64,000 bases of DNA from the NCBI GenBank assembly GCA_019694655.1, contig JAIBBN010000002.1, positions 1 to 64,000 on the forward strand, read 5' to 3'. The notes under the pieces were generated by a model. It saw only the letters and a program-made list of their open reading frames with translations, did not search any database and was not told the origin of the DNA. Every line of letters starts with the position of its first letter. Positions within the stretch are counted from its first letter, which is position 1. Positions 1 through 64,000 of this stretch are shown here, piece by piece. A program made the position numbers and the translations under genes. Origin of the DNA: Leptospirales bacterium (GTDB lineage Bacteria > Spirochaetota > Leptospiria > Leptospirales > Leptonemataceae).

Positions 1-6
1 CCGCGG

Positions 7-912
7 CTACTGTCGCGTCACGTCAACAGCGACCTTGACGCTGTGCTCGCCGCCGCCAAAGATTACGCCCTTCAGCGGCGTAATGTCGGCGTAGTCGCGT
101 CCCCAGGCCAGGGTGATGTGTTGTGTGGACGGCATCAGGTTGTTGGTCGGATCAAAATCGAGCCACTGTCCGCCGGGAAAGAGCGCCGCCGCCCAGGCGT
201 GCGATGCATCGGCGCCCTGCAGTTTTGTCTTTCCCGGCGGCGGAGAGGTTTCCAGGTAGCCGCTGACGTAGCGTCCGGCAAAGCCCAGCGAGCGCAGACA
301 GGCCAGAAAGAGGTGCGCAAAATCCTGACAGACGCCGCGACGGTGCTCAAAGACCACGTCCAGCGGCGTTGAAACATTGGAAAAGCCGCTCTCGTATTTG
401 AAATCGGCGTGGATGCGCGCATTCAAATCCTGGCAAGAATCGAGCAGGGCGCGACCGGAAAGAAAGCTCCGTAGCGCATACTCACGGTACTCCAGCCCCG
501 CGGCGGCCATTGGCGAATCCAGGCGAAACTCGCTGAAGACAAAGCTGTCGGCGTGCGGCCCTTGCAACGCACGCAAGGCCTCCTCCCACGGCGGGTTGTG
601 CGCGGGGGGCGAGGGCGGCCGCAGTTCGACAATGCTCTCGGCCACGGCTTCCAGGCGGCGGTGCGGTCGCTGCAGCGCAAAGTAGCTAACGCGATTTCCA
701 AAATAATCGCTGCGCTCCATGCTGAAATCGGCGCCAGGTTGGATGCGCAAGCTGGCCTGCAGCGTGCGCTGGCGGTCCAGGTCTCTGGGCAGCAGCCGAC
801 CTTCGCTATGGCAGAGGTTCACATCCTCTTTATACTCGTATATAGTTTGATGACGCACACGATAGCGCGTCGTCCCAGCGTTCTCCGGCGTCGAGTCTTC
901 CGTGTATTCCAT
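7..912 (-). CDS. Transglutaminase-like cysteine protease/amidase (301 aa)
   Basis: A stand-alone bacterial transglutaminase-like protein. Residues about 15-100 match the beta-sandwich domain that precedes the catalytic core in this family. The core carries a Cys-His-Asp triad by eye: Cys195 in RGVCQDFAH, His238 in DASHAW and Asp254 in LDFDPTNN. No signal peptide is evident, so it is probably cytoplasmic. It starts 8 bases after the stop of the ATP-grasp/alpha-E fusion gene on the same strand and is the last gene of that operon within the window. Such proteins may hydrolyse or transfer amide bonds; linked to ATP-grasp ligases they are thought to process or attach a small peptide (inference). 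Only six bases lie beyond its stop, so a further operon member could be outside the window. Confidence 0.88.
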   Translation of the reverse strand: MEYTEDSTPENAGTTRYRVRHQTIYEYKEDVNLCHSEGRLLPRDLDRQRTLQASLRIQPGADFSMERSDYFGNRVSYFALQRPHRRLEAVAESIVELRPPSPPAHNPPWEEALRALQGPHADSFVFSEFRLDSPMAAAGLEYREYALRSFLSGRALLDSCQDLNARIHADFKYESGFSNVSTPLDVVFEHRRGVCQDFAHLFLACLRSLGFAGRYVSGYLETSPPPGKTKLQGADASHAWAAALFPGGQWLDFDPTNNLMPSTQHITLAWGRDYADITPLKGVIFGGGEHSVKVAVDVTRQ

Positions 913-920
913 GGTTCGAC

Positions 921-3407
921 CTACAATTGCTGCAACGGCGCGGAGTGTACGAAATAGCGCGCGGCGAGGGCCTCGGAAAAGCTGCGCATCGAATCGGAGA
1001 GGCCAAGCAGGAGTTCGCCCAGGCTCTGTTGGTCGCTGAGCGCAGCATCGGACTCCTGCATCTGCAGGGCATTCCAGGCCTGCAGCGCCAGGCGTCTTTC
1101 CAGGGAGCGCCGGCGCTGGCCGTCGCTTTCATTCAGCGCCGCCACGTGCTCATCGATGCGCTGCAGCTGGAAGGCCGCCGATTGTGGATTGCTTTCATCG
1201 AAGAGCAGCAGATCAAGAGCGCCGCGGATCTGGAAACGGGCGTGGTAGCGGCGGCGGTAGGTGCGCAGGCTGTCGCGGGCCAGCAGCAAGGACTCGATGC
1301 TGGCCTCGTCATCCGTGGCGTCGCTCCAGACGAAGTAGGCTTGCAATACCGCAAAGCTTCCCAGCGCTCGCTCCACGCGCCGACCGATGTCCAGAAAGCG
1401 CCAGGCTGGACCGCGGCTCATGCTTTCGTTGGCGACGCCGGCAAATGCTGAAAGCGCCACCAGTACGCTGTCCAGCGCAGGCAGGGCGTCGCCCAGCTGC
1501 AGCGGGCGCAGGCTCAATCGGTCGCGCAAAGTATTCAGGAAACGCCAACCATCGTCGGACAATCGATCCTGTACGGAGCGTCCGGCCTGCAGCGCGTTCT
1601 CGATATTGAAACGCAAGCTGCCGCCGGCGCCGGCCTCATAGATCAGCTGCATCAAGGCCAGATCGAGCTGAGCGGCCTCCTCGAGGTCCAGCTGCGCCAG
1701 ATGCAGGCCGCCGCTCAGCGCGTCCACGGCGCGGGCCAGCGGCCGCTGCGCTTCGCTCAAGCCGCGCGTTTCGCCGGCATCCACTTCGCGAATGCACTGG
1801 CGCAAGGCGCGGGCCTGCATCTCCGCCCTTTCGGCGTAGCGGCCAAGCCAGTAGAGATTCTCGGCGACACGGCTGGCCACCGAACCGCTGGCGCGATTGA
1901 TTTCAACGGGCGTCGCCGAGGAACGCAAGAGCGTGGTCTCACGCAGTCGCTCCGAGGCCAGCACCCAGGTGTCTTTGGAGATGCCGCCCTTCTGGTTGGA
2001 AACCAGGGTGCTGTCCGGACTGCTGGAAACGCGCGTCAGCCCGCCTGGCATCGCCATGTAGTCCTCGCCGCGCGACAGGGCGTAGCTGCGAAGGATCATT
2101 GGCCGCGATTCCAGTCCGCGCTCGGAAAGGTGCGGTACGCGTGACAGTGGTACAATCTCCTGCGCCACATAGCCCCAGGGATTGGCGCGAATGCGATCGC
2201 AGAGTTGACGGCGCGCATTCTCCGATATCTGGGCCGGAAAGATCGCCCGTTTGCCCGGTCGCGGAAAAGTTGGCTTTACTATAATAGTTTCCAGATTGGC
2301 CAGAACATGCTGGCGCGAGTCCTCATCGCCGCACCACCAGGTCTGCACCGAAGGCAGGTAAAGGTCCTGACCCAGAAGCGCGCGACAGATGCGCGGCAAA
2401 TAAGGAAAAAGCGCCGGATTGTCGAGTACGCCGGCCCCGGCCGGATTGGCCAGGGTGACATTGCCCAGACGCGCCGCCTGTAGCAAGCCTGGCGCGCCCA
2501 GCAGCGAATCCGGTCGCAGTTCCAGAGGATCGCAGAATACATCGTCCAGTCGACGCAGGATGACATCCACCTGCTCCAGCCCGTCAAGGGTGCGCAGGAA
2601 CACGCGCCCATCACGCACCGTCAAATCATCGCCTTGCACCAGGGTGATGCCCAGATAGTTGGTTAGAAAGGCGTGTTCGAAGTAGGTCTCGCTGTCTGGA
2701 CCTGGCGTCAACAATGCGACGCGCGGATCGTCTCGACCGGGTGCCAGTTCAGCCAGGCTGTTGCGCAGCGTGCGAAAATAGCCGGCGAGGCGATGCACCT
2801 GCGCGTCGCGGTAAATGCTGGGCAGAAAGCGCGACAGCGCGATACGATTTTCCAGCGCATAGCCGGCGCCGGAGGGCGCCTGAGCGCGGTCGGCCACGGC
2901 AACCATGGCGCCGCCTGGCAGCCGCGCAAGGTCTACGGCCAGCAAGAAAAGGCGATGAGCGCCGGCCTGAGTCATGCCGCTGCAGGCGCGCAGAAATCCG
3001 GGATGGGAAAGCACCGTTTCGGCCGGCAAGAGTCCGCGACGAATCAGGTCGCGCGGTCCGTAAAGGTCGCGCAGCACAAGGTCAAGAAGCTCTGCGCGTT
3101 GCAACAGGCCGCGCTCAATGCGATTCCATTCCCGCGAATCGTAGACGACCGGCACCAGATCCAGCGACCAGGCGCGCTCGCGACGTTGCGATTCGTCGTT
3201 GACGTTGTAGGTGACGCCGCTTTCACGCAGGCTGCGCTGCAACTCGTCCTTACGCTGTAACAGGTCGCCAAGCGGCAGCGCATCCAGCGAACGCAGCACA
3301 AAGTCCCAGTGCTGGCGCACGCCCTCCGGACCGATCATCTCATCCCAGGCCCCGCGCTTTGGCTGGTAGGCGGCGAAGGATCCAACAGCGGCGCTCAGGG
3401 CAGGCAT
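921..3407 (-). CDS. Circularly permuted type 2 ATP-grasp fused to alpha-E domain (828 aa)
   Basis: The N-terminal half (about 470 residues) matches circularly permuted ATP-grasp proteins of the COG2308 group. Conserved blocks include GVTYNVN, the ALENRIALSR block and the FVAQE-like YVAQEIVPLSR. The C-terminal half begins near SRVAENLYWLGRYAERAE, the signature of the helical alpha-E (DUF403) domain. The product is expected to activate a carboxylate with ATP and ligate an amine, with alpha-E as partner domain. Where the single-domain paralogue at 6924 has a Gly-rich loop (AGGYGM), this protein has a KPTFPRPGKR stretch. An in-frame TTG at 3449 would overlap the upstream gene; ATG 3407 sits 4 bases after the upstream stop at 3412 and is preferred. 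Neighbouring transglutaminases on both sides support one operon. Confidence 0.88.
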   Translation of the reverse strand: MPALSAAVGSFAAYQPKRGAWDEMIGPEGVRQHWDFVLRSLDALPLGDLLQRKDELQRSLRESGVTYNVNDESQRRERAWSLDLVPVVYDSREWNRIERGLLQRAELLDLVLRDLYGPRDLIRRGLLPAETVLSHPGFLRACSGMTQAGAHRLFLLAVDLARLPGGAMVAVADRAQAPSGAGYALENRIALSRFLPSIYRDAQVHRLAGYFRTLRNSLAELAPGRDDPRVALLTPGPDSETYFEHAFLTNYLGITLVQGDDLTVRDGRVFLRTLDGLEQVDVILRRLDDVFCDPLELRPDSLLGAPGLLQAARLGNVTLANPAGAGVLDNPALFPYLPRICRALLGQDLYLPSVQTWWCGDEDSRQHVLANLETIIVKPTFPRPGKRAIFPAQISENARRQLCDRIRANPWGYVAQEIVPLSRVPHLSERGLESRPMILRSYALSRGEDYMAMPGGLTRVSSSPDSTLVSNQKGGISKDTWVLASERLRETTLLRSSATPVEINRASGSVASRVAENLYWLGRYAERAEMQARALRQCIREVDAGETRGLSEAQRPLARAVDALSGGLHLAQLDLEEAAQLDLALMQLIYEAGAGGSLRFNIENALQAGRSVQDRLSDDGWRFLNTLRDRLSLRPLQLGDALPALDSVLVALSAFAGVANESMSRGPAWRFLDIGRRVERALGSFAVLQAYFVWSDATDDEASIESLLLARDSLRTYRRRYHARFQIRGALDLLLFDESNPQSAAFQLQRIDEHVAALNESDGQRRRSLERRLALQAWNALQMQESDAALSDQQSLGELLLGLSDSMRSFSEALAARYFVHSAPLQQL

Positions 3408-3411
3408 GATC

Positions 3412-6400
3412 TCAGCTTGGACCGTGATCGCGCTGGCGTCGCAGATCAAGGGTCATGGGCGATTCTGGATTACGCTCCGCAGCTGGAATCTCAATTTTTC
3501 CCGGCGTATGACCGAGTCGCGTAAATCGGGACTGGCGCCGCGACTCCGCCTCGGCGGCGTTGACCGGCAATGCCTCGTAGGCGCGGCCCCCGGGATGGCT
3601 CACATAGTAGCTGCAACCGCCTGCAGAGCGGCCGCGCCGTAGATCGACCAGATCGAAGATCAGCGGGCTTTGCGCCGGAACGCAGGGATGCATCGTGTTT
3701 GGCGGATTCCAGGCCTTGTAGCGTACGCCGGCCACATATTCCCCGGAGGCGCCGCCGGGAGAGAGCGGCAGGCGGCGCATGTTGCAGAGTACGGCATAGC
3801 GATCAGGATCCAGCAGGCGGGCGCGCAGCTCCAGGCGTTCTACCGCCGAATCGACGGGACGCGATACGGCGCCCTGCCAGCTGATTTCGCCCAGCACCGG
3901 CCAGGGTTCGAGGGCCATGCGCAACTGTAGCTGGACGCCCTCAATCTCGGTTTCACCGTAGAGCGGAAAGCGAAACTCAAAGAAGGGTTCGAAATGCTCT
4001 TCCTGCAACGCAAAGCCGGCCTCGCGCAAGTCGCCCAGGACAATGTGAAAATCCTCGCGCAGGAAATGGGGCAGCATGAAGCGATCGAAGAGCTCCACAC
4101 CCCAGCGTCGCAGCCGACGCGGCGGTCGCGCCGAACTCAGCATCGCTGTCAGCGCTCGCACCAGCAGCTGCTGGGCCAGATACATCTGTGGATGCGGCGG
4201 CATTTCAAAGGCGCGCAGTTCCACCAGGCCCAGGCGTTGCTGCCAGCGGTCGGGCGGGAAAAGCTTGTCGATGCAGAACTCGGCGCGGTGGGTGTTGCCG
4301 GTGATGTCCGTCAGGAGGTTGCGCAGCAGACGGTCCAGCAGCCAGGGCGCAGCCGCTTGATCAGATTTCTGGGATAGTTGTTCCAGTGCAATTTCCAGTT
4401 CGTACAAACTTTCATGACGAGCTTCATCAATGCGCGGCGCCTGGCTGGTCGGACCGACAAAAAGTCCGCTGAACAGGTAGGAGAGCGAGGGATGTCGTTG
4501 CCAGTAGCAGAGCATTGCCGGCAGCAGCGCCGGCCGCGCCAGAAAGGGGCTTTCCGCCGGCGTGGCCCCGCCCAGCGTGATGTGTGCGCCGCCGCCGGTT
4601 CCTGTCGGACGTCCATCCAGCAAAAACTTTTCAGAATGCAACTTCTCAATGGCCGCCGCCGCATAGAGCGTTTCCACGCTGCCTTGCAGCTCGTTCCAGT
4701 TTTTGGCCGGAGGAACGTTGACCTCCAGTACGCCAGGATCGGGAGTTACGGCCATGCGCTGCAGCCGGCGGTCAGGCGGCGCTTCGTAACCCTCCAGAAA
4801 GGCGCGTAGCTTGAGAACGCTCAAGGCGCGCTCGACTACTGCCATCAAGTCGACGTAGGCCTCAGCCTCCAGCGTTGGCGGCAGGAAGATGTGCAAGGCG
4901 CCGTCGCGCAATTCGATGGCCGCCGCCGTATGAAACATCCACGCCGGATCAAGCGGCGGCGCGGCGCCAAGAGCGCGCTGCTGAACGCGCAGGACTGCAT
5001 CTGGCAAGGCCGGCGCCTCGGCCCCTGGATCGTGCAAATGTGGCGCAAGATCCTCCGGCCCCGTTTCGGGAGGCAGACGATTCAGGGGCAGCCGGTAACC
5101 GATAGGCGAGTCGCCTGGCGTGAGATAGAGTCCCTCCTCAGGCGCAGGCCAGATGCAGCTCAGCCAGCATTGCCGCGTCGAATGCCAGCGCAGGGGGAGT
5201 ATCAATCCGCGCGGCGTCTGTTGCGCGGGCGTGGCGGCCAGGGCTGGAAGCATGGCCTGGAAGCTGCGGCGATAGAATTCGCCGCTTTGCCAGCGCTGGT
5301 AGTAGATGTCTTCCAGCGCCGGACGGAGTGCTGCGCGCGATACGCCGGCGCCATCGGCCAGGGCCTCGGCCAGCTTCTGGAGCTGGCTCCATTCCGCATT
5401 CGCGCTTTCTCCGGCGCGCATCAATAGATCCGGATTTTGCCACAGGGCGCGGCCGTCGGCGCGCCAGCAGGCCTGAATGGCCCAGCGCGGCAAGGGCTCT
5501 CCGGGATACCACTTGCCCTGTCCGTGGATGGCAACCGCCCCCGGCGCCAGATTCTCGCGCAGTCGAAATAACAGACGCGATGCGATGGCGCGTTTCTCGC
5601 CGCCATCGGCCGCCAGATTCCACTCTGGAGCATCGCGATCCTCCATCGAAACAAAGGTGGGCTCTCCGCCCATGGTCAATCCCAGCTCCGCCTTCGCCAG
5701 ACGCAGTTCTACCTGTGCAGCGACGTTCTCGATCTGGCGCCATTGCGCCTCGCTGTAGGGACGCGAGGATCGCGGACCTTCATCGATGCGCTCCACCGTC
5801 ATTTCAAATTGAAACTGTGAGTCGCAGGGTTCGGAAAATCCGCTGATCGGCGCTGCCAGCAAGGGCGCGGCGCTGCAGGCCAGGGGAATGTGTCCCTCGG
5901 CCGCCAGCATGCCCGAGGTTGAGTCCAGCCCAATCCAGCCGGCGCCTGGCAGATATACCTCCGTCCAGGCGTGCAAATCGCAAAAATCCTGGAGCGGGCC
6001 TTCGCCTGCCGTATCAGGGCGAAGCTGAATCAGATAGCCGGAAACAAAGCGCGCCGCCAGACCCAGCTGGCGCAGGGCCTGCACCATGGTCCACGCTGAA
6101 TCGCGACAGGAGCCGCTGCCGAGCGCAAAAGTTTCAGCTACGGACTGCACGCCCGACTCCATACGTACTACGTAGTGAATTTGCTTTGCCAGCGCCTGGT
6201 TTACCTGGACCAAAAAATCGACGCTGCGCTGTTCGTTCATCGAGCGAAAAGGCTTCAAGAAATCGAGCAGCGCCGGCGGCGGCGTTTCCAGCTCCAGGTA
6301 GGGGCCAAGTTCATTGCGCTCCGCTTCCGAATAGGAAAAGGGAAAGAATTCCGCCTCCGGCTCTACGAAGAAGTCAAAGGGGTTGATGGCGGCCAGATCG

Positions 6401-6648
6401 GCCAGCAGGCTCACCTTAACCTGAAACTCGCGCGTCCGCTCCGGAACAGTAACGCGCGCCAGAAAGTTGCCGGAGGGGTCCTGCTGCCAGTGTAGAAAAT
6501 GTTGGCCGGGCTTCACTTCCAGATGGTAGGCCAGAATGCGCGTGCGGCAATGCGCCGCCGGGCGCAGGCGAATGATCTGCGGCCCAAGATTGACGGCGCG
6601 ATCGTAGCGATAGGAGCTCAAATGGTGGAGAGCTACGCGTATCGCCAT
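3412..6648 (-). CDS. Transglutaminase-DUF2126 putative amidoligase (1078 aa)
   Basis: A large two-part enzyme. Residues 1-250 form an N-terminal beta domain plus transglutaminase core with Cys181 (GSGSCRDSAW), His226 (DLHAWTEV) and Asp242 (GLDSTSGM). The remaining 800 residues match DUF2126, a family named in Pfam as a putative amidoligase; the block MGGEPTFVSMEDRD opens this part. One polypeptide could therefore make and break amide or isopeptide bonds (inference from family names). Homologues start with a short Met-Ser/Ala-Ile-Arg-Val-Ala-Leu-His-His sequence, matching ATG 6648; an upstream ATG at 6784-6786 would add 46 residues of unconserved-looking sequence. No good Shine-Dalgarno is visible at either start. 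It is the first gene of the minus-strand arm and faces the ATP-grasp gene at 6924. Confidence 0.87.
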   Translation of the reverse strand: MAIRVALHHLSSYRYDRAVNLGPQIIRLRPAAHCRTRILAYHLEVKPGQHFLHWQQDPSGNFLARVTVPERTREFQVKVSLLADLAAINPFDFFVEPEAEFFPFSYSEAERNELGPYLELETPPPALLDFLKPFRSMNEQRSVDFLVQVNQALAKQIHYVVRMESGVQSVAETFALGSGSCRDSAWTMVQALRQLGLAARFVSGYLIQLRPDTAGEGPLQDFCDLHAWTEVYLPGAGWIGLDSTSGMLAAEGHIPLACSAAPLLAAPISGFSEPCDSQFQFEMTVERIDEGPRSSRPYSEAQWRQIENVAAQVELRLAKAELGLTMGGEPTFVSMEDRDAPEWNLAADGGEKRAIASRLLFRLRENLAPGAVAIHGQGKWYPGEPLPRWAIQACWRADGRALWQNPDLLMRAGESANAEWSQLQKLAEALADGAGVSRAALRPALEDIYYQRWQSGEFYRRSFQAMLPALAATPAQQTPRGLILPLRWHSTRQCWLSCIWPAPEEGLYLTPGDSPIGYRLPLNRLPPETGPEDLAPHLHDPGAEAPALPDAVLRVQQRALGAAPPLDPAWMFHTAAAIELRDGALHIFLPPTLEAEAYVDLMAVVERALSVLKLRAFLEGYEAPPDRRLQRMAVTPDPGVLEVNVPPAKNWNELQGSVETLYAAAAIEKLHSEKFLLDGRPTGTGGGAHITLGGATPAESPFLARPALLPAMLCYWQRHPSLSYLFSGLFVGPTSQAPRIDEARHESLYELEIALEQLSQKSDQAAAPWLLDRLLRNLLTDITGNTHRAEFCIDKLFPPDRWQQRLGLVELRAFEMPPHPQMYLAQQLLVRALTAMLSSARPPRRLRRWGVELFDRFMLPHFLREDFHIVLGDLREAGFALQEEHFEPFFEFRFPLYGETEIEGVQLQLRMALEPWPVLGEISWQGAVSRPVDSAVERLELRARLLDPDRYAVLCNMRRLPLSPGGASGEYVAGVRYKAWNPPNTMHPCVPAQSPLIFDLVDLRRGRSAGGCSYYVSHPGGRAYEALPVNAAEAESRRQSRFTRLGHTPGKIEIPAAERNPESPMTLDLRRQRDHGPS

Positions 6649-6923
6649 GAGTTTTGAAGAAGCAAGAGCTGTGCCTGGCTTTGAGCCGGTCGGCCGCAGT
6701 GGGAGCGCATGATCTGCCCGGGAGGGCGTTTGCCGCCGCAAGCTTTGCAGGCGTTCTGCCTGATTCTCGGGCGCCGGTAGATGCATATTGTTGGAAAGAA
6801 GTTAGATTGTGAGTGAATCAAAGGCGCTTCGGCCCTGAATTCGCCCTGCCACAGGCGGCACGCGAATTGCAATGGAAGCTGCGCATTGCTGCCAGAGGCT
6901 GCGCAGCGGCGCCAGGAGTTGCC
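6649..6923. other. Divergent intergenic region of the ATP-grasp/transglutaminase locus
   Basis: About 275 bases separate the two oppositely transcribed arms of the locus, the largest non-coding gap in the window. It must hold the promoters of both arms if both starts are right. I see no convincing -35/-10 pair, operator repeat or sigma-54 site in it. A clear AGGAG at 6914-6918 serves the plus-strand gene. Open frames extend into the region from both sides (minus strand to 6786, plus strand to 6813), but neither extension looks conserved. Confidence 0.5.
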
Positions 6924-8357
6924 ATGCCGGTGGAACTGGAAAAGTACGAAGTCGGACATTATTACGATGAAATGTTCACGGCCGAGCACGGTATCCGGCC
7001 CGGCTGGGCCAAGCTGGGCGAGAACATCGGCCGCATGTCAGCCGAGGACCTGGTGCGTCGCAAGCACTCCATCGAGCGGGCGCTTTACCGCATGGGCATC
7101 ACCTTCAATCTCAATGGCGAGGGCGGCGAGCTGGAGCGCATTTTGCCCTTCGATATTATTCCGCGCATCATCCAGGCGCGCGAGTGGGAGAGCCTGGAGC
7201 AAGGCCTGCGTCAGCGCGCCCTTGCCCTGAACCTCTTTCTGGAGGATATCTACAACGATCAGAAGATCTTGCGCGACGGCGTCATTCCGCGCGCCATCAT
7301 CGAATCCAGCAAGGGCTACCTCAAGCAATGCGCCAACCTTCGCCCGCCGCGCGGCGTCTGGTCGCACATCTCCGGCACCGATCTGATTCGAAATACTGAC
7401 GGTCATTTTTATGTGCTGGAAGACAACATGCGCTGTCCCTCCGGCGTGTCCTACGTCCTGGAAAATCGCGAAAGCATGAAGCGCACATTTGCCGATATGT
7501 TCAATCGCATTGGCGTGCGTCCGGTTTACGACTATCCGATGCGTCTGCTGGAAACGCTGCGTTACATGTCCGACCTGGAATCGCCCTCCGTGGCCGTGCT
7601 CACGCCAGGCGTGTACAACTCCGCTTACTTCGAGCACAGCTTTCTGGCGCGGCAAATGGGCGTGCCGCTGGTGGAGGGCAAAGATCTGGCCATCATCGAC
7701 GGTTATGTTCAGATGCGCACCACGCGCGGCTTTCAGCGCGTCGATGTCATCTACCGGCGAATCGACGATACTTTCCTTGATCCGGCGGCCTTCAACCCGG
7801 ATTCGATGCTTGGCGTGCGCGGCCTCTTTGAAGCATATCTCAAAGGACGCGTGGCGCTGTGCAACGCGCCGGGAACCGGCGTCGCCGATGACAAGGTTGT
7901 CTATGCCTATGTGCCGCGGATCGTTAAGTACTATCTCGGCGAAGAGGCCATCATTCCCAATGTGCCTACTTACATTTGTGAAGATGAAAGCGATCGCAAG
8001 TATGTGCTGGACAATATTGACCAGCTGGTTGTGAAAGCGGCCAATGAAGCCGGCGGCTATGGCATGCTGATTGGCCCGCATTCCTCGCGCGCCGAGTGCG
8101 AGGACTTTCGCCAGCGCGTCATCCAGAACCCGCGCAACTATATTGCCCAGCCGACGCTCTCGCTATCTAGAGCGCCGACACTTGTTGAGGATCAGATCGA
8201 GGGTCGCCATGTGGACCTGCGGCCCTTTCTGCTCTACGGTCAGGAAATCTATGTGATGCCCGGCGGCCTGACGCGCGTAGCGCTGAAGCGCGGATCGCTG
8301 GTGGTAAACTCCTCGCAGGGCGGCGGCAGCAAGGACACCTGGGTGCTGCGCGAGTAG
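6924..8357 (+). CDS. Circularly permuted ATP-grasp protein (477 aa)
   Basis: A stand-alone ATP-grasp ligase of the circularly permuted COG2308 type. Typical blocks are GITFNLNGE, YVLENRESMKR, the Gly-rich nucleotide loop in KAANEAGGYGM, and YIAQPTLSLSRAPT. The C-terminus NSSQGGGSKDTWVL is also typical. The start at ATG 6924 has AGGAG five bases upstream; an upstream in-frame GTG at 6813 would add 37 unconserved residues. It is followed after 12 bases by a separate alpha-E gene, so the two domains that are fused in the minus-strand arm are split here. In other bacteria this pair often travels with a transglutaminase and the Anbu proteasome-like peptidase; no Anbu gene is present in this window. 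Confidence 0.9.
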   Translation: MPVELEKYEVGHYYDEMFTAEHGIRPGWAKLGENIGRMSAEDLVRRKHSIERALYRMGITFNLNGEGGELERILPFDIIPRIIQAREWESLEQGLRQRALALNLFLEDIYNDQKILRDGVIPRAIIESSKGYLKQCANLRPPRGVWSHISGTDLIRNTDGHFYVLEDNMRCPSGVSYVLENRESMKRTFADMFNRIGVRPVYDYPMRLLETLRYMSDLESPSVAVLTPGVYNSAYFEHSFLARQMGVPLVEGKDLAIIDGYVQMRTTRGFQRVDVIYRRIDDTFLDPAAFNPDSMLGVRGLFEAYLKGRVALCNAPGTGVADDKVVYAYVPRIVKYYLGEEAIIPNVPTYICEDESDRKYVLDNIDQLVVKAANEAGGYGMLIGPHSSRAECEDFRQRVIQNPRNYIAQPTLSLSRAPTLVEDQIEGRHVDLRPFLLYGQEIYVMPGGLTRVALKRGSLVVNSSQGGGSKDTWVLRE

Positions 8358-8369
8358 AGCTAACGGCCT

Positions 8370-9335
8370 ATGCTCAGTCGCGTTGCGGATTCGATTTACT
8401 GGATGAACCGCTACATGGAGCGGGCGGACAGCTACGCCCGTTTCATCGACGTCAATTTGAACCTGACCCTGGATTTGCCGCCAGGCATGGCCGAGCAGTG
8501 GAGTCCGCTGGTCTACACCACCGGCGACAACCGGCTCTTTTCGGAGATTTCCAGCGAGGCCAGTCGCGAGCAGGTGCTGCGTTTTCTGATTCAAGAGGAG
8601 CGCAATCCGTCCTCGATTCGCAGCTGCCTGCTGCGCGCTCGCGAAAATGCGCGCAGCGTCCGCGAGCATCTTTCGCTGGAACTATGGGAGCACATCAACT
8701 CCTGCTACATTGCGGTGCGCGATAGCACGGCGGACATTGAGGCCATATTGCGCGAGCCGGTCGAGTTCTGCCAGCGGATCAAACGCAACCATCAACTCTT
8801 CCTGGGGCTCTTTGATCTGACACTGAGCCGCGGCGAGGCCTGGTATTTTGGCGATATCGGTCGTCAGGCGGAGCGCGCTGACAAGACGACGCGTATGCTC
8901 GATGTGAAGTACTTTGTGCTCTTGCCGCGGGCCGATGACATTGGCGAGTCCTTCGATTTGTTACAATGGTCGTCGGTGCTCAAGTCCGCCAGCGCCTTTG
9001 AAATGTACACGCGAGTCTACGATCAGGTGCTGCCGGCCAAGATCGTTCAATTTCTGCTGCTCAGCGCCGAATTTCCGCGCGCGCTGCGCTTCTGCATGGC
9101 CCAGGCCGACTCTTCATTGCGTGCGATCACCGGCAGCCCGCCGCGCGGCTTTGCCAATTCGGCGGAAAAGAAATTGGGACTCTTTCGATCGGAGCTGGAT
9201 TTCACAGATATCGATGAAATATTTCGCTTTGGTCTGCACGAGTACCTCGATCTGGCGCAGTCGAAGCTGAACGATATTGGCGAGGCGCTGGCGGAGACTT
9301 TTTTCGAGAGCGCGGCGCCCACAGTCGCCGGGTAG
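8370..9335 (+). CDS. Alpha-E (DUF403) domain protein (321 aa)
   Basis: An all-helical alpha-E protein. It opens with LSRVADSIYWMNRYMERAD, the same signature found in the C-terminal half of the fused protein at 921-3407, and contains the conserved GEAWYFGDIGRQAERADKT block in the second half. The function of alpha-E is not established; gene-neighbourhood studies place it as the partner of circularly permuted ATP-grasp ligases. It starts 12 bases after the ATP-grasp stop, so the two are almost certainly co-transcribed and may act as a complex. The next gene (a histidine kinase) begins about 25 bases downstream in the same direction, so read-through into the signalling cluster is possible. No membrane segment or signal peptide is seen. 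Confidence 0.9.
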   Translation: MLSRVADSIYWMNRYMERADSYARFIDVNLNLTLDLPPGMAEQWSPLVYTTGDNRLFSEISSEASREQVLRFLIQEERNPSSIRSCLLRARENARSVREHLSLELWEHINSCYIAVRDSTADIEAILREPVEFCQRIKRNHQLFLGLFDLTLSRGEAWYFGDIGRQAERADKTTRMLDVKYFVLLPRADDIGESFDLLQWSSVLKSASAFEMYTRVYDQVLPAKIVQFLLLSAEFPRALRFCMAQADSSLRAITGSPPRGFANSAEKKLGLFRSELDFTDIDEIFRFGLHEYLDLAQSKLNDIGEALAETFFESAAPTVAG

Positions 9336-9359
9336 TACTACGGAGAATTGAGGGTAAGC

Positions 9360-10778
9360 GTGGGGCTTGACGCAGCCAGCACGCCGTGCAATTCTTTACC
9401 GTTGGCTGCCATGTCCGCTCGCACCTTCCCCCGGCGTCAACCTGCGCGTCTTTACTCTGGCCTGCTGTGTCTGGCGGCGCTGGCTGGCTGGATGTTTGTG
9501 CTGGAACTTGCGCGCAGGGCGCAGCTGCAGCCAATCTGGCGCGACTTGATTGCCGCTGCGCAAATCGTGGGCGCATCGCTGCTTGCCTTTGGCTGCCTGT
9601 GGAGTTTTCTGCGTCGCGACCGGCGCGAATTCGAGGACCTGGCCGCGCAGCTTCGCGACATGGCGGACCTTGCCGCCGACGCCATCATCCTGATCAATGA
9701 GCGCGGGATCATTCAGAACTTCAATCGCGCCGCGACGCGACTCTTTGGTTACAGCGCGCAGGAAGCAATTGGCGCCAATGTTTCGATGTTGATGCCAGAA
9801 CCCGATCGCAGTCGTCACGATTCCTATTTGCAGTCCTACCGGAAAAGCGGCGAAGCGCAGGTGATCGGGCGCGGTCGGGAAGTGATTGGCAGACGCAGCG
9901 ACGGCGCTACCTTTTCACTTTACCTTTCTGTTAGCGAGATTGGCATCGGCGGTCGACGGGCCTATCTCGGTTTTCTGCATGACCTGACCGCTCTCAAGGA
10001 GCGCGAGCGCGAATTGGCCCGTAAGAGCAAGGAACTCGAACGATCCAATGAGGACCTTGAGCAATTTGCTTATGTGGCCTCCCATGATTTGCAGGAGCCG
10101 CTGCGCATGGTCGGCAGCTATGTGCAGCTGCTGGCAAGGCGCTACCGCGGCAAACTGGATGCCGATGCCGATGAGTTTATCGAGTTTGCCGTTGAAGGCG
10201 CGGAGCGCATGCAATCGATGATCAACGATTTGCTGGCTTACTCGCGGGTCGGCCGCGGCCAGCCCAAACGCTCCCAGCTAAAGCTCAATGTAGTTCTGGA
10301 GCAGGCGCTGAAAAATCTTTCAATGAGCATCAAAGAACGCAGTGCGCAAATTGAAATTCCAACTTTGCCAGAGCTGCCTGGCGATGAAACTTTGTTGATA
10401 TTGCTTTTTCAAAATCTGATTGGCAATGCGCTGAAGTTTACGTTGCCGGAGCAGCAACCGACATTGAAGATTGTCGCTCAGGAGCGCGGCGATTTCTGGC
10501 GGCTGGCAATCTCGGACAACGGTATAGGCATCGATCCGCGACACCAGTCGCGAATTTTTGTGCTCTTCCAGCGGCTGAACGATCGGCAGAGCTACGCTGG
10601 CACTGGAATTGGTCTGGCTATCTGCAAAAAAATTGTGGAGCTGCACGGCGGGGCGATCGGCGTGGAGTCCGCGCCGGGCCAGGGTTCGACCTTCTATTTT
10701 ACCCTGCCCAGGAGCGTTATCGATGGAGAGCACGTCAGGAGCGCAAAAGGTGAGGCCAATCGAGATATTGCTGGTTGA
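9360..10778 (+). CDS. PAS-domain sensor histidine kinase, FixL-like haem PAS candidate
   Basis: Two hydrophobic segments near residues 32-48 and 60-82 are followed by a PAS domain, a HisKA dimerisation helix with the H-box [10 protein letters not shown], and a GHKL ATPase with N (LIGNALKF), G1 (DNGIGID) and G2 (GTGIGLAI) boxes. The PAS domain keeps the FixL haem ligand pattern: His in RHDSYLQ (codon 9816-9818) and the Arg exactly 20 residues later (codon 9876-9878). This suggests, but does not prove, oxygen or redox sensing. The start is uncertain: GTG 9360 has GAGGG five bases upstream, ATG 9411 lacks a good ribosome site, and TTG 9348 sits too close to a GGAG. The last 56 bases overlap the next gene, a receiver likely to be its partner. 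Confidence 0.87.
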
Positions 10779-11187
10779 GGACAATCCCGCGGACATTCGC
10801 CTGACGCAGGAAATTCTGCGCGAAGCGCGGGTAGACAACAAGCTGCATGTCGCTATTGACGGCGATCAGGCGCTGCAATTTCTGAATCGCGAGGCGCCAT
10901 TTCAGGACGCGCCGCGTCCTGATCTGGTGCTGCTCGACTTGAATTTGCCCCGCCGGGATGGGCGCGAGGTGCTGGCCGCCGTCAAAGATAGCGCCGACCT
11001 GCGCACCATTCCGGTTGTGGTGCTGACAACTTCGCAGGCCGAGCAGGACATTCTGCGCAGCTACAGCTTGCATGCCAATTGTTACATCAATAAGCCGGTC
11101 AACCTGGAGCAGTTTATCCGCGTAATGAATGTCATAGAAGAATTCTGGTTGAGCATTGTTCGACTGCCGGTTGCAGAGCGGCGCTAG
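10723..11187 (+). CDS. Single-domain response regulator, Rcp1-like (154 aa)
   Basis: A lone receiver domain with no output domain. The acidic pocket is in [10 protein letters not shown], the phosphoacceptor Asp in [13 protein letters not shown], Thr in VVLTTS and the conserved Lys in INKPV. The long insertions and the LNLPRRDG motif are typical of Rcp1-type receivers that pair with phytochrome-like or PAS kinases. ATG 10723 has GGAG at 10711-10714 and lies inside the 3' end of the kinase gene, so the pair is translationally coupled. Likely role: phosphoacceptor or shuttle between the upstream kinase and a downstream partner, possibly the receiver-kinase at 11195 (inference). Seven bases separate its stop from the next start. 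Confidence 0.9.
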
Positions 11188-11194
11188 GTCGGTT

Positions 11195-12235
11195 ATGCGT
11201 ATTCTAATCGTAGAGGATAATCAGGCCGATGCCCGGTTGCTGGAGATACTGCTGCGCGAGGAGCGCGATTTCGATGCCGACTTGAGCTTTGCCAGCAACC
11301 TGGAAGAGGGGCTTGCCGCTCTGGCGCGCGACGGCGCCGATGCCGTACTGCTGGATATGCAGCTGCCCGATTCGCAGGGCATGGGCACCCTCACTGCCAT
11401 GCACGAGGCGAACCCCGAAACTCCAATCTTGCTGCTTACCGGCATGGATGATATCCGCGCTGCGGCGCGCGCTCTGCGCCTGGGGGCTCAGGACTATCTG
11501 GTCAAGGGCGCCGTCTCCGGTCCGCTCCTGACGCGAGCCATACGTTATGCCATCGATCGCGGCGCTGCCGAGCTGCAGATCAAGCAGCTATCGCGCCGCG
11601 TCCTGGAGATTCAGGAGGACGAGCGTTCGCGTATTTCCCGTGAGATACACGACGGCCTGGGTCAGGATCTATTCGCCATGAAGCTGCAGGTGCAGACCGC
11701 CTTCCAGCGCTTTGCGCCTAACCAGCCGGATGCCAACAAGGCCCGCGATCAGATTCTGGAGGCCTTGAGTCTGATGATTGAGAACGCCCGTCGGCTGGCG
11801 CGAAGCCTCAGCCCTGCCTTTATGGAAAGCGCTGGTTTGCCGGCCGCCATCCAGCGCCTTGGCGAGACCTTTGAGATGGGCGGATCGATGCGGGTCAGCG
11901 TGGAGGTAGACGCCCTTGACGGCTTTTTCCCGGGAAACTGGGACATCAATCTGTATCGAATCGTGCATGAAGCTCTGCTCAACGCCGCGCGCCATTCCGG
12001 CGCACATGTGATCGGCGTGGGCGCCGCGTCGGATGGCGACCGATTGCGCGTTCGCGTCCACGACAATGGCAAAGGCTTTGATCCAGAGGCTGTGCGCGGA
12101 GGCATGCATGGTCTTGGCCTTGCAATCATGGAAGCGCGCGCTCATTTGATGTCAGCAAAACTTACCATTCGCTCCGTTCCAGGCGACGGTTCCGAAGTCA
12201 TTCTTGACATCCCGCGACGCGAACTGGAGAGGTAA
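11195..12235 (+). CDS. Receiver-HisKA_3 hybrid sensor kinase (346 aa)
   Basis: An N-terminal receiver domain (residues 1-120; VEDNQAD, phospho-Asp in VLLDMQLPDSQG, Lys in DYLVKGA) is joined to a HisKA_3 dimerisation domain (SREIHDGLGQDL, catalytic His in EIHDG) and a C-terminal ATPase domain (VHDNGKGFDP and HGLGLAIMEARA). HisKA_3 kinases usually pair with NarL/FixJ regulators, and one follows 33 bases downstream. The N-terminal receiver means this kinase is probably tuned by phosphorylation from another kinase rather than by a direct ligand; the adjacent PAS kinase is the obvious source (inference). No membrane segment is seen. The start ATG 11195 follows the previous stop by 7 bases. Confidence 0.9.
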   Translation: MRILIVEDNQADARLLEILLREERDFDADLSFASNLEEGLAALARDGADAVLLDMQLPDSQGMGTLTAMHEANPETPILLLTGMDDIRAAARALRLGAQDYLVKGAVSGPLLTRAIRYAIDRGAAELQIKQLSRRVLEIQEDERSRISREIHDGLGQDLFAMKLQVQTAFQRFAPNQPDANKARDQILEALSLMIENARRLARSLSPAFMESAGLPAAIQRLGETFEMGGSMRVSVEVDALDGFFPGNWDINLYRIVHEALLNAARHSGAHVIGVGAASDGDRLRVRVHDNGKGFDPEAVRGGMHGLGLAIMEARAHLMSAKLTIRSVPGDGSEVILDIPRRELER

Positions 12236-12268
12236 ATGCCAATGGCGCCGTACGCGGGAGGAACTACC

Positions 12269-12916
12269 ATGATCCGCACTCAACCCTACCGCATTGTAAT
12301 TTGCGATGATCACAAGATTTTGCGCGCCGGTCTCAAAAACCTGATTGGCGAAGTCGATGACTTGCAGGTCGTCGGCGAAGCAAACAACGGTCGCGAACTG
12401 CTTGATCTACTGGACAAGCATCCGCCGGATTTGCTGATACTCGATCTCAGCATGCCCGAAATGACCGGGCTTTCCGCGCTGGAAGAGATTCGTCGCAAAT
12501 TGCCGGGGCTCAAGGTGCTTGTGCTGACCATGCACAAAGAGCGCGAATATCTGCGCAAGGCGATGAAACTTGGAATTGATGGCTACATCCTCAAGGATGA
12601 TGTCTTTGAGAAACTGATACTGGCCATCCGCGACATTCAGCAGGGACGCAAAGCGATTTCCAATGATCTGATCTCCAGCTTTATGGAGGAGTACCATGTG
12701 ATTCGCGAGGGCGAAGCCTCCCTGGAACTCCTGACGCGACGCGAGCGAGAAGTGCTGCGTTTCATTGCCGAGGGGCTGACCAATCGCGAAGCCGCGGAAA
12801 AGATGGACATCAGCGTGCGGACCGTCGAAGCGCATCGGGCGCGAATCATGGAGAAGTTGCAGATCAACTCTGTGGCTGGCCTGGTCAAGTACGCTATGGA
12901 GCGCGGTCTGGTCTAG
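12269..12916 (+). CDS. NarL/FixJ-family response regulator (215 aa)
   Basis: A two-domain transcription factor: a receiver (IVICDDHKILRAGL, phospho-Asp in LLILDLSMPEMTG, Lys in GYILKDD) and a C-terminal LuxR-type helix-turn-helix (LTRREREVLRFIAEGLTNREA with the recognition helix near DISVRTVEAHRARI). It is the DNA-binding output of the cluster that begins at 9360. ATG 12269 has a strong GGGAGGA about seven bases upstream. An in-frame ATG at 12236 directly abuts the kinase stop and would add 11 residues; the ribosome site favours 12269. Targets are not visible. The gene converges on the phospholipase D family gene with an 18-base gap. Confidence 0.93.
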   Translation: MIRTQPYRIVICDDHKILRAGLKNLIGEVDDLQVVGEANNGRELLDLLDKHPPDLLILDLSMPEMTGLSALEEIRRKLPGLKVLVLTMHKEREYLRKAMKLGIDGYILKDDVFEKLILAIRDIQQGRKAISNDLISSFMEEYHVIREGEASLELLTRREREVLRFIAEGLTNREAAEKMDISVRTVEAHRARIMEKLQINSVAGLVKYAMERGLV

Positions 12917-12934
12917 GCCGCCGGTCGCTTTCGG

Positions 12935-14137
12935 TCAAAGGAATCGGCGAAAGAAATAGAGCAGAGCCGCTTGCCATGCGCCGGCCGTGCTCGCGCCCTC
13001 AAAGCGCTGCGACTCGCCTCGCATCTGTTCAAACAAGCGTTCGGCCTGCGGCAAGAGCGGCGATCGCCAGCGCAAAGTGAGCGTCTCCAGATTGAGCGCC
13101 AGGCTCCTTCGATCCAGATTGGCGGAGCCGATGCCCAGCCAGTCATCCATCAGGCAGACCTTGCCGTGATTGAAACGGATTGGGTCCTTGCTGCGGCGGC
13201 GACCATGGTAGAGCCAGACTGTAACGCCGCGGGCATGCAGGCGGCCGGCGATATAGAGCGAAACCTTCTGAATCCAGGGAACATCGGAGCGCAGCGGTAG
13301 AAAGATCTGTACGTCGAGTCCGCGCGAGGCCTGCCGTCCCAGTATGCGCAGCAAGCCGCCGTAAGGCACGAAATAAGGGAACATCAAGTAGATACGACGC
13401 CGACTGTCGCCAATCAATTGCTTCAGCGCGCGCGCCACGTGCAGACGACGTGCGCGGCGCCGGCCGCTTCGGCGACGAAACTGTCGGAAGCGAAAGCGCG
13501 GATAGACTGCGGCCTCCGGGACGCGCTTGCCTTCGTTGCCCGCCTCCTGCAGCGGTTGACGTATGCGACGCAGACTGTCCAGAAACAGGGCGCGCAGTTC
13601 GCCGACCATTGCTGGCAGCTCGGTGCGGTACATTACATCCATCCAGCGCCCCGGACCGCTGGCGCGCCTCGAGCACTCATCCATGATATTGAATCCGCCC
13701 GTATATGCAATGCGCGCATCAATCAAGATCAGTTTTCGATGATCGCGCCGCAGGAATCCAATGCGCAGCGCTGCAGCGATTCCGCCCAGGCGGGCCCAGA
13801 AACCAGTAAACCGTTGACGCCATTTCCTGGACTTCCAGGGCCAGGGACGGAAAGGCAGGCAGCGCGCGCCGCTGCTCTGCAGCGCCTGCCAGAAGCTTTC
13901 TGGCGTCTGGCGGCTTCCCAGACGATCATAGATGACCGTTACCCGCAGTCCGCGATGCGCCGCTTGTTGCAGCGCGCGCTGAAAGCGCTGGCCCACGCGT
14001 CCCGCCTGGAAGATATACATATCAATCTCCACGCTGCGCGAGGCTGCGCGGATATCTTGCAGGGCGCGATCATAGAGCCGATCGCCTTCAGTGAAAAGTT
14101 CCTCGCGCCTCGGGCGCTTTTGTTTGTGGATCTTCAG
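12935..14137 (-). CDS. Phospholipase D/cardiolipin synthase family protein, non-canonical start
   Basis: Two HKD motifs define the family: HRKLILID (about residue 132 counting from the CTG start) and FNHGKVCLMD (about residue 327). The product likely transfers or hydrolyses phosphatidyl groups at the membrane. The first ATG/GTG/TTG is GTG 14032, but the frame upstream of it is plainly coding: EGDRLYDRALQDI is the usual first helix before the VEIDMYIF strand. The only plausible codon before the in-frame stop is CTG 14137, which overlaps the previous gene's TGA as CTGA. If CTG is used the protein is 400 residues; with GTG 14032 it is 365 and lacks the first helix. No clear transmembrane anchor is seen at the N-terminus. 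Confidence 0.82.
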   Translation of the reverse strand: MKIHKQKRPRREELFTEGDRLYDRALQDIRAASRSVEIDMYIFQAGRVGQRFQRALQQAAHRGLRVTVIYDRLGSRQTPESFWQALQSSGARCLPFRPWPWKSRKWRQRFTGFWARLGGIAAALRIGFLRRDHRKLILIDARIAYTGGFNIMDECSRRASGPGRWMDVMYRTELPAMVGELRALFLDSLRRIRQPLQEAGNEGKRVPEAAVYPRFRFRQFRRRSGRRRARRLHVARALKQLIGDSRRRIYLMFPYFVPYGGLLRILGRQASRGLDVQIFLPLRSDVPWIQKVSLYIAGRLHARGVTVWLYHGRRRSKDPIRFNHGKVCLMDDWLGIGSANLDRRSLALNLETLTLRWRSPLLPQAERLFEQMRGESQRFEGASTAGAWQAALLYFFRRFL

Positions 14138-14919
14138 GCCGCTGAGGTTTGCAGCTCTTCAAAAATTTGCAAGGCCTCTTTGTAACGTTCGGCAAAGAGC
14201 AGGCTGAGGCCCAGTTGCATGCTGGCCTGTCGCGGTCGGCCCGACTGGCTCAGGATTTGTTCCGCTTCATTGATGGCGGCGGCATAGCTTCGGCGCACCT
14301 CGTCATAGCGATCCTGGTAGGGTTGACCGTGAACGCGTTCGTAAAGCGGATAGAGCAATTGTTGAGCGTCCTGATAACGGCTCAGCTGCAGATAGGCCAG
14401 GGCGGCGCGCTGAGCGGACTCGGCATCCGCTAGATGTGCTCTCATTCTTTCAAAAAAGCGGGCCGCTTCGGCAAATCTGCCGCGTATCATCAGGCTTTGA
14501 AGCAAGGCTCGCGCCAGCAGCGGGCCAAGCGCACCGTGCTTCAGCCACTTACGAGCGGCCTGATCCAGAAGACCGTGCTCTTCGCCAAGCAGCGCCATTT
14601 CACAGAAACGCTCGACGACGCGGGTGCAGGCGTAGTCGCGATCCGCCAGCCAGCGCCCCAGGGCTCGCGCTGACGATTGCCGATCGCCGCGGTGGTAGGC
14701 CTGCATTCCCAGAAGCAAGCCTGCAAACAGGCTATCTCGCGCTTCGATGTCCAGCGGCGTCGCGGCTAACTCCAGGCGCGCCAGGCTTTGCAGATCGTTC
14801 AACTCGGCGCTCGGACCGGCGTTCAGCTGCAGTAGTTGTTCGTAGCTGTCTGCCGCATAGAGATCCCAGGCTCGCTCTACGGCCACAGGATCGGCAGCGC
14901 GTGCACGGATTGCTGTCAT
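14134..14919 (-). CDS. Helical-repeat (TPR-like) protein (261 aa)
   Basis: Unrecognised, but built of helical hairpins. Pairs such as RGRFAEAARFFERM, LQLSRYQDAQQLLYPLY and LLFAERYKEALQIFEEL have the spacing and small/aromatic residues of tetratricopeptide repeats, so a protein-interaction scaffold is likely. ATG 14919 lacks a good ribosome site; TTG 14925 is two codons upstream, and the frame stays open and coding-like (LEKLLKEDPGL) up to a CTG at 14982 that overlaps the TGA of the sigma-54 activator gene. It lies between that regulator and the phospholipase D family gene, all on one strand and overlapping, which suggests a three-gene operon. No signal peptide is seen. Confidence 0.72.
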   Translation of the reverse strand: MTAIRARAADPVAVERAWDLYAADSYEQLLQLNAGPSAELNDLQSLARLELAATPLDIEARDSLFAGLLLGMQAYHRGDRQSSARALGRWLADRDYACTRVVERFCEMALLGEEHGLLDQAARKWLKHGALGPLLARALLQSLMIRGRFAEAARFFERMRAHLADAESAQRAALAYLQLSRYQDAQQLLYPLYERVHGQPYQDRYDEVRRSYAAAINEAEQILSQSGRPRQASMQLGLSLLFAERYKEALQIFEELQTSAA

Positions 14920-14978
14920 AAGCAATGATTCGGAGAGGCCAGGGTCCTCTTTGAGCAGTTTTTCAAGCCGTTCCGGTC

Positions 14979-16181
14979 TCAGCGGGGCGCCTTGAAGCGC
15001 CTGGCTTCAAATCCGTACTCGTCCAATTTGCGCGCCAGGGTATTGCGGTGAACGCCAAGCAGGCGCGCGGCCTCCTGGATATTGCCGCGAGCCCGTTGCA
15101 GGGCGCTCTGAATCAAAGCCATCTCCTGATCGCGCAATGTAGGAAAAGACGCCTCGCCTTCGGCCACCGGCGGCGACCCCGGCGGCATAGCCGGTCCGCC
15201 GTGCTGGGCGGCGGACAGCTCAGCAATCCCTGTCTCCTGGAAAATCCGCGGCGGCAAATGGTCGGCCGAAAGCTGATTGTATTCAGCCAGCGCCGCCAGT
15301 CTCTCGATGCAGTTTTCCAGCTCGCGGATATTTCCCGGCCAGGAGTAGGTCGAAAGCGCCCGATCCAGTCGGCGATCCTGCCATTGCAGCGACTGACCTC
15401 GCTCTAGATTCAGTCGACCCAGAAAGTACTGGGCAAGCGGCAAGACGTCCTCCGGTCGCTGGCGCAGCGGCGGCAAAGTAAGCGGGACGACATTGAGTCG
15501 AAAGTAGAGGTCTTCGCGAAAGCGGCCGCTGCGCACTTCCTCTTCCAGATTGCGATGGGTCGCGGCAATCAAGCGCACGTCGACTTCGATCTCCTGTTCG
15601 GCGCCAAGCGCTTCAATTCGCCGCTCCTGGAGAACACGCAGCAGTTTGACCTGTAGCGCCGCGCTGAGTTCGCCAATCTCGTCCAGGAAAATAGTTCCGC
15701 TCTGCGCCCGCAAAAAACGGCCGGCTCGACTGCGCGTGGCGCCAGTATAGGCGCCGCGTTCTACGCCAAAGAGCTCCGACTCCAGCAGCGTTTCAGGGAT
15801 GGATCCACAGGCCACAGTCACAAAGGGCCCGTTGCGTCGAGCGCTGCCACGGTGGATCAGCTGAGCGAGGCGCGACTTGCCGACTCCTGATTCGCCCAGC
15901 AGCAATGCCGTCGCATCGCTGCCGGCAATGCGCAGCGCGATTTCCTGGACGCGCTGCATGGCGGCGTTTGCCGAATCCGGGGCCTGATCTTCATCTTTGC
16001 TTTCCACTGGCGCCAGCAGTAGCGCCTGCGCTTCCTTCCAGTCGGGCGGATCCATCCAGCCGCGCTGCAGTAGCGCGGCGCGCAATTGGGGCAGGCTGCC
16101 CGGCAGGTCAGCCTGCAGTTCTCGCACTTGCTTGCGGCTCAGATAGGAGTGGCGCAGCAGAATTTCTAGATTTGGCTGCAT
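14979..16181 (-). CDS. Sigma-54-dependent transcriptional activator (400 aa)
   Basis: An AAA+ bacterial enhancer-binding protein. Walker A is GESGVGKS, the sigma-54 contact loop is GAYTGA (Phe replaced by Tyr relative to the common GAFTGA), Walker B is TIFLDEIGE, and an arginine-finger region surrounds REDLYFRLN. The C-terminus has a Fis-type helix-turn-helix ([20 protein letters not shown]). The N-terminal 70 residues are short and helical and contain no receiver, GAF or PAS domain that I recognise. It should open promoters with RpoN and ATP. It lies 49 bases downstream of a second sigma-54 activator on the same strand and heads a set of overlapping genes, so it may be regulated by the membrane-bound activator (inference). 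Confidence 0.92.
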
Positions 16182-16230
16182 GGGGCGTTATCAAGGCGGC
16201 GATTGCGGGGGCTGCCTTTTGAGCAGTCCG

Positions 16231-18759
16231 CTAGGCCAGTCCATATTGTTTCATTCGGTATTGCAACGAGCCTCGCGAAATTTTCAAAATGCGCGCCGCT
16301 TCGCGCTGGTTGCCTCCGCTGCGTTGCAGCGCTTCCAGCAGCAGCTCGCGTTCCAAACGCTCGCGATCAAATTGCATGCGCTCCAGTTGATTTCGCTTCC
16401 GTTCAAAGTCCAGTTCATCGCGAAAGACCACCGGCAGTTGATCAACGTCAATTCGATCTCCATCGGACAGCGCCATGCTGCGCAAAATCAAGTTTTCCAG
16501 CTCGCGCACATTGCCCGGCCAGCGGTAGCGCTGCAACAGGGCCAGGGCTTCCGGACTGATTTTCATGCCCTCGCGACCGGTCTTGCGAGCGGCATTCCAG
16601 AGAAAGTGATCGGCCAGAAGGACAATATCTTCCGGTCGTTCGCGCAAGGGAGGTACATGCAATTCAAAGGCGCTGATGCGATAGAATAGGTCCAGGCGGA
16701 AGCGACCGGCCTTCACTTCCTCCTCCAGATTGCGATTGGTGGCAAAGAGAAAGCGGCAACTGCAGCGCAAGGTTTCATTGGATCCAATGCGCTCGTATTC
16801 GCCGTTCTGGACCAGACGCAGCAACTTGGTCTGTCCGTTGGCCGGCAGCTCGCCAATTTCATCGAAGAACAGGGCGCCGTCTGCAGCGCGTGCTGCCAGA
16901 CCCTCGCTGGCTTCGACGGCGCCCGTATAGGCGCCGCGTTCGTGACCGAAGAGTTCATTCTCAATCAAATCAGCGGGCAGCGCGGAGCAATTCACGGTGA
17001 CAAAACGACCGTTACGTTGCGAGACAGCGTGGATCATACGGGCGATGGCCCCTTTGCCGGTGCCGGTTTCTCCGGTGATCAGTATCGGAGCATCCTCGGC
17101 AGCGAAGCGTTCGGCCTGTGCGATCAGCCTGGCCAGTTGACCGTCGCGCTGGTAGATGATGGCGGCAGCGGAGTCCACGCTGCTGATGGGGATAAGATTG
17201 CGATTCAATCGACTGGTTATCTTGCGGTTTTCTTCCTCCAGTCGCTCCTTCAATTCAGCGGTCGTAGTCAGCAGCTCCTGGTTGCGCAGCGCCAGCAAAG
17301 TAGGAGTTCGCAGCAGCGCCAGCCAGGCCAGGTCGCCGTGATTGAGCGGACGTCCGCTTTCGCACATTCCCAGCATCGCCAGCAAGCGCGGCGGAGCGCC
17401 GGAAAGATATTCAGCCTCATCCTGATAAAAAGGGATCACTGCTTCCGCGCCGCATAGCGCCAGGGAGGTAATGGCATCGATGGCGCGCGGATCGTCGATC
17501 CTTTCCGCCGCGGCCAACAGGTCGGCGGCCAGCGCGCCAGGACTGAAGGCGCTGGCCGATATTCCCGAAAGCAGTCGCAGCGCTGCAGGGGGAAACTTTT
17601 CCGGCGGCAAACTGTGAACGTCGATAGCGCGAGCGCGGGATCGATCGAGAAGCAACTGCGGTCGGTCCGACTCTTCCGATTCTAGCGAGTAGAGCGCCAG
17701 AAAGCGCGGCCGATAGAGGTCTTGAAAGAAGTCCGCAAGCTGAGCCCGGATCTGATTGCGTGAGCTGCGCTCCAAACGCAGGATGCGGCTGTTGAATTCG
17801 GCAACGCGCATTTCCGTCTGCGCCTCGCGACGAAACAGGAGGCGTGCGAGGAGCGGCCCGGCAGCGCGCACCGCAAAATGGTAGGCGCCAAAAAGCGTCG
17901 CCAGCGCCGCCGCTTTCCAGAGCGTCGGACTATCCTCCAGGCGCGATAGCAGGGCGCGAATCGCATAGAGCAGAGGCGCGAGGCCAAGCAGGTAGGCAAG
18001 CGCCGCCGCCAGAAGACGCGATAGCCTGGCGCTAATATTGAGATGAAGGTTCTCAAGAAGGTTGTGCAAAAAGATACTGAAGCCGGCGAGGGCCAGAGCC
18101 AGCAGCGCCATTGCTTCATTTTCCAGGCCGCGCAGGGCAAGCGCCCAGGCCGCCGCGCCGACAAAGGCGACGGTCGCCGCCGAGATTGCAAAGTATCGCG
18201 AGTGCACGCGACGCACATCGCGATCATGGTGCGCGAGGAAGCGCCGTTGTTCGCGGATCGCCGCCAGGCAACATAGCACGAGCCAGGCGCGATCCAACCA
18301 GTAGGCGAGCCCGTAGCTGCCATAGTAGGTGCCTGGGCCCGGATCATAGGAGCGTTGGTTTACATAAAAGGGACTCCAGCTGCCGAGGCTGATGGCCAGG
18401 GCCCCGCCAGCAAACAGCAGCCCAAGGCGAAACAGACGGGTTTTTCGCAGCAGGCGATCTGTCTTTCTGGGCGCTGCCCGGCGGGGAAAGACAGCGCTCA
18501 GGTAGACGAAAGCAGCGGCGCCAATCGCCAGCAGGGGCTCGGCAAGTCGAAAGTAGAGATCGGTGAGAGCTGAGGCTTCATAGAGAACGATACGGCCAGC
18601 AGCGTCGACCAGCAATCCCAGGCTGCAGAGCAGGGCGTAGACAAAGAGGGCCCGCCGAATACGGTTTGCCGGCTGTCGCTGCAGAGCAAGCGCGCCCGAG
18701 GCCAGCAGCGCCACGGCGGCCACGCTTTGCAGGGCTATGGTAAGGGGCGCTGGGACCAT
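16231..18759 (-). CDS. Membrane-anchored sigma-54 activator with polytopic sensor (842 aa)
   Basis: Residues about 1-300 contain eight or nine hydrophobic segments with short loops, resembling the 7TM-type sensor region of some histidine kinases. A GAF-like or linker stretch (about 310-500) with a coiled coil near TTAELKERLEEENRK follows. The C-terminal third is a complete sigma-54 activator: Walker A GETGTGKG, GAYTGA loop, Walker B ALFFDEIGELP, and a Fis-type helix-turn-helix (NQREAARILKISRGSLQYRM). Sigma-54 activators are usually soluble and receive signals from kinases; here sensing and promoter opening are in one membrane protein. ATG 18759 precedes a typical first membrane helix. Ligand and targets are unknown. 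Confidence 0.88.
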   Translation of the reverse strand: MVPAPLTIALQSVAAVALLASGALALQRQPANRIRRALFVYALLCSLGLLVDAAGRIVLYEASALTDLYFRLAEPLLAIGAAAFVYLSAVFPRRAAPRKTDRLLRKTRLFRLGLLFAGGALAISLGSWSPFYVNQRSYDPGPGTYYGSYGLAYWLDRAWLVLCCLAAIREQRRFLAHHDRDVRRVHSRYFAISAATVAFVGAAAWALALRGLENEAMALLALALAGFSIFLHNLLENLHLNISARLSRLLAAALAYLLGLAPLLYAIRALLSRLEDSPTLWKAAALATLFGAYHFAVRAAGPLLARLLFRREAQTEMRVAEFNSRILRLERSSRNQIRAQLADFFQDLYRPRFLALYSLESEESDRPQLLLDRSRARAIDVHSLPPEKFPPAALRLLSGISASAFSPGALAADLLAAAERIDDPRAIDAITSLALCGAEAVIPFYQDEAEYLSGAPPRLLAMLGMCESGRPLNHGDLAWLALLRTPTLLALRNQELLTTTAELKERLEEENRKITSRLNRNLIPISSVDSAAAIIYQRDGQLARLIAQAERFAAEDAPILITGETGTGKGAIARMIHAVSQRNGRFVTVNCSALPADLIENELFGHERGAYTGAVEASEGLAARAADGALFFDEIGELPANGQTKLLRLVQNGEYERIGSNETLRCSCRFLFATNRNLEEEVKAGRFRLDLFYRISAFELHVPPLRERPEDIVLLADHFLWNAARKTGREGMKISPEALALLQRYRWPGNVRELENLILRSMALSDGDRIDVDQLPVVFRDELDFERKRNQLERMQFDRERLERELLLEALQRSGGNQREAARILKISRGSLQYRMKQYGLA

Positions 18760-18795
18760 CGAGCAAGCCGTGCCTGAACCGAATGCTGCACGGAG

Positions 18796-19062
18796 TCAGC
18801 CGCGCAACTCAAAGGGCGAAGGAGTTTCGCCTTTCCAGTCGACGCGTTCCACTTCGCTGACGCGGGCCAGAGGCGGACCCTTCTTCAGGGCGGCTTCCAC
18901 TTGTTCAAGCCGTCCATTGTCCGCACAGACCAGCTCGACACTGCCGTCCGCCAGGTTGCGAACAAATCCGGATAGCGCCAATCGACTGGCGAGGTTCATA
19001 CAGTATTGGCGATAGCCTACGCCCTGAACTCGACCGCGGACCAGGTATCGGTACGCATTCAT
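18796..19062 (-). CDS. Acylphosphatase (88 aa)
   Basis: A small ferredoxin-like enzyme that hydrolyses acyl phosphates such as acetyl phosphate. The family signature is present: YLVRGRVQGVGYR, with the catalytic Arg at its end, and GFVRNLADGSVEL with the catalytic Asn. ATG 19062 has GGGAGG seven bases upstream; an in-frame ATG at 19122 would add 20 unconserved residues. The length is normal for the family. It is divergent from the CHAT protease gene across a 106-base gap. Confidence 0.93.
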   Translation of the reverse strand: MNAYRYLVRGRVQGVGYRQYCMNLASRLALSGFVRNLADGSVELVCADNGRLEQVEAALKKGPPLARVSEVERVDWKGETPSPFELRG

Positions 19063-19168
19063 TCTGTCGCCTCCCGTCGCTGGCGAATGGAGAAAGGAGT
19101 AGACGGCGCCCGCTCTCGGCAAACACTTTCAGCTGTCGGCGCGCCGCCAGGCCGCTGTCTTTTCGGTC

Positions 19169-21001
19169 ATGGAATTTGTCAGCCTGATCATCGACCGCGT
19201 CAACGTGACGAATGTCTTCAATGTGATCCAGGGGCGACTGCCGGCGCGCGAAGCTCACTTGCAAACGCGCGTCGACGATGATTTGATCCAGGAGTTTCTT
19301 TCCGAAGTAAACCGCATGGCCCAGAATTCTCTGGCCGCAAGCGCTCTGGCCCCCGGCGAGGACCTGCTGCGCGAATTGCGGCGTGTTGGCGAGACCTTCT
19401 ACCTGCAGTTTTTTCCAGAAGCTATCCAGGAGCGACTGCGCGCCGCGCAGGATGCCTTTGTCTTCCTGCACGTCGACCACAGTTTGCGTAACATTCCCTG
19501 GGAGCTGCTCCATGACGGACGCTCCTTTCTTGCCGATCGTTTCTTTCTGGGCAAGAATGTAGCTGGCTACTGGCGAGACCAGACGCGCGCGGAGCGAGAT
19601 CGTCTGCGTATGTTGATCATTGCCGATCCTACCGAGGACCTGGAATGGGCGCGTCTGGAGGGCGAAGGGCTCTTTGAATCGTTGAACGCCGAGGTCAGCC
19701 CGGATCGGCTGGATGTGCAGTTTATGGCCGGCCGCCGTATTACGAAGCTGGGAATCCTCAACGCTGTTAAGGATCGCGATATCATTCATTTTGCCGGCCA
19801 TATGCACTACAGCAAGGAACAGCAGGAAAGCGGCTGGCTGCTGTCCGATGGCAAGGTGCTTCGGGCGCGGGAGATTGAAAAAGCCGGTCTGGCCCCGGCG
19901 CTGGTATTCTCGAACAGTTGCTTGAGCGCCGCAACCGAGACCGAGGAGGAGACGGCAGGGGAAGGTATGCCGGCGCGCTTCAACGATCTGGCCGGGGCGT
20001 TCTTGAAAACTGGCATTGGCAACTACGTTGGCACAAACTGGGAAATTCGCGACAGCCGCCTGACCTATGATTTCGCATTGCAATTCTACCGTGCGCTTTT
20101 CGATGAAAAGAGCGTAGGCGAGGCGCTATTTGAAGCGCGTCGTCACGCCCGGCGCGCCTTTCCGCCGGCTGACTTTACCTGGGCCAACTATGTGCTGCAC
20201 GGCAATCCGATGACGCGCATCTATCGCGAATCCAATCGTCGCTCCTTCGAGGCTTCGCGCAGCGTGCTCTTTGTTCGGCGCGTTCTGGAGCGCTATCCAC
20301 TGCCCATTGCCCGCGCCTACAGCGAAGTCCAGAAATCGCAGGACAGTTCCGACTCGCAGCGGCAGTTGCTGAATCTCTGGCTGTTGCTGGAGTCGCTGCT
20401 ATCGATGGTCGGCGCAATTGTTTTCGGCAACTGCCGTCGACTGAGCCTTACCGCGCCCTCCGATGACGCCAGCTTTACGACGCTCCGCGAGTTGGGCGAG
20501 GCGATTTACGAATCGCTGGGCGCCGTACGCTCCTTGCATATGGAACTGGCGGCCGGCCGGCTGATGGAGTCGATGTATCTGCACCGTGATCAAATCGAAA
20601 AGATGATTGGCGCTCGCGAAAGCTGGCTGGGCGGCGAACTGGCCAGCGACGAGTTTGATTCTCTGGCGGTGACCTACCAGTATTTTCTGGACAATCTGCT
20701 CAATGACCTGGCCGCCCTCGGTCGCTGCCAGATCTTCTACTTCCCGTCCAGCGGCGAGGATGCCATATCGTTGAGCGGTCAGCATGCAGCCACGATGCGC
20801 GTGCTGCCGGCCGAGTTTTACGAACCGGAGACACAGAAGCTGCTGGAAGCGGGCCGCGGCCGCGTCTTCTATTTCAGCAGCGCCAGGCGAGCGCTCTTCG
20901 CCTTGTGGTCGGGCGTGGCTTGCAACACAGCCGGCCAGCTGCAGCTGCCGGAATTCTCAGCTGAGGCCTCGGCGTTTCAAGGCGCGGCCCGGCTACAGTG
21001 A
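19169..21001 (+). CDS. CHAT-domain caspase-like protease (610 aa)
   Basis: The N-terminal 350 residues form a CHAT domain: the upstream IPWELLHDG block, the catalytic His211 in DIIHFAGHMHY and the catalytic Cys251 in LVFSNSCLSA, then typical late blocks FLKTGIGNYVGTNWEI and FTWANYVLHGNP. The C-terminal 260 residues are not recognised and are mainly helical; they may select substrates or effectors. No membrane segment is seen. The TGA overlaps the GTG of the next gene (GTGA), so the two products are translationally coupled and probably work together. CHAT peptidases are found in bacterial self-cleaving, cell-death and defence modules, but nothing here shows which process is involved. ATG 19169 lacks an obvious Shine-Dalgarno. 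Confidence 0.88.
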   Translation: MEFVSLIIDRVNVTNVFNVIQGRLPAREAHLQTRVDDDLIQEFLSEVNRMAQNSLAASALAPGEDLLRELRRVGETFYLQFFPEAIQERLRAAQDAFVFLHVDHSLRNIPWELLHDGRSFLADRFFLGKNVAGYWRDQTRAERDRLRMLIIADPTEDLEWARLEGEGLFESLNAEVSPDRLDVQFMAGRRITKLGILNAVKDRDIIHFAGHMHYSKEQQESGWLLSDGKVLRAREIEKAGLAPALVFSNSCLSAATETEEETAGEGMPARFNDLAGAFLKTGIGNYVGTNWEIRDSRLTYDFALQFYRALFDEKSVGEALFEARRHARRAFPPADFTWANYVLHGNPMTRIYRESNRRSFEASRSVLFVRRVLERYPLPIARAYSEVQKSQDSSDSQRQLLNLWLLLESLLSMVGAIVFGNCRRLSLTAPSDDASFTTLRELGEAIYESLGAVRSLHMELAAGRLMESMYLHRDQIEKMIGARESWLGGELASDEFDSLAVTYQYFLDNLLNDLAALGRCQIFYFPSSGEDAISLSGQHAATMRVLPAEFYEPETQKLLEAGRGRVFYFSSARRALFALWSGVACNTAGQLQLPEFSAEASAFQGAARLQ

Positions 21002-21702
21002 GCGGCGCCTGCCAGGCGAAGCGCCGCGCCTGCGGGGCCTGCTGTGGATGCTTCAATCTTGAATTGAGCGAGGCGCAACTGAACGCACTGCTGGCGGCGC
21101 GGCGCTCAGCGCTTGATCAGGCGAAGCAAGAAGGGCGAGGGGGATTCCTGCGCTACCGGCGTGAACAGGAAGCTACGGAAAGCGGCATTGAACGCCGTAA
21201 TCGGGAAGTCTATGTCTGCCCTTTCTATGGTCCCTTGCTGAGACGGCCTGGTCGACTGGGCTGCATGATCCACCCTCTTGAGACCGGCGACCCGCAAGCG
21301 CAAGATGTCGGCTTCTACGGGGCCTCGATTTGCCTCAGTTATGACTGCCGCAACAAAGAGCGGGACGAGACCGGCGTTTACGCCAGACTTGCGGCTGCGG
21401 CGGCCGAAGATGATTTGCAGTATTCGCGTTTGATGGGCGATGTGCGCTGGTTCGAATTCTGGCGGCGCCACGCTGATTTGGACGCTGTAGAAAGAAACGT
21501 CGCGGCGCAGGCCGCCTATCTGCGACTCTGCCGCCGGCGTCTGGACGTCCTCCAGCCGCAGATCAGCTCTTCCTTTGAATCGCCGTGGAGCGATAGCGAG
21601 GACTGCGTGGCGGCCCTCTGCGCCCTGCTGGACGCCGACCGCCCCCTGGCAGCGGTCTGGGACGAGGACCTGCGAAAGTGTTTGGAAGTAAAGGCGGCGT
21701 AA
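20998..21702 (+). CDS. Cys-rich, putative metal-binding protein coupled to the CHAT gene (234 aa)
   Basis: Not recognised with confidence. Cysteines are clustered as CGACCGC near residue 12-18, CPFYG followed by GCMIHP, and ICLSYDC, a spacing like the YkgJ-type putative zinc/iron-chelating domain. The middle is charged and helical. It starts with GTG 20998 inside the CHAT gene's stop (GTGA overlap), which implies coupled translation and a shared role, for example as substrate, inhibitor or sensor of the protease (inference). No signal peptide or membrane segment is seen. The next gene follows after 13 bases, so it may also be in the same transcript. Confidence 0.75.
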   Translation: MSGACQAKRRACGACCGCFNLELSEAQLNALLAARRSALDQAKQEGRGGFLRYRREQEATESGIERRNREVYVCPFYGPLLRRPGRLGCMIHPLETGDPQAQDVGFYGASICLSYDCRNKERDETGVYARLAAAAAEDDLQYSRLMGDVRWFEFWRRHADLDAVERNVAAQAAYLRLCRRRLDVLQPQISSSFESPWSDSEDCVAALCALLDADRPLAAVWDEDLRKCLEVKAA

Positions 21703-21715
21703 ATTTTCTGACCGC

Positions 21716-22357
21716 GTGCTGATTCGAGTGCATCCGCAGAATCCGGAGAAGCGCGTCGTGCAACAGCTGCTGGCCGGGCTGCATCGCGGCGAGGTCTACA
21801 TCCTGCCTACCGATACCGTATACGCTTTTTGCGCTCTGCTATCGGCGCCCCGGGCTATCAACGAAATCTATCGTCTGAAGCGCATGAAGGAGGGCGCTCC
21901 GCTTTCTTTGCTCTGCCGCGACCTGGCCATGGCCAGCCAGTACGCACAGAGCATTCCGCAGCCTCTCTTTCGTTTCATCAAGGCCCACGCCCCGGGTCCT
22001 TACACCTTCATTCTGCACGCCAATCGGCAGGTCGATCGCCGCGGAGTTGGCAAGCGCAAGGAGGTTGGCATTCGTTTTGTGAATCATCCGTTGCATGCCG
22101 CCCTGATGGAGCAGCTCGACAGACCCCTGGTTTCCTCATCGATTATTCAGGCGGATGAATACATGACCGATCCGGAGGAGCTGGACCGAATGTACGGACA
22201 GCAGCTGGCTGGCGTCGTGGACGGCGGCCTGCGCACGCACGAATTCTCGACAGTGCTCGATTGCAGCGACGGCGAAATTCGCTTGATGCGATCCGGCGCC
22301 GGCGATATCAGCGATCTGGCTGAAATGATCGTAACTTCCGGGGATGCGCCAGAGTAG
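21716..22357 (+). CDS. YrdC/Sua5-family L-threonylcarbamoyladenylate synthase-like protein (213 aa)
   Basis: A YrdC-fold protein. The nucleotide and threonine pocket blocks are visible: PTDTVYAFCALLS, the KRMKEGAPLSLL basic motif, GPYTFIL, and GIRFVNHPL. Family members make threonylcarbamoyl-AMP for the t6A37 modification of tRNAs. The lack of the C-terminal Sua5 domain and some sequence features are closer to the YciO branch, whose role is less clear. It starts with GTG 21716, 13 bases after the Cys-rich gene; no strong ribosome site is visible. The following yebC gene begins 56 bases downstream on the same strand. Confidence 0.85.
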   Translation: MLIRVHPQNPEKRVVQQLLAGLHRGEVYILPTDTVYAFCALLSAPRAINEIYRLKRMKEGAPLSLLCRDLAMASQYAQSIPQPLFRFIKAHAPGPYTFILHANRQVDRRGVGKRKEVGIRFVNHPLHAALMEQLDRPLVSSSIIQADEYMTDPEELDRMYGQQLAGVVDGGLRTHEFSTVLDCSDGEIRLMRSGAGDISDLAEMIVTSGDAPE

Positions 22358-22413
22358 CGCCGTTGCAGGCTGCACTCTGGATCTCCGGGAACTCCTGGCA
22401 GAGAGAGGAAAGT

Positions 22414-23175
22414 ATGTCCGGCCATTCTAAATGGGCGAATATCAAACACCGCAAGGATAGCGTCGACCGCGCGCGCGGGCGCATCTTCCATCGTATTGTT
22501 CGCGAGTTGATGGTTGCGGCGCGTCTGGGCGGAGCGGACCCCGATGCCAACAGCCGTCTGCGCATTGCTATTTCCAAGGCGCGTGCCAGCAATATGCCGC
22601 GCGATACTATGGAGCGCGCCATCAAGAAAGGCGCTGGCGAACTGGAAGGGCAGACCTTCGAAGAAGTCGTCTATGAAGCGTACGCCCCTGGCGGCGTCGG
22701 CCTGATCATCGAGGCGCTGACGGACAAGAAATCGCGGACCACTCCCGAAATCAAAAGCATCCTGGCCAAGTATGGCGCCAGTCTTGCGGAAAGCAATGCA
22801 GTGTCGCGGCTCTTCCAACGCCAGGCCTTCATTATGATTCCGCGCCGTGCAATCGATGAGTCTACGCTCTTTGAACTTGCCATCGAGGCTGGCGCCCAGG
22901 ATGTAGGCGCCGAAGAAGAGTACTACGTCGTACTTGGCGCTCCAGAAGACTATGCGCAACTCCAGGAAAGCCTGGCCGCCAGGGATGTGCCCAGCGCCGA
23001 AAGCTCCATCCGCATGAGCGCCATGGAAGGCGCCGAAAAGCTGATCGATGACGCCGACGCGGCGCGCAAGATTCTGACCCTGGTCGAGAAGCTGGAGGAC
23101 CATGACGACGTCCAGGCGGTCTACCACAACATGGATGTCAGCGATTCCTTGTTGAGCGACTTGCAGCAGGACTGA
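22414..23175 (+). CDS. YebC/PmpR-family protein (253 aa)
   Basis: Starts MSGHSKWANIKHRK, the hallmark N-terminus of the YebC/TACO1 family, and continues with ANMPRDTMERAIKKG and the EGYAP-like YEAYAPGGVG block. Members have been described as transcription regulators and more recently as ribosome-associated factors that ease translation of difficult sequences. ATG 22414 has GAGAGGAAAGT just upstream; an in-frame ATG/CTG-region extension to 22363 is not conserved. The length is normal. The yebC-ruvC-ruvA order seen here is common across bacteria and supports the assignment. Confidence 0.95.
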   Translation: MSGHSKWANIKHRKDSVDRARGRIFHRIVRELMVAARLGGADPDANSRLRIAISKARASNMPRDTMERAIKKGAGELEGQTFEEVVYEAYAPGGVGLIIEALTDKKSRTTPEIKSILAKYGASLAESNAVSRLFQRQAFIMIPRRAIDESTLFELAIEAGAQDVGAEEEYYVVLGAPEDYAQLQESLAARDVPSAESSIRMSAMEGAEKLIDDADAARKILTLVEKLEDHDDVQAVYHNMDVSDSLLSDLQQD

Positions 23176-23245
23176 GCGGCGAGGAACCCGAGGACGCTGC
23201 AAAAGTCGTCGACGCCCGGCTGGTGCGCGCCGGCAATGCGACATA

Positions 23246-23761
23246 ATGAAGGTGCTGGCCTTTGACCCTGGGTACGGCCGGACTGGCTGGGCCGTCATTG
23301 AGAGCTGCCGGATGCAGCCGGGCTTTCGCCATTGTGCCTACGGCGTCATTGAGACCAGCAGCGCACTGACGATAGGCGCACGATTGGCGGAGCTGCACGA
23401 AGCGGCGTACGCATTGTTGAGCGAATATCTCCCGGATCACCTGGTGATGGAAAAGCTGTTCTTCGGCCGCAATTTGACCACCGCCGCTGGCGTCTATCAG
23501 GCGCAAGGCGTACTGCTGGCTCTGGCCGGCTCGCGCCAGCTTGGCGTTCTGGAGCTCTCTCCAAGTTCGATCAAGAGCGCCATCGCTGGCGGCGGCCGAG
23601 CGGACAAGGCGCAAATCCAGTTGATGGTGCGACGACTGCTGGGAATTGATGAGGCGATTCGTCCGGACGATGCGGCCGACGCCCTGGCCGGCGCCATTGC
23701 CGGCTTCTTGCAGCTGCGAGGCGCAAAGGCCCTGACTCGGGTCGTCGGCGGTTGGCAATGA
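23246..23761 (+). CDS. ruvC: Holliday junction endonuclease RuvC (171 aa)
   Basis: Resolves Holliday junctions as part of the RuvABC pathway. The RNase H-like fold is shown by the N-terminal LAFDPGYGRTGWAVIE with the first catalytic Asp, VMEKLFFGRN with the catalytic Glu, the ELSPSSIKSAIAGGGRADK block, and DDAADALAGAIA with the C-terminal catalytic Asp residues. The length is normal. The stop overlaps the ruvA start as ATGA (23758-23761), so translation is coupled. ATG 23246 has only a weak ribosome site. Confidence 0.95.
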   Translation: MKVLAFDPGYGRTGWAVIESCRMQPGFRHCAYGVIETSSALTIGARLAELHEAAYALLSEYLPDHLVMEKLFFGRNLTTAAGVYQAQGVLLALAGSRQLGVLELSPSSIKSAIAGGGRADKAQIQLMVRRLLGIDEAIRPDDAADALAGAIAGFLQLRGAKALTRVVGGWQ

Positions 23762-24372
23762 TTGCGGGCCTGCGCGGCGAGGTCCTTGGCTTTGGCCCGG
23801 CGCGCGTATTCGTCCTCGCCGGCGGAGTCGTCTATGAAGTCCACACTCCGTTGCCGGCGCTTTCCACGCTGCAATCCGCTGGCATCGGCTCTGCCGCCGA
23901 GCTAGAAGTCTACCATCACTTTGCAGAGTACGAACAACGATTGTTTGGATTCCTCAATCGATCCGATCGCGAGCTCTTTATCCAGCTGCAAAATTTGAAG
24001 GGCGTAGGCGTTTCGCTGGCGTTGTCGCTGCTCAGCCACCTGGATGGCGCCAGCCTGTTGCGGCTCTGCGGCGCTGGCGATTTGAAGGCGCTGCAGCGAA
24101 TCCCGCGAGTGGGTAAGGCGACCGCCGAGACGCTGGTCTTCGAGGTCAATCGCCGCGCCGATCGCTGGCGGAAGTTGATCAGCGAGCCGACGGCGCCGGC
24201 CAGCGCACTCAGCGGGGAGCAGGACCTTGCCTTTCAAGCCTTGCTGCAGCTTGGCTACAAGGATAAGGAAGCTCTGCGTGCACTGCAGGCCGCCGCCGAT
24301 TCAATTGGCAGCGAAGCGGCTCAGAGGCTTGCCGCCGCTGATTGGATTGGCGAGGCCTTGCGTCGTATCTGA
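23758..24372 (+). CDS. ruvA: Holliday junction DNA helicase subunit RuvA (204 aa)
   Basis: Binds the four-way junction and recruits the RuvB motor. Domain order is normal: an N-terminal OB fold (MIAGLRGEV start, later FGFLNRSDRELF block), a double helix-hairpin-helix region (LQNLKGVGVSLALSLLSHL and LQRIPRVGKATAETLVFEV), and a small C-terminal three-helix domain (FQALLQLGYKDKEALRAL). ATG 23758 overlaps the ruvC stop. ruvB is not adjacent; the next gene is an amino acid permease, so the usual ruvAB pair is split in this genome. Confidence 0.94.
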   Translation: MIAGLRGEVLGFGPARVFVLAGGVVYEVHTPLPALSTLQSAGIGSAAELEVYHHFAEYEQRLFGFLNRSDRELFIQLQNLKGVGVSLALSLLSHLDGASLLRLCGAGDLKALQRIPRVGKATAETLVFEVNRRADRWRKLISEPTAPASALSGEQDLAFQALLQLGYKDKEALRALQAAADSIGSEAAQRLAAADWIGEALRRI

Positions 24373-24412
24373 GACAGCATTGACTTCGAAACTTAACAAA
24401 GCAGGAAAATAG

Positions 24413-25861
24413 ATGTCAGCAGACCAATCGAGTCAGCCAGAGCTGGAAAGACGCATCGGATTGCGCGACGCCATTGTTGTTATTGCCGGCAATATGATTG
24501 GCGTCGGCATTTTTATCATGCCGCCCCTGGTGGCCGGCGCCGCGGGCAATCCATGGGCATTTCTCTTCTTATGGCTGGCCGGCGGGCTGATTGCCTTTGC
24601 CGGCGCCATGAGTTCCGCCGAACTTGGCATTCTGATGCCGCAGGCGGGCGGCGATTACATTTTTCTTAAACGCACCTACGGTCTGTTCTTTGGGTTTCTA
24701 TACGGATACTTGAGTTTGCTGTTTTCCTATACTGGTTCGATTGCCGCCATGGCCACCGCTGTAGCCAGCTACCAGGGTGGCACGCTCTTTGGTTCGGCGA
24801 TGGAGCAGACGCTCCTGACTCTGCCAGGGCTGGAGGCGCAAACGTGGTCTTTTCAACTCAGGCATGCCGTCGCCTGTGCGCTGGTTCTCTCGATTACACT
24901 GATCAATCACTTTGGCATTATGCGGGGTATGATCCTGCAGCGTCTGGCGACTCTGGCGCCGGCGGCGGCTCTGGGCATCATTGCTGTTGCCGCACTTGGC
25001 GCAGCGCTATCAGGCGACGCCAGCATGGAGAATTTACGTCACAATCTAAACGGGCCCCTGGCCTTGCCTGGCTTTTCGGCCCTTGGCGCCGGGCTGCTTC
25101 CGGTCTTTTTTGCCTTCACGGGCTGGAATGTTACGCTCTATCTGGCGGAAGACATCAAACAGCCGGAGCGCAATATTCCACTTTCGATGATCATTGGCGT
25201 TGCCGCCGTAACGGCGCTTTACTTATTGTTTTGTCTGTCGTTGCTGGCTTCGACGCCTTTTGAAAGCCTTCAAACCAACCACCCGGCGGATGTTTCCGCT
25301 CTGGCTGCGGGGCATTTTCTAGGGCAAAACGCCGGCGCGTTGATGGCTATCGTCATAGCCCTGTTCATCATGAGCAGTCTGAATACCACCATTCTTGGGG
25401 GCAGTCGACTTTATCTGGCCATGGCTCGCGATCGCGTCTTCCTGGAGAGCGTAGGGAAACTCCATCGCCGATTTCAGACGCCGCATATTGCGCTGTGGCT
25501 GCAGGCCGGTCTCGCCTGTCTCTTGATTCTGGTCATGCGCAACCTGGATGCGATTTTGAATCTTTCGGTCATGGTGATGCTCTTTCTTTCGATGCTAACC
25601 ATCTCCTGCGTTTTCGTTTTGCGACGCCGACTTGGCGCGGCGCATGCGGTCCATACCATGCAGAACAAGGCCTTGGCCCGCGCTCTTGGTTATCCGTTGC
25701 TGCCGGTCTTCTACATTGGTGCGCTGGCGGCGATTATCGCCTCCGCTCTGGTCTTTGATCCGGGCAGCCGGGTCTCAGCGCTCGCGGCGGGTGTTATGAC
25801 TGTCATTGGCCTGGTCATCTTCAGTATCTGGCGCCGGAATCGACCGGAGCTGGCGCCGTGA
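24413..25861 (+). CDS. APC-family amino acid permease (482 aa)
   Basis: An inner-membrane transporter with about twelve hydrophobic segments. The first helix carries the unwound substrate motif GNMIGVGIFIMP typical of the amino acid-polyamine-organocation superfamily, and helix six has FFAFTGWNVTLYLAEDIKQPERNIP, also typical. Substrate cannot be read from the sequence. ATG 24413 has AGGA about seven bases upstream. Its TGA overlaps the GTG of the next gene (GTGA), so the downstream hydrolase is translationally coupled; a link between uptake and hydrolysis of the same class of compound is possible (inference). Confidence 0.9.
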   Translation: MSADQSSQPELERRIGLRDAIVVIAGNMIGVGIFIMPPLVAGAAGNPWAFLFLWLAGGLIAFAGAMSSAELGILMPQAGGDYIFLKRTYGLFFGFLYGYLSLLFSYTGSIAAMATAVASYQGGTLFGSAMEQTLLTLPGLEAQTWSFQLRHAVACALVLSITLINHFGIMRGMILQRLATLAPAAALGIIAVAALGAALSGDASMENLRHNLNGPLALPGFSALGAGLLPVFFAFTGWNVTLYLAEDIKQPERNIPLSMIIGVAAVTALYLLFCLSLLASTPFESLQTNHPADVSALAAGHFLGQNAGALMAIVIALFIMSSLNTTILGGSRLYLAMARDRVFLESVGKLHRRFQTPHIALWLQAGLACLLILVMRNLDAILNLSVMVMLFLSMLTISCVFVLRRRLGAAHAVHTMQNKALARALGYPLLPVFYIGALAAIIASALVFDPGSRVSALAAGVMTVIGLVIFSIWRRNRPELAP

Positions 25862-26745
25862 AAGTCCGTAGCATAGCGATCAGCTGCGCAGCGTTCTGGT
25901 TGCTGCCCTTGCTGGTGGTCTGCAGCGGTCCAGGTCAGGCTGCGCCGGGAATGGACGCTGAGCTGACAGCGCTGCGCGGCGAAAACGAGTTGCTATTGCC
26001 GGCTGCACCGGGTTCTAACGGAACTGTAGCGCTCACGCTATTCTGTCCGCGAGCAGGCGCATTGCGCGGCGCCGTACTGCTATTGCCCGGCTGGAAATTT
26101 TCCCGTCACCGCTGGTTGGAAGAAACGGCTCTCTACAATGAGGCCTCGCAGCGCGGTCTATGTCTGGCGGCGCCAGAGATGAATACGACTTTATATGAAT
26201 CGGCCTATTATCCCGAAACCCGTCTGCGTTGGTCGACGATGCCAGGCCAACAGTGGGTCCTGCAAATTTTGATTCCGGAATTGCAGAAACGCGGTCTCTT
26301 TCGGGAAGGGCAGTCTAACTTTCTGCTTGGGCTTTCAACCGGAGCGCGCGGCGTAGCGCTGCTGGCCCTGGCCCGGTCGACGCTCTGGAGCGCCGCGGCC
26401 GCACTATCTGGCGACTTTGACCAGCGCCGCATGCCGCGCGATCGTTTGATGAACGGCGTCTACGGACCGCTGCACCAATTTCCCGAGCGCTGGGCAGGCC
26501 CGGACAATCCGCAGATTCGGGCGGCGGAATGGAAGACGCCGCTCTACATTGCCCACGGCCGCAATGACGCCGTAGTGCCCTTTGAGCAAAGCGAGCGTTT
26601 TTTCTCCGAGCTGCGTCGATTGCACCCGCAACTCCCAATCGAGTTTTCATCGCCGGCCGCGGGCCATGATTTTGGGTTCTGGAGCTCGCAGCTGCAGCCG
26701 GCATTCAAGTTCTTTGATCTTGTCGCGCCGTCGACCGCTGACTGA
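25858..26745 (+). CDS. Secreted alpha/beta hydrolase, probable esterase or peptidase (295 aa)
   Basis: Begins with a signal peptide (hydrophobic stretch ISCAAFWLLPLLVVC); LVVC followed by SG could be a relaxed spirochaetal lipobox. The mature part is an alpha/beta hydrolase: nucleophile Ser in GLSTGARG, acid in HGRNDAVVP, and His in AAGHDFGFW. Substrate is unknown. GTG 25858 overlaps the permease stop. Its TGA (26743-26745) directly abuts the TCA complement of the stop of the convergent gene, giving a palindromic TGATCA with no spacer. A periplasmic location is expected. Confidence 0.82.
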   Translation: MKVRSIAISCAAFWLLPLLVVCSGPGQAAPGMDAELTALRGENELLLPAAPGSNGTVALTLFCPRAGALRGAVLLLPGWKFSRHRWLEETALYNEASQRGLCLAAPEMNTTLYESAYYPETRLRWSTMPGQQWVLQILIPELQKRGLFREGQSNFLLGLSTGARGVALLALARSTLWSAAAALSGDFDQRRMPRDRLMNGVYGPLHQFPERWAGPDNPQIRAAEWKTPLYIAHGRNDAVVPFEQSERFFSELRRLHPQLPIEFSSPAAGHDFGFWSSQLQPAFKFFDLVAPSTAD

Positions 26746-28194
26746 TCAGTTTTGCTGTGCGTCTCTTTCGCTCTGGCCGCCGGCCACGGCCCCGGAGGCG
26801 GCCGGCGTATCGGCCCGTTCGCGCAAAAAGTATTCCTGCACTGTGGCAATGCCTGCCGGCGCTTCGTCTGGCGAGTAAAAGCTAAAATCGTAGAGCTGTG
26901 ACCGCGTACTGAATTCGCGGGCCGAGCGCGGTCGGAGTTCTTCCCAGCCGCGTCCGCTGCGTCGCAGTCGCAATCCGCCTGCGCCTTGTTCGATCTCGAT
27001 CGATACGCCGTTCAAGGGATTGCGATAAGAGCCAGGCAGCAGCTGCGCAACCTGGCTGCCGGCAACGCTTTGTTGAAATCGATTCACCGGTGCGGACGCG
27101 CCGGCGATGGCTGTAGCCAGAAGCGCCAGCCGATTCTGCAAATCAGGAATGCGCGCCATCAGATCATCGACCATGGCCGGCGGATTTCCCAGGTAGACAA
27201 TAGCTACGCCATGCTCTGGAAACATCTGGACCCAAGACATGACGCCATCGGCGCCGCCAATATGATAAAAGCTTACGATATGGCCGGCGCGACGTTCGAC
27301 CCGCCAGGCCAGGCCGCAATAGGCGTGAGCGTCGCCGTCGGGAAAGAAGAGCGGCGCCCGCAGCATGCGATCCACGGTTTCGTCATCCAGCAGGCGTTGA
27401 CCGCGAATGCCTCGCCCGCGCTGCAACCAGAGTGCGGCATACGCGGCAAGGTCAGGCAGCGTCATGGTCAATCCATAGGCGCCGCTGTGATGATCGGTGA
27501 AACGGGCGCGGTCCATGCCGCCCGGTTCAAAGATATGTTTGGCGTAGTATTCAGGGATGCTCAGGCCGGTCTTCCTCTTGATGATTTCGCCCAACAAGAT
27601 GAAGCCGTGGTTCGAATAGCGGTAGTGGCTGCCAGCAGGATAGACCTGCAACGGCAACGCAAAGGGCATGCCGCTATTCGGCGGCTGCTTCCATTCCGGA
27701 TTCTGGTAATAGCGCAAATCCGGAAGACCGCCGGTATGGGACAGCAGGTCGGCGATGGTTACGTTTCTGGAACGCAGCTCATAGCGTGAGATATGCACGT
27801 CTGGCAGATGGCGGGTTACCGGGTCATCGAGACGCACTTTACCGCTTTCCACCAGCTGCATCATCGCCAGTCCGGTGACGGTCTTGGTAATTGATGCCAA
27901 TCCGTAGGAGCGCGTTGGATCGGTTCTGTAATAGGTCGACCAAACCAGTCGACCGTTCGCAACCACGCCCGCGGCAACCGAGGGAGTCAGCCCTCGTGCG
28001 GCAGAGTCGCCAATCCAGGCCTCAACCAGTCGGATATAGCGTTGTGTGTCCTCCGCCTCAAGACGCAACTCTATGGGATCGGCGGCCTGCCAGAGAGGAG
28101 AAGAACCGAAACTGGAACAGTACGGACGCAGCACAAGAATGGTCGGCATTGCCGCCAGTAGCCAGAGAAGTCCGCGCGCTTTGCTATCGCCCAT
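26746..28194 (-). CDS. Beta-lactamase-family serine hydrolase (482 aa)
   Basis: A class C beta-lactamase/penicillin-binding-like hydrolase. The active-site elements are SITK (Ser101, Lys104), YSN in YRYSNHGF, and HIGG near residue 311. An N-terminal hydrophobic stretch (residues 8-22) indicates export. The C-terminal 100 residues form an extra domain of the kind seen after the catalytic domain in serine hydrolases of this family. Possible activities include D-aminopeptidase, esterase or transesterase; beta-lactam resistance should not be assumed. It follows a paralogue on the same strand after a 38-base gap, and the two probably form an operon. No strong ribosome site is visible upstream of ATG 28194. 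Confidence 0.88.
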   Translation of the reverse strand: MGDSKARGLLWLLAAMPTILVLRPYCSSFGSSPLWQAADPIELRLEAEDTQRYIRLVEAWIGDSAARGLTPSVAAGVVANGRLVWSTYYRTDPTRSYGLASITKTVTGLAMMQLVESGKVRLDDPVTRHLPDVHISRYELRSRNVTIADLLSHTGGLPDLRYYQNPEWKQPPNSGMPFALPLQVYPAGSHYRYSNHGFILLGEIIKRKTGLSIPEYYAKHIFEPGGMDRARFTDHHSGAYGLTMTLPDLAAYAALWLQRGRGIRGQRLLDDETVDRMLRAPLFFPDGDAHAYCGLAWRVERRAGHIVSFYHIGGADGVMSWVQMFPEHGVAIVYLGNPPAMVDDLMARIPDLQNRLALLATAIAGASAPVNRFQQSVAGSQVAQLLPGSYRNPLNGVSIEIEQGAGGLRLRRSGRGWEELRPRSAREFSTRSQLYDFSFYSPDEAPAGIATVQEYFLRERADTPAASGAVAGGQSERDAQQN

Positions 28195-28232
28195 TTTGCT
28201 GCTGACGCGGGCGGCGGTAAATGGAACTGACT

Positions 28233-29504
28233 TCAGTATCCGGCCGCGCCGACCATATTAGACGAAGAATCGACGAATTGGTTTGCGGCGTCAAGATAAC
28301 GTCCGCCCAGAAGCGGATTTGTGTCACGGAAACCATAGAGCAAGGGCGAACGAAAGTCGGGCGGATTGGCAATGGTTGCCATGGCCCCGCCCTGCGTCAG
28401 GAAATAGCGCATCTCCGCAAAGGTATTGTACCAGACCCCGGTGTGGTAGACCTCTGCGGGATGTCCGTGCCGGTACTGCACGCGCACGCCAAGGGCGTAG
28501 TACATCTCATCCCGCCCAACACGACCTTTCAGAAATGCCGGCGGAGCAATCATTTCGGCGCGCATCTGAGCAGACAGCAAGGGGCGGGGGCTGCGCTCGT
28601 CAAAGACCACCGAAAGAAAGCGGCCCATATCGGCCACGGTGCTGTTCAGTCCCGCGGCGCCATTGGATGCTGGCGAAAGCCTCGAATGGTCCATCCCGGC
28701 CGGTCGCAGCACCTGATTCGTAACATATTCGTCGAATCGCTCGCCGGAAACGCGCTCAATCAGGCAGGCCAGTACATTGTAATTAAAATTGGAGTAAAAA
28801 TGTGATTCCCCGGCTGGCTTATATTGCGAAGGAATGTAGAGCGCCATTCCGCTATGCGGGCAGCGCAGGTTTGTTCCGCCGCCCCGGGCAAAATAGGGCA
28901 GGCCAGAACTATGTTGCAATAGATGGCGAATTGTGACCGCTCGCCCGCCTTCCGGACGCTGAGCAAAACTCAGCTCGGGAAGGTAGCGTCCGATCTCATC
29001 ATCGAGCTGGAGTCGCCCCTGATCAGCCAGCTCCAGGACTGCCACCGCCGTGAAGGTCTTGGCCACCGATGCTACCGGAAAGAGGCTATCGACGTTCAAA
29101 CCATGTTCGCTGCGGTACAGTGTGGCCCCTTCGCGGGTAATGGCCATGGCGGCCATCGGGATAGAGGCGCCGCCGGTGGCTGCGGCCATGTGCTTGTCCA
29201 GTTCTGTCGCTGCGCGCTGTACGGCGTCGCTGCTGCGCAGTTCCGGCTGGGTTTCCCTGGCCCAGCGAGCAAAACCCCGTTGCGGCCCGCCGTCACGAAC
29301 GTAGGCTGCAAGGGTCAGACCCCAGGGGCTTTCTGCAATTGGCGCGGGCTGGCCGCCTTCTCCGGCAATGCTCTGGACCAATGCGGCCAGCAGGAGCCCT
29401 GTCATCAGGCTGCCGGCGCGCCATAGCCAGCGGGTAGCGCGCTTGCGATGAGAATGATTACGGCCTGGCAGCATTCTGTCTAAAAAACGGGCGATCACTT
29501 CCAT
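28233..29504 (-). CDS. Beta-lactamase-family serine hydrolase, paralogue (423 aa)
   Basis: The second class C beta-lactamase-like hydrolase, upstream of its paralogue on the minus strand. Active-site elements are SVAK (Ser146, Lys149), YSNFNYN as the Tyr-x-Asn motif, and HTG in YHTGVW. Residues about 25-45 form an export or anchor helix. It is shorter than its neighbour and lacks the extra C-terminal domain. ATG 29504 is preferred to an in-frame TTG at 29579, because the longer form would have to read through an 11-bp hairpin at 29523-29550. The two products may act on the same cell-wall or lipid ester substrate (inference). Confidence 0.86.
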   Translation of the reverse strand: MEVIARFLDRMLPGRNHSHRKRATRWLWRAGSLMTGLLLAALVQSIAGEGGQPAPIAESPWGLTLAAYVRDGGPQRGFARWARETQPELRSSDAVQRAATELDKHMAAATGGASIPMAAMAITREGATLYRSEHGLNVDSLFPVASVAKTFTAVAVLELADQGRLQLDDEIGRYLPELSFAQRPEGGRAVTIRHLLQHSSGLPYFARGGGTNLRCPHSGMALYIPSQYKPAGESHFYSNFNYNVLACLIERVSGERFDEYVTNQVLRPAGMDHSRLSPASNGAAGLNSTVADMGRFLSVVFDERSPRPLLSAQMRAEMIAPPAFLKGRVGRDEMYYALGVRVQYRHGHPAEVYHTGVWYNTFAEMRYFLTQGGAMATIANPPDFRSPLLYGFRDTNPLLGGRYLDAANQFVDSSSNMVGAAGY

Positions 29505-29522
29505 ATTTGGATCGGCCCCTGG

Positions 29523-29550
29523 CCTGCGCCTTTGAGTAAAAAGGCGCAGG
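29523..29550. repeat. 11-bp inverted repeat upstream of the serine hydrolase operon
   Basis: CCTGCGCCTTT at 29523-29533 pairs perfectly with AAAGGCGCAGG at 29540-29550 around a six-base loop. It lies 19 bases upstream of ATG 29504, so on the minus strand it would sit in the 5' leader of the two serine hydrolase genes. A run of seven T on the plus strand (A on the minus strand) follows at 29559-29565 inside a second, smaller GCAC/GTGC repeat. It could be an operator, an mRNA stability element, or a plus-strand terminator; no plus-strand gene ends here. Confidence 0.65.
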
Positions 29551-29736
29551 TGCAGCACTTTTTTTGTGCACCGCAACAAGTCAAGCTCAAGTCACTGCGG
29601 CTGGCGGACCCGATACGGCCTCCAGGCGTCCACAGTTTGCGCTAATTGGCGCTAAATTGGGGCCCGGGAGTGGCAAGTGCCGAGAAAGGCTTGAGTTTGT
29701 CTCTGCGCCAGGGCTTACTGTGTTCAGGAGTCCTCT

Positions 29737-29946
29737 ATGTTGCGTGAGATTTCTGCCGCCCATGAGAACAATTCGGCCAGCCACATGGTCTCGAAGAGCC
29801 AGCTGACCACGCACAACATGCCCGCTCCCGTGGCGCTGCTCAGCGAGTCGGATGCCGCCCGTCAGCCCGAAAGCGATCTGCGCACGGTCGGCGCCAAAAC
29901 CGGTCAAAGGCCGCTGGAAAATTTTCGCATTAATCTGCTGGCCTGA
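29737..29946 (+). CDS. Small hypothetical protein (69 aa)
   Basis: A short open frame with a good ribosome site: AGGAG six bases before ATG 29737. The product is polar, with Ser, His and Asn-rich stretches and no hydrophobic segment, and is not recognised. It stops two bases before the GTG start of the acyl-CoA dehydrogenase, whose own start has no Shine-Dalgarno, so the small frame may be a translated leader that delivers ribosomes to the next gene. It could also be spurious. Conservation of the reading frame in relatives would decide. Confidence 0.45.
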   Translation: MLREISAAHENNSASHMVSKSQLTTHNMPAPVALLSESDAARQPESDLRTVGAKTGQRPLENFRINLLA

Positions 29947-29948
29947 TT

Positions 29949-31706
29949 GTGCTCAGCGGCAATTACTTCGAAGACAATCCCGACTTGCGCTTCAATCTGC
30001 AGCGCTGCCTGGACTGGGATCGCATTGTAGCGCGACGGGAACGCTCCTTTCGCGATGCAAAGCGCTATCAGCAAGAAGGCGACGAGCGCTTTGCTCTGGC
30101 CCCCGCCGATCTGGCGCAGGCGCAGAGTTTCTATTTCGAATCGCTGCAGCTGGCGGGCGAATTTGCCGGCAAGCGCGTCGCTCCTTGTGCGCGCAGCATG
30201 GAGCAGCACGGACTTAAGCTGAAAAACGGGTCGGTGCAATTCCCGCCGGACTATGCGCGGCTCTATCAGGAAGCGGCGGACTCTGGATTTCTTTCCTTTC
30301 CTCTGCCGCGCGAGTGGGGCGGTCTCAATTTTCCGCTGCCAGTATCCATGGCCTTGAAGGAGATGCTGACTCGCGCTGACAACTCCTTTGAGATTTCCGT
30401 GGCGGTCAGTTTTCTGGCAGATGTGCTCCGACGCTTTGGTCCAGAGGACTTGAAGCAGCTTTACATACCGCAGATTGTTTCCGGCCAGCTTTCGGCAGCC
30501 ATGGCATTGACCGAACCGGACTATGGATCGGACCTGGCGCACGTGCGCACACGCGCCGAACTGCAGGCCGACGGCAGCTATCGTATCAGCGGCGCCAAAC
30601 GCTTCATTACCCATGGTTGCGGCGTTGGCGACCGACCGGCGATCCTCTTCACGTTGGCGCGCACCTCTGGCGATGGGGCCCGCGGCCTTTCCTTTTTTCT
30701 GGTGCACGGCAAGGACGTCGAAGTGTCGCGCATTGAACACAAACTGGGACTGGTTTGTTCGCCGACCTGCGAGATTGTCTACGACAACGCGCCGGCAGTG
30801 CTGATCGGCAGGGAAGGCGAGGGATTGATCAAGTATGTGATGTCCATGCTAAATGGCGGACGCATGGGCGTGGCAGTTGAGTCCGTGGGAATTTCTCAGG
30901 CGGCGTTGAGCGAGGCGCGCAAGTACGCCAGCGAGCGAAAGCAATTTGGCGCGGCAATCGAAACGCATCCGGCAGTGGCGCGGATGCTGGACGAGATGGA
31001 CGCCCGGCTGCAGGCCAATCGCGCCCTGGTCTTTCAGGCCGCACAATATGTGGAACTCTACGAGCAGCGCTGTGAGGAATTGATTGAGGCCGGGCATGGC
31101 GATCGCGAAATACGTCGCGACGAAGAAGCAAGCCGTCTGGATCGAATCTCGCATCTGTGGACTTCGCTGGCCAAGCTGGAATGTTCAGAGGGCGCCAATC
31201 GGATTGCCTACGATGCAATGCAAATTCATGGCGGCGTCGGCTTTACCGAGGAGTTTGATATTGCGCGTATCTTTCGTGATGCGCGCATTTCCACAATTTA
31301 CGAGGGAACTTCGCAAATTCATATCAACGCAGCGCTGGCGGCATTCACCAGCGGCCTTGGCGAGCGCGATGTCGTTCATCTGGATTTTCACGAGCGCATT
31401 GAGAATCTAGGCGACGACTCTCGCAAAGAGCAATGTCGCGCCCTTTACCAGCGGGCGCGGGCCGTGGCACAATGCGTTTTGCAGCTGGCGCGTAGCGAGC
31501 GCGACTATCTGGCGCGCGATGCAGTGGAATCCGTAGCCGCGGCGCTGGCGACGGCGCTGCTGGCAGCACAGTGTGATTTGCTGGAAGGCGAATGGTCGGG
31601 CGAATTTGCGGAACGTAAGCGCAAGGCCTTCGAGGTCTATTTGCGTCTGGCCCGTCAGCGGGTGGCGGCCGCCCAGGCGGCCCTGCCGGAGCCGGCCGCC
31701 GGTTGA
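29949..31706 (+). CDS. Acyl-CoA dehydrogenase (585 aa)
   Basis: An FAD-dependent acyl-CoA dehydrogenase of the longer type with a C-terminal extension. It begins LSGNYFEDNPDLRF, the usual N-terminus of this subgroup. FAD and substrate blocks are AMALTEPDYGSDL, GAKRFITHGCG, QIHGGVGFTEEF and RDARISTIYEGTSQIHINA, the last carrying the catalytic Glu. The 120-residue tail contains helices of an additional C-terminal domain. It should oxidise an acyl-CoA in fatty-acid or related catabolism, passing electrons to ETF; chain length is not readable. It starts with GTG 29949 two bases after the small frame, with no own ribosome site. thiC downstream has its own riboswitch leader and is probably separate. 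Confidence 0.92.
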   Translation: MLSGNYFEDNPDLRFNLQRCLDWDRIVARRERSFRDAKRYQQEGDERFALAPADLAQAQSFYFESLQLAGEFAGKRVAPCARSMEQHGLKLKNGSVQFPPDYARLYQEAADSGFLSFPLPREWGGLNFPLPVSMALKEMLTRADNSFEISVAVSFLADVLRRFGPEDLKQLYIPQIVSGQLSAAMALTEPDYGSDLAHVRTRAELQADGSYRISGAKRFITHGCGVGDRPAILFTLARTSGDGARGLSFFLVHGKDVEVSRIEHKLGLVCSPTCEIVYDNAPAVLIGREGEGLIKYVMSMLNGGRMGVAVESVGISQAALSEARKYASERKQFGAAIETHPAVARMLDEMDARLQANRALVFQAAQYVELYEQRCEELIEAGHGDREIRRDEEASRLDRISHLWTSLAKLECSEGANRIAYDAMQIHGGVGFTEEFDIARIFRDARISTIYEGTSQIHINAALAAFTSGLGERDVVHLDFHERIENLGDDSRKEQCRALYQRARAVAQCVLQLARSERDYLARDAVESVAAALATALLAAQCDLLEGEWSGEFAERKRKAFEVYLRLARQRVAAAQAALPEPAAG

Positions 31707-31756
31707 GTGCGTTTTTTGTTTGCGGCGTTGCCTGTCCTGTCCGCTGCCTGTCCTTG

Positions 31757-35362
<3,606 letters not shown>

Positions 35363-35481
35363 GGGGGCTGTGAATCAAGCGTGGATAACTCAGGGGCCAG
35401 GACTGGCAAAAAGAGGCTGACCACCGGCGGCCTGCCGGCATCCTGGAGGGGTCGCAATTCCAATACGACATAATCCTGAGG

Positions 35482-35497
35482 CGGCCCTTGAGGGCCG
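35482..35497 (+). promoter_or_regulatory. 6-bp hairpin just upstream of the smc ribosome site
   Basis: CGGCCC at 35482-35487 pairs with GGGCCG at 35492-35497 around a TTGA loop, directly before the GGGGGA that serves GTG 35509. It might modulate initiation at smc. There is no T-run, so it is not a terminator. Such short GC-rich pairs can occur by chance in this composition. Confidence 0.35.
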
Positions 35498-35508
35498 GGG
35501 GACGCGCT

Positions 35509-38265
35509 GTGAAGGTTCTGAAAATACGCATGATCGGTTTCAAGTCCTTCGCCGACGAAACGCAGATCGATTTGCAGCCCGGCATCACCTGCATTGTCGG
35601 ACCCAATGGCTGCGGCAAATCAAACATTCTCGATGCCGTGCGCTGGGTGCTGGGTGAAAAGAGCGCAAAAGGTCTGCGCGGAAAAAGCATGGAAGACGTG
35701 GTCTTTCTGGGCTCAGAGCAGCGCAAGCAGGCCGGCATGGCCGAGGTCGAAATCCATTTCGAGAACCGCGATCGCGCCCTGAAGATAGACGCGGATGAGG
35801 TCGTGGTTGGCCGCCGCCTGTATCTTTCCAGCGCCAGCGAATACTATCTCAACGGAAAGCGCTGCACGCGTCGTGAGGTGGAGCGCGCCTTTCTGGATAC
35901 AGGCATTGGCAAGTCGGCCTACTCCATCATGGAGCAGGGACGGATGTCAGAGATCCTGAAAAGCACCCCCGAAGCGCGCCGCGTCCTGCTGGACGAGGCG
36001 GCCGGCGTCGCTCGCTTCAAGGCCGAACGCCGTGAAACTCTGGATCGCCTGGACGCTACGGAGCAGAACTTGCTGCGGCTTGGAGATATTCTCAGAGCCC
36101 GCCGCGAGGAGATGGATCATCTGGAGCGTCAGGCCAAAAAGACGCGGCGCTATCTGGAACTGAAAGAAAAGCTCGATCTACACGATCTGCATCTGCGCTA
36201 CCTCAATCTGCGCTCCTTGCAGGAGCGAAGCCGTCGCGCCGAAGAGAAGCTCGGCGAATTGAAGCGCCGACGCGATCAGTCCCTGGAAAAGAAGCGTCAG
36301 GCTGAAGAGCGCATCGAGGCTATCGAACGCGAAAATCAGCGCGAAATCGAGGAGATGCATCGACTCGACCGCGAAATGCATCAGGATATTTCAGCGCTGG
36401 AGAATATGCGCAGCGGTCTGGAACGACTGGATTCGGAGAAGCGCGAACGTCTGCGCAAGCGAGACCTGCTCGACCAGCGTTTGCATGAAGAAGAACGCAA
36501 GCATGGCGACCTCGAGAAAAGGCACCAGTCCTCTTTGCAGCTGGAGTTGAACCTCAATGCAGACATCGAAGACTTGCTGCGGCGCAACACCGAACTGGAC
36601 GATCGGCTGGAGGCGCTGCGCAAGCGCCTGGATGAAAACCTTGCGGCAGTGCAATCCGGCCGGCTAGAAATAGAAGCCGGCGAACATCGACAGGCTGAAT
36701 TGCTTGGCGAGCTTCAAAGCGTCACCCACGATCTAATCCTGGAGCTGGAACGCAAGAAACGAGAACTGGAGCAGCGCGAGCCGCAACGCGTGGAATTGCG
36801 CGAGGAATTGACTGGCCGGCTGCAGCGCGGCGCCGATTTGCTGCGCCTTGCGGAGCAAAGACTGGCAGCCGGAGAGGGCGACTTTGATCTGGCGGAGCGC
36901 ATCCGCGCCCTGGACTTCAGGCGCGCGCTTGATGAGTTTGAGCGCTATGAAGCCATGGAGCAAGAACTGCGCACGGTGCTCTTTGATCGCAGCGGTCTTC
37001 TGGCGAGGAAAGAAGGACTCGATGCTGAGTTGCAGGAGATTGCGCGTCGTCGAGAAGAACTCCAGCAGCAGGAACGCAAGCTGGAACAGGAGCGGCGTCA
37101 GCTTGCGGAAAGTCTGGAGAGCGATCGCGGACACAAGCGCGAACTGGAACTATCTATCAAAGACGCCGAGGTACGGCGTGAATCACAGGTGCGCGAACGC
37201 GAGGGGCTGGCGGCCCAGCTTCAAGAGTCCGGAGAGCGCCTGCGCTACTTGCGAGAGGAACGGCAATCTCTGGAGTCTGAATTCCAGAATCTGAGCGCCG
37301 AAGAGCAGCGCATGATCGAAGAGATTCGCGCTGTCGAAGAACGGACGCGGGCTCACAGTCAGCAGATCCACGAGCTCAAGAAAAAGATCGAAGCCAGCCG
37401 CCTGGAAGCAGGGCGGCTGCGCGAGGCGGCGCGCGCCGAGGCCGAAACCTCAGAACGCGCGCTGCCGGAAATCGGTCTTCAGGAGCGGGCCGCCGAACAG
37501 GTGCGTATTTCGATGAGTTCGTTAGAAGAGGATCTCTACAATGATTACCAGATGAGCCCCGGCGAGTTGATCGAGCGGATTGGCGAGCGAAAGCTGGAGC
37601 GCGCGCGAGAAGAAACTGAATTTCGCAAGATCCAGTCTGAAATCAAGGAACTGGGCGCATTCAACGCACTGGCCATCGAGGAACTGGAGCGGGCGCGCGA
37701 GGGATATGGCGAGCTGGACGGGCAACGCAAGGATATCGAAGAGGCGCGCAAGAATATCTTGAGCATTCTCAAAGACATTGATGCCCGCTCTCGTTCGCAG
37801 TTTACCGATGCAATGGAACGCATCCAGTTGAATTTTGCCGAGATTTTTGGCGTCCTCTTTGGCGGCGGGCGGGCCAATCTCTCTTTGACTGAGCCCGAGG
37901 ATCCAATGAACAGCGGCGTGGACATCATGGTGCAACCGCCCGGCAAGAAGAACTCGACCATTTCGTTGCTTTCCGGCGGAGAACAGAGCATGACGGCCAT
38001 TGCCCTGATGTTCGCCATATATCTGGTTCGACCCTCGCCCTTCTGTTTCCTTGACGAGATTGACGCCCCTCTGGACGACACCAATGTGGCCCGCTTTCTG
38101 CGGATGCTGGCGCGGTTCGCGCCGCGAACGCAGTTTTTGGTCATTACTCACAACAAGCTCACCATGTCGCGCGCTGAAGGAATCTTTGGCGTCACGCAAG
38201 AAGAGCCAGGCATTTCGCGGATTGTTTCAGTCAGACTCAAAGAGGCGCAGGAAAGCGCAGTTTAG
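35509..38265 (+). CDS. smc: Short SMC chromosome-segregation ATPase without an obvious hinge (918 aa)
   Basis: A structural-maintenance-of-chromosomes ATPase. The head halves are intact: Walker A GPNGCGKSN near residue 32, the Q-loop side RGKSMEDVVFLGSE, the signature LSGGEQSMTAIALMFA near 820 and Walker B FCFLDEIDAPLDD near 845. Between them are two long Glu/Arg/Leu-rich coiled coils (about 165-455 and 505-795). No canonical hinge with its Gly-rich signatures is seen; the midpoint is only a short break in heptads (about 457-500). Typical bacterial SMCs are near 1150-1200 residues, so the missing length is about that of a hinge plus some coil. GTG 35509 has GGGGGA six bases upstream; TTG 35488 is less likely. 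Confidence 0.92.
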   Translation: MKVLKIRMIGFKSFADETQIDLQPGITCIVGPNGCGKSNILDAVRWVLGEKSAKGLRGKSMEDVVFLGSEQRKQAGMAEVEIHFENRDRALKIDADEVVVGRRLYLSSASEYYLNGKRCTRREVERAFLDTGIGKSAYSIMEQGRMSEILKSTPEARRVLLDEAAGVARFKAERRETLDRLDATEQNLLRLGDILRARREEMDHLERQAKKTRRYLELKEKLDLHDLHLRYLNLRSLQERSRRAEEKLGELKRRRDQSLEKKRQAEERIEAIERENQREIEEMHRLDREMHQDISALENMRSGLERLDSEKRERLRKRDLLDQRLHEEERKHGDLEKRHQSSLQLELNLNADIEDLLRRNTELDDRLEALRKRLDENLAAVQSGRLEIEAGEHRQAELLGELQSVTHDLILELERKKRELEQREPQRVELREELTGRLQRGADLLRLAEQRLAAGEGDFDLAERIRALDFRRALDEFERYEAMEQELRTVLFDRSGLLARKEGLDAELQEIARRREELQQQERKLEQERRQLAESLESDRGHKRELELSIKDAEVRRESQVREREGLAAQLQESGERLRYLREERQSLESEFQNLSAEEQRMIEEIRAVEERTRAHSQQIHELKKKIEASRLEAGRLREAARAEAETSERALPEIGLQERAAEQVRISMSSLEEDLYNDYQMSPGELIERIGERKLERAREETEFRKIQSEIKELGAFNALAIEELERAREGYGELDGQRKDIEEARKNILSILKDIDARSRSQFTDAMERIQLNFAEIFGVLFGGGRANLSLTEPEDPMNSGVDIMVQPPGKKNSTISLLSGGEQSMTAIALMFAIYLVRPSPFCFLDEIDAPLDDTNVARFLRMLARFAPRTQFLVITHNKLTMSRAEGIFGVTQEEPGISRIVSVRLKEAQESAV

Positions 38266-38284
38266 GGACGAAGGTCGGCGCCTG

Positions 38285-39790
38285 GTGCGGCCAGCCTGTA
38301 TTGCGACGACCCTGCTGGCGACGGTCCTTTGCGGATTGCATTCGCTGGGGGCTGACCCCCCCTCGGCTGCGTTTTATTCTGAGAATCGCACTGTGCTGCT
38401 GATGCCGTTGCGCAATGAAAGCGGGCAGAGCGAGCTTGATTATCTGGGCGCGGGCATCGTCCGACTGCTGGCTGGCCGGCTCGAGCGCTCTGTCTTTGTG
38501 CCAGCAGAGGAACGGGAAGCCACATTTCTGGTTCGCAGCGATCGTGGCGCAGCTGGCGGCCCTCGATTTCTTCGTCTGCGCTTGCAGATCAGTGTTGCCG
38601 AAGCCAGTGACGAACTTTACCGGACGCAGCAGTTAGAAAGTCCGGCGCAGCAAGCGCGCCAGCTGCGCGCCGATTATTTGCTGCGCGGCAGCTTTGACTT
38701 TCTGGACGGCGATGCCGAGGCCCCTGCCGACGCTCCGCGCAGCGTCTGGCTGCGCGGACGACCGCTCCGCGTGCGGCTGCAGTTGTTTAACGCACACAAT
38801 GGTGCGATACAAACCATTGAAATACAAAGCACGGTTGAGGATATCTATCGCAGCCTGGGATCAGCTGGCGACAGGCTGGAGTTGATGCTTGCCCAGGGCA
38901 GCGCAGCGTTGCGCGTGGCAACAGCGCAGAGCGGGGCGCTGGTCTATCTGGACGATTTGTTTCTCGGCCGCACGCCGCTGGAAAGTCGCGCCCCTCCCGG
39001 CGACTATGTATTACGCGTCGAGCAGAGCGGAATGAGTCCGGTTGTCCGCCCGATCCGTATTGTCGCCGGCGCTCGTAACGAGCACTTTGTAGAGTTGGTC
39101 CGGACGAGGACGCAGGCAGCCTTGCGCGTAGAAACCGATCCGCCCGGCGCTACCGTCTTTCTCAATCAGGAAAGGATCGGCCAAACGCCGCTGATGCGTC
39201 AGGACTTGCCGGCCGGGACGCATCGATTGCGCATTGAGAAGGACGGGATGCAAACGCTGCTGGTCGGAGTGGAGATGCGCGACGGTAGTTTGGTTGAGGT
39301 TCGCCGCAGTCTTCGCGCTTTGCCGCCGCCGGACGCCAATCCGCACCCGATATTGGACTACAGCTATCTGGACCTTTCGTTCTACTCCGCCCTTGGCGCT
39401 CTGGGCGGCTACGGCGTCTATGTATACTTCGATATACGTAAGGAACGAATTCTGGATCGCAGTCTGGCAGTTTTTCCTTTGCTTGGCATCTGGCAATTGA
39501 ATCAGCAATTTCCAGATGCGCTTTCGGCGGCTTACGGTTATCAGCGGCTGCAAAACGATCAGCGGCGAGCGGATCGGGCAGAGGGCAACGCTCGAATTGG
39601 CGGCGCTCTGGGAATCGTTAGCCTGATAGCCGCAGGCTGGTTTCTGTACGTCGAGTTGAGCTCACTGGATCCGGATGCCAGTGGCGAGCTGCCAGAGTCG
39701 ACGGTCGAGAGCGGCAACTGGCCGGCGCCAGGAGCTGCAAGGGAACTGGACCACGACCTTGTCCAGCTGGGCTGGCAGCTCAGTTTTTAG
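38285..39790 (+). CDS. Exported PEGA-domain protein (501 aa)
   Basis: Starts with a signal sequence (RPACIATTLLATVLCG) that may be a relaxed lipobox at VLC-G. After a 200-residue region with a YLLRGSF block like those of outer-membrane TolB/curli-type N-terminal folds, two PEGA repeats follow: ALVYLDDLFLGRTPL with PPGDYVLRVEQ, and ATVFLNQERIGQTPL with PAGTHRLRIEK. The last 140 residues include two hydrophobic segments (near SFYSALGALGGYGVYVYF and GGALGIVSLIAAGWFLYV), as in Leptospira PEGA proteins. PEGA modules are surface or periplasmic; ligand unknown. GTG 38285 lies 20 bases after the smc stop with a GAAGG upstream. The open frame continues upstream inside smc but that part is not plausible coding. 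Confidence 0.82.
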   Translation: MRPACIATTLLATVLCGLHSLGADPPSAAFYSENRTVLLMPLRNESGQSELDYLGAGIVRLLAGRLERSVFVPAEEREATFLVRSDRGAAGGPRFLRLRLQISVAEASDELYRTQQLESPAQQARQLRADYLLRGSFDFLDGDAEAPADAPRSVWLRGRPLRVRLQLFNAHNGAIQTIEIQSTVEDIYRSLGSAGDRLELMLAQGSAALRVATAQSGALVYLDDLFLGRTPLESRAPPGDYVLRVEQSGMSPVVRPIRIVAGARNEHFVELVRTRTQAALRVETDPPGATVFLNQERIGQTPLMRQDLPAGTHRLRIEKDGMQTLLVGVEMRDGSLVEVRRSLRALPPPDANPHPILDYSYLDLSFYSALGALGGYGVYVYFDIRKERILDRSLAVFPLLGIWQLNQQFPDALSAAYGYQRLQNDQRRADRAEGNARIGGALGIVSLIAAGWFLYVELSSLDPDASGELPESTVESGNWPAPGAARELDHDLVQLGWQLSF

Positions 39791-39854
39791 GCGCCAGGCC
39801 TGGCCCAGCGTAATGCAAGCCGGGATGTGCGCGAGCAAACGTAGCCGTTCGAAC

Positions 39855-40784
39855 TTAAAGGACCCGTGCTTTGGTTCGCGGATGGTCCCTGCGCTCCGGA
39901 TGCTGCGTGAGGGCGTAGACCTGCTTTTCCAGGTATGCAGTCAATTCCTTGGCGGCGCGCTTTTCGTCACCCTGCGGAAATTCGGAGGGTAGAATAGGCT
40001 GACCGATATGATACCTTATGGTTTGTTTGAACAGCCGGCCGCTCAGTACCGACTCGAGAGAGGTAAACTTCCACGAGCCGCTGATGCCGGAGGGAATGAT
40101 GGGGACGCCGGCTCGTATGGCAAGCTTGGCGGTCATTGCTTTGAATGGTCCCATGACCCCCGTTTCAGTGCGCGTGCCTTCTGGAAAGATGGACAACATC
40201 ATGCCTTCTTTGAGCAGATTGACCATGAACTCTTCCAGCTCCTGGTAGTATTCGACTGCGGCGCGCGCGCCGTCGCCGCGAAAATTGCGGATAATCGGAT
40301 GGCCGCCCCACTCCTTTAGCTGTGCGCGGTGCGCCTGACCGTAGACATTCAGCGCCGCTTCGACAATAGGCTTCACTACGTTGAGGCCCGGTAGATTGAG
40401 CGGGGAGCCCTCCCGAAACAGGAAGGATGCAATGTCGCGCTCCGGTTCGAAGAGCTCGGCCTTGCCCAGATAGACAATTTTACGCGGGCTGTGCACGGCC
40501 TGTACCGGTACGTCCACGTAGTCGGTATGATTGCAGACCAGAATCGCGCCGCCTTCCAACGGGATATTTTCCGCGCCGGATACTTCTATATGAAGAAAGA
40601 GATCCAGCAAGGTCCGCATCAAAACGCGAGCCGGTTCCAGGGGCACGGTAAACAAGCGCGCCAGGTCTTCCGGATTGAATGTTTCCTGACTTTCCCGTTC
40701 TTCTTCAGGCATCACAAGGTCCAGACTGGAATCTCCGCCCGGCGCCGCGCCAGGCAAGTTTATTTTCGGAAGCGGCGGAGACAT
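39855..40784 (-). CDS. plsC: 1-acyl-sn-glycerol-3-phosphate acyltransferase, PlsC family (309 aa)
   Basis: Transfers an acyl chain to lysophosphatidic acid or a related lipid acceptor. The catalytic HxxxxD motif is in CNHTDYVDVPV, the glycerophosphate-binding FPEGTRTETG follows about 130 residues later, and GVPIIPSGISG matches the fourth family motif. The N-terminal 50 residues (GGDSSLDLVMPEEERES region) are an acidic extension beyond the usual domain. One hydrophobic stretch around RTLLDLFLHIEVSG could contact the membrane. It is convergent with the PEGA gene and divergent from the following lipoprotein gene. No strong Shine-Dalgarno is visible beyond the GGAG at the start region. Confidence 0.9.
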   Translation of the reverse strand: MSPPLPKINLPGAAPGGDSSLDLVMPEEERESQETFNPEDLARLFTVPLEPARVLMRTLLDLFLHIEVSGAENIPLEGGAILVCNHTDYVDVPVQAVHSPRKIVYLGKAELFEPERDIASFLFREGSPLNLPGLNVVKPIVEAALNVYGQAHRAQLKEWGGHPIIRNFRGDGARAAVEYYQELEEFMVNLLKEGMMLSIFPEGTRTETGVMGPFKAMTAKLAIRAGVPIIPSGISGSWKFTSLESVLSGRLFKQTIRYHIGQPILPSEFPQGDEKRAAKELTAYLEKQVYALTQHPERRDHPRTKARVL

Positions 40785-40867
40785 CGGCCACTCCGATCCT
40801 TGCTCGATCGGACAGAAACCTGCTGAAAGGGGTTGCCCGACGCAGGCATTCTGAGGGACTGAACGCC

Positions 40868-41455
40868 ATGATCCAGCGCGCCCCGGCTCGCACCCAAATC
40901 CGGCATCGGCCAGGCTTGCTTCTGGCGGCGCTCTGCCTGGCGCCGCTCCTGAGTCTGCCAGGTTGCAAGCGCGCCGATTCTGGCGACCGGCAGCGAGGGC
41001 CCGTGCTGGACTTGCGCCAGGCCCTGCACGGGGTCTGGATTGGAAAAGCCCAGCTTTTTGACCGTAGCGGCGACTTGCGCGAGGTCATACTTCGCACCCG
41101 CCGCTGTGGAAGCGGGCCGGCGGCGCTGAGCGGCGTCTGCCAGGAAGAGCGTAGTTACCTCTACGCCGATCGCAAGGAAAGCGGCGCCTTGCAATGGTCG
41201 GCTCGCTATCAGGCTGATTTCCTGGCCCAGATTCAGTGGACCCAGGACGGGATGAATCAGGCCGGCGATTTGATTGGTTCGACCCTGCTGGTCTCCGGGG
41301 ATACGCGCACTCCTCTGATGGCGGATCGTATCGTTCACAGCCAGCGGCGGCTCATTCAGCTTCCGGACGGTTCCTTGCTGGAGATTGAAGATTTCAGCTC
41401 TTTTGGCATCGCGCGCGGTCGGATGGTAACCCAATGGCAGCAGCCGGCGCCCTGA
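40868..41455 (+). CDS. Putative lipoprotein (195 aa)
   Basis: Residues 1-33 form a signal peptide ending in a lipobox (LLSLPGC), followed by charged sequence, so it is predicted to be lipidated and membrane-bound. The mature 160 residues are not recognised; two Cys residues (RRCGSGP and GVCQEER) might form a disulphide. ATG 40868 has GAGG about ten bases upstream. The coding frame is open further upstream into the region antisense to plsC, but those residues do not look like a protein start. Its last 22 bases overlap the glpX start. Confidence 0.78.
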   Translation: MIQRAPARTQIRHRPGLLLAALCLAPLLSLPGCKRADSGDRQRGPVLDLRQALHGVWIGKAQLFDRSGDLREVILRTRRCGSGPAALSGVCQEERSYLYADRKESGALQWSARYQADFLAQIQWTQDGMNQAGDLIGSTLLVSGDTRTPLMADRIVHSQRRLIQLPDGSLLEIEDFSSFGIARGRMVTQWQQPAP

Positions 41456-42438
41456 ACGACTTACAAAAGCTGGGCCTCGAGCTGGCCGGCGTTACGGAGG
41501 CCGCCGCCCGTGCGGTAATGCCGCTTTCCGGGAAGGGGGACAAGCACTCCGCGGACCGCATTGCCGTGGAATGCATGCGCCATCGTCTGAATGAGTTGGA
41601 TCGCAATTTTCATATTGTACTGGGCGAAGGAGAAAAGGACGAGGCGCCCATGCTATTTGCCGGGGAACGCCTTGGACGCAGAGCGCAGGCCGGGGCCAGC
41701 GACCAGATCGATTTAATCGTAGATCCTTTAGAATGCACAACTAATTTCGCGCGGGGCCTGCCCGATTCCATGAGCGTTGTGCTGGCTTCAAGCGCTGGCA
41801 GTATTCAGGCGACGCCAGGCACTTACATGCAACAGCTGCTGGTTCCGCCGGCCGCGGCTGCTCTGCTCGATGGGGCTCTGGACCTGGACGCTCCGCCGCA
41901 GCTCGTTCTGCAACAGGTAGCCGACGCTCTGGGCCTGAAGCCGACCGACCTCTGTGTGGCGGTCCAGGATCGACCTCGTCATGAGCCTTTGATTGCAGCG
42001 CTGCGGGCTGCCGGCGGCGGCGTATCCTTAATCGAATCGGGAAGTATCAGCGCCGCTGTGGAAATTCTTCGCGGCAGCGGTCGCTTGCACATGCTTTATG
42101 GCGTCTTCGGGGCGCCGGAGGGCGTGGTGATCGCCTTTCTGGCGCGCGAAACAGGCGCTGGCTTTCTGGGCCGCATGGCGCCACACAATGAAAGCGCTGC
42201 AGCGGAATGTCGTGCGCTTGGACTGGAAGGCCGCCAATTGCATGAAAGAGATTTGGTGCGCGCGGACGGAGTGATTGCGATGTCGGGCATCCATGGCTCT
42301 GCAGTTTTGCCCGGCGTTGCGATTCATCGTCGAGAAGGGGGGCTGAGTCACGACGTGCATACCCTGGTCTGGACGCCTGGCCAGGTCCTGAGGCTTCTCC
42401 ATCGCGACGGGCGCTCCGTCGATCAGGCCAGCATTTGA
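41434..42438 (+). CDS. glpX: Class II fructose-1,6-bisphosphatase GlpX (334 aa)
   Basis: Dephosphorylates fructose-1,6-bisphosphate in gluconeogenesis. Family blocks are KGDKHSADRIAVECM, FHIVLGEGEKDEAPM, LIVDPLECTTNFARG, YGVFGAPEGVV and MSGIHGSAVLPGV. In GlpX proteins the third block normally reads D-P-I/L-E/D-G-T; here the Gly is Cys (DPLECT), an unusual change close to the metal site, so activity should be tested. ATG 41434 lies within the 3' end of the lipoprotein gene. Its TGA overlaps the flippase ATG by one base. Length matches the family. Confidence 0.9.
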   Translation: MAAAGALNDLQKLGLELAGVTEAAARAVMPLSGKGDKHSADRIAVECMRHRLNELDRNFHIVLGEGEKDEAPMLFAGERLGRRAQAGASDQIDLIVDPLECTTNFARGLPDSMSVVLASSAGSIQATPGTYMQQLLVPPAAAALLDGALDLDAPPQLVLQQVADALGLKPTDLCVAVQDRPRHEPLIAALRAAGGGVSLIESGSISAAVEILRGSGRLHMLYGVFGAPEGVVIAFLARETGAGFLGRMAPHNESAAAECRALGLEGRQLHERDLVRADGVIAMSGIHGSAVLPGVAIHRREGGLSHDVHTLVWTPGQVLRLLHRDGRSVDQASI

Positions 42439-43799
42439 TGGCGGACAGGGAGACCGTACCGGCCCTGGCGATTGCCAATTTGAGCCGAGCGGCATTTGTG
42501 TTCGCCGGGCGAACGATCAATCCGCTGGTTGCCATTATCTTTTCGCTGGCTTCGACGCGACTCCTTACTATTGAAGAAGCTGGCATCTACTCCTGGGCCC
42601 TGGCTCGCATCTTCGTGGTACAGGCCTTCGCTGAAGCTGGATTGCAGCTTTCGCTGGTACGTTTTCTGGCGCCGGCAGTGCAGCGCGGCGACCAGCGCGT
42701 CGTACGCGCTATCCTGCGCGCCTCGGCAGCGCTCAAGATTGCCGCATTTGTTTTTGCGGCCGCGCTTGCCTTGCTGTATACCGGCGGCGTCGCGCTGAGC
42801 TCCTACGTTTCCGTTCCCGGAATGGCTTTTGAACTGATGGCCGCGTCGCACCCGGACCGCATTGCCCTGGCCTGGTTGATTCTTCTGGGCGGCGCCGGCC
42901 TGGGCCTCCTGACTTACCTCGATTCCATTCTCGTAGCGCACGAATTCTATTCGCGGCTGTCGCTGTGGCTGCCGGTTGTTGGCTTGTTGCGCATCTTCCT
43001 GCTGGCTGCGCTGGTTGTTGGCGATGGAGGCAATTTGCGCGCCGAGCATCTGCTCTATGCCTTTGCCCTGGGGCCTTACCTCGCCTCCTTTGCTTTCTTT
43101 TTCTTTTTTCCGGCGGATCATTTCCTTGGCGCTCCGCCAGCTGCCGAATGGCGTCCGTGGATCTTGCAGTTGCTGCGCTTCAACGTGTGGACGCTTGCCG
43201 CTGCCTTTCTGGCCATCCTTGCCGAATGGATGGAGCCCCTGATCATTACGCGCGCCAGCGACAACGGCCTGTTTGGCGCGGCGCGCATGCCGCTGCAGGG
43301 GTTCTTGATCTTGCTTGCCACTCTCTCCACAATGCTGCTGCCAAGACTGGCGCGACTGCAAAGCGCCGATGAGTACCGTACCTTTTTTCTACGATTTTAT
43401 CCGTGGCTGGCCGCAGCCGCCGTGTTGTTCTTGCCCGGCTTCTGGATCGTTCCATGGTTCATCCTCTGGTGGAACGGACCGGACTATTTACAGTCGGTAA
43501 CGGTATTCTATATCCTTTTTCCTAATTTCATATTGCGCATTTATTTTGCGCCGCTGGGGGTCGCGCTCTTTGCGCTGAATCAGCCGCGACTCATCGCAAT
43601 CGAGGCAGGACTGCGAATGTTCGGCGGTCTGGTCTTCAACCTGATTCTCTATCGTGAGTTTGGAATTCAAGGGGCCGCCTGGGCCAGTCTCCTGGGCCAG
43701 GCCTGCGGATGGCTGTTCTTACTCTTTTGCTACCGCCAGTTTTTCTTGAGCGGCCGCTTTCCGTTTGCACCCACAGGGGAGGCGCGTAACATCGTGTAG
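42438..43799 (+). CDS. Polysaccharide flippase, MATE/Wzx-like membrane protein (453 aa)
   Basis: An integral membrane protein with about twelve to fourteen hydrophobic segments, and basic loops between them, in the arrangement of polysaccharide flippases of the MOP superfamily. The opening FVFAGRTINPLVAIIFSLASTRLLT followed by a GIYSWALAR-type motif matches the family's N-terminal blocks. It probably moves lipid-linked sugar or cell-envelope precursors across the inner membrane; the substrate is not readable. It starts at ATG 42438, one base overlapping the glpX stop. The penicillin-binding protein gene follows 20 bases downstream, so a cell-envelope role is plausible. No glycosyltransferases are adjacent. 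Confidence 0.85.
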   Translation: MADRETVPALAIANLSRAAFVFAGRTINPLVAIIFSLASTRLLTIEEAGIYSWALARIFVVQAFAEAGLQLSLVRFLAPAVQRGDQRVVRAILRASAALKIAAFVFAAALALLYTGGVALSSYVSVPGMAFELMAASHPDRIALAWLILLGGAGLGLLTYLDSILVAHEFYSRLSLWLPVVGLLRIFLLAALVVGDGGNLRAEHLLYAFALGPYLASFAFFFFFPADHFLGAPPAAEWRPWILQLLRFNVWTLAAAFLAILAEWMEPLIITRASDNGLFGAARMPLQGFLILLATLSTMLLPRLARLQSADEYRTFFLRFYPWLAAAAVLFLPGFWIVPWFILWWNGPDYLQSVTVFYILFPNFILRIYFAPLGVALFALNQPRLIAIEAGLRMFGGLVFNLILYREFGIQGAAWASLLGQACGWLFLLFCYRQFFLSGRFPFAPTGEARNIV

Positions 43800-43819
43800 G
43801 CGGGGGCCCGAGGCAAGTG

Positions 43820-46330
43820 ATGCAGCAGAAGATTTCGGCAGAGGCGCGCTACCGCGCCGGGCTCTTCGGTCCTCCAGGGCGAAGCGGACTGCTCTCGCGC
43901 GTGATCTTTCATGGGTTTTCCAGATACTGGCGGCGGCTGCTGGGAGAGCGCGACGATGCCGCTCTGCTGCGAGCAGCAGCAGCGCTGGCTGGCTGCTTCG
44001 CTGCCGCCGGCGTATTAATCGCAGCCACGCCTGCTGATTTCTTTTTGGTCTGGCGCTATGACCGCTACGACGAGCCTTCCATAGTCTATGCCTTGAACTC
44101 GGAGGGGAAATACGAACCAATTGCCGAGTACTACCAGCACGCGCGTCGAGTCATTGAGCTTCCGGCCGCCGGTCCCAGCGGCCTTGATTCTAAGGTAGTA
44201 CGTTGCTTTCTGGCAACGGAGGACAATGATTTCTTCTACCATCCGGGCGTCGATATGCAGGGAATTCTGCGCGCCATGGCGGTGAACTTGCTGGCGGGCG
44301 AGGTCAAGGAGGGCGCCAGTACCATTACTCAGCAGGTTGCACGCCTGCGTTTTCTTAACGCTGATCGCAGTTTGGTGCGCAAGGTGCGCGAGGCATTTAT
44401 CGCAACCCTGTTCGAGCTGCGTTACGACAAGCGTCGCATCATGGAAATCTACTTGAATACGGTACCGCTGGGAATGGGCGCATATGGCGTGGAAGCGGCC
44501 AGTCAGTTCTATTTTGGGAAGAGCTACGATCAATTGAGCTGGGGAGAGGCGGCGGTACTGGCCTCAATGACCACCAGGCCGGAGGAATTCAGTCCTTTCA
44601 AGAATCCGCAGGCCTCCATTCGCAAGGTCCGGATCGTTTTTGCCAAGCTTGTGGAAAGCGGCTATCTCAGCGCTGCTGAGGCGGAATCGGAGTTTCGCCA
44701 GCTGGACCAGAATTTTTATGCAACGCTGGATCGCTCGCCCAATGATAGCGCCTTCAACCAGAGGTTGAATCGGTTTCCATATGTAACAGAATATGTACGC
44801 CAGATGCTTCTGCCGAGACTTGGCAGCCGGCTTTACACCGGCGGCTATCGGATCTATACTACCATCCAGATCGATCATCAGGAGGCCGCCGACCAGACCT
44901 TCTCGCCCTTCCTGCGTCAGCAGACTGAGAGCCGCCGCCGGCCGCCTTTTCGCAATTTTGACGCCTTCGATCGCGAATTCAGCGAGCTGGCCAGCTGGAA
45001 CAGCGCACTGTTTGGCGCCGCGCCCTTTCGCAGCCGAATCAGCCGCGATGAACGCCAGCTTATGCGCGGCTTTGTGGAGGAAATGCAGTCGCAACTGGAA
45101 ATGCTCAGCGGGCTTAGCGGCGACGCCAATATCTTGCGGGCGCTGGAATTTTATGGCAGCGAGGGGGTTGAAGCCGTGGAAGAGGTGCAGCCCGTCGAGG
45201 GCGCCCTGATCAGTATTCGACCCTACAGCGGCGAGATCACAGCCATGGTTGGCGGATCTGGATTTGCGCCGCGTAACCAGCAGCTGCGGTTCGTTCGCGC
45301 CCGCCGGCAGCCTGGATCCGCTTTCAAGCCGCTGATCTACGCTTCGGCCATTGAGTATGGCGGAACCCATGCCGATGCACGGTTGCGTTTGACAGCGTCC
45401 ACATTGATTGATGATTCGCCGGTGACTTTCGTCGGTCAGGATCTCTCCGAGTACTCGCCGGAAAACTACAGCGGCGACTATGCAGGCTTGATTCGCTTGC
45501 GTCAGGCGCTTACACTCTCCAAGAACGCCGTCGCCGTGCGTGTCTACGAACAGGTTGGACCGGGCGCAATCAATCCGACGGCTGAAAAGCTGCTGCAGAT
45601 GGATGAAGCAACGCCGCGACGTCGGCTGCCGCGCGAGGCGGCTGTTGCTCTTGGGAGCTACGCAGTGACGCCGCTGGAAATGGCCAGGGCCTATGCAGTT
45701 TTTGCCTCCAATGGACGGCAGGTGCGTCCCTATTCGATCAGCTATGTAAGCGGGCCGGAAGGCGACATCATCCTCGACAATCGCGATGAGCGTCAGGAGC
45801 AGGGCGGTCGCCAGGTAGTTTCCCCAGGCGTCGCGCAAATCATGACGTCTATGTTGCAGGACGTAGTCGCCAGTGGAACAGGTCGCGGCGCAAGCCTGCC
45901 AGGCAGAGCTGCTGCGGGTAAGACCGGTACTACGAACCGCGGTACCAATGCCTGGTTTGTTGGCTATACGCCGGAGCTGGTCACCGCCATGTATGTTGGT
46001 TTCGACAATCCGATGAGCCTTGGTTCGGCGGCGACTGGCGGCGGACTGGCGGCGCCGGTCTGGGGTCGGTATATGAGTCGTGCGTTGCGGCATGAAGCCG
46101 TCCGTGCCTTCTCGTTTCCCGGTTCAAACGTAGTGCAGGTGAATGTCTGTGAAGCAACCGGGATGTTGCCTGGACCATCCTGTCCGGAAACCCTGAGCGA
46201 AATTTTTCTCCCCGGTACGCAACCTACCTCTGTGGGCGAAGAGGAAACTGCAGAAAGCGGCGCCGTGCGACGTCCGCCGGCCCTGCACAACGATGAAGGC
46301 AGCATTTTTCGTGAGGACGAACTCCGCTAA
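43820..46330 (+). CDS. Class A penicillin-binding protein (836 aa)
   Basis: A bifunctional peptidoglycan synthase. A membrane anchor near residues 48-78 precedes the GT51 glycosyltransferase domain (TEDNDFFYHPGVD with the catalytic Glu, EGASTITQQVAR, RKVREAFIA, NTVPLGMGAYGVE). The transpeptidase domain has SAFK in RQPGSAFKPLIY, SKN in TLSKNAVAV, and KTG in GKTGTTNRGTNAWFVGYTPE. It is expected to build the spirochaete cell wall in the periplasm. ATG 43820 has GAGG about six bases upstream. The C-terminal tail is rich in acidic residues. A weak hairpin and T-run sit downstream at 46445-46475. Confidence 0.95.
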   Translation: MQQKISAEARYRAGLFGPPGRSGLLSRVIFHGFSRYWRRLLGERDDAALLRAAAALAGCFAAAGVLIAATPADFFLVWRYDRYDEPSIVYALNSEGKYEPIAEYYQHARRVIELPAAGPSGLDSKVVRCFLATEDNDFFYHPGVDMQGILRAMAVNLLAGEVKEGASTITQQVARLRFLNADRSLVRKVREAFIATLFELRYDKRRIMEIYLNTVPLGMGAYGVEAASQFYFGKSYDQLSWGEAAVLASMTTRPEEFSPFKNPQASIRKVRIVFAKLVESGYLSAAEAESEFRQLDQNFYATLDRSPNDSAFNQRLNRFPYVTEYVRQMLLPRLGSRLYTGGYRIYTTIQIDHQEAADQTFSPFLRQQTESRRRPPFRNFDAFDREFSELASWNSALFGAAPFRSRISRDERQLMRGFVEEMQSQLEMLSGLSGDANILRALEFYGSEGVEAVEEVQPVEGALISIRPYSGEITAMVGGSGFAPRNQQLRFVRARRQPGSAFKPLIYASAIEYGGTHADARLRLTASTLIDDSPVTFVGQDLSEYSPENYSGDYAGLIRLRQALTLSKNAVAVRVYEQVGPGAINPTAEKLLQMDEATPRRRLPREAAVALGSYAVTPLEMARAYAVFASNGRQVRPYSISYVSGPEGDIILDNRDERQEQGGRQVVSPGVAQIMTSMLQDVVASGTGRGASLPGRAAAGKTGTTNRGTNAWFVGYTPELVTAMYVGFDNPMSLGSAATGGGLAAPVWGRYMSRALRHEAVRAFSFPGSNVVQVNVCEATGMLPGPSCPETLSEIFLPGTQPTSVGEEETAESGAVRRPPALHNDEGSIFREDELR

Positions 46331-46444
46331 TCTGTCGCCGGCCAAAGCTTCACTGGTCGCGCCCAGGTTCGAGGGCGCCTGATAAACGAGCACTGCAATC
46401 TTCTGGGAATTATGTTCCCTGTTTTCGCTTTTTTTCGCTGCAAA

Positions 46445-46475
46445 GGGCGTCGGACGCTTGCCAAGGGTTTTTTTT
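46445..46475 (+). terminator. Possible weak terminator after the penicillin-binding protein gene
   Basis: A short GC-rich pairing (GCGT/ACGC with extra GGC/GCC pairs across a bulge, about 46446-46462) is followed after a few bases by a run of eight T (46468-46475). The stem is weak, so this is only a suggestion. It lies between the penicillin-binding protein and cfpA. Confidence 0.35.
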
Positions 46476-46502
46476 GTTGTAAAACCAGGGCCGGCCGATA
46501 AC
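46474..46502 (+). promoter_or_regulatory. Possible sigma-70-like promoter of cfpA
   Basis: TTGTTG (46474-46479) and GATAAC (46497-46502) are separated by 17 bases, and the coding start lies 50 bases further. Matches to the consensus are three of six and four of six. The 222-base leader, the strong ribosome site and the downstream terminator make an independent promoter likely somewhere in this region. Confidence 0.35.
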
Positions 46503-46551
46503 CCTTTGCAGTCACCCCTCTTCATCGACGGAGCTATTCGGAGGCTATACA

Positions 46552-48588
46552 ATGGCAGGTGCGGGACTGTTCCCCAAAAGCCCTAACAAAATCGACCCGG
46601 TTATCCCGAGTGCGGTCGGTTCCCGGACCTCGCTGGTCTGGGAGGGACGCGATAAACCAGCGGAAGCAAAAAAGATCATAGATGAGACTGCGCGCTACAT
46701 CTCTGAATACACGCAAACCAAGTTGCCGCCTGAAGTTCTCAAAGATGTCGACATCATGGCGTCGATTGAGGACAAGATCTATAACTATATCAATCAGGCC
46801 TATGTGAACATGTTCAACCGTTACACGGTGACGGTTGAAGATGAAATGATTAAGAAAGTCCGCGACTTTGTGGACAAAGAAGAAATCAAGAGCCTTGCGC
46901 GTTACACGCCCAAGGAAATTGTTGAGCTGCTGGATAAGGTTGGCGGCTCGGATAAGTTCAATACCGGCGAACTGGAAAAGTCCGTGGTCAACATGTATGG
47001 CCACTTGCAAGGCCACATCCAGCGCGGGATGAACGATCTTGAGAACGAAACCAACGCCATCCTGCGCCAGAAGACGGATATCGGCGCCTTTGTTCGCGGC
47101 GAAAATGCCTACAGCATCGTTAAGTGCGCGTTCAAAGACAGCGCCTGGAAGCCAAAGACTGTAACAGATATCAAGCTCTCCATCAATATCCTTGATGCAG
47201 AATTGATCAGCCCGATCTTCCACTATCAGGTAACGGTTGAGCATCTGCTCAAAGAGCAGCTTTCCAAGCATATCACCGAACTGATCGATCGCGAAATCGA
47301 CAAGCTCAAGGAAGAGCTGGTCGATACCGGCCGCGCCGAAATGGGCGACAGCGAAGTCATGTTTGAGAAAATCAAACTGACTGAGAAGTTTACCGACGAT
47401 AATACCTCCGATCCGAACTCCAAGCGCTATACGATTATGGCCAAGAAGTTCATGGATAAGATCGAGGGTCTGCGCGCCGAGATTGATCAGGACGACTACG
47501 ACCCGCTCAATCTGCGCGAGCAAATTAAGAAGATCATCGACTCCGAGAACATTCGTAACCGCGGCTTTAACACCGCAGTAAACACGCTGACCTCGATTCT
47601 GGACACGTCTCGCCTGGGATATCAGTTCTGCGATAACAAGAAGAATGCCCGCGAGTGTACAATCCGCGAATACGAGGACCAAAACGACGTGGCCCTGCCG
47701 GATGAACGCTATGCGATGCGCTTGGTTTACTATGATCAAAACCAAATTCGCGAACTGAAGCGCATCTACGACACGCGCATTTCGGCATTTGTGCGCGAAG
47801 TGGACGCGGTCTGGGAAGTGGTGCACGCCCTCTACGAAAAGAAGAAAAAGCGCTTCTTTGGCCTGTCCCGTACAATGACGGACTTCGAGGATCTGACCGA
47901 AGAATTGATGCCGAAGAAATGGGTCCGGGAACGCAAGCAGCTGCTTGGCGATCCAGACGAGTTGCAGTGGAACAACCTGCAATTCCGCGATCCGGCCAAT
48001 ACCTTTGTAGAGAAGAACAACCGCACCTACACGGTGGAGATTTCCAACGTCGGGAAGCGCCTGGAGTATCTGCGCACTAAGCTGAACGACATGTTTGGCT
48101 ATCAGAACCCGGTGGAGCGCGTGGTTGTAGATGAGCGACTGAATCAGCTGTTCAAAGACTTCAACAAGTTCATCTACGAGATCAACCCGCACCATCTGCA
48201 GCCGGGACTGCTGCTGGACGTGGATATGACCACGACCAAGCGCAAGCAGTACATCATGAAGGCGATGGCCAACGTATTGAACGAGTTTCTGCATGGCGTT
48301 TCGGCAGGATTTGCCGATGCGGCTTTTGCCTCCTTCAAGCGCCGTCGCTCCACGGTTCGCTCGGACATCAACCAGGCCTTTGGCGAGGAAAGCAGTGGTG
48401 AAAGTGCAGCCTCTCTGGCCTACAAGGCTCATGAGGGCGGCGACGCCGGCGGCGCTCCGCCAGCCGCGCCTTCTTCGCCGACTCCTCCGCCCAGCTCTGG
48501 AGGCGGGGGATCCGTTCGAGGCGCTGCGGACGTAACTCCGCGCTCCTACGAGGACAAACTGAAAGAGATGGGTCTGAAGGAGCTCTGA
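46552..48588 (+). CDS. cfpA: Cytoplasmic filament protein CfpA (678 aa)
   Basis: I recognise this as the spirochaete cytoplasmic filament protein A family on length (678 residues, the same as treponemal CfpA) and the near N-terminal SRTSLVWEGRDKP block; this rests on memory, not alignment. Treponemal CfpA forms a ribbon of filaments beneath the inner membrane and is needed for normal division. The protein is rich in charged helices (Lys/Glu/Asp/Ile), consistent with a filament former, and ends in a flexible Ala/Pro/Gly/Ser tail before a conserved RSYEDKLKEMGLKEL end. No signal peptide or membrane segment. GGAGG lies seven bases before ATG 46552. A strong terminator follows, suggesting an abundant monocistronic product. 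AT-richer codons than its neighbours fit high expression or a distinct constraint. Confidence 0.75.
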   Translation: MAGAGLFPKSPNKIDPVIPSAVGSRTSLVWEGRDKPAEAKKIIDETARYISEYTQTKLPPEVLKDVDIMASIEDKIYNYINQAYVNMFNRYTVTVEDEMIKKVRDFVDKEEIKSLARYTPKEIVELLDKVGGSDKFNTGELEKSVVNMYGHLQGHIQRGMNDLENETNAILRQKTDIGAFVRGENAYSIVKCAFKDSAWKPKTVTDIKLSINILDAELISPIFHYQVTVEHLLKEQLSKHITELIDREIDKLKEELVDTGRAEMGDSEVMFEKIKLTEKFTDDNTSDPNSKRYTIMAKKFMDKIEGLRAEIDQDDYDPLNLREQIKKIIDSENIRNRGFNTAVNTLTSILDTSRLGYQFCDNKKNARECTIREYEDQNDVALPDERYAMRLVYYDQNQIRELKRIYDTRISAFVREVDAVWEVVHALYEKKKKRFFGLSRTMTDFEDLTEELMPKKWVRERKQLLGDPDELQWNNLQFRDPANTFVEKNNRTYTVEISNVGKRLEYLRTKLNDMFGYQNPVERVVVDERLNQLFKDFNKFIYEINPHHLQPGLLLDVDMTTTKRKQYIMKAMANVLNEFLHGVSAGFADAAFASFKRRRSTVRSDINQAFGEESSGESAASLAYKAHEGGDAGGAPPAAPSSPTPPPSSGGGGSVRGAADVTPRSYEDKLKEMGLKEL

Positions 48589-48610
48589 GACGCTCCGGCG
48601 CCCCGCGAAA

Positions 48611-48644
48611 AGCCCGCAGGCCCTCAGGCCCGCGGGCTTTTTTT
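48611..48644 (+). terminator. Strong rho-independent terminator after cfpA
   Basis: AGCCCGC (48611-48617) pairs with GCGGGCT (48632-48638), and GGCC pairs with GGCC inside it around a CTCA loop. Seven T follow (48638-48644). It lies 23 bases after the cfpA stop and is the clearest intrinsic terminator on the plus strand of the window. Confidence 0.92.
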
Positions 48645-48715
48645 GTTGTAGGATGCCCTGGCGACGCAATCCTGTGGCGCCGGCAATCTGCCGGCGACGC
48701 AAACGAGGTTCAACT

Positions 48716-49741
48716 ATGCCCGCATTGACCAAAGAATATTTCGCTCTCGGGGCTCGAGATACATTCAATCAGGCCCTGCGCCATCTGGTCAATGTCAGTC
48801 AACTGGTCGAGCAGGTCGAAAAAGGGCAGAACATTGCGACGATACTCAATCAATTGCTGGAACACGGAGCAATTGTTCGGGAACAAGCGCCGCCGATTAT
48901 TTCTGTAGTTCTTCTGCAGCGATTGAAGGCCGCCTATCGCTCTATCAATTTGCGCGAATCAGTCTCAGACTTCTCGGCTATCGTAGAGCGGCTTAAGAAC
49001 TGGAATGCCATCGATATGACCGTGGTCTACTATGTGCCCAACGTCGGCCCGACTCCAATCAATCCAGCCAATGCAGAGCACTGGGAGCAAGTTCACGATT
49101 TGAAAAAGGATGAGCTGGTGGTGATCTACGCTCGCCATCTCAACGGTAAGGCTGAGATTGCAGAGAAGGCAGTACGATCCATGTCTGCACTGCTCAGCGG
49201 GCAGAGCGCCGAGGACGATCCCGAATTTGTCGACCGCCGCAAACTGGAGATGGAAAAGGCGCGAGAAGAGGCAATGGCCAAAGCTCGCGCCGACGCTGAG
49301 GCCAAAGCGGCGCGCGACGCCGCAGCCCGAGCAGCGGCCCCGGCGGCTGCGCCTGCGGCAGCGCCCGCAGCGCCAGCGGCAGCGCCTGCTGCTGCGGCGC
49401 CAGGCAAGAAGATGCAGCTGACGCCGAAGTATTCGGTACAGGTTACCAATGAACTGTTCCACAACGGAAATGTGGAGGCGTGGAAGAATATTATCGAATC
49501 GTACCACGAGTCGCATGCTGGCAGCAAGGTGATCGTCTACCACGAGTCAGAGTTGATTCAGGATTTGAATTCGCTGTTCAAGTGGGGCAAGGTGAAGCAT
49601 GGCGGCCTGATTTTTTTCCAGATTGCCGGACAGCAGATCAAAAATGTCAGCCGGCTTCAAAAGTATCTGTTCGAGGGCGCCTCGCCGCGTTTTGAGGCCT
49701 TTCTCAAGCACGATGTAAACAGAACTTTGAATCTGTTCTAA
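48716..49741 (+). CDS. Unrecognised two-domain protein with Ala/Pro linker (341 aa)
   Basis: Not recognised. An N-terminal helical and mixed domain (residues 1-165, for example LNQLLEHGAIVREQAPPIISVV and MTVVYYVPNVGP) is joined by a charged coiled coil (REEAMAKARADAEAK) and an Ala/Pro-rich linker (about 205-235) to a C-terminal 105-residue domain (SVQVTNELFHNGNVEAWKN to the end). No signal peptide or membrane segment, so it should be cytoplasmic. ATG 48716 has GAGG upstream; an in-frame TTG-type extension to 48653 would overlap the cfpA terminator and is rejected. It follows cfpA directly but beyond a terminator. The two neighbouring genes are the only hint to function. Confidence 0.72.
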   Translation: MPALTKEYFALGARDTFNQALRHLVNVSQLVEQVEKGQNIATILNQLLEHGAIVREQAPPIISVVLLQRLKAAYRSINLRESVSDFSAIVERLKNWNAIDMTVVYYVPNVGPTPINPANAEHWEQVHDLKKDELVVIYARHLNGKAEIAEKAVRSMSALLSGQSAEDDPEFVDRRKLEMEKAREEAMAKARADAEAKAARDAAARAAAPAAAPAAAPAAPAAAPAAAAPGKKMQLTPKYSVQVTNELFHNGNVEAWKNIIESYHESHAGSKVIVYHESELIQDLNSLFKWGKVKHGGLIFFQIAGQQIKNVSRLQKYLFEGASPRFEAFLKHDVNRTLNLF

Positions 49742-49776
49742 GTTGGACGGGTCCGGGATTTTGATCCTGTACCGCT

Positions 49777-50490
49777 ATGTTTTCAGAGTATTTCAGCCGA
49801 CAGTCGGAGGATTTGCGCCGTGCCATAGCGGCGCAGCTCGCTCAGAGCGGGCCGCGCCCTCAAGGTCGCGACAGAGACCTCAGACTTTTCCAGGAGTTCT
49901 TTGCCTTTCTGGGCGAACATTTGCCGGCGGAGTTCGCCGTAGCTACCGGGAAGGTGCGCAGCAAGAAGCATCTCTTAAGTCGCGGTTGTGATGCGCTCAT
50001 TTTTCGTCGCTGGTTCCCGCGGTTGATCGAGGCCGCCGGAGGTTATGTCCCCAGCGAGGCTCTGCACGCCTTTCTTTCGCTGGAGGCGGAACTCACGCCC
50101 GCTACTCTGGCGACCCATTTGAATCTGACGCGCGCCATGAAAACGCTCTATGCCGGAGATCGCGAGTACCAAGGGGTCATCCCGGTCTTTTCGGTTCTGT
50201 TTGGCTACAGTTCGCAGCGCACGCTGCTACTCCTCCGCCAGGACATGAAAGATCTGGGCGATGAGAAGCAGATCCCGGCAAATTTCGAGCCGGACATGAT
50301 CGTCTGCCTGGATCGCGGAATGTTGATTAAGGATTGGGAGCAGGGCGGCGAGTACCGCGTCATTGAGACGCTGGAGGATACGCTGCTCTGGTTCTACATC
50401 CTGCTTGTGGAATATCTTGACCGCGATGGGCGTCTGAATTTGAATCTACGCGACACGGTTAAGGTCGCCAGGGAATACAACCAGTACTAG
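49777..50490 (+). CDS. Hypothetical protein, possible DUF6602-like (237 aa)
   Basis: Unrecognised with certainty. Blocks FAVATGKVRSKKHLLSRGCDALIF and NFEPDMIVCLDRGMLIKDW resemble the DUF6602 group, which I recall as uncharacterised proteins with a possible nuclease-like core; the resemblance is by eye and weak. No signal peptide or membrane segment is seen. ATG 49777 follows the previous gene by 35 bases, with only a weak ribosome site. It is followed by a GC-rich hairpin region without a T-run, then the VWA lipoprotein gene. Confidence 0.6.
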   Translation: MFSEYFSRQSEDLRRAIAAQLAQSGPRPQGRDRDLRLFQEFFAFLGEHLPAEFAVATGKVRSKKHLLSRGCDALIFRRWFPRLIEAAGGYVPSEALHAFLSLEAELTPATLATHLNLTRAMKTLYAGDREYQGVIPVFSVLFGYSSQRTLLLLRQDMKDLGDEKQIPANFEPDMIVCLDRGMLIKDWEQGGEYRVIETLEDTLLWFYILLVEYLDRDGRLNLNLRDTVKVAREYNQY

Positions 50491-50544
50491 TCGGCGCCGC
50501 CCGCTTGCGGGGGCGGAGGCCGGCGGGCGACGTAGCGAGGTCTT

Positions 50545-51639
50545 ATGTTCAGGAAAGCGGCGCTGGCCACCGTACTACTTTTGGCGCTCGCCGCCTGCTC
50601 GCGTTCGCCCCGGGACTATATTCTGGTCATCGACGCCTCAGGATCGATGCAAGGCAGCGGCCTGATCGATGAGGTTAAGCAGGCGATGCCTGAATTTCTG
50701 GAATCAGTTGCTCCGGGCGATACGGTTACGGTCGTCAAATTCGATCGCAGCGCGGCGGTGGGCGAAACCATATCGATCGGCAGCGCCGAAGATCGCAGCA
50801 AGGTGGAGACCGCCGTAACTTCTATTCAGGCGCGCGGAGCCTATACGGATATGACCGCCATGCTGCGCGCTGTGGCCGAGCGGGCGCAGTCCGCCCCCGG
50901 TCGCGAGTCCTTCGTCGTTGTAATGTCCGATGGCAAGGACGATCCTCCTCCCGGTCGCAATCGCGAGCATGTTGATCTGGCGTCGATGCGCGATCCCGGC
51001 GCCGACGAGAAGATGAATGCCGCCTATATCTACTATATCAGTCTGGGACGACTGAAAGATCCGGCGCTGGAGGAAAATTTGCGACGAATCTCGCCGCACA
51101 CCGAAACCGTTCAGGCCGGGGCCGGGGTAGAGGGCAGCGAGGGCGCCACAGCCGGAGAGCGTACCGGTCTGGCCGACGTGGCACACGACATCGATCGCTT
51201 CGCCTGGCTGCGCTGGCTGAAAAGCAACTGGCAGTGGGCGGCGATTGGGGCCGGCATTTTGCTGGCCTTGCTCTTTGTAATCTGGCTAATCTACAAGATT
51301 GCTACTGGCGGGCGCGTGCGCGGCGCCATCGTTTACTATGAAGCGGGAGTCGGGCAGCCGGTGAAGTCTGTATACAATCTGGATAAACTGGACCGAAATC
51401 GATTTTCCATCGGCGCAAAACTGGGCGCCGACTTGCGTGTGCGCAACAGCGCTATTGCCCGAAATGTTACGCTGAAAGCGGCGGCAAAGAATGGTCAGAA
51501 TTTTCTACGTCCGGCCGCCAGTGATCGCGGACAATTCGAATTTCTAGCGCAACAAACAGAAGGACTGATATCTCCGGGCGACAGGTTCCGCCTGGGCAAT
51601 TTCATTTTTGAGTATGGCGATGGCTCAAGCGACAGATAG
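50545..51639 (+). CDS. VWA-domain lipoprotein with membrane helix and FHA-like tail (364 aa)
   Basis: A lipoprotein signal (ATVLLLALAAC lipobox LAAC) is followed by a von Willebrand factor A domain with a MIDAS metal site (DASGSM, the later Thr in AYTDMTAM and Asp in MSDGKDD). A transmembrane helix lies at about residues 232-254, and the C-terminal 110 residues (NRFSIGAKLGADLRVRNSAIA to FRLGNFIFEYGD) look like a degenerate forkhead-associated fold. Lipidation outside and an FHA-like domain past a membrane helix imply that it spans the inner membrane and could relay ligand state inwards (inference). ATG 50545 has GAGG five bases upstream. Its last 26 bases overlap the next gene. Confidence 0.78.
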   Translation: MFRKAALATVLLLALAACSRSPRDYILVIDASGSMQGSGLIDEVKQAMPEFLESVAPGDTVTVVKFDRSAAVGETISIGSAEDRSKVETAVTSIQARGAYTDMTAMLRAVAERAQSAPGRESFVVVMSDGKDDPPPGRNREHVDLASMRDPGADEKMNAAYIYYISLGRLKDPALEENLRRISPHTETVQAGAGVEGSEGATAGERTGLADVAHDIDRFAWLRWLKSNWQWAAIGAGILLALLFVIWLIYKIATGGRVRGAIVYYEAGVGQPVKSVYNLDKLDRNRFSIGAKLGADLRVRNSAIARNVTLKAAAKNGQNFLRPAASDRGQFEFLAQQTEGLISPGDRFRLGNFIFEYGDGSSDR

Positions 51640-54181
51640 CAAAGCGGCGGCTCGAGAATTTCTGCGTGAACTGCGCGGATCGGATCGCGTATTTCAAATC
51701 GATCGCGATACGGCGTTGGTTTTCAGCGGCATGCATCCCGATGATGTGCGGCCGTTTGTTCGGATCGGAGCGGGCCGTCAAATCCCGGACGCTATCCTGC
51801 GCCAGATTGAATATGTAATCCTGCCAGAGGACGATCCTTGCAACCTTGGCCTGGAACTGGCCTGGCTGGGCGCCACGGTTCAGAGCGGAGAAAAGACGAT
51901 TCGTTACGTTGGCAGTCGCGAGCGAGTCAATCAGGTCTACTCCTTTGCTGGGATGCCGGAGATTGACGAGCCCTCAGAACGGCCGGTGCAGCCGGTAATC
52001 TACCATGCCTTCCGCGCCCAGGACCTGAAACGCGACCATTTCACTACGGTCTTCATGACCAACGGCGATGCCGTGCTGCAGATGGGTTCCACGCGAATCT
52101 ATGATCATCATGCCAATCGACGCATTCGACTGACAATCGACAAGGAGTACGAGTTGCTCTCACGCGCGCTGGCGCGGCGCAAGCGAACGCTGGAAGCGGA
52201 ACAGGGCGAGGCCCCGCGCGGCTTCTACTGGCCGGGTCCAGAGTATGCTCCGTCGGCCAATGCCAACCAGATTTTCTGGAGTTTTGGCGCGTCAGGAGTC
52301 CTGCTCAATCCGAGCGCCGATCACCATCAGGTCTTGTTCGAACACGCCATCGATCCAGCGCGCGTCGACACTGTTCTGTCTTACTCGGCCAGCGCGCCAG
52401 GTTTTGCCGAGGCGCTGCGCCGCAAGAATTCAGAGCAGCGCCCCGGCGCGGCATTTACAGCCGATCAAGAAGCCTTTGGTCAGCTGCGACGGGCCTACCG
52501 CAATAGCAAGCTGCAGTTTGTCTCCGACGGCGCCAGTTTGCCGACGGCCCGCGACGTGCAGCTCTATATTTCGCGCACTGCTTCGCACGTCGCCTTCAGC
52601 TGGCGAACCGGCGGAGACCTGGACCGCGCCGTGCAGATTGTGGCCCCTCTTGGCGGGAAACGGCAATCGCGTTCCTTTGATTACATTCGCGGGCCTCACG
52701 ATCTGGAACTCAGACTGCTGAATGATCGCGAAGAGCTGAAAGAAAGCGGCGCCTCATTGACTTTGCTTCTGCCTGGCGAGGGTCGACAGGCCTTACTGGA
52801 TCGAATGCGTCTGAGCGCTGCGATGCTCCCGCTGCTTCCCGCAACGGAATACCTGCTGTATTCCAGTGAATCCCTGCGCGGCCTGTCCGAACACATCCTA
52901 TCTCCTTTTCACGGGACGGAACAAGAGGAGGCGATGCGTACGCTTCTCTTCCTTCATCTTGGGCTGGAGTTTTCGCCAGAAGCCCTGGGCGATGGTTTGC
53001 AGCAACTGGCGCTGCAGGCGCCGGCCGCGGATGTGGTTACGGCAATCAATGTCTCCCAGTACCTGCGCTACCTGCGCCTGCTGCCGGGCTTTGGCCAGTA
53101 CAGCGAACGGCATAAGAAGCTGCTGCAGCGCGCGGAATCGCGCTTTGATCCAGCGCGCTTTCGGTCAGCGGAGCTGCTTGCTCAGCGCTCACGACTGCGA
53201 GGACGAATCGCCATAGCGCCGGGACAGGGCGCTTTCCTGATTCTGGAAGCAATTGCGCCGCCAGCCGCGGAGCTGCGCTGCCCGCCGCCGGTGTCGGCGA
53301 TAGAAAGCGACCGCAAGGCCTATCCCAGGCTGGTCCGTCAGTGGAGTAAGCAGGTCAACAAAGCTGGCGATCCTGCAGGCTACGCCCAGTGCATTGAGGC
53401 GCTGGAGAAGTTGTACGAGTACCGTCTATTCCTGGTCGAGGAGCGGGATCGACTGCGCCGCACTCTGAACGGCCTTGGAATCGGTCAGGAACTCCAGAGC
53501 AGCAGTTTGCCAGATCCAGTGCAAGAGCAGGGGCCCGGTTTGCTGGAGCGGTTGCGTTCGTGGTTCAGCGGGGCCGGACGCGCGGCCGTAGCAATTCTGA
53601 TTGCGGCTATTGCACTGGCGGTCTTTACGGCCGGATTCTTTACGGTCAAGGCGCTGGCGGCATCCCTGGATTCTGGCGCGCCAGGCACGACTCTGCGGGG
53701 TGACAGCGCTGACGAGCAGCGCGCAGTTCAGCTGGCGCCTCCGGGCGCCGTCGAGTCCGGAGAACCGGCGCCCGGCGAGGACCAAATCCAGGCGCCAGCG
53801 CAGGAAGTGCTGCTCTATGCTAACGCGCTTGCATCGCGCAATGGATTTCGTCCAATCAATCGCGCCGGCGATCAGCGGCGCGATCCGGACCTGGTTTTTC
53901 CGGGCGATCGCTTGCGTCTGCCTGATGGACGCATTGCACTTGTCCAGCGCGGGCAGCATCTCTGGGAAATCGCTCAGAAGTTCTACAGGCGCGATATGGC
54001 GCGGTTATTGATCCTTGATCGGCAAATGTCGGCGCTGCTGCAGGATGGATTGTCAGCTGAGGTAGCTGCTTCGATAAAACAACACCGCAAGTTGATGCAA
54101 AGACTGGCGGTAACGCCGCAAATGAAAAAAGTCCTTGGCGATCGCGAGCAGGAAGTCCTCAGGCGTAATGCGCGCCCCTGA
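51614..54181 (+). CDS. Large unrecognised membrane protein with LysM-like tail (855 aa)
   Basis: No family recognised for the first 640 residues. Part of the N-terminal half (about residues 219-267) reads like a metallo-beta-lactamase fold that has lost its metal His residues: a FGASGVLLNP strand is followed by DTVLSYSASAPGF, where active enzymes have THxHxDH. A transmembrane helix lies at about 657-682, and a LysM-like motif (VQRGQHLWEIAQKFY) at about 773-790. The N-terminal bulk is therefore predicted on one side of the membrane and the LysM tail, probably peptidoglycan-binding, on the periplasmic side. ATG 51614 or 51620 both lie inside the preceding VWA gene; ATG 51614 has GAG close by. 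The overlap suggests coupled function with the VWA protein. Confidence 0.7.
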   Translation: MAMAQATDSKAAAREFLRELRGSDRVFQIDRDTALVFSGMHPDDVRPFVRIGAGRQIPDAILRQIEYVILPEDDPCNLGLELAWLGATVQSGEKTIRYVGSRERVNQVYSFAGMPEIDEPSERPVQPVIYHAFRAQDLKRDHFTTVFMTNGDAVLQMGSTRIYDHHANRRIRLTIDKEYELLSRALARRKRTLEAEQGEAPRGFYWPGPEYAPSANANQIFWSFGASGVLLNPSADHHQVLFEHAIDPARVDTVLSYSASAPGFAEALRRKNSEQRPGAAFTADQEAFGQLRRAYRNSKLQFVSDGASLPTARDVQLYISRTASHVAFSWRTGGDLDRAVQIVAPLGGKRQSRSFDYIRGPHDLELRLLNDREELKESGASLTLLLPGEGRQALLDRMRLSAAMLPLLPATEYLLYSSESLRGLSEHILSPFHGTEQEEAMRTLLFLHLGLEFSPEALGDGLQQLALQAPAADVVTAINVSQYLRYLRLLPGFGQYSERHKKLLQRAESRFDPARFRSAELLAQRSRLRGRIAIAPGQGAFLILEAIAPPAAELRCPPPVSAIESDRKAYPRLVRQWSKQVNKAGDPAGYAQCIEALEKLYEYRLFLVEERDRLRRTLNGLGIGQELQSSSLPDPVQEQGPGLLERLRSWFSGAGRAAVAILIAAIALAVFTAGFFTVKALAASLDSGAPGTTLRGDSADEQRAVQLAPPGAVESGEPAPGEDQIQAPAQEVLLYANALASRNGFRPINRAGDQRRDPDLVFPGDRLRLPDGRIALVQRGQHLWEIAQKFYRRDMARLLILDRQMSALLQDGLSAEVAASIKQHRKLMQRLAVTPQMKKVLGDREQEVLRRNARP

Positions 54182-54217
54182 GCAACAAAGCGGGCAGATG
54201 ACCGTTGTGGAGGCGTC

Positions 54218-54553
54218 CTATTGTGGAAGCCTTTCGCTCAGCAGGCGCTGGATATCGGCAATAAAGCGGGCATGATTTTCCAGCATCGACTCCAATTCTG
54301 CAAAGTGCTGCTGCTCCATCATGCTGCGTACAAGCTCGGCCAGATTCTGGCGGACAAGAGCATCCAGGGACTGCCCTGATTGTCGTTGCGGCGACATGGC
54401 GCCAGCATTGCGCAAGATCTCGCCGATTCGTTGCGCTCTGGCTGTGCGCGCCTGTGCCGGATTTTCCGGCGCCGGTCGATTCTTTTCTTCGAAGTCAGGG
54501 CTCCGTGGGCGGCGCAGGTATTCACGCAGCGATTCGGGAGTAAATTCTTCCAT
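54218..54553 (-). CDS. Small hypothetical protein (111 aa)
   Basis: Unrecognised. A charged, helical protein with an N-terminal SLREYLRRPRSPDFEEK stretch and a C-terminal amphipathic half (LVRQNLAELVRSMMEQQ and ESMLENHARFIADIQRLL) that may oligomerise. No signal peptide or membrane helix. GGAGGG lies seven bases before ATG 54553, a strong ribosome site, so it is likely to be translated. It is convergent with the LysM-tailed gene (36-base gap) and divergent from the GGDEF gene (138 bases). Confidence 0.65.
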   Translation of the reverse strand: MEEFTPESLREYLRRPRSPDFEEKNRPAPENPAQARTARAQRIGEILRNAGAMSPQRQSGQSLDALVRQNLAELVRSMMEQQHFAELESMLENHARFIADIQRLLSERLPQ

Positions 54554-54691
54554 GGACGAGCCCTCCGCCGGTCAGCACTAGATCCGCCTGATCTCCTGGC
54601 AAGAGAAGCGTGCAGGCGGCCGACTTGAAAAAGGTGTTGCATCCAGCCCAGGGCGGCGGCAAATACCAACGAACTCGGCAAGCGAGGCGTC

Positions 54692-55747
54692 GTGGAACCA
54701 ATCAGCGAGCTGGAAAAACTGCGGCGGGAAAACCAGCGATTGCATCGCGCCCTCGAACTCAATGCGCTGCTATCGTCCAGCCTGGATCTTGGCGTAGTTC
54801 TTGATTCCTTGATGGGTCTGGCCCGCGATCTGCTGGAGGCCGAGGCATCCAGCCTGATGTTGCTGGATGAGGCCAGCCAGGAGCTGTACTTTCACACGGT
54901 CAAAGGCGAGAAGAGCGAGGCAATCAAGACGATTCGACTCAAGCTTGGCGAGGGTATAGCCGGCTGGGTAGCCCGCGAAGGCAAACCGGTGCTGGTAGCC
55001 GATGCGGCCTCGGATCCCCGCTTTTATCGTCGCGCCGACCAAAGCTCCGGCTTTGTTACGCGTAGTATGATGTGTGCGCCGCTTAAGGCGCGACGTCGAA
55101 TTGTCGGGACAGTTCAAGTTTTGAACAAACGCGACGGGAACCTTTTTACGGAGCAGGATCTGGCCCTCTTCGAGATTCTGGCCAACCAGGCCGCCATCGC
55201 AATCGAAAATGCGCGCCTCCATACCATGGCCACGGTCGATGGAATGACCGGGCTCTACATTAAGAGCTATTTTCAGGCCCGGATGGAGGAGGAATTTCGT
55301 CGCAGTAAGAATACCGGGCAGCCCTTGAGTTTGCTGATGTCGGACATTGATTTTTTTAAGAAGGTCAATGACAACTACGGCCATCAGGGCGGGGACGCCG
55401 CCTTGATTGAACTGGCGCGCGTAATCAAAGATACGGTGCACAGGCTGGGCAGCGACGACATGGCGGGTCGCTACGGCGGAGAGGAGTTCTGCGTTTTATT
55501 GCCTCAATCCGGTCCGGAGCGGGCGCTGGAAGTGGGGGAGATGATTCGCAAGAACATCGAGACCAATGCAATCCCCATAGGCGACCGCGAGGCGCATATC
55601 ACCATATCCATCGGGGTTTCGAGTTTTCCGCTTCACGATGGACAGATTCAGGGGACGGAAGATTTCATACGTCTTGCCGATGAAGCGCTCTACCTGTGCA
55701 AGAATCGCGGGCGCAATTGCGTCGCCCTGTACGAAACCGCGCAATAA
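54692..55747 (+). CDS. GAF-GGDEF diguanylate cyclase (351 aa)
   Basis: A short coiled coil (SELEKLRRENQRLHRAL) leads to a GAF domain (about residues 25-165, with LGEGIAGWVAREGKP and SMMCAPLKARRRIVGTVQVLN) and then a C-terminal GGDEF domain with an intact active site (GRYGGEEFCVLL). It should make cyclic di-GMP from two GTP. The inhibitory RxxD site, expected five residues before GGEEF, reads GSDD, so product inhibition is probably absent. The GAF ligand is unknown. It starts with GTG 54692 with GAGG six bases upstream. In spirochaetes c-di-GMP affects motility, and motility genes lie downstream in this window. Confidence 0.93.
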   Translation: MEPISELEKLRRENQRLHRALELNALLSSSLDLGVVLDSLMGLARDLLEAEASSLMLLDEASQELYFHTVKGEKSEAIKTIRLKLGEGIAGWVAREGKPVLVADAASDPRFYRRADQSSGFVTRSMMCAPLKARRRIVGTVQVLNKRDGNLFTEQDLALFEILANQAAIAIENARLHTMATVDGMTGLYIKSYFQARMEEEFRRSKNTGQPLSLLMSDIDFFKKVNDNYGHQGGDAALIELARVIKDTVHRLGSDDMAGRYGGEEFCVLLPQSGPERALEVGEMIRKNIETNAIPIGDREAHITISIGVSSFPLHDGQIQGTEDFIRLADEALYLCKNRGRNCVALYETAQ

Positions 55748-55832
55748 TCGTTTGCCATTTCGGTCTTGCCGGTCGTGCATGTCCCCCACGCGCCGCCCGG
55801 CGCAAATCAATGTGTTGCTCGGAGTCTAAGGG

Positions 55833-58430
55833 ATGAGCCAGATCTACGCTTTTAGCCAGCAGGGATGTACCGCCGACCGTGAAGTCTGGGGGCGCTCCGG
55901 AAAACGAGGGCAGCGGGCGCTGGAACTGGCCGAATTAAAAATGCCGGTAGTGCCTGGCTTCATCCTGGATTCGCGCGCCGCAGCCCGCCTGGGTCAGATG
56001 GACCCTAAAGGCCTGCTGCAGCAGGGCATTCCCGCGATCGAGCAACTCATTGGACGCAAATATGGCGATGCCGAAAACCCGCTGCTGTTGAAGGTCGTCT
56101 GCAGCTCCAATCTGGCGCTGCCCATCTATCCAACCGTTTTTAACGTGGGCCTCTCCCCGGTGACGATCCCGGGATTTGCTCGCTTTATGGGCGAAGAGGC
56201 GGCGTGGTTCGAGTACTGTTATCTGTTGCGCACTGCCGGAACCAAACTCTTCGATATCGCCGGCGCAAAGTTTGACGAAATAGAAAAGCGTTTCGATCGC
56301 AGCGTCGATGGTCGCAAGGCCTGCGCCCAGGAGATGCGCAACTTGATTGGACCGGAGCGCATTCCGGATGATCCACTGGCGCAGCTGGAAGCGATCTGCA
56401 AAGAGGCGGCGCGTAAGTACCACGATGCCGACCTTGATGAAGATGACAACGTCGCCCTGATGGTTCAGGGAATGGTCTTTGGCAATCTGACGCCCAATGA
56501 CATCGTGGGCATGTTCTTTACGCGCAATACTGTATCTGGCGAAAATCGACTGCAGGGCAGCTTTCTGCAGCACGCCTATACCCTGGATCGCGACGGCCTG
56601 GATATCAATCAGCTTGACTCTGTCTATCTGGAGGAATTGAAAAAAATCGGCCGCACTCTGGAGCACCGCTTTCGCGAACTGCGCGAGGTGAAGTTCATAG
56701 TTGAAAACGGCAAGATCTGGCTGATCAACCAGACCCAGGAAGATAACAAGTCCACGCAGGCGCACATCAAGACGCTGCTCGACCTGATGAAGGAAGGAGT
56801 GGTGGAAGAGTCCTGGGTGGTGCAGCAGATTCCGCCGGGCCAGCTGGCGACCTTACTGCACCCTGTGGTAGACGCCGCTTCGATTCAGGGCATTCCCAAG
56901 GTCGAGGGCGGTCTGGCCGGTTCGCCCGGCGCCGCTGTCGGGCGCGTATTCTTTTCCGCTGACTCGCTGATGGAGGCCCATCGCGAAGCCACCCTGAAAG
57001 GCCTGGACAGTCGGCTGATCTTGATGGTTGAAGCGAGCTTTGCTGAAGATGTGAAAGCCATTGAAGTTGGGCAGGGCGTGATATCGGTCGAGGGCGGCTA
57101 CTCCTCGCACGCGCCGGTGGTGGCGCGCTCGCTTGGCAAAGTGAGCATCGTCAACCCCGCGATTCGCATCCACGGGAAGCAGTTCGAACTGAACGGCGTT
57201 GTGGTGAAAGAAGGCGACTACGTAACCATGGATGTTCCCTTCTATAAGGCCCCGGCGATTTTTCTTGGCAAGGCGCAATTGATCAACCCGGACATCCAAT
57301 CGAATGGTCTCGTAGAATTCATCGAGGTCATCCGGCGTCACATAGATCCATCCTTTGTGGTGCGCGCCAATGCAGACCTGGGCCGTGATGCCAAAGTCTC
57401 CAAGACCATGGGTGCATACGGCATTGGACTGTGCCGCACGGAGCACATGTTCTTTGCAGAAGACCGCATCATGCGCTTCCGCGAGATGATTCTGGCTAAA
57501 GACAGCGAGGAGCGTCTGCGCGCATTGGAAGACCTGCGTCCCGTACAGCGCCAGGATTTCTATGATCTGTTCAGCACCATGGCGCCCTATCCGGTGACCA
57601 TCCGCTTGCTCGATGCTCCACTGCATGAGTTTTTGCCGCGCAATGAGGGCGTGCTAAAGGATTATCTCGAATATCTGCAGAAGAAGGGCCATAGCCCGGA
57701 TCGCGAGGAAATCGAATCCCGCATCGAACGCCTGCACGAATTCAATCCGATGCTCGGTCATCGTGGTTGTCGCGTCGCAATCACCTATCCTGAAATCTAC
57801 GAGATGCAGGTGCGCGCAATTCTCGAAGCGGCCTGCAAGCTTCGCAAAGAAGGCGTGGAAGTTATTCCGGAAATCATGATCCCCATTGTCATGAATCCGT
57901 CGGAACTCAGCATGCTGCGCAACGGCAAGCGAATCGAAGGCAAGCACATCCGCGGTATTGTCGATGTCGCTCGCGAAGTCTTTCAGGCGGAGGGCGTGCA
58001 CATCGAATACAAGGTTGGAACCATGGTGGAATTGCCGGCGGCGGCCCTGCTTTCCGACGAACTGGCGCGCTATGCCGAGTTTTTCAGCTATGGCACGAAC
58101 GACCTGACGCAGACGACTTTCGGTCTCAGCCGCGACGATGTGAATAGCTTCTTCCCGGCCTACACCGAGTACGACCTTCTGCCAAACAATCCCTTCCAGG
58201 TGCTGGGCGGTGCGGTGAAAGAATTGATCGGACTTTCGGCGGTACGCGGGCGCATGACGCGCCCCGATATCAAGCTTGGACTTTGCGGCGAGCACGGCGC
58301 GGACCCGGCCAACATTGAGTTCTGTCGCCAGGCTGGCCTGAGTTACGTTTCCTGTTCCGCTTACAGCGTGCCGATCGCGCTGCTGGCTGTGGCCCAGCTA
58401 ACCTTGAAAGAAAAGGCGGCTGCAAAATAG
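55833..58430 (+). CDS. Pyruvate phosphate dikinase homologue with degenerate ATP-grasp half (865 aa)
   Basis: Length and domain order match pyruvate phosphate dikinase. The swivelling His domain is intact (GGYSSHAPVVA, His426), as is the PEP/pyruvate barrel (GLCRTEHMFF, TIRLLDAPLHEF, HRGCRVAITYPEI, GTNDLTQTTFG, Cys841 in YVSCSAY). The N-terminal nucleotide-binding half has lost the usual signatures: the GGKG loop reads SGKRG, SVRSGA reads KVVCSSN, the NAQGED stretch is absent, and LQTRxGKR reads INQTQEDNK. ATP-dependent phosphorylation is therefore doubtful; a role as regulatory or PEP-dependent phosphotransferase is possible (inference). ATG 55833 has GGAG eight bases upstream. A bidirectional terminator follows at 58505-58532. 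Confidence 0.85.
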   Translation: MSQIYAFSQQGCTADREVWGRSGKRGQRALELAELKMPVVPGFILDSRAAARLGQMDPKGLLQQGIPAIEQLIGRKYGDAENPLLLKVVCSSNLALPIYPTVFNVGLSPVTIPGFARFMGEEAAWFEYCYLLRTAGTKLFDIAGAKFDEIEKRFDRSVDGRKACAQEMRNLIGPERIPDDPLAQLEAICKEAARKYHDADLDEDDNVALMVQGMVFGNLTPNDIVGMFFTRNTVSGENRLQGSFLQHAYTLDRDGLDINQLDSVYLEELKKIGRTLEHRFRELREVKFIVENGKIWLINQTQEDNKSTQAHIKTLLDLMKEGVVEESWVVQQIPPGQLATLLHPVVDAASIQGIPKVEGGLAGSPGAAVGRVFFSADSLMEAHREATLKGLDSRLILMVEASFAEDVKAIEVGQGVISVEGGYSSHAPVVARSLGKVSIVNPAIRIHGKQFELNGVVVKEGDYVTMDVPFYKAPAIFLGKAQLINPDIQSNGLVEFIEVIRRHIDPSFVVRANADLGRDAKVSKTMGAYGIGLCRTEHMFFAEDRIMRFREMILAKDSEERLRALEDLRPVQRQDFYDLFSTMAPYPVTIRLLDAPLHEFLPRNEGVLKDYLEYLQKKGHSPDREEIESRIERLHEFNPMLGHRGCRVAITYPEIYEMQVRAILEAACKLRKEGVEVIPEIMIPIVMNPSELSMLRNGKRIEGKHIRGIVDVAREVFQAEGVHIEYKVGTMVELPAAALLSDELARYAEFFSYGTNDLTQTTFGLSRDDVNSFFPAYTEYDLLPNNPFQVLGGAVKELIGLSAVRGRMTRPDIKLGLCGEHGADPANIEFCRQAGLSYVSCSAYSVPIALLAVAQLTLKEKAAAK

Positions 58431-58504
58431 GCGCTGAAAGCGATCGTCGCCCTGAACGATAATTCTGGCGCGCTCAGGCGCGCGGGCAGGGGACTGCAAG
58501 CAAA

Positions 58505-58532
58505 AAGCCCGGCGGTGTATCGCCGGGCTTTT
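58505..58532. terminator. Bidirectional rho-independent terminator between the dikinase homologue and flaB
   Basis: AAGCCCGGCG (58505-58514) pairs perfectly with CGCCGGGCTT (58521-58530) around a six-base loop. T-runs follow on both strands (TTTT at 58529-58532 on plus; complement of AAAAA at 58502-58506 on minus). It can therefore end transcription of the dikinase gene and of the convergent flaB gene. Confidence 0.93.
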
Positions 58533-58559
58533 CAGGATGAGGAGCTTTTTTTAGAAATC

Positions 58560-59408
58560 TTAGCGGAGAAGCTGCAGGACTGTCTGCGTCTTCATATTCG
58601 ATTGAGCGACCATTGCCGTCGCCGCCTGCACCAGGATCTGGTAGCGGGTGAAGCTTGACATCTGCTCGGCCATATCTGTATCGCGAATTCGTGATTCGGC
58701 TGCCTGAATGTTCTCGTAGGCATTCATCAGTCCCTTGGCGGCATGCTCCAGGCGATTCTGATAAGCGCCCAGATCGGCGCGCTGCTTGGAAATGCGGCGC
58801 AGAGCGTCGTCCGCCAGGCCGATCACCGAGTTGGCTTTGTCTGGAGTGCTGATCGAGATAAAGGTCAGAACGGTCGGATTGCGCAGTCCCAACGCTGCCG
58901 TGGTCATGGTGTTGATGAACACACGCTCGCGCTGGTGCATGTTGGCGCCCATATGGAACCACATCGATGCCGTCGGATTCAGGCGAGCAAAGGCGCCGGT
59001 CAGCATTTTCATCTTGTTGAATTCCGCCTGCGAAGCAATGCGATCGATCTCGTCGATCAGCTGCGAAACTTCAACCTGAATCTGCTGGCGATCCTCTTCA
59101 GTGTAAATGCCGTTGGCGGCCTGGACGGCCAGCACGCGGATTCGCTGAATCATGTTCTGCGTTTCCTGCAGATAGCCTTCGGTCGTTTGAATGAAAGAAA
59201 TGCCATCTTCGGTGTTGCGAACGGCCTGTCGCAAACCATGCACCTGAGTGCGCATCTTTTCCGATACCGCCAATCCGGCGGCATCGTCGCCGGCGCGGTT
59301 GATGCGCATACCGGAGGACAGTTTCTCGATATCCTTCGACATTTCCATGTCGTGGAACTTCAGTGTGCGATGGGAAAAGATCGCGCTGATGTTGTGATTG
59401 ATAATCAT
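58560..59408 (-). CDS. flaB: Periplasmic flagellar core protein FlaB (282 aa)
   Basis: A flagellin of the spirochaete core-filament type. It has the conserved coiled-coil ends ([16 protein letters not shown] with [19 protein letters not shown], and the C-terminal [22 protein letters not shown] with QTVLQLLR) and the central [18 protein letters not shown] that marks spirochaete FlaB. Length (282 residues) is typical of Leptospira FlaB proteins. It assembles into the core of the periplasmic filament. GGAGG lies seven bases before ATG 59408. A terminator shared with the dikinase gene lies at the 3' end. The class of its promoter could not be read: a GCCGA-like -10 for sigma-28 has no matching -35. 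Confidence 0.95.
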
Positions 59409-59564
59409 CTCGGGTCCTCCATGAACCTCTGCGCCGTCGTACTCAAACGCCCTGCGCTCATCATCCTCGGCAAATACGCCTCAGGCAAAAGATCGGTGCG
59501 TTGGCGCAGCGACGCTTGACTTTTTTTTCAGGAGTCGCCTCGGCCAGCAGGCTCGGCGGGACCT

Positions 59565-59592
59565 TTGTCCCTCCAACAAAGCTTTCTATAAA
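59565..59592 (+). promoter_or_regulatory. Likely sigma-70-like promoter of the methyltransferase gene
   Basis: TTGTCC (59565-59570) and TATAAA (59587-59592) are separated by 16 bases, with the ATG at 59638. Four and five of six positions match the consensus. It lies in the 230-base gap between the divergent flaB and methyltransferase genes. Confidence 0.5.
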
Positions 59593-59637
59593 TGCGCGGC
59601 CGGACGCCGGACGACGAAGGTCGATAAGCTCTGCAGA

Positions 59638-60885
59638 ATGCGCCAGGCCCAATCTGCAGCAATCTCCCGCAAAGCAAGATCGCCGGAGGCATCGGAGCTT
59701 CGCCTGACGGCAGCCGACGCCCACTGTCCGGTGCGCGAAGGGGAATTCTGGACGGCGCGACAGCGTCAAATGCATCCGCTGCACTACGCGGTAAGCTATC
59801 GCGCCTCCTTCAAACCGGAGCTGCCGGATTTCTTTATCAGGCGCTGCCTGGACGAGGCGCATCGTCGGCGAGCCGTGGTGCTTGATCCCTTTGGCGGCAG
59901 AGGAACTACGGCGCTGCAGGCCAACATGCTGGGTTGTCGCGCCATCCACAATGACCTCAATCCGGTGTCGCTGTTCATTGCTGGCGCGCGCAGTCACGTT
60001 CCCGAGCTTGCAACACTGGAGCAGCGGCTGGCTGCGCTGCCAATAGAGCAGGGCGCGAGCTTCAGCACGGAGGACCTTCGCCGCCTGGGTCCTTTCTTTC
60101 ACCAGCAGACCCTGGCCGAATTGTGCTTTTTGCGCAATGCACTGCGCTCGCCCGAGGCGCAAGAGGATCATGCCCTGCGCTACATTGGAATGACAGCCCT
60201 GTCGCGCCTGCATGGCCATTCCGACGGCTTCTTCTCCGTTTATTCCTTTCCGCAAATATCAATTCTGCCTGCAGCCCAGGAGCGTAACAACCGCCGCCGC
60301 GGTCTGCGTCCGGAGTACCGCAACCTGCGTCAGCGCATTCTGAAAAAGATGCGCCAGGATCTTCAGGAAGAACTGCCAGAAGCCTACCGGCGCAGCGCTC
60401 GTCGCAATCGCATCCTCCGCGAAGATGCCGCGCGGCTCAAGCCATTGCGCACCGGAAGCGTGGACCTGATCGTTACCTCGCCGCCATTCCTGGATAAAGT
60501 AAACTACCTTCAGGACAACTGGATGCGCGCCTGGTTTCTTGGCGTGGAGGACGAGGCCGAGGAGCGGCCGCCGACGGTAACCCAGCGCTTGAGCGTCTGG
60601 CAGTCCTTTATGGGCCGCGTAATGTCCGAAATGCAGCGCCTGCTGCGATCGGGCGGGCGCGCGATCATAGAAGTTGGCGAGGTCAGCTTCGGCGGCCAAA
60701 CGCTCAATCTGGAAGAGGCGCTGCTGGCTGCGCTGCCCGGGCCCGACCGCTATGGCCGGCTGCTGGCCGAGGAGGTGCTGATCAACCGCCAGCGATTTAC
60801 CAAACTTGCCAATTGCTGGGATGTCACCAACAATGAGCGCGGCATAAACAGCAATCGCTGCCTGGTCCTGCGCAAAGCGCAATAA
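59638..60885 (+). CDS. Orphan site-specific DNA methyltransferase (415 aa)
   Basis: An AdoMet-dependent methyltransferase. The AdoMet loop is VLDPFGGRGTTALQANMLG (about residues 80-98), and the catalytic loop is VTSPPFLDKVNY (about 280), with 190 residues between. The TSPPF form of the catalytic motif fits N4-cytosine or N6-adenine methylation of DNA. The motif order (AdoMet loop first) differs from the common beta class in which TSPPY comes first. Residues 1-40 are variable. No restriction endonuclease gene is adjacent, so it looks like an orphan; a role in gene regulation is possible. ATG 59638 has a weak ribosome site. An RNA substrate cannot be excluded from the sequence. Confidence 0.82.
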   Translation: MRQAQSAAISRKARSPEASELRLTAADAHCPVREGEFWTARQRQMHPLHYAVSYRASFKPELPDFFIRRCLDEAHRRRAVVLDPFGGRGTTALQANMLGCRAIHNDLNPVSLFIAGARSHVPELATLEQRLAALPIEQGASFSTEDLRRLGPFFHQQTLAELCFLRNALRSPEAQEDHALRYIGMTALSRLHGHSDGFFSVYSFPQISILPAAQERNNRRRGLRPEYRNLRQRILKKMRQDLQEELPEAYRRSARRNRILREDAARLKPLRTGSVDLIVTSPPFLDKVNYLQDNWMRAWFLGVEDEAEERPPTVTQRLSVWQSFMGRVMSEMQRLLRSGGRAIIEVGEVSFGGQTLNLEEALLAALPGPDRYGRLLAEEVLINRQRFTKLANCWDVTNNERGINSNRCLVLRKAQ

Positions 60886-60927
60886 TCGCCGGCGGCGATC
60901 GATCGCTTTTGCTCATGGATTCCCGCC

Positions 60928-60955
60928 GGGGACCGATAGAAGTCATGAGGTCCCC
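60928..60955 (+). promoter_or_regulatory. 7-bp hairpin covering the flgG ribosome site
   Basis: GGGGACC (60928-60934) pairs perfectly with GGTCCCC (60949-60955) around a 14-base loop. The GAGG that probably serves flgG (60947-60950) is half inside the 3' arm, and the start codon is six bases after it. If it forms in the mRNA, initiation at flgG would be reduced until the stem is opened. A second short palindrome with TTTT (60895-60910) lies just upstream and might end the methyltransferase transcript. Confidence 0.55.
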
Positions 60956-60960
60956 TGTCT

Positions 60961-61758
60961 ATGCTTCGTTCCCTCTGGACTGCCGCCACGGGCATGATTG
61001 CCCAGCAATACAATATTGATACGATCTCTAACAATCTGGCCAACGTAAACACCTACGGCTTCAAGAAGAACCGGGCCGATTTTGAAGACCTGGTCTACCA
61101 ACATCAGGTGCTGGCTGGCACGCCGGCCACGGCCGTTTCTGAGATCCCCACCGGAGTCTACTTTGGCCACGGCGTGCGCGTTGCCGCCACACAGAAGCTC
61201 TTTGAAATGGGCAGTTTGCAGGCTACCGGCGAGAAGTTTGACATGGCCGTCGCCGGAGAGCAGGGTTTCTTCAAAGTGTTGCTGCCCGACGGCACATTTG
61301 CCTATACGCGCGACGGAAGCTTCAAGATCGACTCGCGCCAGCAAATCGTGACCGCCAATGGCTACTTGCTGGAGCCGCCGATCACGCTGCCGCCCGGAGC
61401 GCGCAACGATCGCTTTCAAGTTTCAGAAAACGGCGAAGTGACGGTCATCATCGGCGATGATATCCGGCCGACCAGAATCGGCCAGATAGATCTCTACCGA
61501 TTTGTCAACCCCGCCGGACTCAAAGCCATCGGCAACAACCTGTTCAAGGAAACGGTGGCCAGCGGCCCCGAGATTCAGGGAACCCCCGGTCTGGAGGGGA
61601 TGGGCAAGCTACTGCAGGGCTTCCTGGAAACCTCCAACGTCAAGCTGGTCGAGGAAATGGTAAATATGATCGTCGCTCAGCGCGCCTATGAATCGAACTC
61701 AAAGGCCGTAACGACCTCCGATTCGATGCTGGGTACAGCGATAGCGATGAAACGATGA
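60961..61758 (+). CDS. flgG: Flagellar distal-rod protein FlgG (265 aa)
   Basis: An axial rod component of the flagellar motor. The N-terminal signature LWTAATGMIAQQYNIDTISNNLANVNTYGFKK and the C-terminal block GFLETSNVKLVEEMVNMIVAQRAYESNSK are both typical; length is close to that of enterobacterial FlgG. It is the first of four motility genes; the stop overlaps the flgA ATG as ATGA (61755-61758). Its ribosome site GAGG is partly within the hairpin at 60928-60955. Second FlgF-like rod genes are not present in this window. Confidence 0.97.
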   Translation: MLRSLWTAATGMIAQQYNIDTISNNLANVNTYGFKKNRADFEDLVYQHQVLAGTPATAVSEIPTGVYFGHGVRVAATQKLFEMGSLQATGEKFDMAVAGEQGFFKVLLPDGTFAYTRDGSFKIDSRQQIVTANGYLLEPPITLPPGARNDRFQVSENGEVTVIIGDDIRPTRIGQIDLYRFVNPAGLKAIGNNLFKETVASGPEIQGTPGLEGMGKLLQGFLETSNVKLVEEMVNMIVAQRAYESNSKAVTTSDSMLGTAIAMKR

Positions 61759-62765
61759 TGCGCTGTTGCGTCGCGGCTCTTCTGATTGCCCTGGGACTGC
61801 CTGCGGTCCTTGAAGCGCAAAGCATCTACCTGCGCTCCAGCGCGGAGATCGAGGGCCCGCGGGTCCAGCTGGATCAGATCGCTCGTATTGAGGGGGCGCC
61901 TCAGCTGCAGCGCCAGACGCTTTTTGACAATTTGCGTTCGCCGCGCTATCTGCGATCCGCTGAATTGCAAGCAGCGCTTGCCGCTCGCGGACTTGGCGGG
62001 GCGCGGGTTTTTGGCGATGGCGTCTGGATTGTGCCGGGCGTGCGTAGTCTGGATTCCGGCGCCCTGCAAACGATGCTCGAAGCCGCAATTCGCGCCCGAC
62101 CCGATGGCGAACGATTGCTGAGTGAATGTCGAATTGCCGTGGCGCCCCAGACCGCATTCCGCGTCCCAGAATCAGGGATTGAGCTCCGCTTGCAGCTTCC
62201 GGCGCGCTTGAGCTCCATTGCCGCCGGTCGGATGATCCTTGCTCTGGACGGCCTCAGCGCGGATCCGCACGGAGGAACAAGAACGATATTTCGTAAACAG
62301 ATTCCAGTGCAGATATTTCGACGACTGCCCGTAGCGATTGCCGTGCGTGATCTGGCGATAGGCGAACGTCTGCAGGCGCAGGACTATCGCATCGAGCAGC
62401 GTGAATTTGAAGCGCTAGAAGATCGCTATCCGGTGGCGAGATTGGACGGAATGCGCGTCATGTCTCCGGTGCGTCAGGGTGCGATGTTAACGGCCTCCAG
62501 CATCCAGACTCAGCCTTCGGTACGACGCGGACAGAGTCTCGAGTTGACTTACCAGGCGGACGGACTTGTGCTCCGACTGCGCGGCGCTGCTCTGGAGGAG
62601 GGCGAGCCCGGAGATCAGATCCGGGTACGGCCCCTTTTTCCGGCCGCCCGGCGGGCCGATACTGTCTTGAGGGCGCGTATTGTCAGCGAATCATCCGCCG
62701 AGGTCGATCTGGCCGCAGAGGAATCCCATGAAGCAAGCGAGCAACCGGCAACTCCTGGCGCTTAG
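61755..62765 (+). CDS. flgA: Flagellar P-ring assembly chaperone FlgA (336 aa)
   Basis: A periplasmic chaperone for P-ring formation. An N-terminal signal peptide (CCVAALLIALGLPAVLEA) is followed by an LDQIARIEG-type domain and the C-terminal SAF-like region (AVRDLAIGERLQAQDYRIEQRE, RLDGMRVMSPVRQGAMLTAS and the final region with GQSLELTYQADGL). It is longer than the E. coli protein (219 residues), chiefly in the N-terminal half. It starts within the flgG stop. Its last 38 bases overlap the flgH start, so translation is coupled. Confidence 0.9.
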   Translation: MMRCCVAALLIALGLPAVLEAQSIYLRSSAEIEGPRVQLDQIARIEGAPQLQRQTLFDNLRSPRYLRSAELQAALAARGLGGARVFGDGVWIVPGVRSLDSGALQTMLEAAIRARPDGERLLSECRIAVAPQTAFRVPESGIELRLQLPARLSSIAAGRMILALDGLSADPHGGTRTIFRKQIPVQIFRRLPVAIAVRDLAIGERLQAQDYRIEQREFEALEDRYPVARLDGMRVMSPVRQGAMLTASSIQTQPSVRRGQSLELTYQADGLVLRLRGAALEEGEPGDQIRVRPLFPAARRADTVLRARIVSESSAEVDLAAEESHEASEQPATPGA

Positions 62766-63405
62766 CGTCGCGACGCTGCTGGCGGCCACCGTGCTGGGCG
62801 CCCAATCGCTGTGGCGCGATCAAAACCCTTATAATCCGCGTCAGGATATACGCGACGGCGTGGTGCTGCGCCTGGTCGTAGACGAACCAATCATTCTGGA
62901 CTACGAGTACGAAAACACATCTGACCAAAACGTCGTGATCAAGCTGAATCCTGATCAAAAGCTATTCGAATTCTTGCCGCCAGCGGATTCCAACCAGTCG
63001 ATTACCAACAAACGCACCAACCGAGTGCGGGCGCGGAGCCGTCTGAGCTTCCGCATTGCCGTTCAGGCCCAGGGCGATCCCAGCAACGGCGTTGTCAGTT
63101 TCGTCGGCCGAAAGCTGCTCGCCTATGAGAACGGCCGCAGCCGCCAGGAATTACAGATCAGCGGGCGAGTACACGTCAATGATATACACAATGGCAGAAT
63201 GGTACACTCCAATGATGTTGCTGAGTTGCAAATTGTCATGGCTGGCGCCCCGGTTCCGCAGTCGCAGGAATTGCCATTGAAGCAGGCGGAAGCGGCCAAC
63301 GGACAGCCGCCTGGACCAAGCGCTCAAATCAATGAGCAGGAGCGCGCTCGGCTGCTGCTGGATCATCTCAATCGAATTCTGGGAGAAACGGCCAGTGATC
63401 GCTAG
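62728..63405 (+). CDS. flgH: Flagellar L-ring-like protein FlgH (225 aa)
   Basis: Homologue of the L-ring protein. After a signal peptide (LLALSVATLLAATVLGA) comes the family start SLWRDQNPYNPR, then the conserved core, and GRVHVNDIHNGRMVHSNDVAELQIV. FlgH of Gram-negatives with external flagella is a lipoprotein; here the signal peptide ends at Ala-Gly-Ala-Gln with no lipobox Cys, so it should be cleaved by signal peptidase I and remain soluble in the periplasm. ATG 62728 has AGAGGA six bases upstream and lies inside the flgA 3' end. Its last bases overlap the GTG of flgI. Confidence 0.87.
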   Translation: MKQASNRQLLALSVATLLAATVLGAQSLWRDQNPYNPRQDIRDGVVLRLVVDEPIILDYEYENTSDQNVVIKLNPDQKLFEFLPPADSNQSITNKRTNRVRARSRLSFRIAVQAQGDPSNGVVSFVGRKLLAYENGRSRQELQISGRVHVNDIHNGRMVHSNDVAELQIVMAGAPVPQSQELPLKQAEAANGQPPGPSAQINEQERARLLLDHLNRILGETASDR

Positions 63406-64000
63406 GCGACACAGGATACTCTGGAAGGCAGCGCTGGCCACAGCCGCGCTCTTTGCCGGCGGCCTGCTGGCGCAGGCAGCTCCCAACAGCAGCGTTCCGG
63501 CCGGCGCAGCAGCTGCGCCGGGCGCTGGCGGCGCTGCAGGCGTCGGCGGCGCCGCAACCACTCCGGCCGCTCCGGCATCTGGCGAAGAAGGCGGCGTGCG
63601 CCTGAAAGACCTGGCGCGCATCAGCGGCGTTCGCAGCAACCAGCTGCTTGGCTATGGATTGGTCGTGGGACTCGCCGGTACCGGCGATTCGCGGTCGCGT
63701 TTGGCCGAGGACTCCATACGCAATCTGCTTGGCTCGCTTGGCCAGGAAATGGAACGCAGCGCAGGCAATGCACGCAACATTGCAGCGGTACTGGTCACTG
63801 CGGAGGCGCCTCCCTTCTCGCGTCCCGGCGATCGCATCAATGCTACTGTATCCTCGATAGGCGATGCGCGCTCGTTGCACGGCGGCGTGCTGGTGCAGAC
63901 GCCGCTCTACGCCGGCAACCGCACGATTTACGCCGTCGCCCAGGGCGTGATTACTACCGGCGGTCGTGGCGGCGGTCGCAGCGGCGAGCGCGGCGAGACA
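63395..64000 (+). CDS. flgI: Flagellar P-ring protein FlgI, N-terminal part (cut by window edge)
   Basis: The frame opened by GTG 63395 continues to the end of the window without a stop (202 codons). A signal peptide (LWKAALATAALFAGGLLAQA) is followed by an Ala/Gly/Pro-rich stretch of some 40 residues not seen in the common FlgI, then the family core VRLKDLARISGVRSNQLLGYG, GLAGTGDS and NAARVLVTA-like IAAVLVTAEAPPF. Near the edge there is a Gly/Arg-rich insertion (GGRGGGRSGERGE) in the region normally reading AQG...GG. GGAG lies about nine bases before GTG. It overlaps the flgH stop by 11 bases. The rest of the gene lies outside the window. Confidence 0.9.
   Translation, partial: MIARRHRILWKAALATAALFAGGLLAQAAPNSSVPAGAAAAPGAGGAAGVGGAATTPAAPASGEEGGVRLKDLARISGVRSNQLLGYGLVVGLAGTGDSRSRLAEDSIRNLLGSLGQEMERSAGNARNIAAVLVTAEAPPFSRPGDRINATVSSIGDARSLHGGVLVQTPLYAGNRTIYAVAQGVITTGGRGGGRSGERGET

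Follow-up and report, generated by a model that had tools for sequence, protein, structure and literature searches.

The 64,000 bp stretch of DNA analysed here (the window; positions 1 to 64,000 of contig JAIBBN010000002.1 of a Leptospirales bacterium) carries a run of forward-strand genes that begins with cfpA and ends with a gene related to pyruvate phosphate dikinase (PPDK). The first of these (46552-48588) encodes the cytoplasmic filament protein CfpA, with a score of 880 bits against NF040882.1 (cutoff 500). It is followed on the same strand by a terminator-like stem-loop with a T run (48626-48639), recognized by pattern match only, which may allow an excess of CfpA to be produced, and then by an unnamed gene of the TP0747/TDE0843 family (48716-49741) whose product has a predicted HPr-like C-terminal domain. 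Three further genes come next, namely one with a weak, below-cutoff match to DUF6602 (49777-50490), one encoding a VWA-domain protein (50545-51639) and one encoding a large protein with a weakly matched LysM-like C-terminus (51608-54181). A GAF-GGDEF gene (54692-55747) lies directly upstream of the PPDK-like gene (55833-58430). Between the LysM-like and GGDEF genes, a short ORF on the minus strand (54218-54553) has relatives in the corresponding position of 11 loci and is possibly a real small protein.

The whole block is kept in the host family, while in distant spirochetes only cfpA, the unnamed gene and the PPDK-like gene are found together, in that order, and these three form the core cassette. 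We did not retain the GGDEF, VWA and LysM neighbours as parts of the system, since they, like the gene at 49777-50490, are conserved within the host family only. Across the phylum, the PPDK-like gene has no metabolic neighbours in common. The first-pass annotation of the PPDK-like gene missed this filament operon, which is its main context. Of 296 Spirochaetota genomes, 105 carry the PPDK-like gene and 109 carry CfpA; the two occur together in 102 and singly in 10 (p = 1.7e-66, related genomes being counted as separate). The unnamed gene occurs in 106 of the 296, and of the 112 genomes with at least one of the three genes, 101 have the full set (again with related genomes counted separately); the exceptions are mostly incomplete MAGs. 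In three genomes (G100, G094 and G121) the genes lie on three different contigs and all are kept, indicating that the link is more than an accident of operon structure. The tie between the PPDK-like gene and the CfpA filament is thus well supported by synteny and co-inheritance.

The PPDK-like gene encodes a putative PEP:His phosphotransferase of 865 amino acids. It shares with PPDK (TIGR01828; PDB 1KBL, 1VBG and 5JVJ) full-length homology, the three-domain fold, the phospho-histidine and a complete PEP/pyruvate site; its closest solved relatives are PPDKs, and its AlphaFold model (pLDDT 91) matches PPDK structures. However, it scored 677 bits against the PPDK equivalog TIGR01828, below the cutoff of 843, and 23.3 bits against PPDK_N, under the cutoff of 27, while its PEP-utiliser domains both gave strong matches. 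The degenerate ATP-grasp domain spans residues 1-345 (55833-56867) and is the fastest-evolving domain of the clade described below. The codon of the phospho-acceptor His426 (His455 of the clostridial enzyme) lies at 57108-57110, this histidine being invariant in 53 of 53 sequences. The PEP/pyruvate-binding domain comprises residues 501-860 (57333-58412), in which Arg535, Arg591, Asp594, Glu733, Asn756, Asp757 and Cys818 are all invariant. A second, canonical ppdK, the presence of which the first-pass annotation had left as a point to check, is encoded on this contig as well, at a distance of about 55 kb (C2:113200-115890), and its product is 41% identical to the 865 amino acid protein.

When the protein was aligned with canonical PPDKs, the signatures that had been picked out by eye as altered in the N-terminal half were found to be replaced. 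GGKG reads GKRG, with Arg25 at the position of Lys22; SVRSGA reads KVVCSS, with Val89 at that of Arg92; NAQGED reads HAYTLD; and QTRxGKR reads NQTQEDNK, with Gln302 for Arg337. In addition, the DxE of positions 321/323 is ExK at 285/287, where Glu285 and Lys287 stand for Asp321 and Glu323 (Lys22, Arg92, Asp321, Glu323, Gln335, Arg337 and His455 follow clostridial PPDK numbering). Lys22 and Arg337 have been studied as site residues, as far as the PDB titles of the K22A (1JDE) and R337A (2DIK) entries tell. The role of the other ATP-site residues was reportedly described by Ye et al. in 2001.

The same replacements recur in 51 of 51 relatives across the phylum, which rules out both chance and bad sequence, and the first reading of an inactive-looking ATP half, made on one protein, is now strongly supported as a property of a whole clade. 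Lys22 is Arg in all 51 clade sequences and Arg92 is Val or Ile in all 51; Asp321 is retained by none, Arg337 is likewise not among the residues found at its position, and Glu323 is replaced by Lys or Arg in 50 of 52. As a test of membership in PPDK, the set Lys22, Arg92, Asp321, Glu323 and Arg337 is kept in 0 of 51 members, so by these residues the protein should not be filed as a PPDK. Gln335 is the only classic ATP-site residue that was kept (in about 51 clade sequences). In contrast, again in clostridial numbering, His455 (here His426), Arg561, Arg617, Asp620, Glu745, Asn768, Asp769 and Cys831 are invariant in all 51-53 sequences, in agreement with the earlier view that the phosphohistidine and PEP/pyruvate domains are complete. 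Positions that are invariant in canonical PPDKs were lost at 50 of 107 sites in the N domain and at 11 of 128 in the PEP domain (Fisher p = 2.5e-11). The sequences thus make a dead ATP site a well-supported reading. Against it stand the conservative nature of the Lys22 to Arg exchange and the retention of Gln335; the earlier claim that Lys22 and Arg92 are gone holds in that both are replaced, with the correction that position 22 has become Arg.

Relatives with 64-77% identity were found in about 20 genomes of the host family and others with 45-54% identity are spread through the Spirochaetota; all named matches of at least 44% identity are from Spirochaetota MAGs or unclassified MAGs. In a tree of the C-terminal half, all 41 degenerate sequences fall on one side of a single branch with 100/100 support, so that the degeneration is most simply explained by one old event. 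The protein is therefore a member of one Spirochaetota-wide paralogue clade, separate from canonical PPDK, from which it also differs in its linkage to cfpA. Mean identity within this clade is 41% for the N domain and 62% for the PEP domain, in contrast to 60% and 62%, respectively, in canonical PPDK, which suggests that the N domain is under weaker or different constraint only in the degenerate clade. Five basic residues of the clade's N domain are newly invariant (Arg25, Lys87, Arg284, Lys/Arg287 and Lys/Arg306), suggesting that the remodelled domain still does something in most members. In one complete genome (G215, locus L163), the PPDK-like ORF is 587 amino acids long and lacks the whole ATP-grasp domain; the frame is open, it keeps the phospho-His motif and the PEP site, and its start overlaps the stop of the upstream HPr-like gene. 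Without an ATP-grasp domain, this protein cannot be a dikinase by itself. In another complete genome, that of a Treponema (G287), the gene is broken up within the PEP domain into two frames that overlap (L157:3394-6077), which could be a frameshift, an error or a true two-piece enzyme.

The unnamed protein encoded between cfpA and the PPDK-like gene has no Pfam or NCBIfam family and no match to PF00381. Conservation is highest in its last 100 residues, and its C-terminal domain, which starts at about 49415, has a beta-alpha-beta-beta-alpha-beta-alpha topology in the AlphaFold (AF2) model. In a Foldseek search, nearly all of the best PDB matches were HPr phosphocarriers (probabilities of 0.94-1.00, target TM values of up to 0.71, but E of only about 0.03), and an HPr fold is thus predicted. 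The motif NELFHNGNVEAW, which includes His249 (codon 49460-49462, + strand), is kept in 43 of 43 sequences and in five further ones. This histidine caps the N-terminus of helix 250-266 and, by secondary-structure register, would occupy the place of His15 of HPr. On the other hand, an hhalign comparison of the domain with 29 HPrs was not significant (probability 3%, P = 0.015), though in register for the second half, and Arg17 of HPr is neither found at the equivalent place nor conserved. Given the non-significant profile match and the missing arginine, we regard the domain as a predicted fold with a suggestive histidine rather than a proven HPr. The N-terminal domain of the protein (48716-49200) is a well-predicted alpha/beta domain with no family match, which by eye resembles the N-terminal domain of GspE/MshE; the block also includes a GGDEF gene. 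Some GspE/MshE N-terminal domains bind c-di-GMP.

The same cassette is found in T. pallidum and T. denticola. In T. pallidum Nichols (G097) the order is TP0748 (cfpA), TP0747 and TP0746; the ORFs of 901 and 678 amino acids have the published sizes of TP0746 and TP0748 (PMC3373638), and the published TP0746 variant sites at nt 810772 (A869) and 811414 (P655) fall on the right residues (PMC10013896). TP0746 is of the degenerate type and is the sole PPDK-family match of this genome. T. denticola ATCC 35405 (G183) was recognized by a published strain primer that matches its genome exactly and at one site only; here cfpA is TDE0842, the HPr-like gene is TDE0843 and the degenerate PPDK is TDE0844. 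Among 16 major proteins of a T. denticola envelope fraction, band 1 was TDE0844, reported as PPDK, and band 3 was the CfpA protein TDE0842, the presence of which was explained by its authors by membrane anchoring (PMC3931704). TDE0842-44 are also repressed together (PMC3914990), and a T. denticola cfpA mutant, which lacks filaments, shows defects affecting division and the chromosome (PMC3398590). The filament link of the PPDK-like gene therefore rests on co-inheritance, synteny and published co-fractionation and co-regulation. Bridging and anchoring parts of the filament have been described as structures, judging from the title of Izard 2004 as cited in PMC3398590. In the open-access literature we found only CfpA identified among filament parts, no named genes for bridging or anchoring, no phosphorelay or partner enzyme for CfpA filaments, and no papers on TP0747, a degenerate PPDK or a link between HPr and the cytoskeleton.

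The organization of the pair recalls the PTS, in which PEP phosphorylates a histidine of Enzyme I and then HPr. The PPDK-like protein has PEP-binding and phospho-His domains homologous to those of Enzyme I (a stretch in TIGR01417; Foldseek match to 2HWG) and a predicted HPr fold is encoded next door, so that phosphate would pass from PEP to a histidine and then, probably, to an HPr-like protein. In contrast to Enzyme I, it has no helical HPr-docking domain, its N domain is ATP-grasp-like and its TIGR01417 score (103.7 bits) is below the cutoff of 341.7; for lack of the score and of the docking domain, we rejected the label of an ordinary Enzyme I. The pair also differs from Enzyme I and HPr in deriving from PPDK and in being associated with a cytoskeletal filament and not with sugar transport. 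At other places, the host genome also encodes an ordinary HPr and a homologue of the size of Enzyme I. The swivelling phospho-His domain is shared with rifampin phosphotransferase (RPH), PEP synthase and glucan water dikinase. However, RPH and the glucan dikinases have retained the ATP half and altered the acceptor half, while the present protein has retained its PEP half and lost its ATP half. The resemblance to the CfpA filaments of treponemes lies in the NF040882.1 match of the neighbouring cfpA and in the PPDK-like gene belonging to the same operon.

We hypothesize that a PPDK paralogue gave up the ATP half of its reaction. Its PEP domain would bind PEP and phosphorylate His426 on the swivelling domain, as the invariant catalytic residues suggest, and without a working ATP-grasp site the phosphate would go to a protein and not to AMP and PPi. 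The most likely acceptor would be His249 in the HPr-like domain of the adjacent gene product. The pair would then work like Enzyme I and HPr, dedicated to the CfpA filament and co-inherited with it, and could report PEP or energy status to the filament or drive its assembly, bridging or anchoring. The loss of the ATP site, together with adjacency to and co-inheritance with cfpA and the HPr-like gene, suggests that PEP is probably used to phosphorylate a filament-associated protein. The first-pass proposal that phosphate from PEP is passed to a protein gains indirect backing from the invariant PEP/His machinery, from the G215 protein that keeps only the His and PEP domains, and from the adjoining, co-inherited candidate acceptor; its other half, an acceptor other than a protein, is considered below. 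We give the complete relay, from PEP through His426 to the HPr-like protein in the service of the filament, a probability of about 0.5, given that the HPr likeness is only structural, that the HPr-docking helical domain of Enzyme I is absent and that proteins found together in a crude envelope fraction need not form a complex.

Alternatively, the protein could be a filament-bound sensor or scaffold that binds PEP, perhaps autophosphorylates on His426 and serves as a structural or regulatory part, for example in bridging or anchoring, without passing the phosphate on. Moonlighting metabolic enzymes are known on bacterial filaments, as in the case of CTP synthase with crescentin. Co-inheritance and synteny with cfpA fit such a role, as does the finding of both TDE0844 and CfpA among the major envelope proteins (PMC3931704). 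We consider it doubtful, since the perfect conservation of His426 and the PEP-catalytic residues, even after loss of the N domain, exceeds what a scaffold needs, and the HPr-like partner would be left unexplained.

It is unlikely that His426~P is instead transferred to a small molecule or altered nucleotide held in a new basic pocket of the N domain (Arg25, Lys87, Arg284, Lys/Arg287 and Lys306). The invariance of these residues implies that the domain keeps a conserved job in most members and its fold is kept in the model, but it is the least conserved part of the protein in this clade and is absent in G215, and the gene has no metabolic neighbours common across the phylum.

Even less likely is that the protein has remained an ordinary, ATP-forming PPDK whose active site has changed. 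ATP production from PEP was credited to TP0746 by previous authors (PMC10013896), and its transcript level has been read as pyruvate metabolism (PMC8525777). We found no match to pyruvate kinase (PF00224) or PPDK_N in the T. pallidum Nichols genome, while pyruvate kinase is present in 17 further spirochetes and in each of 14 control genomes. This might be taken to mean that TP0746 has to have remained a dikinase, and the conservative Lys22 exchange and the retained Gln335 also speak for an ordinary PPDK. However, Arg92, Asp321, Glu323 and Arg337 are lost in all members, a further PPDK-family match is present in 91 of 105 carriers, and the N domain can be lost altogether, as in G215. Moreover, T. 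pallidum Nichols encodes a GTP-PEPCK (contig C1, 141081-142181) and an oxaloacetate decarboxylase beta subunit (66496-67560), which together offer another possible route from PEP to pyruvate. Finally, a decaying pseudogene or sequencing artefact, to which the split gene of G287 and the shortened one of G215 might point, has a negligible probability, being refuted by intact orthologues (64-77% identical in the family, 45-54% across the phylum) and an invariant PEP site; the conserved clade likewise rules out decay or sequencing error in this single genome.

If the relay does operate, it would be a second PTS-like phosphorelay, built from PPDK and not from Enzyme I, with an HPr-like protein that receives its phosphate from PEP and either controls or builds a cytoskeletal filament. 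Such a direct chemical link between glycolysis and the cytoskeleton, conserved through the filament-bearing Spirochaetota and mislabelled in T. pallidum as an ATP-making glycolytic step, is a broader proposal that we put forward tentatively, at somewhat short of even odds. Cytoplasmic filaments were recognized in spirochetes decades ago, and two candidate filament parts can now be named, TDE0843 and TDE0844 in the genetically tractable T. denticola, corresponding to TP0747 and TP0746 in T. pallidum. A step in the energy metabolism of T. pallidum is also brought into question, with ATP production assigned to TP0746 in a genome without pyruvate kinase or canonical PPDK; should TP0746 be no dikinase, PEP would need a different exit from glycolysis, such as the route by GTP-PEPCK and oxaloacetate decarboxylase. 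Recurrent amino-acid variants have been reported in both TP0746 and TP0748, with E501G and C31Y between T. pallidum Nichols and Chicago and A869T and P655S among cultured clones (PMC3373638, PMC10013896).

Downstream of the cassette, the region 58560-63405 holds a flagellin gene on the minus strand, followed by a DNA methylase gene (59638-60885) directly before flgG and other flagellar genes, an arrangement that recurs in three other loci (L036, L138 and L148).
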